A stretch of DNA of 64,000 nt, taken from Anaeramoeba flamelloides (lineage: Eukaryota; Metamonada; Anaeramoebidae). Below, one piece after another: positions 1 to 64,000 of this stretch (position 1 is its first letter; each line of letters starts with the position of its first letter). Location of the stretch: NCBI GenBank assembly GCA_027625915.1, contig JANTQA010000012.1:3627001-3691000 (forward strand). The letters run 5' to 3'. Position numbers and translations under genes: made by a program. The notes under the pieces are model-generated. The model made no database searches. It saw only the letters and a list, made by a program, of their open reading frames with translations, and was not told the DNA's origin.

Positions 1-15
1 CCACATGATCTTTTG

Positions 16-66
<51 letters not shown>

Positions 67-71
67 AAAAG

Positions 72-107
<36 letters not shown>

Positions 108-180
108 AAAATTTTTCAAAAACAAAAAGAAAAGAAAAACAAAAGAAAAAAAAAAAAAAAAAAATTTGAAAAAGCAAAAC
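1..180. repeat. Poly-A/A-rich tract
   Basis: Almost pure A with scattered G, C and T, including motifs such as tttgaaaaa. It runs directly into a dispersed repeat (family D), so it may be that repeat's A-rich interior rather than a retroposon tail. Assembly through such a tract is error-prone. Confidence 0.9.
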
Positions 181-310
181 TAAAATTTGAAAAATTAGAA
201 AAAATGATTCTGATCCAAAAATTTGAAAATATTTTTTGTTAAGAATACTGGAATAAACCCTCAAAACAACTCCCATTAACATTATAAAGTGAGTCAAAAT
301 TTATGAAAAA
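160..310. repeat. Dispersed repeat family D, fragment
   Basis: About 150 nt closely resemble 60870-61085: both contain aaaaaatgattctgat, then aaatttgaaaatatttt, a gataagaat-like word, ggaataaac/ggataaac and an attataaagt stretch. Only this end of the family is present here. Confidence 0.65.
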
Positions 311-1510
311 TAGTTTAATAGCCAAAATTCCATTTTCAAATTCCAAAGATCCCTTTATTTGGAACACCAAAGCTTTTATATTGTCAGTCAAGACAAGCAC
401 CACCATTTTCCAATTTGGTTCCAAACGAAGAATAAGAAATTTTTAAGTTTCAAATGGCCTTGCAAATAAATAACAGTTCATTCAAAAGTAAGTTAATTAA
501 AGACCGTTGGTGAATAGAAACACAAACCACAACCTAATTTTAAACGATCTAATCTCAAAATTTCAAAATATTTATACATTTATTGAGAACAAGCTTTAAA
601 CCAACTCAAATATACAACATCATAAAAACAAAGGAAAAAGAGAATGGGTTTATTGATCCCAAAGAAATTGATTAAAAACGAAATAAAAAAAAGCACCAAG
701 TAATTTTTAATCGTTTTCTTTTGTAATTTTTTTAAAAAAAATACAAAAGTAAATAAAATTGAGAAACTGGTATTTCCATTCATCCACATTTTGTGAGGGA
801 GCATAAAAGGGAAACCTTTCCTCAAAAGATGGAAAAAACACCAATCAACAAAAAAACATTTTTAAATTTAAAGATCTATTCAAACAAAATTAATTGCAAA
901 ATGGAAAACTCAACAACTAAGAATCGAAGTTCGAAACATCAGAAAGGAATGGGAACCAATTCTATATTTTGAAGAATCGTTGAATGAATTGCCATTTAAA
1001 AATGACAAAGATGTTAAATATTTTCCAAAAATAGTTTTGCCAACCGAAAATCTTTCAAAAAAAAACCCAAATTTTCAATTTTAACAAGATCCCTTTACTC
1101 AGCTTTTTTTTTTAATCAATAAATATGTTTCTACACTTCAAAATAGTATTCGCTGACCTTGGAATATGAATAATCCTTAAAAAATTCTCATAAAATTATT
1201 TTTTGATCCAAATTTGTGAATATTTCAATGAAACAAGAATTCCTTTACAATTTCAATGAGATTGGATCAAAGGGTTTTTTTACAACTCTGTAAATTGTCA
1301 AAGTACTAAATAATAGGGTTTATTTCATAGTTCCTTATATAATAGCATTTTATAGGGGTTTAATAAACATTTTTCCGAAAATTTCTTGTAAAAAACAGTT
1401 ATCCAACTTCAGTATATCAGTTTTTTCATGGATTAATTACAAACTTGATTGATCACACATTTTTTAAATATTTTTATTACAGCCTGATGGCTTTTAATGT
1501 GAAACCTAAC

Positions 1511-1735
1511 TAATCAAATAAGGTATAAAAAAATATTTTTTCTTTAAGGCACAAATCCTTGAATAAACAGCAAATAATTTTTTTTTTTTTTACCATCTTT
1601 GTTTGAGTTGGAAAAAATAAGAGATTATCTTTCGTTATTATGACCAATCTTTTTTTGTGTGTTATTGGGGTTTTTTTATACCTCTTATTGTGATTTATTT
1701 TGTTCGATATATGTGATCTTAAAGTGTGCACTAAT
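1511..1735 (-). repeat. Dispersed repeat family P, copy 1
   Basis: About 220 nt match the reverse complement of 8883-9352. Shared blocks include atgaccaatctttttttgtg, atttattttgttc and atgtgatcttaaagtgtg. This copy lacks the 246 bp insertion carried by the other copy, so it shows the unoccupied target site. Function unknown; probably a non-autonomous element remnant. Confidence 0.7.
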
Positions 1736-1805
1736 AATTCGAAGGATTTTATATGAAAAAATATTCAAAGAATATAAAAGGCAAAATGATCAAAATAAAA
1801 CTTAC

Positions 1806-4800
1806 CGACACTAATACCAACAACGATAGTAATACAAATGGATTCTATTAACCCCAAATTCCAGTCTAAAAGGACAAGCATTCCCATTATTGTAGCAACA
1901 ACCCCGCCGATGGAAATTATTGCATACAAGCTAGCAATGATATTATCGGATGTTGCCAAGATGATTATAAATGCAATTATTAAAGAAATAACAACACTTG
2001 TTAAGGCAACGGAATATAAAATTTCTTCAACTAACATTTCCATCCATTGCCAAGAAACGTTAGATAAGGTGTTAATTCCCTCTGGTGCCTCTTCGTTTAA
2101 TTCTTTGATAAAGTCTTCAATTTTGTCAAAAACGATTCTTGATTGGTGAGCTGAAGACTCTGGGCTTAGCGCCAAATTGAATTGGATCGCATAATATTTT
2201 AACTCGTCACTGTTCCTACCAAATCCGATGGACCAATCGTATCTCATTGGCAATGGCGCCCATTCGTTTCCAGTTTGGCTGTTGTCTAGCTGGCTTCTAT
2301 ATGAGTTTGTGAAATCCCCAAGCAATTTTTGGAATTGGTCCTCTTCCACGGGGAAGGTGTATGCGCCACCCGCTAATGTTTCGTTTGTGACCCAATCGCG
2401 GAAGTCTTCCATAAAGCAAGAGAATTGGCCAGTTCGGTAAATTTCCTCTTCAAATTCCGTTTTCACTCGACTGCAAACTTCAAGTACCCATTCCTGGGAA
2501 GACTTCAAATTTGGTTTCCATTTTTTATCCCAGATGGGCTTCCCATAGTAGTCAACCGCCATTGGATCAACACCCTCTCGATCAATCGATTCAATGCCCC
2601 ATTGCAAATAAACGGAATTGACTAGATCGTTTGAATAGAATTCTTGAATCGAAATGGATCCACATCGTTGTAAAAAGGAATCATCCGGAAGCATTTTACG
2701 AGTGTCCTCTGCTGCTTCAAGCTTTGTTGCATAGTATATAAAAAATACTGACCAAATAACAAAAAACAGTACGATTGTCCATCTATATTTTTTGATAAAA
2801 TTCGCATGTGTCGAAAAAAAATATTTTTCTAATTTTCGGAGTGATCCTAATTGAAATCCTAATTTCTTGGCTTCCTTATTATACTTTTTATTTTTTTGTT
2901 CATCCTTTTCTCTTTTTTGCTTTTGGATTTGATGATCCACATCTTTTGTGAATTCCCTATCTTCGATATCAACCCACTCGTTATTTTCTTTATTATTGGG
3001 GTCCTTAGTCTTCGTATTCTTGCTTTTTGACTTTTTTTTTCCAAACTTTTGTTTAAACTTTTCTTTTCTTTTTGGGTTACAAACTGGCCGATCTTCTCCT
3101 CTGAGATGCCAGATCACGATCACTGCTGGAAACCACGTAACCACCATTATGTAATTGAATATAATGGCAATACCAGTAAAAACACCAAAAAATCTAATTG
3201 GCGGGATTGTTGATGCAATGTTACCAAAAAATGCGCCAGTCGATGTTAATGTTGTGATTAGCATGGTCATCGCTGCCCGACTATATGCCCAGTTCATTCG
3301 AGTATAAATGTTTTTTGAGATTTCTTTTTTTTGAAATTGTGATTGCTTCCATGCATCTAGCATGATAAAAATATCATCGCACCCTTTAAAAAAAAAAAAT
3401 TTTTTTTTTTTACCCAGAAAATTGTTTGAAATAATATTGTATTTTTGAAATTTTATGTCAAAATAAGTAGAGTAAATTAAAAGAAAAATGTGATTCTTAC
3501 CAATCCCAAGTATAATAAATAAAGTTAAAAAATTTAGCATTGAAAAAACTTCAACTCCCAATACTGCTTTATAAAAAAAATAACTCATTGGTAATGAAAT
3601 GACAGAATGCAGTGTACCCAATGAAGTTAAAAATAAGGATTTTGTATGGAATAAAGTATAACCAAATACCAAAAATAATGAGCAAACAATTAATGAAATA
3701 TCGTGAATCAACAATTGATTAACTCCATAATCTGTGACGCCAACACCTATGAAAAGAAAAGTGATAAAAAAAAAAAAGAGCAGGAAATTTTTTTAATATT
3801 TTGGGTATTAGTTTGTAAAAAACAAGGGTATTTTATTTTTTTTTTTTATTTTTTCTATTTTTCCAGCAATAAAGAAAGAAATATTCTTTTTAATACTGTT
3901 TACTTTATCATGAATTATTTATTTATTTTTTAAAATTAAATATTTAATTTATCAGATTTATTCAAACTCCAATTTTTATATCATTTATTTGGATATAATT
4001 TTTAAAAATTTGAAGAAATTACCAAAATGGAAAAAACTATATTTTGTGATCTATTTTCCAAAAAAAAAAAAAAAAAAACTACACAAGTGTAAACATTATG
4101 TCTCTATTTTTATCTTGATAAAATAAAAATAAAAACAAAACTATTCCCTCTTTTATACCTCTCTAGAAATTAGAATCAAAATATTTACCTTGGTATAATA
4201 CTTCAAAACTGTCTGTTTTGAAATCTTCACTTTGTTGAGGTATAATTGAAGTAAGCCAATTCTCCAATTTGTCAACTTGCTCGTCTTGGTTATCATCCAT
4301 ATTTTTATAATTTTCGAGAGGTAAACCAAACAATAGAATTGTTTTTAAATATTTTGATTTTAAAGTTTCATCATTAAAATTTATGTCACACAGCGTATTT
4401 TTAATTGTTCCATTGCCATAATTATAAAGATAAGTGCTTGAAATTGAAACATCTTGAAGAAATTCACCATCGTCATCAAAATAAAATGGTATGATCGAAT
4501 TGCGAGAAGGTGCCACACCATTCGTATCTATATATTCATAATCTTTCCAAAATTTGTTTCCTATTATTTTTTCTTCAAAATCATAAATCTTTTTTAAATA
4601 CTTTTCCGTTAATAAATTATCACAATCAAGACACTCATATATCAGATTTACACCACCATATAATTGCGATTGGCCTGGTTGCTTTTGTTGAAGGGAATCA
4701 TATGTGTCTTTATCAAAATAAGTTTCTTCTTCAATTGCCATCAATATGGCTTCAATTTGATTTGCAGTTTTCCCTGAACGGACAACAAATGTTGACATCT

Positions 4801-6436
4801 ACGCATCGTACATTGTCGATTATTTATTTTAAATAAACAGTAAGTTGGTTTTTTTTTTTTTTTTTTTTTTTTTCAATGAATTTTTTGTTGTTTTGAAAAT
4901 CAAAAAACTAGATTAGTAATTTCATTTCAATATTTTTGGTTAATTTTTTTCGTTTTCTTTTTTTTTATTGGTAAAATCATATGAAATTCAATTCAAGAAT
5001 TTTTTATAATTTTGGGGTTATGAATAACGTTTTTTTTTAGTGTAAATATGAAGTTAACAAAAAATGCGGGAATGTTATTTTGATAAATTTTCAAAACAAG
5101 ATTAAATATTTTATTTCACAACTAAAATATTTCAAATTATTTAAGGATATTGACTAAAAAAAAAAACCTCCATTTTACACATAATCATTCGGTTTTATAA
5201 GTTTTATTTTTTGTTTAGAATATCTAGGTAATCTGTAGCGCTTTGTCCAGTTAAAAATAAAAAAATCAATTTTGTTTGATAAGTAAAATAACAATAATCA
5301 GTAATAGTGATGTTTTCTGTTCAGATACTTTTTAAATGATTCAATTAAAGTGAAATAAAGATTGTTGAAGGAAAGCAGTATCAGGTTATTTGGAAATGAC
5401 TAATAGCTTAAAGTTGATCTTTCAATTCCGAGATCAAATGGATTTCCATTTAAAGAGTTTATGATCTCTACCAAAAATGTCCAGACAAAAAATATCAAAT
5501 ACAATACTTTTAAGGATTTGAATTCAGGTGGGAATAGTTAACCATAAAAATAATCTTCAGGGAATTTTAATAAATTTTACCGCATCTCGGAATTGAAAAA
5601 TAAAGTAAAAATCTGATTAATGCAAAATCAAACTTACTTTTAAAGCTATTATTGAAAAAAAAAAATTATTGTTTTTAAAAGTTTTGATCCATTTCTCCCA
5701 TTTTGAAAAAGCTTTAAATTCAATATTTTTTCCAAATAATTAGTTCAAACAAATTTATTTTCTTTGAAGGAGAAAGAAATTTTATTCTCACTTAAAAGAA
5801 GTTGACAAAAAATCACTTTAAAAATAAAACCACTAAGTTTTTCAATAACCCAGGATAAAAAATATACTTATCCCAAAAAAATTACAATAATTATTTTAAA
5901 CTTGAATATATATAAACCCCGTTCCAAAAATTTGGACACACCCAAAATCAAAAATAGGCAAAATAAAACCCAATTTATTGTATTTTTCCAAACCTAATAT
6001 AAAACTACATTTAAGTAACCCAGTATTAATGTTTTAACCAGTAATCATTTTAACCCAAATAAAAGAAAAAAATATAAAACTCAAAAATAAAAACAGGTGT
6101 GTCCAAAATAATGAAACGAGCGGAACAAAAAATGTATTGGTAAATTTGTTGAAATTTCACCAACAATTGTTGATCGATCAAATGTTAAGATACCATCTAC
6201 CAATTGTATGTGATTTTTCAATTTAACAAACTCAACACTAACCCTCTATCAACCATTGAAAAAAAATGTTAGATCTAACGAAACAGATTTGGTAACTGCA
6301 AAAAAGGAAATGAAAACAAAACAAAAAAGACAAAAAATGAAATTGTTTGTAAAATCAAAATTCTTTCCAATTTGAATTAAAAGTGCAGTAATGATGTTCT
6401 TTCCACTGTTTAAACTGTGTCCAAATTTTTGGAATC

Positions 6437-6476
<40 letters not shown>

Positions 6477-9400
6477 ATTCTTCTTATTATACCAGATTTG
6501 TTCAAGTTAACTTCAGTTTTCTTTTTATTGAACAAAAAAAATGTGAGAAAAATCATACAAACCATTAAATTAAAAAAGTTCGTATAATACTTTTTTAAAA
6601 CTTGTAAATGTTAAACTGCTGTCATTTCAAAAAGGTAAAGAAATACTTTTTAATTTGATCATTTTTAAATAATAATTGATTACCCAATCTTAATTCATTT
6701 CAATGAATTAGTAATAATAACCCAAAGATGAAAAGTCTTAATAAATTTTCAATTATTATTTCTCAAATTTTGTAATATTTCCAAACAAATAAAAACTAGG
6801 CCAATTATTAATTATAATAATAAAAAACAATAGATATTTTCAAATACCTTATTTAAATAAGAACAATTCGTTGTTTCTACAGTGTATATTTGAAAAAAAA
6901 ATATTAATAAATCTTTTAAATTTCTTGAAATTTAAAAATACATTGATAATAAAAAGCAAAAATCATTTTTTCTGATCTACAAGTATTAACTATATGATTT
7001 ATTGTTTTTGAATTTTTTAAAATAAGATTAGATTTTCCAATAATATTTATTTATACAAACTCAAAGAAATTACAAAAATAGAATTTTCATAAGAATAAAA
7101 ATGTTTTGTAAATTTTCTAATTTATTTTTTCAGCGTTTTAGAAAACTGTTATTTCAAAAAATGAATTAAATTTTTTTTTTTTTTTTCGAATTTTGAAGTG
7201 TTCAATCAAAGTTTTACTTAAAACTATCAAATTAAACTGTGTGTATGAAATTATCATATATATATATTTTACTTTTGTTTTTCAACAATTTTTTTATTAT
7301 TATTTGGGCGAACACAAAAATCACATTAATCGCAGAAACAAGTTACCTTCGGCGTTTTTGATTTTATAGAAAGTATTTTTTTTTTTTATGTCTCTTGTTT
7401 TGATTGAAAAATTGGGTTTAAATCACTTCCGTGATTGTGAAAATATAATTTTTTAATCATAATTTTTATTTTAAAATTGTATTTTTGCAATGGTAAGAAA
7501 ATTAAAAAAAATATTTTTAAAAAAAAAATAATAACAATTTCAATGAGTTTTGAAATTATTAATTCAATAAAAAAAAAAATTAAACTTACTTTCTTAAATA
7601 TAATATTACTTGAGAAAAGAATTTCTCGTTTTATTTAAGAAAAAAACAAAAAAAAAAATCAAGTTAGTTTATTTGAAATGAAAATTTTTAGAAAAAAAGT
7701 CTTAAAGCGGTTTTAAAAAAGTGAGAACTAATTGTTTTAAAAAGTGTTGCTCAAAATGTTGGATTAATTGTTTTAAGCAACACTTTTTAAAACTTTTAGT
7801 CCTATTGTTTTTAAAACAACTTTACTCTTTTTTCGGTATTCTAAACTAAAGTCCAAAATTTTGAACATAGTCAAAATAATTTCAAGAAATAACAATATTA
7901 TAATTTCTTTCAAATTGGAAATAATTTTGATTTTAACAAAATATGTTTATCATTTTTTTTTGTCTTTGATGTTTTTTTGTTTTCATTTTGATTTTTTCAA
8001 TTATGTAATATGTTTCATTTGATCCGAAAATGTTTTTACAATGATTGATATAGGGTTAAGGTTGAATGCAGTTAAAGAGAAAAATCAGATGGGATTAGTT
8101 GATGATTATTTAACCATTTGTTCGATGAATAATTGTTGATTAGAATTTAAATAAATTTATCAATAGAATTTTTTTGTTAGGCTCGTACTAAAATTTTGAA
8201 CACTTGGATCTTTATTTTTTCGTTTTATTTTTTTTTCTTTTATTTGGATAAAAATGGTTACATATAAAAACATTAATACTGGGTAATTTATATGTGATTT
8301 ATTATTAATTTTACAATTATACAATATATTGTGATTTTTTCCTATTTTTTGATTCTCAGTGTGTGTAAATTTTTGGAATGTGGTTTATTGTAAAGGTTTG
8401 AATGAAATTTTCATTTAATCTGGTAAAGATAGAATTTTGAAGTGACTAAATTTGGGAATTTCAATTAAAAGAGTGTATAGAATAGACACAGTAATTAGAA
8501 GATTTTAAACTTAATTTAGTTTTCTAAAAAAATTGGAAGGGGGTTTAATTTTCCTCACTAAATTAACAAATTTTTGTAACTATTTTTTGTGAAAATTCTA
8601 ATTCATCAAAATTCAAAATACATGAATAAGAATATGTTGGAATGTCAGAGTGTTAATCTATGTTAACGTTTCCCTTAAAAAATTCCAAACAAAAAAAGAT
8701 CAAATCTTTTTACTGTAAATAAAGATAACAAAATGAATTCTTTTAACAATTATGATTCATTTCTCAAAAGTTGAGAAAGGTTTTTATTTCATCAAGTCTA
8801 ATTAAATCTTTGTGAAAATAAAGGCTATATTGGCTTTGGAAAAAAAAAAAAAATTCTGTTTATTTACCGTCTTTGGAATTTTTAGAGCACACTTTAAGAT
8901 CACATATACGGAACAAAATAAATTACAATAAGGGGTATACAAAAACCAATAAGACACAAAAAAAGATTGGTCATAATAGCAAACAACAATCTTTTATTTT
9001 TTTCAACTCAAACAATAATCTCAAAAAAAATGATTACTGATAAATTCAAAAAAATATAAAAAAATTTTATAGAACAATTTCCATTTTTTGTAAATCTGAT
9101 AACTTTTACTTTTAAAACAGGTTATTGACAAAGAATATTTTGAAGATCAACTATTTTTCCAAAGTTACTTAGCATTTAAGCCAATAAAATGCTTTTTTAA
9201 AATCAAAAGCAAAGAAAGGTAAAAAAATTTGTAAAATGGAAAATGAATGAAAAATTTTTAAATATTTATTTGAATTTATCAGTATTTGCCTTAGATTCAT
9301 GGATTTATGACTTGTAGAAAAAATATTTTTTTTGTGCCTTATTTGATTATTTCGGGCGTTTGCTAAAAGGTACTAGTACATTAATTGAATTATCTGTTTT

Positions 9401-11841
9401 TTTCTCACAATTTTTTGAAGAGGTCTAATTTAGTAAATGTAAAGTACTCCCCAGGATTTTTAAATAAAAATAATTCACAAAATACATTTTTTGGTCATTT
9501 TACACTAAAATTTTAGTTTTTTTTATTGTGTCTTTGAGTCAAGAAAACAATAAAGTTAATAGCCAAATAAAATAAATCAAAATTTTCATTCAGCTTTTCA
9601 AAAACAATCACATCTCAAGAATTAAAATAAATCATCAAAGGTTCCCAATTCTAAAAGGTAAATTAATAATTTGAGCTTGTTTACGAATTTAAAATTTTGA
9701 AATGTTTATATAACTTTAAAAACTCTTTTTTTTTTTTGTTATTTTGAAGGGGGGGTAATTTACTCTTACAGCCGTTAGGTTTTCTTGAGTTTTCTGTTTC
9801 TTTGAAAAATCTATTGATTTTCGTTAGGTTTTTTTGAATTTTCTATTTATTTGGAAAATCAATAGATTTTCGTTAGGTTTTTTTTACTTTTCGAAATAAA
9901 CAGAAAATTTTAATAAATTTTCCGTTTATTTCAAAAAGTAAAAAAAAACCTAGAACACTTCACAAATAAATAGAAAACCTCAAAAAAACCTAGAACACTT
10001 CACAAATAAAATAGAAAACCTCAAGAAAACCTCGGCACTTGACGACACTCTACGGTACTTTCTCTAATTTCTAAATTTTTGTTTCGAAATTTTAATAAAG
10101 AATCATAATTTTCTTTATCATTAACCAATGATAAGATAAATAATGGGTCTTTGTTACGAATGATATCAAAGATATTATTCTTATTGTTTTTGTTAATTTG
10201 GATTCGTTCAAAAACTCTTTTTTTGGAAAGCTAAATGAAAATTTTGTTCCAATTTATTTTGCAACAAATAGTAAAATTTTGGTACCACAAAACAAAAAGA
10301 ATTTATCCAAAAAATTAAATTTCTGGGTGGCTTTTGGGGTTGTGGCAATAGACAGGAATTCTCTTAAATTAGAGCCGTTAGAAGATTTGCTGATTATGAA
10401 AAAAATGGTTGAACACCAAACATTCCTGGGGTTTGAATTCGAAATGGGAAAATATTTTTCACTTTTTTTTTCCATATATATTGTTCTTTTATAAATCGAA
10501 TTTTCAAAGAAGTAGGGTCCGTAATTTGTGTCTTCGATCTCTAATTGAAAATGAAGTTGAAAAATGAAGTGAAAATTATTTTCCCATTTAGAATTCAAAT
10601 ACCAGTAAACAAGAAAAAAGAAAATCAAGAAAGCAACAAAACATAACGAAGAATAAAAAAAAACAATAACAATTGGAAAAAGAAAAACATGAAAGTTTCC
10701 ACTCAACCTTTACTTCAAGTATTCAAAAAAAAAATATAAAGTCTGAAGCAATCTTCTTTTGTTTTAATTGTTAACCTTTTTTTTTTTTTTCAAAAAATTT
10801 TCTTTATTTGATCGAACTTTTGTCAACTTGTTGAAAGTGAAAATTCAATAAAAAACCCAAAACCTTCATTTTACTCACATTCTGCTTTTATTTTTCTTTT
10901 TTCTCTCTTAATTTAACAAATTAAAAATGTGGATTGAAATTGAAAAGAATTCATTTGAAAAAAAAATGTTTTTAAAGAAGGTTTCACATGGACCTTTTAT
11001 ACGCTTGGAAGTATTTTGTGGATCAAATTCCGATCTTATTTCATTTTATTCAAACTGCGTTTACCAGTTTCCAATTTTCAATTTAAAATCAAAGAAAATG
11101 TATTGATCTATCTCCTTTTAAAAGGAGGTGTTGATTAAAAATGCAAGAACTAACTTTTAATTAAGATTGGAGAAAACTATTGAGTCCGTAACGTACAATG
11201 TAAATACCAACCTTTTATTTTGGTTTAAGTGATTATGATCTACTATTGACAGATTAAAATAAAGTGCAGACTTTTTTCATTAAACACTACCAATTCATAA
11301 GTTCACCTTCCTTAATAACTGAAAAAATTAGAGTTTTTAATTTTTTCTTCTGTAAAAACAAATCCAAATCTTTGTTTGAAGTCATTTGTATTCTCCAAAA
11401 GTTTGGTGTGGTTGTTTTGTTTTGTTTTGCTAATTGTAAAATTTTTCTTTTTCTCAGCTTTTGAGAATTGTCTCTGTGTGATCAGAACAGATCCTTCTGA
11501 GAGATTTTTTCAAAACAACCCGAAAGCAAAAAGCTTAAATCTTTACAAAATGTAAATTTTGAAAAAACGAAAACATTTTCGAAAGTGTGACTGGATTATT
11601 TCAAATAAAAAAAAAAAAAAAAAAAATGGATTTTGTGTTTTGTTGAGAAAAAAAATGAATGTTTTCAAACCTTTGAATCATATTTAAATTCCCATGCAAA
11701 ACAAAGTGCAGTCATCAGTACGGCGATTGACATACTAACAAACATTACAGTTTTTGGATGATCGACAATGTAAACAGGAATAAAATGTAAGTTTTTATGT
11801 TCGTTCGCCTGTTTTTTCTTGTTTTTTGATTTGTCTTTCAT
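1806..11841 (-). CDS. Dispatched/Patched-like RND membrane protein (3' partial)
   Basis: Four exons: 11671-11841, 4189-4798, 3501-3746 and 1806-3383, all phase-compatible; 868 codons are visible and the 3' exons are outside. The order is a lysine-rich N-terminus, TM1 (about residues 30-52, after HPKTV), ectodomain 1 (58-268), a sterol-sensing-domain-like TM2-6 block, a highly charged cytoplasmic loop, TM7, ectodomain 2 and TM8-10. Splicing at 3500/3384 recreates LGIGCDDIF followed by LDAW, the motif in which the Patched/Dispatched family carries its membrane Asp pair; ESIC near the end precedes the partner motif GISV. The family moves sterols or lipidated proteins using an ion gradient; the substrate here is unknown. 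The ATG at 11841 is tentative: TTTTTCAG just upstream (11866) could be an acceptor, with the frame open across it. Intron 1 is 6872 nt. Family assignment is firm, Dispatched over Patched less so. Confidence 0.82.
3384..3500 (-). other. 117-nt intron without a stop in the RND gene
   Basis: Donor GTAAGA at 3500 and acceptor AAAG at 3384. The length is a multiple of three and the intron is open in frame, so an uninterrupted reading frame runs through it and adds a Lys/Phe-rich stretch exactly inside the conserved LGIG/CDDIF motif. Removing it restores the family motif, which is why I call it an intron. Because it has no stop, retention would not trigger nonsense-mediated decay. Confidence 0.85.
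5420..5600. repeat. Small inverted-repeat element
   Basis: TTCAATTCCGAGAT near 5424 is repeated in reverse as ATCTCGGAATTGAA near 5583, giving a 180-bp unit with 14-bp arms. Only one copy was seen, so this is a weak call. Confidence 0.35.
5911..6444. mobile_element. MITE family C, copy 1 (Tc1/mariner-like ends)
   Basis: Termini TATAAAC...TTCCAAAAATTTGGACACA face each other at 5911 and 6444. The right end abuts a (TA)n run (6442-6472). The interior shares AATTTGTTGAAATTTCA and TTGATCGATCAAA with copies at 7841, 26612 and 38510. A second end-like GGTGTGTCC motif sits inside at about 6106. There is no ORF, so it is non-autonomous. The mariner link rests on the TA context and end sequence. Confidence 0.8.
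7735..7791. repeat. Perfect hairpin inside the RND intron
   Basis: TTTTAAAAAGTGTTGCT is followed about 20 nt later by its exact reverse complement AGCAACACTTTTTAAAA. The 17-bp stem and short loop could form in DNA or in the intron RNA. No function can be assigned. Confidence 0.7.
7841..8388. mobile_element. MITE family C, copy 2
   Basis: Left end CTAAACTAAAGTCCAAAATTTTGAACA and right end GTGTAAATTTTTGGAATGTGGTTTA form the terminal inverted repeat, about 548 bp apart. It lies in the opposite orientation to copy 1, whose first 200 bp match the reverse complement of this copy's right part. More diverged than copy 1; no coding capacity. Confidence 0.72.
8883..9352 (+). repeat. Dispersed repeat family P, copy 2 (interrupted)
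   Basis: Reverse-complement match to 1511-1735: CACACTTTAAGATCACATAT, then GACACAAAAAAAGATTGGTC, then CAACTCAAACAATAATCTC, resuming after an insertion with AAAATATTTTTTTTGTGCC and TTATTTGATT. The gap relative to copy 1 is a separate element at 9037-9282. Confidence 0.7.
9037..9282. mobile_element. MITE family S inserted in repeat P, TA target
   Basis: The 246-bp unit begins CTGATAAATTCAAA and ends with the near-inverse TTTGAATTTATCAG, with TA directly outside each end (9035-9036 and 9283-9284). The related copy at 1511-1735 reads straight across the site with a single TA, so it is a paralogous empty site. This fits precise TA-targeted DNA transposition. No ORF. Confidence 0.8.
9583..10250. 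mobile_element. MITE family G, copy 1, split by a family A element
   Basis: The left part (9583-9733) and right part (about 10209-10250) together match the continuous element at 29272-29452. Ends are TTTTCATTCAGCTTTTC and GGAAAGCTAAATGAAAATTT, an imperfect inverted repeat. AAAAACTCTTTTTTT appears on both sides of the interruption, as expected of a target duplication. Confidence 0.65.
9734..10208. mobile_element. Repeat family A, copy 1
   Basis: A palindromic-looking array: GTTAGGTTTTCTTGAG and TCTATTGATTTTCGTTAGG modules on the left, then their inverses (CCTCAAGAAAACC, CTAGAACACTTCACAAATAA) on the right. A unit of about 40 nt (CTAGAACACTTCACAAATAA...) is tandemly duplicated at about 9950-10030. 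A GACGACACTCTACGG-like word closes the core near 10060. Relatives lie at 32866, 41658 and 48943. Confidence 0.6.
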
Positions 11842-13522
11842 TTTAAAAGAAAATTCTGGTTTTTTCTGAAAAAGGAAAGAAATTTATGAGCAGTTGAAAA
11901 TTGGAAAAAATGAAGAGATTTTTCCACAATTTATCTAATTTCACCGACACAAAAGTTCAATGTTTGTCGTTTTTTAAATAAACAAATACAAAAACACATT
12001 CTGTTTATCGAGAAAAACTTTTGGAATTTTAAATAAATTCTCTTTGAGCAACGTTTGCAAATTTTTTCTTGATTTCAAATCACTTTTACTCCAAAAAAAA
12101 CTTTATTACGAAAATTGGCTGAGTTGTTTACCCATGGGTGTGTGTTTTATTTTTATTACGTTATTAGGGTTAAAGATAAATTTTTGTTAATAATAGTACT
12201 TTTTTACACCAAATCTTACAATCGAAAGGAATGTCCGATTTTTAATGGTAGTTTGTTAAAAACTGATTTGAAAGGGGGGGATGAAGTATAAATATATTGA
12301 ATATGCAATTTAAAAAGGAAACATTAACTTAATTTGAAAAGGTTGATTTTCTAATCTCCAATATTTATGCGAATCGTAACAAGAATAGTGCAAAATTTGT
12401 AATATGATCAAAAATCTACTCGTTTGTCCAAGATGTGTGTGGACATGAGGTACTGGAACCAAGGAAAGAATGAGAATTATTAATGATAAATTTCGAGTTT
12501 TGTAATTTTGCAAAAATCTAAAAAATTTTCATTTTTCGCTGTTTAAAAAAGCGAAAATTTCAAAATATAAAAACTTAAATAAGGTAGGAGTGATCTCAAA
12601 ATATTGAACAAATTGGTGAGAGACAGGATATTAATAGAGTTTATTCTCAGTTTTGTGTTTTACTACAATCAACATAAAATCTAATGGACTATTTTCGAAA
12701 AGTTACTGATTTTGAACCACTCGTATCTTCAGCAAAAGAATCATTTAATGCTGTTTTTAACAAGAATTGTTGAGTTTAAAGTAAAAAAAAAAATACATAT
12801 CTTTGCATCTAAAAATCATGAATAACACCAAACGAAATAATTTTTGAATTTTAAAAAATGAAATTAACATTTTAAAAAAGTTAAAACTTTTGTGCAGTTG
12901 ATGGAATCTTTCAGATAAATTTCAAATCAGAAAGAAAATAAATCAAATTGTGTATTTAATACCCAGAAATTTACAACAAAACGTTGTATTAAATATGATA
13001 AAAAAACATTTAACATTGAAACAAAAAATGTATTATTTGGTACTTAGACTTTTGTATTGGAAAAACTAATATTTTTCATTTACTCTTATTTTCCAATGAA
13101 AAAATGAAAATTTTTAGTTCACATTTCAATATATTTTTCTTGTTTATAAGCTGAAGAAAATCCAAAGATCTTTACAACATCTTTTAGAAATGATATTTTT
13201 AGGCAATAAATTAAACTTCCTTCTTGAAAACACAATTTTTACTCTACTAATTTGGTTTTAACAGTAATAATTAATATTCATTTTGGAAATTGAAATAAAA
13301 ATTTTCATTTATTGATTGGAAAATAACAGTATTGTGAATTTTTTTTGAATTGTGTAGTTTGAAGAAGTTCAAGAGGTTTTTCGTCAGTTCGATTTGTGAA
13401 AGTGTTTGGTTGATATTTCCAACTCCAACAAAACGCTAGCTTTTCTTAGTTATTTCAAATTTGCCTGAATTAAAACAAAAAAAAATTTCAAATTTAAAAT
13501 AAGCTTTTCAAAAGACACAACT

Positions 13523-13558
13523 ATGGACCGACGAGAGACCAATTTAATAGATTATGAG
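13523..13558 (+). other. Possible short first exon (12 codons)
   Basis: An island of unusually GC-rich sequence encodes MDRRETNLIDYE and ends GAG|GTTTGT, similar to the GTTTGA/GTTTGG donors used elsewhere here. No convincing second exon was found: the nearest compatible acceptor would make an intron of only about 34 nt. Speculative. Confidence 0.2.
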
Positions 13559-14828
13559 GTTTGTTATGGTTCATTTTTTTTCTGAGAGTAGGATCAATTT
13601 ACAATTGGACAACCTTTTTCAGTAATTGATCATTGATATTTCAAACATTTCCAATTTTTTTTTAAAGAACGAGACTTTTTTCGTTTTTCTATAAAAATTT
13701 TCCACAAATTTTTACAAATCAAATATATATGCAAATGTCAGGTAAATTTCCTTAAAAGAGCAACAAATTTCCAATGAGAATTATTCATTCTTTTTTTTCA
13801 ATGAAATCAATATTTAAAATTCTTGAAATATATTAATTTAAAGTTTGTCACCCTTTCAAATGATCCAAATTCTATCAGAGAGATAAAATAAAGGAATGAC
13901 CTTAATAAGGCCTTTTACCCAAGATAATATTGTTTTAACGAGTCTACAGTTTTATTAATTGTAAAATTCGCTTTTTGTTTTCTACCCAGTCTATTATTAA
14001 TATTAATGTTTGTATTAAAAAGTAATAAAAGAGTAAACGCACAAAATGATTCAACATTTCTTGAAAAAGAAAAATTCACATTTTAAGATAAGCCATCTCA
14101 GAAGGGAATCAATAAGAACTATTTTAAATGTTAAATTTTCTTCGGCTGTTTAAACTGAAATAAATATGTATATAATAATAAATAGTAATTTGATACAGAA
14201 AAATAAACAAAAATGAAATATTACATGTATTATATTGGTATAACCATTGACCTTAATTAAGTTATTTGAAAATTTGTATATCCTTCATTACCTCAAACGC
14301 ATCCAAATTTCATCAAGTTTCGAATAACAGATTTAAAATGATATTGGTGTATTAATATATTTATTTTGTTATTTTCTTTAACCCGGATTTGGAGGATATT
14401 TTTTCTAAAAAAGTCAAAAGAGTTCGAAAGATAAATTTCTTTAGTTATTTTATTTTATTTTTTTTCTTATCTTGAAAAACAATAATTAATGATTCCCTTT
14501 TTTAATTTTCTTTATAGATTTTTTTTTTATTTTTGAATTTTGAAATAAGAAATGACATTGCAATAAAAGTATTCATTATATACTATGCTAGTTTACGAAT
14601 AAAACGATAAAATAGCGTTTTTGGTTGCATTATAAATAAAATAAATGAAAAAAAGATAATATTGAGTCATTTTTTATACTACATTTTAATAAAGAACTAT
14701 TTCGGTGAAAAAAGTAAATCCATAAAATTATGCCAAAATTCGAAGTTTAATATTAATAATTTTCTACAATTCCACTTTCAAACAATCAAAAATAATTGAA
14801 AATAAAAAAAAATAAAATAAAATAAAGC

Positions 14829-14990
14829 CAGTTTCACTTTTAAGACACAAACCTTGAATGAAATTGAAGCACCAAAAAAAAATTCAAATTAAGGCACATT
14901 TTTCGGAATTTTTTTTTCTCACCAATTGTTTTAATAGAATCTGATTTTTTTGCCTTACTTTGTGAATTTTTTTTTGTTTCCTTAATTTTT
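14829..14990. repeat. Degenerate family B element
   Basis: CAGTTTCACTTTTAAGACAC at the left matches the end of family B. The right half (TTTTGCCTTACTTTGTG...) is only roughly complementary to the left arm. An old, decayed copy. Confidence 0.5.
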
Positions 14991-15179
14991 ATTGTATGTT
15001 TGTATTTACAAAATTGAAACAGCTATAATTGAAAAATAAATATATTTATTACAACATAATCAAATGAATAAAAACCGTTTTAATAGATAAATTAATTGGC
15101 CCGAATCTTTTTTTTAAAAAATATAAAAATTAAGTTTTAAATATTATTCAAAGATAATAAAATACTCCTTGTTTCATAG

Positions 15180-15183
<4 letters not shown>

Positions 15184-15211
<28 letters not shown>
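15184..15211. repeat. (TA)n microsatellite
   Basis: A pure TA run. Others lie at 6442-6472, 26583-26611, 27147-27173, 54659-54688 and 54868-54886. Three of them abut family C element ends. Confidence 0.95.
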
Positions 15212-15456
15212 CTTATTGATTTTTTTTTTTTTTGGAAAAATTTGGATAAATTAAGTGTGAAAATTGTATTTGACAATCAGACTTAGGTGAAATATTTTAA
15301 AAATAAATTTTAACAGAGGTCTTTTATCCAAAAATATTGTATTTTTCTTATGCTCTAGATTTTGAAAATCCAAAAATTCATAAAAAGTAAATTAAAAAAA
15401 AAACATCTAATAATAATCTAACTCGGAATTTTGGTCATATAATTGAAAGTTGAACA

Positions 15457-15652
15457 CAGTCAGTTCCACTTTTAAAACACAAACTTTGAACGAAATTTAA
15501 GGTACAATAAAAATCTCAAATTAAGGAACAAAATTCAAATTCAAGTAAAATAATTTTAGTAAAAAGAAATTACAAATAATGTTCTTTAATTTGATATTTT
15601 TGTGTACCTTAAATTTTGTTCCAAGTTTGTGTCTTAAAAGTGGAACTGAGTG
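15457..15652. mobile_element. MITE family B, copy 1
   Basis: 196 bp. Ends CAGTCAGTTCCACTTTTAA and TTAAAAGTGGAACTGAGTG are inverted repeats, with the next block (AATTTAAGGTAC / GTACCTTAAATT) continuing the palindrome, so almost the whole element can fold back. Closely related to the 197-bp copy at 40149-40345. CAGT termini resemble Tc1/mariner MITEs. Non-coding. Confidence 0.82.
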
Positions 15653-15957
15653 TAGTATATTTGTGAAATTTGAATTTTTTTAATTTAAATTATACTAGAT
15701 CTTGAAAAACAATTTTAGTAATATTGTATCTCATTTAATACTCTTATTTATTTTATATCTAAATTTTACAAAATTTAAAAATTAAAAAATAGTAAAAATT
15801 AAAAAAAAAATAGAATATTACTCTAAATTTAACAGTTGTGAGAATATTCTCAATTTTGCAAAAAAAAATAGTGAAATAACATTTATTGATTAATATTTAA
15901 ATTCTTTTAAATTCTTTCAAATTCTAGAAGGAAAAGAAAGTTCAGAAGTTAAATGTA

Positions 15958-16429
15958 CAGTGGTGTAACCAATCTGTGTTTTTTTTTAACCCATTACTAA
16001 AATTTAACTCATGCAAAAAATATTGACTGACTCTACAAATACAAGAAACAAATCAATGGGGTGGCAACAGTATATAAACAAGAAATAGGGTTCCTTAAAT
16101 AAATTTTAAAAAGGAATAATGAAGATACTGGAAGATTAAAATGTTATTTTTTGACAAGATAATGTGTAAAATTTTATTTTTTGAATTTTTATAAAAAAAT
16201 CATTTAATCTCACAAATTTTGTGTATATGATGAAATTTTTGAAACCAAAGCATTTAATATAATTGAATCATTTTGATTAATCAAAGATCTAACCTCTAAA
16301 GTCAATTTGGTTCTGAACCAAGAATCTATTAGTGATTTCTGGTCTTCCAATACCCAAGTCTGAAAAAAAACACAAGTTAAATTTTAGTAATGGGTTAAAG
16401 GTTGTCTGAGGGGGTTATTTCCACCACTG
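15958..16429. mobile_element. MITE family I with intact TA target duplication
   Basis: CAGTGGTG... at 15958 mirrors ...CACCACTG at 16429, with TA immediately outside both. Just inside, TTTAACCCATTACTAAAATT is mirrored by AATTTTAGTAATGGGTTAAA. 472 bp, no ORF. The well-matched ends and TA pair suggest a fairly recent insertion. Single copy in this window. Confidence 0.82.
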
Positions 16430-18583
16430 TATAAGGAAAAAATATTATTAATTATTTTTAAAGATATATTTTTTTCAAATTAAATTCAGTATTTCGCGAG
16501 AACTCAAGTAAAATATTCTTGATTCATTAATATTATCGTTTTGAGATAATTTCATTCCAAAAAGCGCAAAAAAATTATAATTTTATATTTAAATTTATTC
16601 ATTTTTAGAATCAATGATTAGTGTTAGTTTTGATCACTTATCTCCCTCCTCTTGATAAAACGGCTGGAAAAAAAACAAAATATGTTACTCAATCTGAATA
16701 TAACCAGTTAAAAATTGGTTTTTTAGCTTTTAAAATTATTTTATTATTAGGTGTGACTATTTTAACCAGTACTTAAGTAGGGGGTTCTATTTTTCAAGTG
16801 AAAAGTATATTATCACCTTATTAAATTTATTGTGATACCTTTATTTCTTTATTTAATCCATTATCAATCAGAATAAGCAAAAAAATATTTTTTTTTTAAC
16901 CCATCTATAATAATTTGAATTTATGTATGAAAATATATATTTGAGGGATCATCTTTTACAACAAATAAAAAAAATTTAAAAACTATTAATTGTGATATTC
17001 TAGCCATACAAATTTTGTATGTGTTAAATTACTGCGTCTAAATTTGTATCAAAAAAGAAATCCAGAAAATAATATTTTTTTCAGTGAGATCATTTTTTTT
17101 ATTTCATTTTTTTTTTATGAAAAAGAAAAAAATTAAATTCATTTGATTTTATACATTAAAAAAATTTTTTACTCTTTTTATCACTGTTTTCAACATTATT
17201 ATACTATCCAAAAAATTATCTTTATTTATTTGGAATATTAATCTGAATATTATTAAATTTTTTTTTTTAAATATAAATCTTTTGGTTAAACTAAAATTTG
17301 ATATATTCATATATTAAAACTATTTCTTTCTATTTAAGACGGATAGTTGTAATTATTAAAAATATTAAAACAATTTACAAATTTTACTACAAAAATTTTG
17401 TTTTTGTTAAAATATTAAATATAATTTTTATTAAAAATTTCTTCAAGATAATTTGAAATTAGGTAAATTTATCGTCAAAATTCAAAATCAATTTTCTAAT
17501 TCCAAAAAAGATTCAAATTTCTATAATGATTCTTCTGAATAGTTTTAAATAATTTGTTAAAAAAATTTCCTTAAAATTCAAAATTTTTTTGTATGATTTT
17601 TCCGATTTTTGAATGAGCCAACGTTTTTCTTTCAAAATTTAAAGTTTAATTTTTATTACCCAATAAATCCCAATTTCAGAAATATAATTTTGATAAAATT
17701 CTATCAAATTTTCTTTTATTTAATCAATTTCACCCCAATTATTTTAATCTGTGTGGATTGAATTATTAATTATAAAAAATAATTGAAAAATCAGAAATTT
17801 TATTTCAAAATGAAAACTTTCCAACATAAAACTTAATATATATTTATTATATTTAAGAATTAGCTTAATTGACAATTAAAATAAAATAGTTACTTTTTTC
17901 TTTTATATTGGAAATATTTGAAATTTCGATTAAAAAAAATAGAACACTAATTATTAAATTGATTTGATGATGTGAACACATCGATTTCCTCAGTCAAAAC
18001 ACAAATTACAAAATTTTTTATTAAATATCTTGGCAAGATTTCATTTTTATAAATTAAATACCAACAACTGAAGGAATTTATTTAAAACAGAATAACATGA
18101 AAATTTAACATTCATAAATCCTTTTTTTTTGTAACATAGGTAATTTAAAAAAGTCTGAAATTGATTTTGAATCGTAAATATGGAATATACAATACTCTAA
18201 AATACGAAAATTTTCAATAATTTAGAAAAATTTGACAATGTACCAATATTTATTTTTTACGATATTTTTGATTTATTTAAATCTGTTGGTTCAACATTTT
18301 ACAATAATGATGTACTTTTTTGTTTATTTTATTTCTACAGAAGAATTCATTTTTGATTTTAATTAGTTTAGTTGTAACGTCTTGATATATTTTCAAGAAA
18401 AAAAAATCAAATTATATTTATTAAATAATTTGAAAATTGATGAAAAAACGAAAATGATCTTATTTTCAGAGGTTATTTATCTTTGATAGAAAAAAAAATC
18501 TTATTTTGGAATAGAAAGAATATTTTTTTTGATATTAAATTTAAAGTGAAAAAATTGAAAAATAGTTATTTTTTGTAATAATC

Positions 18584-19040
18584 GTTGAGAGATAAATGTT
18601 GGACAGAGAAAAATAGTTGGACAGCAATTTTCATTTAGAACATTACTGTAAATGATTTTTAATTTCTTTTTGGTTGTGAAATAACTAAAGAAAATAGTAA
18701 TAATCTACTTATTAGAATAAGGAATAACGTAATTCTACTTTTTCAAAATCTTATCTCTTATAATCTAAAGCAAGTTTAAAAATCACCATTTTCAGAATTA
18801 ATAGTAAACTTTACCAAAACTTGGATTTTTGTTAAAATAGCATCATCTCCGATTGGTTATCAACCATTCAAATGAGTATTCTACACGCACTACAGATTAA
18901 TGAACTTATAACAACTTTAAACCTGGATTTAAATAAATTTCACCTAATTATCAATAGGATTTGATTTTCAATTTTACTAATGTTCCCAATTAAAAATGGT
19001 GTCCAACCATTTTTCTATGTAAAACATTTTTCTCTCAACA
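18584..19040. mobile_element. MITE family H
   Basis: About 457 bp. GTTGAGAGATAAATGTTGGA at the left mirrors TGTTGAGAGAAAAATGTTTT read on the other strand from the right end, and both carry a subterminal AAAAAT(A/G)GTTGGACA block. Non-coding; single copy here. Confidence 0.7.
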
Positions 19041-19684
19041 GTAAAAGGGAAATTAAAAATACCAATCGAACTTTTTCAAAATTATAAATCTATGAATAGA
19101 CAAAAAAGTACAATCAATTAATTGTTAAAGAGAAACAATATAATAAAAATTGTTTGCCTGTTGACTAATCGGAAATAATGTTTTTTTTTTTCGGGTGATT
19201 AGTTTTAGTAACTTTTGAACACCAAACAAAACATTAAATAAGAGATTATATTAAAATGTTATTGTTATAAAAATCTTTATTTTTCAAAACTCTAGATCCA
19301 AGCAATCACTTAAAGCTTCCAGGTTAGGATATTAGCTTCATCTTTACAAAAAGAATCTGAACAATTATTGAATGAATAATTCATCAAAACTTGATTAAGA
19401 CTGTGTTTTGGTTGGGTTTAAGTGCTTTATTGCTTTAGAACAAATTTTTGATATCAAATATTGTACTTTCGATTCCTAAATAAGTTCAATGTTTATAAAA
19501 GCATATGGGTAAATAATTTTTTTAATTCTTCAAAAAATCATAGTATCCCTTAAAAAATTAAACTAATTTAATGGACTTCTCATTGTACCATTTAAGAAGT
19601 TTGAATATTGAACAGTTATAGTATTTTTCATCAAAAGTATTTTTTCATTTTTTTAACATTTGTTTTGTTTCTTTTTTTACAAAA

Positions 19685-22600
19685 ATGGATCGATTAAAAG
19701 AAAGGTTTCGTTCAATAAAAAATGTTGTTGTTGTGTTGTCTGGTAAAGGCGGAGTTGGAAAATCGTCTGTTTCGTCTGTACTTGCGGCAAGACTTGTAAA
19801 ATCTGGATACCGTGTAGGCGTCTTAGATTTAGACATTACAGGTCCAAATATTCCAAGGATAATTGGGGCACCAGAAAAAAAGATCCTTCAGTCTGAAAAA
19901 GGGTAAGCCTATTAATTTTTATAAAAACCTAAAAAAAAAAAAAAAAGAAAAAGAAGAAAGAAAAAGAAATCTTGGCTCTAATCATTAAGTGACTACTTTG
20001 TATTGACTTACACATAATTCTTCATAGTTGGATCCCAGTTTATGTTGACGAGGAAAAAAAATTAGGAGTGATTTCCATTGGGTACTTAATTAAGAAAAAG
20101 GATGCTGTTATCTGGAGAGGACCAAGAAAGCATGGTTTGAAATCCATTTTATCTTGATGGTTTTTTTTTTTTTTTTTTTTTTTTGGGTTTTATTCTTTTT
20201 CAATTCAAATTAGTATTCAAAGGAAACTGTTTTGACCAGAAAGTAAATTGTTTGTTGTTGACAATAATTTAGTTAATACCCAAATCTAATTTTATGAATT
20301 TAATTTTTGTTAACCTAGCTCTCATAAAGCCTATTTAATAAATTGATTGAAAAAAGCAATCAGCAAACTATTAAAGTTTGCAATGATGAAACAAAACAGC
20401 ACACATTAAGGGCTGCTTTTCAAGGTAAAAAAGGTGAAATTGTTGATAAAAACACTCTTGAATGTGTTCTCCAATCCCAATAAAATTTTTATATAAAAAA
20501 AACTGTTTGTTTCTTTTTATAAATGTCCAAAGTTTAAATTTACTGAATTTAAGGACTACGTTTTTCGGTGAAAACAGTAAAATAATGGATAAAATCACCC
20601 TTGAATAAGTTATGTAATACAAATAATATTTGTCCAATAACAATTTCTTTTACAAAAAAACGATGAAATTTTCTGAAATAACAACAATTCTAACAATTTT
20701 ACTCTTTTTAGAGACCAACTAAATTTTGATTTAACTATTTTAGAATTTCCATTTCAACTTTTATAAACTCACACTAATTTCCCAAGCTGTTCTAAATATT
20801 TTTTTTAGTTATTTTTACAAGTTTGAAATGTTTTCAAATTTGGACTTGTGCTTGAAAATCAATCAAATCTTTTGATTTGAGTTTTGAATTTGTCAAATTT
20901 CTTTTTAAAATTGATTTTCTTATTTCAATAAATTAATTTTTTTTTAAAAACTTTTTTCCAAAAATCTCCTAATGTATATAATGAGGGATGTTCAGCTATT
21001 TTTTCTAAATAAATCAACATAAATTTTTATTTTTCTCAAGAGGGTTGAATTAATTAATTAATTAGAAGTTTTGATGATGATATCTATACTTAAGTCACGA
21101 TAAAGTTTCATAATCGTGATTATTTTTCAAAAATCGTGATATTTTAGAAAATTATTGAGAATCAATATTATCGCGATAATATAACAAATCGTGGTATTCT
21201 ATAAAATCGAGATAATTATTTAAAAATCGTGATAAATGCCAAAATATAGCGATTAAAAAGTAATCGCGATACAATAGTTGATGGGTTTTGGGATAATTCA
21301 TCAATATTTTTACAAAGAAATTTTTGTTGATCAAAAAACAGATTATGCGAAGAAAAGTTTATTCATTTTAAAAAACAACAAAAAAGATATTGATCCAATC
21401 AAGGATCAGATCAAAGAGTTTTATTGTATTTTCTTTTAATTTTGATTGACAAATCTCGATAGATCCTTTTAGATCAACAACAATAAGAATGACTAAAGAT
21501 AAATAAATATTTTCTTCAGTTAATCGTGGTGTTGTAAATTGTTTTGAATAAAAAGGCTTCTAAAACAACCAACCCTTAACCTGTTCTTAAAAGAATGTGT
21601 TCTTGGGTGAAAACATTTTCAATATTCCATGGAAAGCTGAAAGGAGTTATGTATAACTTTTCAAAAGCTTTCACAGCAACCTATCCACATTATCACCAAT
21701 TATAAAGATTTTTTGTACCAATTGTTTTCTTCTTTTTATTTTTCTTCTTCTTTGAGTATATTTGCATTGGACAGAAAACACAACTAGAGCATAGAGGTTT
21801 TTGTTTGATCGATCACCAATAAGAATGTAAAATTACACTTTTTCTTCTTTTTGGTTATTTAACTTCACTACAAGGAAAATTTAAACACCAAAAATTAAAG
21901 TTAGACAAAACTATACATTGAATTTCAGTTATACTTCTTTTGTAAATTATTTTTCAAAAGTTATCATAATTTTATGTAATAAAAAAAGGATAGCTATTAA
22001 ACTCATGAAAATCCGAATACCCCCCTTTTCAAAAATACCGACTTTTGAAAAAAACACCTATTTTTGGGGTATTTTTCTAATGAAAAAAGTTGAAATGAAT
22101 TAATTTATGATTGAACATTAAGATTGAAAAAAGAATAAATGTTAAAGCAATTTGCGGAAAACAATCGGGAATGTATATAAAAACTCAAACATGGAAAAAA
22201 ATAAAATGATAAAAAATATTCCAAAAACAGATAAAAAATCAGATTTTCAATTTAATTTAGCAATATCTTTTGATTGAAATATTTTGTTCTATTTTAAAAT
22301 TGAAAAATATGTTTCTTTTTAGACTATTAAAAAAATACTTGAAAATTCTCTCTCTACTAAGCCAATTAAAAAATTCAAAAATTTTACAATTAAAAATGAA
22401 ATAAATATTACTGAAAAATTTCATTTTTTTTTCAATTCCTATTAATATCTATTAAAGTTGCAAACCTTTTTGAAAATTGTTATGTGTAATATAGTTTATT
22501 ATATGAGTGTATTTCAAAAATACAAAATTTAGAGATTTTTTTTTGAAAAAATTTTCCTTGTCTTGTTGTGAAGGTAATAACGCCATTTTTAAAAAACACA

Positions 22601-23958
22601 TCTATTTTATATTCAAGTATATTATTGAAATGGGTTATTATTAGTGTGATCATAAAATTCGTTTGAGATTTGATATTATGTAGAAAAGAAAAAAAAAAAT
22701 TTTTCACAGCAAATAGTTTCATTCAGTTTATAAAAGTTTTCTGTCTTTCAAAACTTTCAAACACTTGAAGAAAATTCACAACGCTTTTAAACACTTTCTA
22801 ACATTTTTAAAGGGGGAAAGCGTTGTCAAAGTCTCAAGACTTTGTAAAAGTCAAGAATTTTTTTTTAATTTGATTTCAAAAAAATAATTTTTCATTTTTT
22901 CACAATAATTATTTTATCACGATAATGTGGAATATGGCGATTTTATGATTTTTCCTGATAAAGTAGGACTAATCGCGATTTTTTTCATAGTATCGTGAAT
23001 TAATTGTTAAGATCATGATAATATATTTCATCATCAAAACCTCTATTATCTCTTTTTTTAATTTTATTGGTTAGTATCTATATTTAAACATATTTTGAAT
23101 TGTTATAATTAAATACAACGCAAATTATGGTGGTTTCATTCATTTACTTTTATGGTAATGAAAATAAAACTCTAATATTTTATTAAAAAAATAAATAATA
23201 TTTTATAATAAAAAAAAACAACCAATAATATTTGATTAAAAATAAAAACAATAATTAACTTTATAGGTATAATACAGCAATTTCTTGTTGATGTTAATTG
23301 GGGGGAACTTGATTATTTAATAATTGATACTCCACCCGGTACTTCAGATGAGCATATTTCCTTAGTTGAGCTTTTACATAAAGCAATACCAACTTCAACA
23401 TTAAACGCAAATATATCAAAATTAAGAATCATTGCAGAAGAAGAAACCCTTGAAGAGAAGACGAAATTAGGGGCAGTTATTGTGACAACCCCCCAAGAAG
23501 TTGCCTTGATTGATATTAAAAAGGAAATTAATTTTTGTAAGAAAGTAAATTTAGAAATTATTGGATTGGTTGAAAATATGAGTGGATTTCTATGCCCAAA
23601 TTGTGATGAAATACATCAAATATTCTCATCGGGTGGTGGTATGAATCTGGCTAAGAATTCATTTATTAATATGCTCTGTAAAATCCCTCTTGATCCACGC
23701 TTGGTCGAAATTTGTGACAAAGAAGGTGTTAAAATTTTACTTGATGATGAAAATGAGAAAAATAATTTAAGAAAACCGGTTCTCAACGCCTTCCAACAAC
23801 TAATTGAATTTGTCGAAAATTGGTCAAATGATAGAAAAACAAATAATGACAGTGATGAGGATGGGGATGAGGAGGACGAGGAGGATGAAAACGAAAAAAA
23901 GGAACAAATGTCTAAAATTCAAAAGAAAAGAAAAAAAATGGAGTCCTTTGATTTTTAA
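19685..23958 (+). CDS. CFD1: Cytosolic Fe-S cluster assembly scaffold P-loop NTPase (Cfd1/NUBP2)
   Basis: Exons 19685-19902, 20028-20134 and 23267-23958; 338 residues. Deviant Walker [10 protein letters not shown] at residues 20-28, WRGPRKHG in exon 2, [12 protein letters not shown] in exon 3, and the CPNC pair (C218, C221) that bridges a [4Fe-4S] cluster at the homo- or heterodimer interface. There is no N-terminal four-Cys ferredoxin motif, so it is Cfd1-type rather than Nbp35-type. Family role: with Nbp35, builds Fe-S clusters for cytosolic and nuclear proteins. Oddities: an insertion of about 25 residues between ELLHKA and [13 protein letters not shown], and a C-terminal acidic D/E tail followed by KKRKK. 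The ATG at 19685 starts the family's conserved N-terminus. Intron 1 is 125 nt; intron 2 is 3132 nt and carries a transposon. Stop TAA. Confidence 0.93.
20346..20483 (+). other. Coding-like 45-codon patch inside CFD1 intron 2
   Basis: An open stretch whose composition is protein-like ([18 protein letters not shown], then [19 protein letters not shown] and TAA), unlike the Phe/Lys/Asn translations of surrounding intron sequence. I do not recognise it. It could be a captured gene fragment, an alternative terminal exon, or chance. Confidence 0.3.
21065..23043. mobile_element. 2.0-kb element family J in CFD1 intron 2
   Basis: Inner ends GTTTTGATGATGA and TCATCATCAAAAC are exact inverses, with TA outside both. 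Each subterminal region carries a cluster of ATCGTGAT / TATCGCGAT-type words in both orientations (about nine at 21100-21270, five at 22915-23020), resembling a transposase-binding array. The interior has no transposase-like ORF, so it looks non-autonomous. It explains most of the intron's length. Confidence 0.7.
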
Positions 23959-25956
23959 TTTAACTGTTTAAATCGTGAATAATAATAAATCAACCAAAGA
24001 AAAATATTTGGAAAAAAAAATCAAGAATAAAAAATCATGCAATTTCATATCGAAATACTACCTTGGATAAATTATTTAGCTATTACCCTTAAATACATTT
24101 TATAGAATTCATTTTTTATGATTTTTATTATTATTTAAATTGTCGTTTAAACGAAAATAAATATCAAATAGTATTATTTTGAAAGAAATTATCCCATTTC
24201 ATATTTTTAATAAATAATTTCATTATTTGTGCAGGAGAATCCAATTATAAAGATTATTATCTTTTGACAATTGAAAATTCTTTTCGTCTTTATTTTTAGG
24301 TTCCTAATCCCAATTCAAAATAAACATTTATATCTAAATTATATCCTAGATTTCAAAAACATTCACAATAAAAAACAATGGATTTCATTTTATTCAAATG
24401 AAACATTAATCAAACCTAAGTTCAAGATTCAATTGGTGTGTTTGATCATTTTGAATACACGAATGTCAATTTTGTGGTATCATCTTTTTTTCTTTTTTTG
24501 AGTGATCTTTAGTATTTTTTTTTAAAAATTTTGAAATTTATTAACTTGAACAAATAGATATGGAGAAACAAATATAAATTGAGAAATATACTTGATTAAC
24601 AAAAAAAAAGAAAATTAAAAATTTGGAATTAAATATATTTGGTATTGAATAAAAGGGAAATGTTTCCCATTTGGGTTAATTTAAGTAAGTGGGTATATAG
24701 AATAAGAAAAAACTCTTGTAATTTTGTTTCTTTATAGACTTTAGAAAATGAAAGTTACCAGACTATCTGGTTTTTATGTTCTTTCGTAACTAAATGATAA
24801 TAATCAAAAAGAAAAAAAAATGAATTAAACGTTTTATTATTGAAAGAAAGCAAAAATATTGAAATTTTAGGATTTTGTATGAAAATATTTTTTGATCGAA
24901 AAACTTTTTTGATAGAAAAAAGTACAGTGGTTTTTCGAACAAAATAAGTAAAAAATAAACTCCACTTTATTTGAACATTTCTGAAAAAGTCAAGTCACTT
25001 TATTTTCAACTATATTTATCCCCTTGCTCTAAGCCCGATAATATTTGAAAAGAAGGTGGGTTGCCTTTTCTTAAGGAAATTTTGATTTCAAAACCTTTTT
25101 GAGTCTAAAATTTAAATTTTGGATTTGAGAAAATGGTTTTATCAAAAATGATAACTTTTTGGAAAAATTTAATTTTTAAAAATGTTTATTGTCTAATTAT
25201 TAGTTTAAATAATAAAAGTTGTTATTATTTTTTTAATTTTTGGAAGGGAATTAAAATTAAAAATAATATATAGAGTTTTGTTCTTATTATTTTCTCTTTT
25301 TTTACTGTTTATTCTTAAAATCAATAGGTTTTACAAACAAAAAGAAAACACAAGAAATCGGTCTCAATTTATTGGTTTGGCTTCTTTTTGTACAATATTT
25401 TATTGTATTTATTGAATACACTTAGAATTCTAAATAAAGATCTCCAAATTATTGTAAAAAGTTAATATGTCGAAATTTTATCCAATTTAAATTCCAAATA
25501 CTATGATGAACTTTTAACAGAGAAAAGTCTAGAATCAGAAAGTATTGTTACCAGGTCATGAATCCTATTAGTTATAAATTGTTCAAATGTTCTAAAAATC
25601 ATTTTTTTTAAAATTGTGACAAAAGTTAATCTCACCAATTAAAAATAATATTTTGTCTTCACAAAAAAAAAAAAAAAAAAAAAGCAATTTAGAATAAATA
25701 TGTATTTTTTCATAATTTCGAAATCCAATCATTAACGAAAAATATTCAGAATTTGAAAAATATCTTTCTGAAATTTTTCTCGAAATGTGGATTGGTATTA
25801 TAAAATAATTAAATGTTTTCGGGGTTTTTAGAATTAATAAAAAATATATTTTCACAAATTCACAAGTGATAAAATTGATATCTTAATATTTTGAGTTTTT
25901 TGCTAAATTTATCTTTTTTCCAAAAACTATAAAACTTTTATAATGTGTCCACGGGG

Positions 25957-26175
25957 CAATGGTTTCCAGTAGAAAAAAACAAATTCTTCAATAGTTAAAA
26001 AAGTCAATTTAATAAACAAATAAAAGTGTTCGGTGTTTTTTTTTTTGTTTTTTCATTTCTGAAAATTATTTTCGGGGTTTAAATTTCTGCTTCTTAACCA
26101 ACCATTTTTAATCTATTATTAAATCAAATTTTTTGCTCTTAGAATTTGTTTTTTCTACTGGAAACCACTACATTG
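25957..26175. mobile_element. MITE family L
   Basis: GGTTTCCAGTAGAAAAAAAC at about 25961 mirrors GTTTTTTCTACTGGAAACC near 26165; the outer words CAATG and CATTG also pair. About 220 bp with a poly-T interior. Single copy here. Confidence 0.7.
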
Positions 26176-26582
26176 TTGGTACCCTGATAAAGTTTTTGTT
26201 GTTTTTGGTAACATTTCAAATTGAGTAAAAAACTTAAAATATTACGACAATAATTTTTGCACATGTGTTATTAGTATATATTGTAAATAATTAAAATAAA
26301 ACTGGTTTTTGTAAAGAAAACAAATTAATCGGTCTCTTATTGTTTTTCTGTGTTCATATTTATTAATCAAATCTTTGAAACTTCCAAAATGAAAAAATAG
26401 TTAATTTTGGAAACACTAATTACTAATTTCTAAACACCGTAATACTATCATTATCGTTTCTCTTGGTTTTAGATTTCGATCAAGTAATGAAAAACTATAT
26501 ACTGTAGTTAAAATAAAGGGTTCCGAAAAGTTTAATCCATTTTTCAAAATAATTAGCATGTTTTTTTTTGTTATAGAAGACC

Positions 26583-26611
<29 letters not shown>

Positions 26612-26616
<5 letters not shown>

Positions 26617-27140
26617 CTAAAATTCAAAATTTTCCACATAGCTGAAAAGTTCTAAACTATCACAATAATACAATTTCATTGAAATTGGAGATAATTTTGA
26701 TTTTTGTAAAATATGAAAATCATTTTTTCATCTTTTAGTTTTTGTTTTCATTTCATTGTTTGAATTACGTAATTTGTTTCGTTCGATCAAAATTTTTTTC
26801 AACCATCGATATTAGATTAAAGTTGAGTTTTACCAAATGGAAGAACCCAAATAAAATTAGTTGGCGGTATCTAACCATTTGATCGATCAATATTCCTAAT
26901 AGAATTTCAACAAATTTATTAATGTATTTTTTTGTTTTGCTCTCTCCAAAAATTTTAACACACCCATGATTTATTCGTATTGATAATTATTTATATATTG
27001 TTTGGTGAGTATTGTAATTTATAAAAAAGTGTTAAAATTTCAATTTGTGAATGGTTCTAATTTCGTAAATCTTCTTGGATTGATTAAATAAGTTTTTTTT
27101 TTCACAAATCGAATTTTGGTTGTATTAAAAATTTTGAATT

Positions 27141-27150
<10 letters not shown>
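26612..27150. mobile_element. MITE family C, copy 3, inside a TA microsatellite
   Basis: About 539 bp, with (TA)n runs on both sides (26583-26611, 27147-27173), as if inserted into one TA tract. Ends AATTCAAAATTTTCCACA and AAAATTTTGAATTGGGGTTT; interior shares ATTTGATCGATCAA and TTTCAACAAATTTAT with copies 1 and 2. Non-coding, diverged. Confidence 0.75.
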
Positions 27151-27173
<23 letters not shown>

Positions 27174-27175
27174 CA

Positions 27176-29242
27176 ACCTATCAACGAAACCAACAATAAA
27201 CCCTAATTATTTATGGTATTGATTTCTTAAAGTTCTATTTATTAATAAAGAAATTCTAAAAATTAAGGATCAAAGCTGAAAATTTATCTCAAAAAATAGA
27301 GAAAAATTTTTCTGAAAATTTTACTCAATCAAAAATACAAAAAAATTCTTAAAAAAAGAGGAAATTGAAGAAAAATTTTCAACAAATTGCATTAATAATT
27401 TAAATTTTACTAAAAATATCAGAGATTTTACTCTCAAAATTGATTTGAACTTAGGATATCTATTGGGTGGTGAATTAATTGTTGTATTGGAACAAGAAGA
27501 AAAAAAAGCACTGATAATATTTTGAAACATAGATTATAGTCTTTGGATACACATTATTTTGATCAATGTACAAAAAAAAAACCTCAAATTGCTGACTTTG
27601 GTAAATAATCCAATAAATAATTTGATCATATTAATAATAAATTTTTGAGATACACACAAAACTCTGAAGTGTTAATCCAAATTGGATTTAATTTTATCCT
27701 GCTTCGATTACGGTAAAATCTATGGTTACACAAACCCCATTTTATATTTCATTAACAAATTTCAATTATCACAATGAACAGAAAGTTTTTACTTTTTATT
27801 GCGTTTTTGAATTAGAGGAATTTTTCTCAGATTACAAAGACAACAGAATTGAATGAGAATTTATTAATCACTAAGATATTTTTTTGAATTTATTACGAAA
27901 TAGGCTCGTTTAAATAAATAATTTTCTTTTTTGATCTCAATACTGCTTACATATCTGCAATACTGAATCCGAAAATTGTTCAAAATAATATGTTTTCCTG
28001 TTGGAAAGCAATGTGTTCTCTGTTCACACTTTTACTGTGTTCCGATTTCAGTCTCAAAAACTCGACAAGAGAATATAAACTTTTTTAAATATTCCTATTT
28101 CTACTTAATTATTGAATTATTGAACAAATATACCCTTTGTTCAAAATTTAAACCCCATTCTTTTATTTCAATTTCTTTTAACCCAACATCTAGTTCACTG
28201 TCCTGTGGTGTACCTATGGTCAAATCAAATTTGAAAATAAACCCCTTGAACTTTTAAGTAAATTTCAATTAGGAAATTGAAAGTGTTGAAAATTTTTTGT
28301 CAAAGTTGATTTTGAAGTTAAAAATTTTACAAAGATTAATTCCCAAAATTTGATAGTTAAAAAATGTTGATTTCATCAGAATCAACTATGACCACATCAC
28401 GGTACTTTTTTAATGGTTAGATCTGAAAAGTAATTTTGGATCTGATAATAATAAGTATTTTTTGTCGGAAGTCGAAAATATTAGATATCTAAAAGTATTT
28501 TAGAAAAGTGAAATTATATTCACTTAATCCAATTAAAACAATAAAGACATTTCTGACGGTTGGGGAGTCTTTTTCGTTTACTTTCGAAATGTTGAACTTT
28601 TGCCTGTACATCTATTTTTCAGAAAAAAGTGTTCAATTATAAAACATGTTTGAATTTAATGATATTATTAAAAGTTAATTTTGACTGATAAGCAAATAAC
28701 AGTGGTTCTTTTTATTTTTCATCAAGATCGAACATTTTTGAAAGTAGACACTTATTGGAGTTAATAACCAATACAAAAGTTTCTGATCATACCCTGTCTA
28801 TGAAATTTAGTTACTCACGGTTATTCTTTGACAAATTTTTTGGAGAAGAAATGTAACTACAGCTATCAAAGTAATACATGAAAAACGACTATAATCTGTA
28901 TTACGAAATATAAGCAGTGTTTTTTTTCTTCTTGTTCCGATATAACATCCAATTATCTACCAAATAGTATACCTAAATGCAAATCAATTTTGAAAGTAAA
29001 TATCCCTTGTATATTTTCAGTAAAATTTAAATTATTAATGCAATTAGTTGAAAATTTTGTATAAATTTCTCTTTTTTTTGATTTTTTTTGATTTTTTTTG
29101 ATTTTTTTTTGTTAAAATTATTTAAAAAATTTACTCTATTTTTTGAGAGAAATTTTCAGATTTGATCCATTCATTTTTAGAATTTCTTTTTGAATATTAG
29201 AACTTTAAGAAACCAATACCATATTTAATTTGGTTATACTGT
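27176..29242. mobile_element. Family E inverted pair (long terminal arms)
   Basis: An arm of about 390 nt at 27176-27570 (AACCAACAATAAACCCTAAT ... GAACAAGAAGAAAAAAAAGC) is repeated in reverse at about 28880-29242 (TTTTTTTTCTTCTTGTTCCG ... AAGAAACCAATACCAT). Between them, 28176-28330 looks like a third, more diverged piece. A solo copy is at 46145-46570. This is either one element with long arms or two opposed insertions. Confidence 0.65.
29081..29112. repeat. Short tandem repeat, GATTTTTTTT unit
   Basis: Three to four copies of a 10-nt unit in the right arm of the family E pair, replacing a more irregular stretch in the other copies; replication slippage is the likely origin. Confidence 0.7.
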
Positions 29243-29271
29243 TTATTGTAAAATAAAAAGATCAAATTTTT

Positions 29272-29452
29272 CATTCAGCTTTCCACAAGATAAAAACACA
29301 TAACAAGAATTAAAATAAAATTATCAAAGTCCCCAATTCTCAAAGGAAAAATGAATAATTGAAGCTTCTTTTAAGAATTAAAAAATTGAAATGTTAGATG
29401 ATTTAAATAATCTTTTTTTGGAAAGCTGAATGAAAAATTTGTTCCATTTATT
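29272..29452. mobile_element. MITE family G, copy 2
   Basis: AATTTTTCATTCAGCTTTCC and its inverse GGAAAGCTGAATGAAAAATT bound about 180 bp. This uninterrupted copy shows the unoccupied form of the element split at 9583-10250. A short end fragment recurs near 32090. Confidence 0.75.
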
Positions 29453-30309
29453 TTTCAACAAATAGTATTACCAGCTTCTTTGATCAGTTGATGTATAGGT
29501 CTTCTATAACAAAAAAAAACATTTTTTATTTTGAAACACAGATTAAACTTTTCGGCACCCTTTATTTTAGCAACAGTATATAATATTTAATCTAATCTTT
29601 TTGAAAAATATATAATGACCATCTTAAAGTTAAAGAAGGCAGAAACAGTTTTGGAAAAGTAATAAGTGTAAACAGTTTAAATTTTAAATAAAGAAATTTC
29701 CAAATTGTTTTAAATATAGTGGTTTTTAATTGACAGAATAATATTAACACATGAAAGTAATTCTTTTCTCACACATTAAACTTTTCCAAATTTGTTATTT
29801 TTCGCAAAATATCCGATTATCTAAATTTGTGACAAGTAAGACAACTCTTAAAGTTAAGATATTATAGGACATTAAAAAACTAATTCTTCTTGTTATCTCT
29901 CTTTATTGAGAACGAATGATTTTTTCTCTTTTCAACAATAAGATTTAATTTCAAAACCTTTTCCTTTTTTAATTAAAAAAGTTATCAAATATCCAACTTG
30001 AATATAAAAATACTAAATACTCTTTTTGAAGAGATTGAAATAATTTTAGGAAACAGAAATAATTGTTTCTGGGATAACGAAAAAATCAAAGAACGAATCA
30101 GATTGACTCGACTGAACTTGAAAGTGGGACAAAAAAGTTTTTGCGAAAATAAAATTTTTAACAAACATATTTCAGCCAAACACGGTAGATCTAAAGAACC
30201 TAACCAATCAAAAAAATTTAAACAAAAGTCCTTAATCTAATCAACCAGAAATCTAAATTAAACATTTCAATTTTTTTCAAAAGTTACATTCAAAAGATTT
30301 CTTTTTCAG

Positions 30310-36864
<6,555 letters not shown>

Positions 36865-37085
36865 TAATTTTTTAATTTCCATTTTTTTTAAATTTATAAT
36901 TTTAATATTTAAAAACAAAAAACAAAAAAAAAAAAAAAAAAAAAAAAAGAATTATTTTTTTTAATAGAAAGAAATAATCTTTTTTTTTTATATTTATTTT
37001 TATTTTTAAGCAAATAAAAGAAAGAATCAAATTAATTTGAATTAAAATGCACAGTATATTAGAATTCATTTATGGTTAATTAGTA

Positions 37086-37109
37086 TCTTCTTCTTCTTCT
37101 TCTTCTTCG
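37086..37109. repeat. (TTC)n microsatellite
   Basis: Eight consecutive TTC units in the kinase's downstream region; not in a reading frame that I can assign. Confidence 0.9.
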
Positions 37110-37551
37110 AATTATTAGTAGTATTACTATTTAATCAAAATTCTTGAATAATTAAGATCATAATGATTTTTAAGGTTTCCATATTTTAATTCATCATTAT
37201 TTTGGTTAATGATTAGAATAAAATTTTTCATTCTTTATTTGCTTGAAAATATATTTTTTATTTTTTCAAATTTGTAAATTTTTATTTTTTATTTTATTAT
37301 TTATGTATATTAGGATAGTTTACCACTTCATATTTAATTTTAAAAATCCAAATTAAATAAAAATTTTTTTAAATAAATGTTTTTTAATTGTTATTATTTT
37401 TTAACCAAATCTCCTCAATAATATTTTTATTTCATTTTTAGGATAAACTAGATATTTAGATAAAATATAGAATGATAAAAAAATGAAAATTGATACATAT
37501 TGAAAAAAATACTGGTGGGAAATTTCTTAATTGCATGATAAATATAAACTA

Positions 37552-38170
37552 TATTTCAAAAATTGTGACTAACCTGAAATAATAAATTGAAAAAAAAATA
37601 TTCATTTGTATTGAAGAACAACTAATTATTAAATCTGATTAATAATTCAATTTTACATCATTCTAAATATATAAAAACCTGATATTTTAAAAATTAAAAA
37701 AAAAATAGAAATAAAAAAGTAAAAAAAATTTCATCACAATTTTTGAAATGAGCATTACCGATTTTTTATTACTGAACTTTCGCAGAAATAAAGTTAACAA
37801 GAAGATTTTTTTTCATAATTATCTCAAATTTAAAAGACATTAAAGTCTAAATTTTCTTGATTGATTATTTTTCTTTTTGAAGATCTCTTTTTTTTTTCCA
37901 CTTGATCTTTTGAAAAAGAAAATAAAAAGAGAATCAAAAAAAAAAACAAAAATAGAAAAAAAGAAAAAAAATGATGATCAAAAAAAAAAATGAAAATGAA
38001 AAAAAAAAAAATAACTATAAAAAATGATCGATTTTTCAAAAATTAAAAGAAAAAAGATAAAAAAAAAAAAAACAAAATAATTGACCAAAAAAGAAAAAGG
38101 ATTTAACTCTAAAAATTGAAAATGTAATTCGATAAGAATATAGGATAAAATTTGACAAAAGAACTTTGAA
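37552..38170. mobile_element. Dispersed repeat family D, copy 1
   Basis: Opens TTTCAAAAATTGTGACTAAC and, about 180 bp on, has the inverse CACAATTTTTGAAATGAGCA. It then continues with TTTTTTATTACTGAACTTTC and an A-rich segment to GATAAGAATATAGGATAAA. The same order is seen at 60409-61085; the inverse of part of it is at 54435-54650. The inner 200 bp may be a MITE, or an internal end of a larger element. Confidence 0.7.
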
Positions 38171-38509
38171 AAACATAAGTAAGTGAGACAAAAATTGCGA
38201 AAAAAACATTTATATTATTATTTTTTCATTTTTAACCTTGGTATTCATTTTAACTATTTGCTTCACTTTTTTTTTATAAAATTCGAAACTACAATTCACA
38301 ATAACACTTACTTCTATTAATATAAACACAGTTTGAAAACTTTGGATGACAACTAATAATCAAAACAAGATATAAAAAAATCATATTTTTCGATTTTTCT
38401 AAATCTATCAGTAAAGTATGTTTAAATTACGAATTAATAAAGTTTTAAAATTTAACCTTTTTTCCAAAAGAAAAAAAAAAAAAAAAAAACAAATAAAAAT
38501 CTATGTTCC

Positions 38510-38858
38510 CAATATGATGTTACTTGCTGAACAAAAAATTATATTCTTAAATTTGTTGAAATTTCATTAACAATTATTGATCGATCAAAGGTTTGTATAC
38601 CATAAGCAATTTCCATCTGATTTTTCTATTTTAATAAACCCAACATTAAACTATACCAATCATTGATTAGGGAATTTTTTTTGATCTAACACAGTGATAC
38701 ATTACTTTATTCAAAAAAAGAAATGAAAACAAAAAAAGTTAGTTAGACCAAAAATGATAAAAATAGTTTTTTTTCAAAATTATTTACAAATTGAATGAAA
38801 GATGTAGTTTTCTGATTATTTAAATTGTTTGAATGTGTACAAAATTTTGGAATTAATT
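38510..38858. mobile_element. MITE family C, copy 4 (truncated)
   Basis: Shares AAATTTGTTGAAATTTCA, ATTGATCGATCAAA and the end GTGTACAAAATTTTGGAAT with copy 1, but lacks the first 190 bp, beginning near the internal end-like motif. Degenerate. Confidence 0.7.
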
Positions 38859-39185
38859 TTAGCATCAGAATATACCCAAAAAGTTTTGTATATATGGAGA
38901 TTTCAATACCCTTCAAACAAAATAAAATAAAAGGGAAAAAAAAAGGTTTTATTTTGGTGTAATCATTCCTTTTATTATTAAGTATAGAAGAAAGAAAGAA
39001 AGAAAGAAAATATAATAAAATGGGAGAATCTTTTTTGTTGATCTATGAGGGAAGAAAAAATATTTAATTATTTCTAAAATTGAAAAAATAAAAAAATTGA
39101 GAATAATAATGAAATTAATAAAGAAGTATTTTTTACTTTGTTGTTTTTTTAAGTATTGTTGATGTTTACGATTTTGTACATTATA

Positions 39186-40525
39186 TTATTTAATTTTTTT
39201 TTTAAAACTTTTTTTAATTTCTTCACCCTTAGCATCATGAGTAGGTATTCTCTTTTCATCGAATTTACCAAATCTAGGATCGTTTAAAAACATTTCCTCT
39301 GGTTTAATTTTAGTTCGTTCAAGTCTTTTTTTCTGTTCTTCTAATCTTTGAAGTTTTGCAATTTCCTTTTTTTTTTCTGCAATTTTTTGATCTCTTTCTT
39401 TTAAGAGCACTTCTTTAATCTCAAATTTCCAGACAAATGGCTCATTATTTCGATCTTCTAATTTAATACCAATAAAAGGTAAAACATCATCTCTGATTTG
39501 ATCACTTAATTGTAATAACTCCAAGGTTTCTATAGTAATTTATTTAAACGAAAAAAAAAAAAAAACAATTAAAAATTAATTATCACAACAAATATCAAAA
39601 AAAAAATGAATAATTAGAAATTAAAAAAAAAAATTAATAATTAAAAATTAAAAAAAATTGAAAATTTTACTATTATTTCTTGCAAATAATCTTACTTTAT
39701 CACGGAATTCGGATAAAGCCATGGTAATTGGAGTGATAAATTCTTCCGTGTTTCCAGTAGTAGAGGTGGAAAACCCCATTTTTTCAAGGAATTAAGCCAA
39801 ATATTTGGAAGATATAAGTAATATAATAAGAAATGTCTGCAAAAACTTTATTTCTTGGGTTTTCTGTTAAATATGTATTTGTTGTGGAAACAAGTCCATT
39901 TAGAATTAAAATAACCTTAGGGGTATGGTATTGAAATCATCTAATAATGCTTCTCGGTCAAGTAACTTGACTTCTTCTAATTTATTAAACATTTTGTGTT
40001 CCTTTTCTCTCATTATTTCTCTATAATCTTTTTCTTTTTTTCAAAATTCAATTTTGACATTTTGAAAGAATTCTGAAAATGACTTGTATAATTTTAAGGA
40101 ATTTTCCATTCCATTTTTGCTATATTCAAGTTTGGAATTATATTTATACAGTCAGTTTCACTTTTAAGGCACAAACTTTCAACGAAATTTAAGGCACAAA
40201 AAATTTCTCAAATTAAAGCACAAAATTCAAATTCTAGTAAAAATAAATTGTAAAAAAAAAAATTCCAAATTTTGTGCCTTAATTTGAGATTTTTTTGTAC
40301 CTTAAATTTCGTTGAAAGTTTGTGCCTTAAAAGTGAAACTGACTGCACTGAAGAAAGAAAAATCATAATTGTCTCCAAGTGTATTTTTTAAGTACATCAC
40401 CAATAGTAATATAATTCTTTAGTGATTTGGACATTTTCATTTCATTAATAAATAAATTCCCAGAATGAAGAAAATAATTTGCCCATGTTTTGTTTTGTTA
40501 TCTTGCCTATTTCATATATTATTAA
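39186..40525 (-). pseudogene. Cysteinyl-tRNA synthetase copy, broken
   Basis: Minus-strand pieces match the eukaryotic cytosolic CysRS in order: [21 protein letters not shown] (the KMSKS motif), WRQL, the segment NGMENSLKLYKSFSEFFQNV, ALLDDFNT, LVSTTNTYL ... FQIFG, ITMALSEFRDKVR, LELLQLSDQIRDDVLP, a charged helix, and EEMFLNDPRFGKFDE. One intron (39530-39671, GTAAAA donor) is still in phase, so this is not a retrocopy. Lesions: TGA codons in frame at 40363-40365 (where relatives have Arg) and 40041-40043, frame changes near 39920-39923 and 39788-39789, a family B MITE at 40149-40345 inside the exon, and a scrambled N-terminal edge at about 40486-40525. The HIGH-motif half is absent. The 112-codon last exon is still open. 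Most likely a decayed duplicate; homopolymer sequencing errors could explain the frame changes but not the MITE. Confidence 0.85.
40149..40345. mobile_element. MITE family B, copy 2, within the CysRS coding sequence
   Basis: 197 bp, nearly fully palindromic: CAGTCAGTTTCACTTTTAAG and its inverse CTTAAAAGTGAAACTGACTG, then AAATTTAAGGCACAAAAA / GTACCTTAAATTTCG. TA precedes the left end and CA follows the right end. The synthetase homology resumes directly on the other side (LQ before, YNSKLEYS after). Confidence 0.88.
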
Positions 40526-41657
40526 TAGAATTAGTTTTTATGTTGAATAAGAAAAGGAAATTTTAATTTAATTTTTTTGCTTTGCACCAAAAGAATAAAA
40601 AAGAAAAGCAGTTTTATTTTTGCAGATAATATAATTTTTTTTTTTTTTTTACTTTTTTGAAATAATGAAAAAAAAATTGTTAATGATTCCCCTTTATCTT
40701 ATTTTCTTTTCAAATTTGTTTAAAGAGATTCCATTTATCAATATTATATAATTTACACTTTTTTTACAATATAATTACAAATTGAATATTGGTCAATTGA
40801 AAAATATTCCAAAACCTTCTGGGTTAAATTTCCATTTTTTAGATTTTTTATTTCAGCTATTATTTAAGACTTTTATTAGTTTTAATGTAAAAAAACTTTG
40901 TCAAATTTGTTGATTTACTAAATTTTCTTTGAAATAAAATGTTTTGAAAGAATAATTATAAATACAAAAAAAAAAAAAAAATGAAAATTGAACCCAAAAG
41001 GTTTTGGAAAATTATTCAATTTTAGGTGTAACAGAAAAAATAAATTATTAAAAAAAAAAAATCAAATCCCAAATTATATTTCTATCTTTTACCAAAATTT
41101 CCACTTGGGAAGAACAAATGATCATCAAAAGTTAAGATATAAAATAATTAAAATATAATACAAGACCTATAATTTGTCAATATTTAAATCTAAACAGTTA
41201 TTAACTGATATTTGTAAAAAAAGGTTAATTCTTTTTTATTTCTTTATTGGGGAAGAAGTATAATTTACACTTTAAATGCCATTATACTTCAATTTCCTTT
41301 CAGAAATTTAAGCACAAAATCAGAGATTTTGCAATAGTTAATTAATGAAAATAATTTTAAAATGTTATATTTTAAAATTATTACATTAAAATGCAATTCT
41401 TTTAATTTCTTAGGAAATGTTAATCTATCTTTTTCATAGGAAGGACAGACCCATAAAAGTGATCAATAATATCTATTATTTCTTTTTGTTTATATTTTAA
41501 TCATAAAGGGTAAAACATGTTGAATTTTTGTTATTATGTAGTAATAACTATTTAAGTAGTTAGTAAATGTTTAAAATTTAAATAATATTGAACTTGAATG
41601 ATAACTGGAATATTGTTGGGTTTTTACAAAAGAATTTTGGTTTTTTATTAGATTAAA

Positions 41658-42085
41658 ATATTATGAGTAGTGTCGCCGAGTGTCATCAAGTGACGTAGAG
41701 TGCCTAGATTTTTCAGAATTTTAAAAGAATGGAAAAAAATCAAATATTCCACTCAATTCTTTTAAATTTCCGGAAAAGAAAGAACCTAACTGCGTTTTTT
41801 TTTAATTTCAAAAATAAAAAGAAAATTTTTGAAATTTTAGTTTTAATTATAACATTAAAAAACCTTATGAAAAGTGTCTTCACATGTCTTAAAGTGTAAT
41901 AGTGTACCGTTGAGTACCATCTTTTCCATAATTTAAAAGAATTTGGTAAAATCAAATTTTTTTTTTTTTTATTTTTTTGAATTTTTGAAAAGCTATAGGT
42001 GTTTTTTTTCTTAATTACTGTTTATAAAAAAAAAAAAAATTAAATAAATTTTCATTTTATATCTCAAATTAAAAAAAACCTAACG
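41658..42085. repeat. Repeat family A, copy 3 (diverged)
   Basis: Starts AGTGTCGCCGAGTGTCATCA, with GAGTGCCTAGA and repeated TTTTAAAAGAAT words, and ends AAAAAAAACCTAACGAAAC, the inverse of the GTTAGGTTTT module. The GTGTC(G/T)-type words recur at 41874 and 41905. Confidence 0.5.
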
Positions 42086-42477
42086 AAACTTCCAACTTGT
42101 AGAATAAGCAACTGGTTATAATTCTAATTATAAATCCCCCTTTTAAAAATATTTAGGTTTTTTGAATTCTAATTGATTTTATTGTTGATTCTTTAATAAA
42201 ATTTCATTAATTTTTTAAGATATGACTGAGATAATTCTTTTAATTTATTTTTGAATTCAAATTTTATTTATTTACTGAAATTACTAAATTTTTGAATTTA
42301 AATTCACTTTTATATCTACGACCTGGTATGTTAAAAAAAAAGATAAAGTTAAAAATATAGTTTTTTTCCTTTGTTATTCTCTAAAAAATTAATAATTTAC
42401 CTTTTGATTTTAAACAAAGACTGAATAATTTAAAGACTTGATTAAATTTCCAAGTTGAATTTTTCAAAAATGTTTAC

Positions 42478-42562
42478 TCGGATAATTCATTTGTAAGGAT
42501 TTCAATATTAATATTAAAGTCCTGAGCACATTTCAATTTTAATACCATGATTGCCCAAGTGG
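42478..42562 (-). other. Candidate orphan exon
   Basis: 85 nt bounded by a TTTTTTCACAG acceptor and a GA|GTAAAC donor. One frame is open: TWAIMVLKLKCAQDFN followed by INIEILTNELSE; the other two hit stops. Composition is protein-like. I do not recognise the family and found no neighbour exon with matching phase. Confidence 0.35.
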
Positions 42563-43645
42563 CTGTGAAAAAATAAAAAAAAACATTGCTTTAATCCATA
42601 TATTGTTGATAGTTTATTGGTGTACTTCTCCATTTTTTTGTATAAATTAAAAATTTAAAGTACAACTGTCAGTATAAAAGGAAAAAGTCCGGATTTTTAC
42701 ATTTTTTTTTATTTTCACTTTTTTGGAAAGTTCTTTTCCAATTTTTTTCTAAAAAAATTTGGAAAAAAATAAAAAATAAATAAAGAAAAAAATTTCATTG
42801 AAAGATCTCAATGACAAAACAAAAGTTACTTGGAATGGAATAATAAACCCTTGAAATTCCAATTAAATTAGATCTTGAGTCAGCACTAAAAAATATTATT
42901 TTTCCACACTTTTGTTCTTTGATTTCTTTCGATTTATTTTTGTTACGTAATTGTTTTTGAATTTTGTTTTATTGCAAGGCCTATAGTTGCTTAACACATT
43001 CGTGTCATTCAATTCAGTTGCCAAAAAAAAATTTTGTTCTTGTATCTTTCATTTATGAACTAAAATTTATTTCTTTTCTTTTCTTTTTGAAAAAATTACA
43101 ACTTGCGTAGTATTGCGTTTGAAAAATTCTTCCATTCGTAAATCTTGCAATGATGAATTTTTTCCCATTAATAATATCCCTCTTTAATTCTCCGAACATT
43201 TGAACCATTTGCTTCGTAACATAGATTACTTTTTTTTCATATTTGAAAAATGACTTTTAAAAAAAAATGAATTTCAAAATCCGGATTTTTCTTTTTATAC
43301 TCAAAATACCCCTTTAAGAAAACTTAAAAAAGAAGAGATTTTTTGTTTTTTATTTTTGTTTTCTAAATTTAATAAATATCCATATTTTTTTTGTTACAAA
43401 TATTTTTTATAATTGATTTTATCATAATAACAATTTTAATTTGAACAACAACTGGTATCAGTTCCCGCCCATTCGATTAACCTACCCATCCATCTATTTA
43501 TCTCCATCGATAGATATAGATATCCGCCCATCCACATTTTTTCACTTTTACTCCTTCTTTCTTCTTCTTATTTTTTTAATGTTTCAAAATGATAATTGTT
43601 GTTCTTTAAATATTTTCCAATTAAAAGATTATTTTAAGAGTGATA

Positions 43646-44158
43646 TTATTTTTTCTTCCCTTTATCATTCTTGTCAATTTCGATCTTCTTTAATCCAAAA
43701 ATTGGTGCAATTTCTTTTTGGAATAAGCTTTGTAAACTAAGATAATTTTTGTTCTTGTAATAACATTTTTCGAATGAATTTCTTTCGTTTTGATCTAATA
43801 ATTTTTTATATTGCTTTAATTTTTTAATTTTATCTTTCTTTAATCCCATATAATATAAAATTAATTCTGACAAATCACGTAGATTCAAAGGCTTTAAAAA
43901 GCAATAAAGAGTTAATAAATTTTTGTTTGAAATTTTTGGAATAAATATATCAACGATTGCCAATTGGCAAAATGCCATCAATGTATTTTGAGAAACAAAT
44001 TTAGCTAATCTTAATAAATCTGCACAATGTTGATAGTTTTTAAATTTGATTGCGTTTGTATATAAAAAGTTATTCAAATCTGAAAAAAGGGAAGGTTGAA
44101 AATCCACCTTCAAATTTATCACTGCCTGCCGGGCTTTTTTTGATGAATTATTATTTTG

Positions 44159-44189
<31 letters not shown>

Positions 44190-45853
44190 GATTTTCCAGA
44201 TGATCTTGATTGGTTTTGAATTACCTTTTTAAAATATTTTGTTCTTGCAATTAATAACGATTTATTCGCAGGTATTTTCTTCTTCTTTTTCTTATATTCA
44301 ATGTTTAAGATGACATCATTATATTTTTTTTGGTTGTATAATTGATTTTCAAAGCACTTAAATAAATTGGGTGATTCCTTTTCAATTAAATCTTTAATTT
44401 TTTGATCATTACTTCTGACAATATTTTGATCTGTGGTATTAAATTTTTCATTTAAATATTCACATATTTTTAATAAATTATCATTTTCGAATTGAGTTGC
44501 CAAATCTTTCAATTCAAACAACCCGTCAGCGTCAATTCTTAAAAGTGATTCCAATTGTTCGCAATATAGAAATTTTATATATAAAACAAAAGAAGAAAAG
44601 CTTAATAGTTTCATTTGATATTTCCCATCTCCTAAATATTTGATACCAAGTTTCCTTTCCAGCTCTTTTGAGGGAATTTTTTTATTTAAGATTTTTTGAA
44701 AAATTGAGCACCTACCACTCAAAATGATTTTGTGTGCGTTAATTATGTGTCTAATTCTTTTTGAATCTCTTGTTTCTTTTTTTATTTCTTTTTCTTTTTT
44801 TGTTTCTTTTTCTTTTTTTGTTTCTTTTTCTTCTTTAATTTCAATTTCTTTTTTAATTTCAATTTCTTCGCTTTCCTCTTGAGAACTACAGCTACTATTA
44901 TATGCTGAAGCGTAACTCTCACTCTCGCTTTCACTCCCAGATTGGTTTTTCAGCCACAGTAAATGAATATCTGAACCATAGACTTTTGGATTTTTTTTTT
45001 CTAATTGATCTTTTTGATCAATGGATAGTAAAGAAAGGATCTCTTTTGAATAGCTTGTTGGTACCTTGTTCAATTGGATAGGCTCAAGAACAGAGATCTT
45101 TGTTTTGTTAAAAAATCCAACTTTTTTCTTTGTTTTGTACGGGTTTAAAACACACCGAATCGCCTCTTCAAAGACTTCCTTTAAACCGTTTTGTGTTTTT
45201 GCAGAATTTTCGAGATATTTCTCTGCTTTTATTGCATTTGCCATTTTTGATCCTTGTTCAAAGGTAACCATTTTTTGTCCTCTTTCCTTTAGACTAAGGA
45301 TTGTTTCTTCGTCACCACGAAGATCCAATTTGTTCCCAATAAGAAGAATTGGCGTATCAGGGCAATAGTTTTTAATTTCTTTTAACCACTTATCTTGTGC
45401 ATTTTCTAATGAAGTGAGACGTCGAAGATCAAAACAAATCAAAAACACATCAGTTCCTGAATAACTTAATGCTCTTAGTGGGCCATAGTCTTGGTTTCTT
45501 TGTGTTGTTTTATTGTTTTTGTTTTTTCATTTTTTTTTTGTTTTATTGAAAAGAGGAAATTAAAAAAACAAATTTTGGATTTTTGTTTGTTTGTTAAAAA
45601 GGGAAGGTTAAATTAGGATTTCTGAAAAAGTAAAAAACTTTATTTTTTGGTTGTAAATAACAAATCTAAATTACCCTGCTGTGTCCCAAAGTTCTAAACT
45701 AACTGGATCTCCATCAACCATTACATCTACTCTTCTGTTATCAAATATAGTTGGGATATATTGACCTGGAAAGACATTTGTTATGAAACTAATTAACAAA
45801 CATGTTTTTCCAACAGCCCCATCTCCAACAACAACACACTTGATTGATTTCAT
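43646..45853 (-). CDS. RhoBTB-type protein: Rho GTPase plus two BTB regions
   Basis: Exons 45675-45853 and 43646-45497 (177-nt intron); 676 residues. GTPase: P-loop GDGAVGKT at 10-17, switch [18 protein letters not shown] and SAK motifs, so a Rac/Rho-type nucleotide pocket. The spliced switch II reads DTAGNQDY, so the catalytic Gln (Ras Q61 equivalent) is Asn. There is no C-terminal CAAX box, so no prenylation. After an acidic/Lys repeat linker (about 245-300) come a BTB-like domain (about 311-420), a second BTB (about 441-545, interrupted by an Asn run) and a BACK-like helical part. RhoBTB proteins and Dictyostelium RacA share this order; relatives act as Cullin-3 adaptors. Whether it hydrolyses GTP is open. 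The acceptor at 45498 (ACAAAG) is not pyrimidine-rich but is the only one that keeps frame. Stop TAA. Confidence 0.9.
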
Positions 45854-46144
45854 TTCTTTTTATTGTATTTTCTGATTATTATAGGAGAAGTTTGTATGGA
45901 GAAAAAATGATTTTCCAACCATTAAATTTTGTTTTTAATCCCAAAGCCTTCACTTTTATTTCAAAGTTTTGAAAAATATCAAATGTTTAACTCACAATAA
46001 TCTATTATACTCTGAATATTCAAAAGTCTGTTTGAAAACATGATTCACTTTTTTGATTTTTGGGTTGTTAAAAAAATTAAATGAGTTGATACTGTTGTCA
46101 AAATAATGCTCGACTGAAGTTTGTTCCCTACTTTAAAAATAAAA

Positions 46145-46570
46145 CAAGTATTTTTTTTTAAGTTTACCAATACATTAACCAATAAAGAAGCTAATAATAA
46201 ACCCTAAAAAAATATGGTATTGGTTTTGTAAAGTTCTATTGTTTAAAAAGAAATCCTGAAAATGAAGGATCAAATTGCAAAATTTATCTCAAAAAATAGA
46301 GATAAATTTTTTCGAAAAATTTATCAAAAAAACAAAAAAAATCAAAAAATTGAGAAAATTACGAAAATTTTTCAACTATCTGCATGAATAATTTAAATTT
46401 TACTGAAAATAACCAGACCTTTAGTTTCAAAATTGATTTGAACTTAGGTATACTATTTGGTAGATTGATTAGATGTTGACTTGGAACAAGAAGAAAAAAA
46501 AGCCAGATAATATTTTGAAACACGGATTATATTCTTTGTGCACGCATTATTTTGATGACTGTAATAATCA
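46145..46570. repeat. Repeat family E, solo copy
   Basis: Matches 27176-27570 throughout: AATAAACCCTA, ATGGTATTG, AATTTATCTCAAAAAATAGA, TTTCAAAATTGATTTGAACT and TGGAACAAGAAGAAAAAAAA in the same order. Because it stands alone, the unit of transposition may be about 400 bp rather than the 2-kb pair. Confidence 0.72.
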
Positions 46571-47737
46571 AGATTGAAAAAAATAAAGTAGAAGCTAAAA
46601 TGCAATTAATATATTGGTTGCCTAAAGATATTGAAATATATTTTATATTTTAAAACCACAAAGAAAATATTTTTACAAAAAATTTTTTTTCGATTTACTT
46701 CTTGAATTCAAAACCTTGATATTGATAGATCGATTAAAAATTAGAATAAAAAAAATAAAAAAAAAAGTGATTAATGATATTTATTATTTTAATGTAAACT
46801 CTATTTCACTCAAAGGGCCCAGCTAAAAACGAAAAACTCACTTTTTTTTAATAATCAAAAAAAGTATGATTGTTTAGAAATAAGAGATATAAAAAACTTC
46901 AGATTAGAGTGGAGATCCATAAAAGAAATACCCAAACAAACCAAAAATTTCAAAAAACAATAAAATATTAAATAAAATTTTTGATACTCTTTCATAGGAA
47001 TGTCTTGTACAAAATTTCTCAATATCTTTAGTAAATTAACTTTTTTGGTAATAAGATTTTTTAATGGTAAAAGTATTCGTATTTTAATTGAATTGTATAA
47101 AGCCTCATTTTTCTTCATTTTAATTTGGAGTTTCAAAGAAATTTTTTTTTTCAAATTGACTCTAAAAAAAAATAAAAAAGAAAAGAAAAAAGAAAAAATG
47201 AAAAAAAAACCAAAATGAATTTAAAATAATTAGAAAAAATGATTATGTTTAAAAATGATCCGATCTAACAATTGAAAATTTATTTGGAGAAGAATAATGA
47301 ATGTAAAATCAAAGAATATTTTCTATTTGTTCAAGAAAAAAGGACCCTTTTGACCGAAAAAGAGTTTAATTCTAGTTTGGGTTAAGAAAATACAAAATTT
47401 TATGGATTTTTCTTCATAAATAAATAATTATTGGAGATATTTGTTTGATTTGATAATTCTTTATTTTAGATTAAATTGAAAACTCTAAATAATTCTGAAT
47501 CCTGATTGAAATTGTTTTTATTTATTTTTTTTCTTTGGATCGAATATAGAGTAGTTATTTTTTGATTTCTATAAGTCGATTGATTTACCTGTAACTTTGG
47601 AAAAGTATTCTATGTTTTTACTTTGTTTGATAAAACTATTTGAAAAAACGAATTTTTGTAAATAAATTTATAAAAAAAAGTTTTGAAAAATAATAATAAA
47701 TAATAATGGTGTGATAATTTCAAGGTTATAAAGGGTT

Positions 47738-48060
47738 TGTATTCATAAAAAATAAGAAGATAAAGAAAAAAAATCTTCGAAAATAGGCTTTTATTGATTT
47801 TTTTTTTGTTTTCATTCTTGATTTTAATATATTTATAAGACTAAGTGATCTTTATTTTTTAGTTTTCCTAAAAATAGAAATGATTTGTTTAAAATTCAAA
47901 TCAGTTTCATGTCTATTTTATGGTTTATTCTCTAACCAATTTCAAGTTTTACAATAAACAAATTCTAGATCCAAAAACAAATTTAATAAACCAAAAATTT
48001 GATAAAAAAATTTAAAAAAAAAGTGAAAAATTCAAAAATCAACTCTGAATTACTTTGGGT
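47738..48060. repeat. Repeat family N, copy 1
   Basis: Matches the reverse complement of about 56440-56775: GTTTGTATTCATA, AGAAGATAAAGAAAA, ATCTTCGAAAATAGG, CTAGATCCAAAA and TCTGAATTACTTTG in order. Non-coding, ends not defined. Confidence 0.65.
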
Positions 48061-48942
48061 TTGATTTCTTTTCCTAGAGAGAGAAGTAAAGAGTATTTTT
48101 TTTAAAAAAATTATTATCCTTTGACACTTAAGAATATCTTTTTTCAGTGTTATTTGTAAAATTAAAATTTTTCAAAAGGGTAAATCTAATAACTTCTTTA
48201 ACATCCCAGAACAAAATATTTTTTGAAAATTAACAAAAAATATTTTTCGAATTCTATTACCGTGGATTTTGCTTATGCGGATGTGATTTTTTTTGTGGGT
48301 AAAATTTTTTTTCAAATTTTGTGAGTTAAGAGTGGTATTGACTATAGAATTTCATAAAAAAAATATTTCCATTTGAAAAATCCATATTATTTTTTGTAAA
48401 TTTTATTGAAAATTTTTTTTTTACTAATTTTGAGGATTTTTGAATTAATGATGGTTCTTCAAAAAATCAACAAAACCTTATGGAAAATGATCTTTTAAAT
48501 GAAATGTTTCTAAATAATCTTTGACAAATATTATTAATTGTTTATCATCTTTATTAATTATTTTAAATTGTATCCGATGCTGAACATAAGTAAATTGTTG
48601 TTAAAACCCCTTTACCATTTTATTAAAAAAATTGGAATGTCTTTTAATTGTTAAATTCATTTTCTATTTTTATTAAAGTTTACAATTAATAGAAATCATT
48701 TATTTCTATACATGTGTGTTGTATGATTTTCACATAGGTTTATGAAGAAAAAAGTTTTTCATTTTTATTAGATTATTTTGTTATTTTTTTATTTTTGAGA
48801 TTTCTTTTTTTTTGGCTTTATTTTGTTTTTTTTTAAAGTTTTATTAATCTGGTAAATATCTTTCAAATAAATAAACAATTATTTTAACTATTAAAGCATT
48901 ATTTATTGATTTAAATTTAAAAAAAAAATATTTTCTCTATTT

Positions 48943-49110
48943 TTTGTTAGGTTTTTTTTAATTTGAGAAGTAAACAGAAATTTTGAAAAAATTATCGGTT
49001 TATTTCAAAAATTAAAAAAAAAACTCAACTTTTTACTGAACTTAGAAGAATTTAGTAAAAATAAAGATTTTTCTATATTCATTTGAATTCTAAAAAATCC
49101 AAGAAACTCA
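48943..49110. repeat. Repeat family A, partial copy 4
   Basis: GTTAGGTTTTTTTTAATTTG on the left and AATTAAAAAAAAAACTCAAC on the right, with TTTATTTCAAAAATT between, as in the core of copy 1. Truncated. Confidence 0.45.
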
Positions 49111-49370
49111 ATATTTCAATCGGTTATTTTTTTTTCTCTATTTAGTTTTATTAAATGAAAACAAAATTTTTAAAACAGTTAGTTATTATCTATTCAAGTA
49201 AATATATCCAAGTCGAATTTAACTAAAACCTATTTTTCAGATTATTGGGAATTTTCCCCTCTCGAAAAAACACCCTTTTTTATTGTCTAGATACTTTTTA
49301 AAAATGGTGGTTATACTGATAACAAAAATAAATACTATACAGTCATAAATTTGAAGTTAGGGAATTTTGA

Positions 49371-49897
49371 TTATAAACTAAATTTCATAATAAATGGCCC
49401 ACCTTACATTTGAATAATGAATTGCTTTTGTATCGTTTTGAAGTTTTTCCTCTCACAATGAAAAGTTTGCAAATAAATCAATTTTTCTCTTTTTTATTTT
49501 TTCAAAAGTGTTTTGTTAAAATGGAAAATGAAAATGAATAATTTGAAAGAAATAACAGATGAATTAATGAAAAATTTTGGTTTCTAATATGAAAAAGAGA
49601 TTAGATTTAGTTATCCAAATGGAAGGAGAATCGATAAATGGGTTTTTTTACTTTTTTAAATTTTCTGTTTTTCATGTAATGCTTCTTTCAAAATAAATGG
49701 CCCAATTTTTTTTTAACAGTTTTTTTTTATTTTTCTTTCTTTTATTTTTAGACAAAAAATAAATATCTCTTGAGTATAGAATTGAATATTAAAATCCAAA
49801 TTTTTATCTTATAATAGATAACTTCAATTAGTAAAAATATTTTTATTTAAAATTTGATTTTTAATGGGCCAATTATTATGAAAGATAGTTTATTATA
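49371..49897. mobile_element. MITE family R
   Basis: TTTCATAATAAATGGCCCA at the left mirrors TGGGCCAATTATTATGAAAG at the right; outer TTATAAACTA / TAGTTTATTATAA also pair. A third AATAAATGGCCCA lies inside near 49695. About 527 bp, no ORF. Confidence 0.65.
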
Positions 49898-50357
49898 AAT
49901 AAAAATTATTATTAATGACAAAAGGTTAATGAACGTATTGTTTTGTCTAATATTTATTTCAATTTGATATTTTCAATATAGTGATATTTAAAGTTTGATT
50001 TTAATTTTTTTTTTTTGACAATAAACAAGTATTTAAAGTTCCCAATTCTAAATAAATGGATTTTAAAAAATATTTATTTTGATCTTTTTAATGAGAAATT
50101 ATTTTTAACAATTTAATTATTCAGGTTCAGATTACAAAAGAATATATTTATTATTTTTTTTTAGGAATTAAATCAAAAACCAAGAAAAAAGGGAAGAAAA
50201 GGTGAAAAAAAAAGTAAATAAAAAAAGTAGAAAAATTAAGGTGTGGTTTATTAAAATAAAAAATTGTGGATAAAATAAAATAAAATAAAATAGATGAATT
50301 TAATATTTTTTTTTTAAAAAAAAGGTTTTAAATTCAACAGAAATAAATTATATTAAA

Positions 50358-51934
50358 TTAAAATACTCGTTTTTTTCTGAGTAAATTACGGAAGAAATCA
50401 GCTTTTTGTTTTTCCATAGTGTTATTTTGCTTTTTAGTGGTTTTTTTCCGAAATTTACTTTGGAAATTTAAAAGTTTTTGATTTGTCAACATGCTTTTTG
50501 AATATTTCTGATGGTTTGGACGGCTCTTTTTCTTGATATTTTTTAATCTTGAATCCCTTTGGAAAGGATTTGGTGGGAGTGGTTTGATGTTGTGTTTGAT
50601 CGGTGGTAAACTCTTCATTAATGCAAGGTTGTTACCGATGTTATTTTCACCCAAACCCATCCCCGTGTTAGTGTTCATGTTTGTGCTGATGTTTATATTC
50701 AGATTATTTTGGTAATATAATGATCTTTTTCGAGGATTTAAATTATCTTTTAAAAATTGTTTTTTTTGAATCTCAAATTTTTTCCCATTTTCAATGCTTT
50801 TGATTCCAAAGCTCCTCCATTCGGAGAGTCTTTGAATTTCGATTTTAAGTTTAAATTCATCAAACAGTGATTGTTGGGTGGTTTCAAACGATTGGAGGTT
50901 ATCAAAGCATCTGATAAATTTCCTAAAATTTTTACGAAACTTTTTTTCCTTTTGGCTTATTTTCTCGATTTGATCATAGCTTTTAATTTTCAATTTCTTT
51001 GGGTAGGACAAACCCATATTGATGACGATCTCTTTCCTTCGATTCCTTTCTTCCAGCCGCTCATTTAGCCCGCGTAATAATTGATATTTAAGTGGCCACG
51101 AGATCTTGTTGTCTGTAAATCCCATATTCCTTGTAATTTTTTCGCTGTCGTTGTCATATTCCATTTCAAAGTCTTTTCTTTTGGGCATAAACCCTGAGAC
51201 GTCACCAAAGCTCGTCTTCTGATGGGACAAGGGGTTTTTGTGGTAGGGGTTTTGCTGCGGGTTTGAACGGCCTTGCTTCCTTTGTTGCCTCTCCCTTCGC
51301 AACTTTAAGACTTCAAGCCTTCTTCTTTCTCTTCTTGACAGTTTCTTATTTGTGGAACTTGATCCGTTATTGGAATTGCTTTTGTTGTCTGTTTTTCTTT
51401 GGATCACCTGGAAATTTTCACTTGGAAGATAATTTGTTTGAGATCGATCGTAAACTTGTTCATAATGCTTGTAGCATTCCTCCGTTGTCTTCGTAATCAT
51501 CATTTGAGAGAAAATGTCCCAATTCCCAAATCCTTTTGAATAGAGGATATCTAGGAATTGCTCTTCTTCACTTACGCTCCACCCTTCTTGGTATACACAT
51601 GATTTTCGATCATCAAAGATATGATAAGAATGGTTCTTTTTATGCGATCCTGGCTAAAAGAGAAAAAATGAAAGAGAAAGATTTTGCAATTATTTAATGG
51701 TACATTTTTTAAGGTTTCGTTTTTGTTTGATTTGGGGTTGTGTGAAAAAGAGAGCTTGAGCTCACAAGAAAAGAAAGCAACTCTTTATAGAATTCTTACT
51801 TCACAACCACAAGATAAACAGTCTGAACACAAAATAATATCTTCACATTCTGCACATATAATCATCACCGATTTCTTTAATGGTTTCAAACATGACGAAC
51901 ATATTAAAAAGGTGGTGTTTGTTTGTGAATTCAT
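50358..51934 (-). CDS. ADA2: Transcriptional adaptor ADA2 (ZZ, SANT and ADA regions)
   Basis: Exons 51800-51934 and 50358-51653 (146-nt intron, GTAAGA donor, TTTTAG acceptor, phase 0); 476 residues. ZZ zinc finger: C12, C15, C27, C30, C36, C39, H49 and H53, with the intron cutting it after C44. SANT domain about 62-110 (GWSVSEEEQFLDIL, GFGNWDIFS, TTEECYKHY). The ADA core follows: GFMPKRKDFEMEYDND (about 198-213), an LK..LLR..NERLEERNRRK helix and a conserved GL. Ada2 holds the Gcn5 acetyltransferase in SAGA-type complexes and tunes it to nucleosomes. The C-terminal SWIRM domain usual in the family is not seen; instead there is a low-complexity Asn/Lys/Pro tail. The exon-2 ATGs inside the SANT domain are not the start. 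Stop TAA. Nuclear by family. Confidence 0.93.
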
Positions 51935-54434
51935 TATCAGTTTTTCCGAATGAATAACAAACAAGATTTATTGATTGAATTAAATTAAAAAAAAATGTTC
52001 TGTTTTATGACAAAAATAAAATTGTAGGTAACGGTAATAATATTTGACAAACATTGAAGGTATACTATTCGAGTTTAAACAAGAATTTAACTTTTGGTAT
52101 GACTACTGGTTTTTTTAATTATTAATAGGTAAAAATGTTCACTTCATTTTCAATTTCATTTTTCAAACAAATCAACAAATTACAACTTACTTCTTTGAAA
52201 ACTCGATTTAGATAAGAAAAATCGAAAGAGGAAGTGATAATTTCTTCCGATTTACAATTCAAATACCAGTATCGGAAAAAAGATGGATTAGTTATATTTA
52301 TTTATGTAAATTCACTGGTAACTTTTAATGGGAAAATTATTATTTTTCAAATTAGGTAAAATTCTCAATTTTTTGAAAATAGTCAATTCACTTAGTTATA
52401 TTGACTGTAGGTCGTTAAAACCCATTTTCGGTTCGGTTTAGGAATGTTAGGGAAGAGGAAAGTATACTAGAGAAGGATTGGATGGATGTCAGAGAATTTT
52501 AGTAAGAATTTTGAAAAAAAAAAAATAATTAAGAGATCAATGATACCTTTAGTAACTTGTGTTCAGGGGTAAAAAATTTCCATTAAACTTTGGGTATTAA
52601 AATTGGGCTTTGAACAAATTTTTTAATAATATTTAGTATTGATTATTTTTACATTTTATATTTTTAACAATATAAGTAATAAAATAATACTAATTGCAAA
52701 ATAATCTTTTTTATTTTTAGTCTCACAATCATTAAAAGCCCATTAAAAAAAAATTCATACCGTTGAAAATAATCAAGAAACTTTTCAAAAATATGAACAA
52801 TTTTGAAATTTGACCAAATGTGAAATTTAATAATTTACCCCTTATAATCAATTATTTTGTTTTCCACAAAGGTAAGATCGCAATTATCAAAAATCATACA
52901 ATTTTCCCCAATTAAAAAACCAAAATTTCAACTTTAGAGAAAAGACTTTTTCTTTTTAAAAAATTCTTTTTTTCCCTATTCACTTTTTAATAAACATTTC
53001 AGATCCTTTTTGGTTTGAATTTGAGATTGAAAAATTAGAAAAAGAAATATTCCAAAAAAATTTTTATTTTGATAGGAAATCGAACTTTTAGTAATTTCTG
53101 ATAATAAATATAGACAAAATTTGAAAATCTAATCTTATTTTAAAAATCAAAAGAAAACATATATCAAATATTAGTTCCTCAAAGAACAAGAAATATTTGA
53201 ATTTTTCTTTTATTCAGAAATATTTATTAAATATCTTGAAATTTAAAAGATTATGAAAAATTCCTTTTCTGATGTTAAGAATCTAAAAAAGGATGTTATT
53301 TGAATTAACTAGTTATTTGATAATAATTATTATTTTTTTTTTATAATTATTAATTTGGAATAGTTTTATTTTTGTTGGAAAAATTCGTTAATAATTTCAG
53401 AAATAAAAATTAAACATATTGATACTTTTAGTCTTTAAGTTACTACCAGCCCACTGAAAAAAATAAGGACTTTATTTATTAATTATTGATTCTAAATAAT
53501 ACACTAAAAAAAGTATTTCTTTAGATTATAAGTTGAATTTTCCAGATTTCAAAAAAGTTCTTTTGGAAGATTTTTAAAGGATAGTTAGGTTTTTTGGTTT
53601 TTCTCTGATTTTTTTTTCAATAAAAAGAAAATATTGATTTAATATGTTCTGCCAAATCACAAAATTATTTTTTTTTTAATTTTTAAATAATCATTGTAAT
53701 TGTTTTGAAATCATTTTTAGTTTTTAGAGATAGTCTTTTCAAAACTTAAAGGTTTTATTTTTTTAGGTGTATTTTTGTACACTTCCTTTACAAACAATAA
53801 TATTTCTTTCTCGTCCAAGAACCAATTTTTCTTGAAATCATTTGAAAATATTTTGATTTTAAACTTTTCAAATAATATAGAAAAATGGATCAAATTTTTA
53901 AAAACACGAATTCATTTCAGAAAATAACTTTCAAAAGTAAATGATATATTAATCAGATTTTAATTTGTATTTTTCAATTTCTAGGTTTGTATAATTTTTT
54001 TTAAATAATTTCTATTCAATTTACTAGATTTTTTTTGTTGTTTTCTAGTTCCTTAATAAATTGTAACTTTACTTAAAAATTTCAAAGTATGAGAAAATTT
54101 GTACTACTAAGTAAGATATCAAAAAGTAAAAATTGATGAATTTTTCAAAAATAAATTAAGGTCAGTAAATTTAAAAATATGGCCACTCCATCTGAAGTAT
54201 GAAGGATTACTCTTGAAATATATTGAAAAAATCTTTTTTTTTCATTTGCAATTCTTCATTTTTTCTAATTTCTAATTTTGGAAATTTTTATTAAACTTTT
54301 TTTTTTAATTTTCTTTTAATTTGTTTTTTTTTTTTTTTCATTTCAATTTTTCTTTTTCCTTTTTTTATTCTATTTTGTTTAAGAAAGTCAAGTTAAAAAA
54401 AAAAAAAGATTTTTAAAAATTGATAAGAAGTAAT

Positions 54435-54650
54435 TTCTTTTTAAATGCATTGAATTATTAGTAAAAAATCTTACCAATCACTTTTTTAAGTGAAAGTTCA
54501 GTAATAACAAATCAATAATGCTCATTTCAAAAACTGGGATAGAATTTTTTAGGTTTTAGGTTTATTTTGTTTTAAAGTTTAAAATATCAGATTTATATAT
54601 ATATAGAATACTTAATAAGTGAATTATTAAATGAGATTTAATAATTTATT
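54435..54650 (-). repeat. Repeat family D, inverted piece
   Basis: On the minus strand it reads TTTTTGAAATGAGCATTATT, TTATTACTGAACTTTCACTT and TGATATTTTAAA as in the copies at 37552 and 60409. An ATATATATATA expansion sits inside. Confidence 0.6.
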
Positions 54651-54654
54651 GTTC

Positions 54655-54694
<40 letters not shown>

Positions 54695-55606
54695 TTTATC
54701 CCAATTGAGTCATTTTTTTTTTTTTGAAAATAAAGTTTATATATCAACAAAGTAAAAATTCAATATAAAAAAAAATTAAATAATGAAAATGAATCGAATA
54801 GTGTCAAAAAAAAAAAAAATAGAACATTAATAGATTTAAGTATCATTTTCAAACTCACCAAGAGCAATATATATATATATATATATCTAATCTCTCTTAA
54901 AAAATCCTAATATAATGAAATACAACGGTTTAAACTAACAGTGGATGTATGATTTAATATTTCAGAATTTGATGAAAACAATAAAATTTAACATGCTTGT
55001 TATAAAAATTCAAGAAAATTAAATGTATGATATTTTCTGACTTCTTCCAAATTTTATCAAACTTATAACATTAATTCTTCACAAGAGAATAAATTAAAAA
55101 AGAATTTTGGACAATAAAAAGTTATTTCCCAAATTTTCTGATCAAATCACATATTTTTTTTATTATTATTTTATTTCAAGAATAATTATTTAAGATAAAT
55201 TTTTGAGATCATCATTTCCCATTTCCTTTTATAAGTTAAAATAACAAAATATAATTTTTCTAAATTCCATAAAATTAATGTCAATAATCAAAAAATCATT
55301 ATCCTTTCCTTGCGAATGTATAAATACTAAAGATATATCTAAAATAAAACATTTTCATAACTCTTTTTAATGTTCTTTGATCATATGAATTCACGGATCA
55401 TTATTCTTTTTTATGTTTAATTTTGAGGATTAATTTCTATTACAGTATCTTATGAATTCAATGAAAGTGCGACGAATTGTTCTCATCTTATTTACAATCA
55501 ACAATTAAAAATTTTCCGATACTAGAATCGTAATACTCTATATAGTTAATTTCTTGTTCAAAAATAAAATAAAATAAAAAAAAATAAATTAACCAAAATC
55601 TACAGC

Positions 55607-56046
55607 AGTTCCAAGGTTACCATAAAATATTAAATAAAACAAAATCGAGTTTTCTATTCTTATTTTCCATTTTCAAAAAATTTGGAAATAAGAACTATTA
55701 TTCAAAAAAAAAAAATAATTAAAGAGCTATTATTCAAATCTAGGAAAATCAAAAAAAAAATATTCAAGATCCCATGAAACTTAAAAATTATCGTTCCAAA
55801 AAAGCTTAAAAAAAATATTAATATTTACTGATCTTTAAAAATTTAGCCTTTTTTGAACAATATTTTTAAGTGCTTTATGAATATTCAAATTTTTTTTTTT
55901 TGATGTTCCTAGATTTGATTAATAGCTCATTTATTATTATTATTATTTGGAATAATATCTCTTATTTCCAAATTTTTTGAAAATTGAATATAAGAATTGA
56001 AAACTCAATTGTATTTTATTTAGAATTTTATGGTAGCCTTGGAAAG
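55607..56046. mobile_element. MITE family M, long near-perfect hairpin
   Basis: TTCCAAGGTTACCATAAAAT at the left mirrors the right end, and pairing continues through AAACAAAAT..GAGTTTTC, CAAAAAATTTGGAAATAAGA, AGAGCTATTATTCAAATCTAGG and AATATTC, so arms of about 170-200 bp face each other across a short loop. Non-coding. A transcript through it would form a long duplex RNA. Confidence 0.82.
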
Positions 56047-56439
56047 ATTGTAATTACAAAAAAACAATTAGTATTTTTTTTTTTTTGAGTTTTTTCACTA
56101 TAGAGGTCTCAAATTAGGCCTTATAACACCCCCCTGAAACAATATTTCAGTTCTCGATAAACCATTAAATAATTTAAAAAACTGAATAAAAACAAAAAAC
56201 GAAAAACAAAAAAATTAATAAAAAAATCAATATTATTTTCAAATTGAATAAAATTCTATATTTTTGATTCTTTTAACTATTTTAACTGTGTTAAATAATT
56301 TGACTTTTAGTTTAAGGAAGTAAGTACATTTTTCCATTTTGAAAAATTTTAATTGTGTGAACATTACTGAAAATTATTTTTTCAGTGCCAACAGATATTG
56401 AAACTTTGGAACCAAAACACCATTCTCTAGTCTATTCAT

Positions 56440-56775
56440 GAAAAGAATCAAAGTAATTCAGAGTTAAATCTTAAAATTTTCAATTTTTTGAACATTTTTT
56501 TTGATTAAATTTTTCGTTTTATTAAATTTGGTTTTGGATCTAGAGATGTGTTGATATGAACGATTGAAATTAATCAAACAGTAAACCAAAAAAATATACC
56601 CAAAAAGGTGTGCATTTGAATCAAATATTTTCTTTTAGAAGACCAAACACGAAAGATCACCATTCCAAATAAATTTGTTGAAATCAAGAATGAAAAAAAA
56701 AAAAATCGATAAAAACCTATTTTCGAAGATTGGTTTTCTTTATCTTCTTAATTTGTATGAATACAAACTATTTTT
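56440..56775 (-). repeat. Repeat family N, copy 2
   Basis: Inverse of 47738-48060, sharing CTCTAGATCCAAAA, TTTAACTCTGAATTACTTTG and AGAAGATAAAGAAAACC on the minus strand. Confidence 0.65.
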
Positions 56776-58025
56776 TTCCTTAAATGTCTCTACTCATTAC
56801 TATTTATTATTATTTTAAAAAACCTTTTGTGGCAAATTCGCTTTTAAAATTCTTTTTTAAAAGATTTTTATTAAAGAAAGCCAAAACAAGGAATTACGAT
56901 TTCAAAAATTAAAATAAAGGGGTTGAATTCTTGAAATCAAAAAACAATTACAAAAGTTTCCAATCAAAATAATTGAAAAATTCAATAACAAATTTTAATC
57001 AGATTCAGAATTTTTTTGAGTTCTCATTTTAATGGAAATAAATAATTATAAAATCAAACGAATTTGTCCAATAAACCCTCACTCTCAAAAAGAATTAAAA
57101 CAATCTCTGATTTTCGGAACTAAAACTAGAATTAGATGACATAAATGAAAATAGGAATTCAGAATTCATTTTGGAAATTCTTTCGAAATAAACAGTAATT
57201 TGTTTATCAAAAATTTTCCAAACAAAATTTTTTTCATAAAGAATTAAAAATAAAACCAAATAAAGAATAAGTAATTGTGTAAAATCTTATCGATAAGATC
57301 AAGTAATAAATGATTTTTATTTATTTTTTTTTGTTCAATTTTTTCATTTTTTTGATTTGAGTTTTTTTGTTGGTATGAAAATATATTATACTAGGATATA
57401 TTCCAATCTAGTATTTATGAAAATATCAATGTATTTGGCTAAAGAAATGATTTGAATAATTCAGTTTCACATAAATGGTGGCACTCAAAAAATAAAAAAC
57501 GTACTTACCCCCTTAAGGTACTACTATACCGAAGAAATTTAAGATTATTGATTTTTCTAAAAATATGATGAAGAAGTTTGTAATCTTATTTTTTATCACA
57601 AAATCAAATATTAATATAGAAATTTATCTAATTAAAACATTATTTTTCACGAAATTTTGGAATTGGTGTTGAGTATTAAAAAACAGAAGTATGAAACAAA
57701 TAAGATCAAATTTGATAGTAGAACGGTCACTTAATTTGTTATTAGATAAAAAAATACTAAAAGAATAAAATATAGAATTTAGATTAAATATCGATCTTGT
57801 AAAATAAAACATAATCAATTTGATTGAAAACTTTTTCAAAATTACAAAAAATAATAAAATAAAATAAAATAAAAATTATTTAAAAAATAAAAACTTGTTT
57901 AAAAAAATTCACAGTTAAGTCAAATGTATATTGATTTATGTTAATTGGAATATCAAAATTTCTTAATATAGATATATATATATATAGATATATATAATAT
58001 TATAAATATTTCTTATTGTAATAAA

Positions 58026-60288
58026 TTAATCTGAAGATGGTTCAGAGATTGATTCCGATGATGAGCTTTCTGAAGATGATTGAGAAGAATCAATATATTT
58101 TTTTTTTTTTGATTTTTTCTTGTTCTTTTTCTTTTTTTTATTATTATTGTTGTGGAGTGTTTCTGATTTCACTTTTTCAAAGACATCATCTTCAAAGTGT
58201 TTTCCTGTTGTTTCTACATGACCACCATGGGCGAAATCCAATGGACCAAGTATGTATTGTCTTAATTTTTCGACTTTATTGCTTTTAATTGGTTGAGAAA
58301 CACGTGTGATTTCCTTTTCGCAAATTCTAGTTCTTTCAATTAAAGAGCTCAATTCTTCATATTTCAAGATTAACAATTCCCATTTCTTTGGATCAATGCC
58401 ATCTGGCACACTTAGGATTTTCTCTGAGTTTTTTTTTGATATGGAATTTGGTTCCAAGCTTTTTACGGACGAGAACTGCCTTCCACAATCGGCTTATTTC
58501 AATTTGTGAAAACGCTTCAATTTTCCCAATTAATTCTTCAGCCAATTCAATTTGTTCCATGACTGGCATCCAATCTTCAAGATAATTTGGCTTTTTGCCA
58601 GAGTTGAGCAATTGGAATTCTTTTGAATAAATTATGATTTCTGAAATTAATATTCGGATTAATAATACTAATTTTGAAAATGTTAATGCATGCTTTTCGT
58701 TTGTTTGTGATTTTAGGCTTTTGTTGAATAAATATTTCATTAAGATTCCTTGCAAACCCTCATGAAATCGTTTGAATTGATCAAAATATTTCAAAATAAG
58801 GTTGATCAATTTGATTCTCACTTCTTCCTTTTCGGTTAAATCTTCTGAAACCTCTTCTGAGACAATTGAAAAGATTGTGAAAGAATCATAATTGTAACCC
58901 AACGCATTTTTCCTTCCATTTCTTCTGAATCTTGGACTTTGTGGAACCAATTCTTTGGCCTTTGAAAACTTGTCATTTTGCTTTTTCTCTTCATTTTCTT
59001 TTTTAATATCGAGAATAAAATAAAATGGAATTTCTGGTTTAATAGTATCAATTTCTTCCTCTGACACAACTCCATTGTTTGCTTGGGGTTGTTGGAATGT
59101 TTCTTTTTTATTACCTTCATCATGTGAGTTTTTGTTTTTTTTTTGAGGTGACTTTTTGTTTTTTTTTGATTTTTTGGTTTTTTCTTTTTTATTTTTTTTA
59201 CCTTTACCTTTGCCTTTACCTTTGCCTTTGCCTTTTCCTTTTTTTTTTTTTTTTTTTTTTTGATTTTTTTTTTTGATTTTTCGATTATTTCTTTGAATTT
59301 TTTTTCTTCTTTTTTTTGTTCTCTTTCATATTCTTTGAATTCCTTTTGTTCAAGATTCCTTTTTTCAAGAATACCCTTTTCCTTTTGTTGTTTTTCTTTG
59401 TTGTCTCCAAATTGTTCAACAAATAAACTAAATCTTACTTTTCTTACAACTTTCATTTTTGGCTTATTATCCTCAGACGAACTTAAATCACTTGAAATAT
59501 CATCACCACTGTCATCATTACTTTTTTCCACTTCCTTTTCCTGTGTTTCTATTTCTTGTGTTTTTATTTCTTGTGTTTTTATTTCTTGTTCTTTGTTCTT
59601 TTGCTTTGTTTTTATAATACTTTTAATGCTTTTTAGTTCCTTTTTTTTTGGAATTGGTAATTGAAGTAGATTATTTATTTCCATCGAAATAATTTCTCTT
59701 GATGATATTTTTACCATTTCTTTTGGTTTTGTAAATTTCCCATATTTAAGATCCAAATCGTCAAGCAATGAAAGAAACTAGAATTATTCGATTTTAAAAT
59801 TATATAATATAATTTTTTTTAACAAAATATAAATTATTCATTATTTAAGTAATAAGTAAAAGAATATTATTGCAATAAATAGAATAAAGTAGATATTTAA
59901 AATAAAAGAAAATTAAAAAAAATATATAAACCAAATTTAAAGAATAAAATAATGTTATTTACATCTCCATTTTCTGTAGATTTATTTGTTGAAATGTTTT
60001 TTTTAATTCTTGATTTTTTAATTAAACTTTTTGCTTCAACTTTTTTGAATAATTTATTATAATAACTGATCATTTTTTCAACAACAAAAGTTGAATTTTG
60101 AACAGTTACAGTTCGGTCTTCTCCCCAAATAATTAATGGTGCAAATATTTCTGCTAAAGAATTTGATTTTAATTTATTAAATTTGCTTTCAAGTGAAACT
60201 CTTCTTAAAAATCTCATTAAATATGCCAATACAAATTGATTAACTTCTGGAAGAATTTGAATGATTTTGCTGATCGTTTCAACATCCT
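58026..60288 (-). CDS. RhoGAP-domain protein, C-terminal part (5' exons not found)
   Basis: Exon 59963-60288, a 185-nt intron (GTAAAT donor, TTCTAG acceptor, phase 0), then 59777 to 58026. The first exon carries the C-terminal half of a RhoGAP fold: VETISKIIQILPEVNQFVLA, LMRFLRRVSL, and KLKSNSLAEIFAPLII, the part that packs against the bound GTPase. The Arg-finger half must lie further upstream and was not found. Downstream are a long K/E-rich region with a Gly-Lys repeat (about 59195-59238), a helical region of unknown type (59000-58500), and a Ser-rich tail. The frame changes twice, at a 23-nt T run (59239-59261) and at a 5-nt T run (58460-58464). Both are homopolymers, so sequencing error is the simplest reading; real breaks would leave a pseudogene. 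Stop TAA. The partner GTPase is unknown. Confidence 0.72.
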
Positions 60289-60408
60289 CTATTTGGTGAG
60301 AAATTAATTTTAAAAAATAAAAATTAAATAGATTGAATTTAATTTTGTTTTTTTTTTTTTGTTTTTTTTTTTAATTTTTTTTGAAAATCTTGTAATGTAT
60401 TAAATACT

Positions 60409-61085
60409 ATATTTCAAAAATTGTGACTAACCTGAAATAATAAATTTAAAAAAAATAGATTATTCTTTAGTATTCGATATCAACTAATTATTAAATTTTG
60501 TTAATAGTTCTCTTTTAAAATTATATAAAATATTTAAAATCCTGATATTTTAAAAATTAAAAAAAATAAAACCTAAAAACTAAAAAAAAGTTAGTCACAA
60601 TTTTTGAAATGAGCATTACCAATTTTTTATTACTGAACTTTCACTTAAAAAAATGTTTACAAGAAGATTTTTTGATAATAATTAAATTTATTGTAAAAGA
60701 TATTACATAGTCTCAATTTTCTTAATGTTTATTGTTATTTTAGAAGATCTTTTTTTTCAACTTTACTTTGTAAGGATCAAAAAAAAAGTATCAAAAAAAA
60801 TAAAAAAAATAAAAAGAAAAAGAAAAATTTGAAAAAGCAAAACCAATAATCTGAAGAAAGCAAAACTACAATTTACAAAATTTGTAAAAATGATTCTTAT
60901 CTAAAAATTGACAAATTTATTTTGAAAAGAAATAAAGATAAAACTCTAATTTGAAGAAATTAGAAAAAATGATTCTGATCTTAAAATTTGAAAATATTTT
61001 TGTGATAAGAATATGGGATAAACATCCGCCAACTAACTTCCAATAATATTATAAAGTAAGTAAACATTTTTGAAAAATAGTTTAT
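60409..61085. mobile_element. Dispersed repeat family D, copy 2
   Basis: Same order as 37552-38170: TTTCAAAAATTGTGACTAAC, AACCTGAAATAATAAAT, AATCCTGATATTTTAAAAAT, CACAATTTTTGAAATGAGCA and TTTTTTATTACTGAACTTTC, and its far end matches 160-310. The longest copy here. The inner inverted repeat (60411 and 60613) is intact. Confidence 0.72.
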
Positions 61086-62532
61086 TTTTGTTAATTTTTT
61101 TGAGAGAACGATTAATTAATTAAATGTTGTTTCAATTAAGCGATTAGTGTTATCATATTTTTATTTCAAAAATCAAAATATATTGTAATTAAAGAATTAA
61201 TTATATTATTGCACCAGAGTTCAAATAACTCAAATAACTCTATTTGAAATATTGCTCATCAATAAATAATTAGATTTTTTACTGGTTATTTCAATTAAAA
61301 ATTATCTTTGTTTTAATATTTTTATTTTGTTTTTTTTATTTATTTATTTTGTATTTCAAAATATAGAAATTAAAATATGTCTTCACATATTGGAATTAAT
61401 GTTTATCTTTAAAATTTTTGTTTTTGTGAATATAAACACCCAAATTCAATTAAAATTCAGTTATACTCAATACTTGATTCACTATTTAAGTTCAATAAAT
61501 CTACGGAATCTTTAGCTAAAAATTGAAAAAAATAAATATATTTTGAACATTTTTTTTTTCAGTTACTAAAATCCAAAATATTTCAAAGATCAATTACTAG
61601 GATGAGTATAACTGGTTTCTCTTTAGAATTGATGCAAAGAAGGAAAAAAATAAATTTAATTGCCAGCAAAGTAACTCTTTACTAAAAAAAAAAAAAAAAA
61701 AACAGATCATTTTTTGTTCAAAGATAAATCGCATTGCTAGCCTTAAACAATTTTAATTATTAGAGAATTGAAATATTATTCTAAGTAGATAATGGAATTG
61801 GTTTTTTTAATTTTCACGTATTGAAAACAATTTTTATTTACTTAACCAAACTTAAAATAATATAATCTGTTAATATATTTCAATAGAATCCCTTTTAAAC
61901 TCGATCACTCAATAATTCATTTTATATTATCGTTTCTATTTTGTTTCCAAAATATATTAAAAAATATGTACCTTATCACCGAAAAGAACTTGCAAATAAT
62001 TTTAATAGCAATTTTAACAATAATTTTCGCTCAAGATTACAATTTTTACTCTGGATATCTCACCTTAATAATCCATTTTACTGTTTCCTTATTCATTCTT
62101 TTTGATTTTTCAGAATAAAAATTTTTAAGTTCACATTTCTTTTTTCAAGCAAGAATTGAATTTTTTTTAAATTTTACTAACCTATTATTATTCTCAACTA
62201 GATACTTTGATGAATGCTAAAACAATTTAATTGTTCACATCTTTTTATTTATTTGGATTAATTAAAAAAAAATAGTAATTAAAAAAAATAGTAAAAAAAA
62301 AATAATGATAACATAATAAAAGATATACAATCATTTAAATATTCCATAACACCCACAATTCAAAAATGGAATTATTCAATTTTTTTTTTTTTCAAAGATT
62401 CAGTCAATCATTATTATAATTAAACCGAAGAGGCCAAATATTGTGATTTTTTATTTATCCTTTCTTTTATAATAGGTTTCTTTTTAATATAGTTTCAATA
62501 TTGAAAATAATATTAAAAAAAAATCAATAAAT

Positions 62533-62590
62533 TAAGGAGGTACGTTCCAAATGAATTCTGAATAAACTGTGTTTCAGTCAAAGGTGTATC
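62533..62590. repeat. Lone end of family F
   Basis: TTAAGGAGGTACGTTCCAAA resembles CTTAAGGAGGGACATTCCAAA at 32308, the family F terminus; the rest of that arm is missing here. Confidence 0.45.
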
Positions 62591-63104
62591 CAAAAAAAAA
62601 CAAAATTTTCAAATATCAATTATTTTTTATAATTGAACTTTGAAGATTAAAAAATAAATAAGTAGAATAATACACATCAGAGAATACTTGATATATGTAT
62701 GAAGTAAATTTAATCAATCCATATATTTTCTTAAAAATTGAAAAAACTGAAATTCTTAGAACCCACTTGAAAAAAAGAAAAATGTTTGTTTTGATTTGAT
62801 CTTCAATTGAAGATCCAAATAAAATTCCAATAATTATCAATGAGATTTTTCTAAAATCATTTCCACTGTTTCAATAGTATTGTAAATAACAGGTTTGTAC
62901 CAAGTGACTATTGATCTTGGCAATAAAAAAAAAATTACTATCAAAAGAAAATTGAAAAAAAAAAAAAAGAAAAAATCGAAAATGTGAAAAAATGATTTTA
63001 AATTTGAAATTTCCAAAATAAATTTTTTCTTCTAATATCCATTCTAACTTTTAAAACACAGATAATTCAATCATTACAAACGATCCTCTTTGACTGGAAA
63101 ATAG

Positions 63105-63525
63105 TTTATATATTATAAATTTAATCCATTCTTTTTGGTCAAGGCTCTAACGATCTTTTATCCACAGATTATAATAATTTTTTTTTGAAAAATGCTGTTT
63201 TTGTAGGTTTTTATTTTTTGTTCTTTAGTAAATACACAAAAATCACAAAGTAGGAATAAATAATATTGGTTTATGGAAAAAATTATAAATTTTACTGAAT
63301 TATAAGTATAATTGTATGAATAACTGATTTAAAGAAAAACTAATTGTATAAATATCTCCTTAAGAGTATTCTTATTGACTTGGTAAGTGAGGCTTTAAAG
63401 TATCCGCAGATTAAAATAAAACCAAAAAAAACAAAATTTTTCAAAAATAATTTATTTTAATCCTTGGATAAAGGATCGTTAGAGCCTTGGCCATAATAAA
63501 AGGATATAATTTTTGGTGTATAGTA
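63105..63525. mobile_element. MITE family F, copy 2
   Basis: Facing arms at about 63121-63210 and 63440-63520 (TAACGATCTTTTATCCACAG / CCTTGGATAAAGGATCGTTA), with loop words AAGTGAGGCTTTAAAG matching copy 1. Its right end touches the family Q element. Confidence 0.65.
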
Positions 63526-64000
63526 GTGAAAAAAATACCTGAAAAGATTTTTAATTGTGAATATTAGGAAAATTGTTGTGTAATTTCTGAATAGTTTAAA
63601 TCAAATCCTTTTATTTAAGAATCAAACTTTTTAAAATTATTGCTCACCCACTGATTAGAATGATGATTAATGAAATTAAACTTGTTCAAAACACTATTCA
63701 TCAATCAAAAAACAAGAATAAAAATTATCATTTTCCAAACTCTAGTAGACCTCTATACGACTCACTTAGTTTTCAAAATAAGTTGATTCACTTTAGGTTA
63801 TCAAACAATTACTTGAGTATTCGATAGACGCCCCACTCTAATGAACGTTAGGTAGGTTTATTACTTAGTTCCTAAAAGATTTGGTTATTTATAAAAAGGA
63901 TTTGATTTAAAATATTTACAATTACACAACAATTTTCCTAATGTTCACAATTAAAATCTTGCCAGTGATTTTTTTCATCTCGGGTATTTTTTTCACTACA
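63526..64000. mobile_element. MITE family Q
   Basis: GTAGTGAAAAAAATACC near the left and its inverse GGTATTTTTTTCACTAC at the window end; arms continue with TTTTAATTGTGAA(T/C)ATTAGG and AAATCAAATCCTTTT for about 90 bp. About 475 bp. The right outermost base is at the window edge. Confidence 0.72.

Follow-up and report, generated by a model that had tools for sequence, protein, structure and literature searches.

The minus strand of a 64,000-nucleotide stretch of Anaeramoeba flamelloides DNA (contig JANTQA010000012.1, hereafter the window) holds sequence resembling cysteinyl-tRNA synthetase (CysRS), the essential enzyme that loads cysteine onto tRNA-Cys, in a reading frame that is broken in several places. 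This raises the question of whether the locus is the relic of a gene, a gene reduced to its 3' end, a product of faulty assembly or a living gene rescued in some unusual way. The evidence argues strongly for a relic: the locus is very probably a non-processed pseudogene, a duplicate of the cytosolic CysRS gene that is truncated at its 5' end and has no function of its own, with an intact CysRS gene elsewhere.

The first-pass annotation had proposed homology to cytosolic CysRS running through the KMSKS motif to the C-terminus, and this is upheld by tblastn, by the PF01406 and TIGR00435 models and by solved chains. The minus strand from 40497 to 39189 contains a collinear remnant of a cytosolic (eukaryotic-type) CysRS, which extends from just before KMSKS to the C-terminal tail. 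With a provisional vertebrate cytosolic CysRS sequence as the reference for tblastn and for all alignments, the minus-strand segments 40151-39126 and 40497-40282 scored 112 bits and 60.8 bits, respectively, whereas the window, shuffled 20 times with its dinucleotides preserved, gave 26.6 bits at most. Independently of this reference, the piece with KMSKS is recognized by two family models, over positions 234-276 of the 301 in Pfam PF01406 (E 5.8e-12) and positions 246-288 of the 466 in NCBIfam TIGR00435 (E 4e-13), and it also matches solved CysRS chains (best E 3.5e-11). The features of the locus, in the 5' to 3' order of the minus strand, are as follows.

40366..40497, minus strand: CysRS piece A, 44 codons with KMSKS from the end of the class I catalytic domain; matches PF01406 and TIGR00435; 27/44 identical to reference residues 386-429
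40149..40345, no strand: foldback (MITE-like) element, 197 bp, in the exon between pieces A and B; inverted arms identical in 75/79 columns
40044..40142, minus strand: CysRS piece B, followed by TGA 40041-40043; 14/30 identical to reference residues 438-467; 0/500 shuffles score equally
39921..40040, minus strand: CysRS piece C, the stretch expected between B and D; placed by position alone, by itself at chance level
39787..39918, minus strand: CysRS piece D, in a shifted frame flanked by the two frame changes; 12/44 columns identical to reference residues 518-561; 0/500 shuffles score equally
39672..39785, minus strand: CysRS piece E, with ATG 39777-39779; 14/37 columns identical to reference residues 567-603; score 53, best of 500 shuffles 49
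39530..39670, minus strand: predicted GT-AG intron, 141 nt, phase 1, 91% A+T; frame and homology carry on both sides
39189..39527, minus strand: CysRS piece F, last exon with the basic C-terminal tail, 113 codons; 51/117 columns identical to reference residues 609-725; 0/500 shuffles score equally
39126..39185, minus strand: possible C-terminal continuation beyond the TAA, suggestive; in register with reference residues 728-747, 4/20 identical

Five of the six CysRS pieces (A, B, D, E and F) each beat all 500 of their own shuffles, piece E narrowly, and these five are collinear along the reference residues given above. Piece C finds its best local match outside the expected order, at reference residues 660-694, with a score that 46 of its 500 shuffles also reach. 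Taken alone and at E up to 1, the last exon was recognized by none of the Pfam and NCBIfam models, and its sole match among PDB sequences was an unrelated chain at chance level (E 0.84). Since no such model recognizes it, the assignment of the C-terminal part as the eukaryotic C-terminal extension, with the identities listed for piece F, depends on the single provisional reference. Searches for relatives gave 19 pattern matches for the last exon and 37 for the KMSKS piece in viral contigs, and 240 for the last exon in genome contigs, none of which was upheld by tblastn; the collections were viral and prokaryotic, and the result is uninformative.

The catalytic N-terminal half had been reported as missing, and in the window nothing matching it rises above shuffle level. 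Among the 40 tblastn rows listed, the best for reference residues 1-385 reached 26.2 bits (13507-13469), which is far from the CysRS relic and inside the range of the shuffles. Of the two motifs of a class I catalytic domain, HIGH and KMSKS, the locus therefore contains only the latter. Compared with eukaryotic cytosolic CysRS (CARS1 type; PF01406, TIGR00435), the relic has the KMSKS region and a collinear C-terminal half with its basic tail, whereas its frame is interrupted, its exon carries an inserted element and the window yielded no N-terminal half. Judged from the assembled sequence, the locus is derived from the CysRS family and is not able to work as an enzyme in its present form.

The two in-frame TGAs and two frame changes noticed at first pass could be located. 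The TGAs lie at 40363-40365, just downstream of piece A, and at 40041-40043, and the frame changes near 39918-39921 (-1) and near 39786 (+1). In addition, an in-frame TAA (40498-40500) marks the 5' edge just upstream of piece A, with a TAG three codons further up that was not counted. As the frame changes are opposite in sign, the frame is restored after piece D, and the TGA found at the second of them is a consequence of the shift and not a separate nonsense codon. Programmed frameshifting was considered and rejected, given that the two changes are opposite and flank only piece D, for which indels are the simpler explanation. Frame-breaking lesions in gene-homologous sequence, here the TAA, two TGAs, two frame changes and an insert, are a feature of pseudogenes.

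That insert had been described as a transposon in the exon, correctly so: it is a 197-bp inverted-repeat element (40149-40345) with two further copies in the window, and its length, its terminal inverted repeats and its presence in three places agree with a MITE. Its ends read CAGTCAGT, and the exon copy is preceded by TA and followed by CA, without a clean target duplication. The element presumably resembles Tc1/mariner-like MITEs, with which it shares its short, near-palindromic structure, its occurrence in several copies and its ends, unlike them in that the target duplication here is not clean. The second copy lies at about 15456-15654 (arms 67/75 identical) and the third at 14822-15003 (arms 41/53, measured on 14826-15003), the two being about 450 bases apart. 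Because the arms of these copies are less alike, the exon copy is probably the youngest of the three in the window. The possibility that the insert is an intron was set aside in view of its two sister copies elsewhere in the window.

How the copy arose can be approached from the predicted intron. A 141-nt GT-AG stretch with the borders GTAAAATTTT...ATTACTATAG (39530-39670) lies in phase with the CysRS homology; an in-phase intron had already been proposed at 39530-39671, with an end that is one base off. Instead of the intron-less structure of a processed retrocopy, the homology is interrupted by an intron-like stretch, which speaks against such an origin. The anatomy of the locus supports the earlier proposal of a pseudogene that is not a retrocopy.

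We suggest that the CysRS gene was copied by a segmental duplication that included its 3' part alone, or that the 5' part was lost afterwards, and that the copy, freed from selection, would have accumulated nonsense and indel changes and received the MITE-like insertion. An intact parent gene is expected elsewhere in the genome because the enzyme is essential, and this gene would charge tRNA-Cys. According to PMC11550330, the gene families of A. flamelloides are greatly expanded, with more than 1100 ribosomal-protein genes compared with 82 in A. ignava; spare broken copies would therefore be unsurprising in this organism. Similarly to duplicated pseudogenes and to the plant aminoacyl-tRNA synthetase (aaRS) gene fragments treated in PMC7564348, the locus consists of truncated aaRS remains without a full catalytic domain, and it contains a predicted intron; it differs from the plant fragments in its explicit lesions, its MITE-like insert and its protist host. 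Among the open-licence papers listed on CysRS pseudogenes, CysRS C-terminal regions and Anaeramoeba, the locus is undescribed in titles and abstract openings.

The open last exon had been singled out at first pass as noteworthy, and it is indeed open, for 113 codons (39189-39527) rather than 112, the lower count starting at the next codon, TTG. Moreover, a frame can be followed from ATG 39777-39779 through the predicted intron to the TAA at 39186, giving 151 codons including the stop and no earlier stop. This would allow the 3' end to live on as a small gene that encodes the C-terminal basic tail of CysRS alone, with a start codon inside the old gene and the intron retained, and its stand-alone product might bind RNA or a synthetase complex. 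The open spliced frame and the GT-AG borders are consistent with such a gene, as is the position of the five listed lesions, all of which lie upstream of this ATG, so that the coding sequence of pieces E and F (453 bases) is free of them. There is also precedent in plants, given that PMC7564348 records 14 aaRS gene fragments in Arabidopsis, likely catalytically null, and seven in rice, one of them from CysRS, although the authors leave undecided whether these fragments are pseudogenes. However, the probability of such 5' clustering by chance, calculated post hoc from nonsense mutability and length under the assumption that changes to A or T weigh twofold, comes to 0.073 when only the TGAs and the frame changes are considered and to 0.038 when the TAA is included. 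The clustering is thus weak, slightly above what uniform decay would give, and the lesions do lie 5' of the last exon without making that exon clearly special. In addition, the TAA at 39186-39188 may itself be premature, and so a further lesion, since weak collinear similarity extends beyond it. When this continuation (39126-39185) was shuffled, 69 of 500 versions did as well against the entire reference and 275 of 5000 did so against the final 45 residues; of the 832 minus-strand stretches in the window that contain no more than one stop, 15 scored equally. Taking both sides together, we consider a stand-alone tail gene improbable. The frame beyond the terminal TAA (38949-39185) stays open for 78 more codons and is T-rich; its four weak Pfam matches all fall below the cut-off (best 17 bits vs 26.5).

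Two further readings would place a sounder gene behind the broken frame. Sequencing or assembly error, with a true gene that is sound or at least sounder than the assembly, could be suspected from the short single-base runs that adjoin both frame changes, and the published Anaeramoeba assemblies are nanopore-based, with polishing that included Pilon (PMC11550330), a procedure that can leave indels. On the other hand, the two TGAs and the TAA are not run-length errors, faulty polishing explains neither the 197-bp element nor the lack of an N-terminal half, and domain-bearing ORFs of the same window are open for 649, 600 and 381 codons. Sequencing error as the sole cause is therefore unlikely, and we hold this reading as a whole to be very unlikely. 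Still harder to credit, and in our judgement extremely unlikely, is a living gene saved either by stop readthrough, frameshifting and removal of the element at the RNA level, or by a changed genetic code. The essential nature of CysRS and the intact borders of the predicted intron could be cited in favour of the unusual rescue that the first-pass annotation had left as an alternative, but several unrelated rescues would be needed, in addition to an N-terminal half not found in the window; no single mechanism accounts at once for the TAA, the two TGAs, the frame changes of opposite sign, the insert and the lack of the N-terminal half, and nothing points to that alternative. A change of genetic code in particular was rejected, as it would cure neither the frame changes nor the insert nor the missing half, and the 988 codons covered by Pfam matches in other genes of the window include 14 TGG but no TGA. 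Since standard stops had been used to delimit those ORFs, the absence of TGA is to some extent a built-in result. The terminal stops of ten ORFs (eight TAA, one TAG and one TGA) are mechanical ends and carry no weight on the code question; the single TGA probably lies in an intron, as suggested by the GTAAGT donor-like site that precedes it. A duplicated pseudogene thus remains the reading that we prefer.

For annotation, caution is advisable, given that gene predictors may label the locus as CysRS or as a short protein. If the 151-codon frame were expressed, the locus would show directly how truncation can turn an aaRS appendix into a separate gene; failing that, it is a duplicated pseudogene of the ordinary sort.

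The surrounding window is A+T-rich (GC 0.234). Ten ORFs flanking the relic (8 of 37 and 2 of 22 listed; 10 of 59) gave no Pfam match reaching the cut-off, two of the ten having matches below it, one of these at 14 bits vs 27. A tRNA scan of the window with the bacterial code found none, and no Rfam family reached its gathering score. Pfam matches in the window correspond to parts of a Patched/sterol-sensing protein, a NUBPL-type NTPase, a protein kinase, a Ras-BTB protein, a TADA2A-like protein and a RhoGAP. In the protein kinase gene (30500-35912) an intron of roughly 3.9 kb apparently divides the kinase domain, as read from the translations (exon end at about 31155, next exon at about 35058), a length that far exceeds that of the 141-nt intron of the relic. 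Finally, the gap upstream of the relic (41661-41940) contains repeated agtgt/gagtg runs at about 41661-41710 and 41870-41920, possibly another repeat element.
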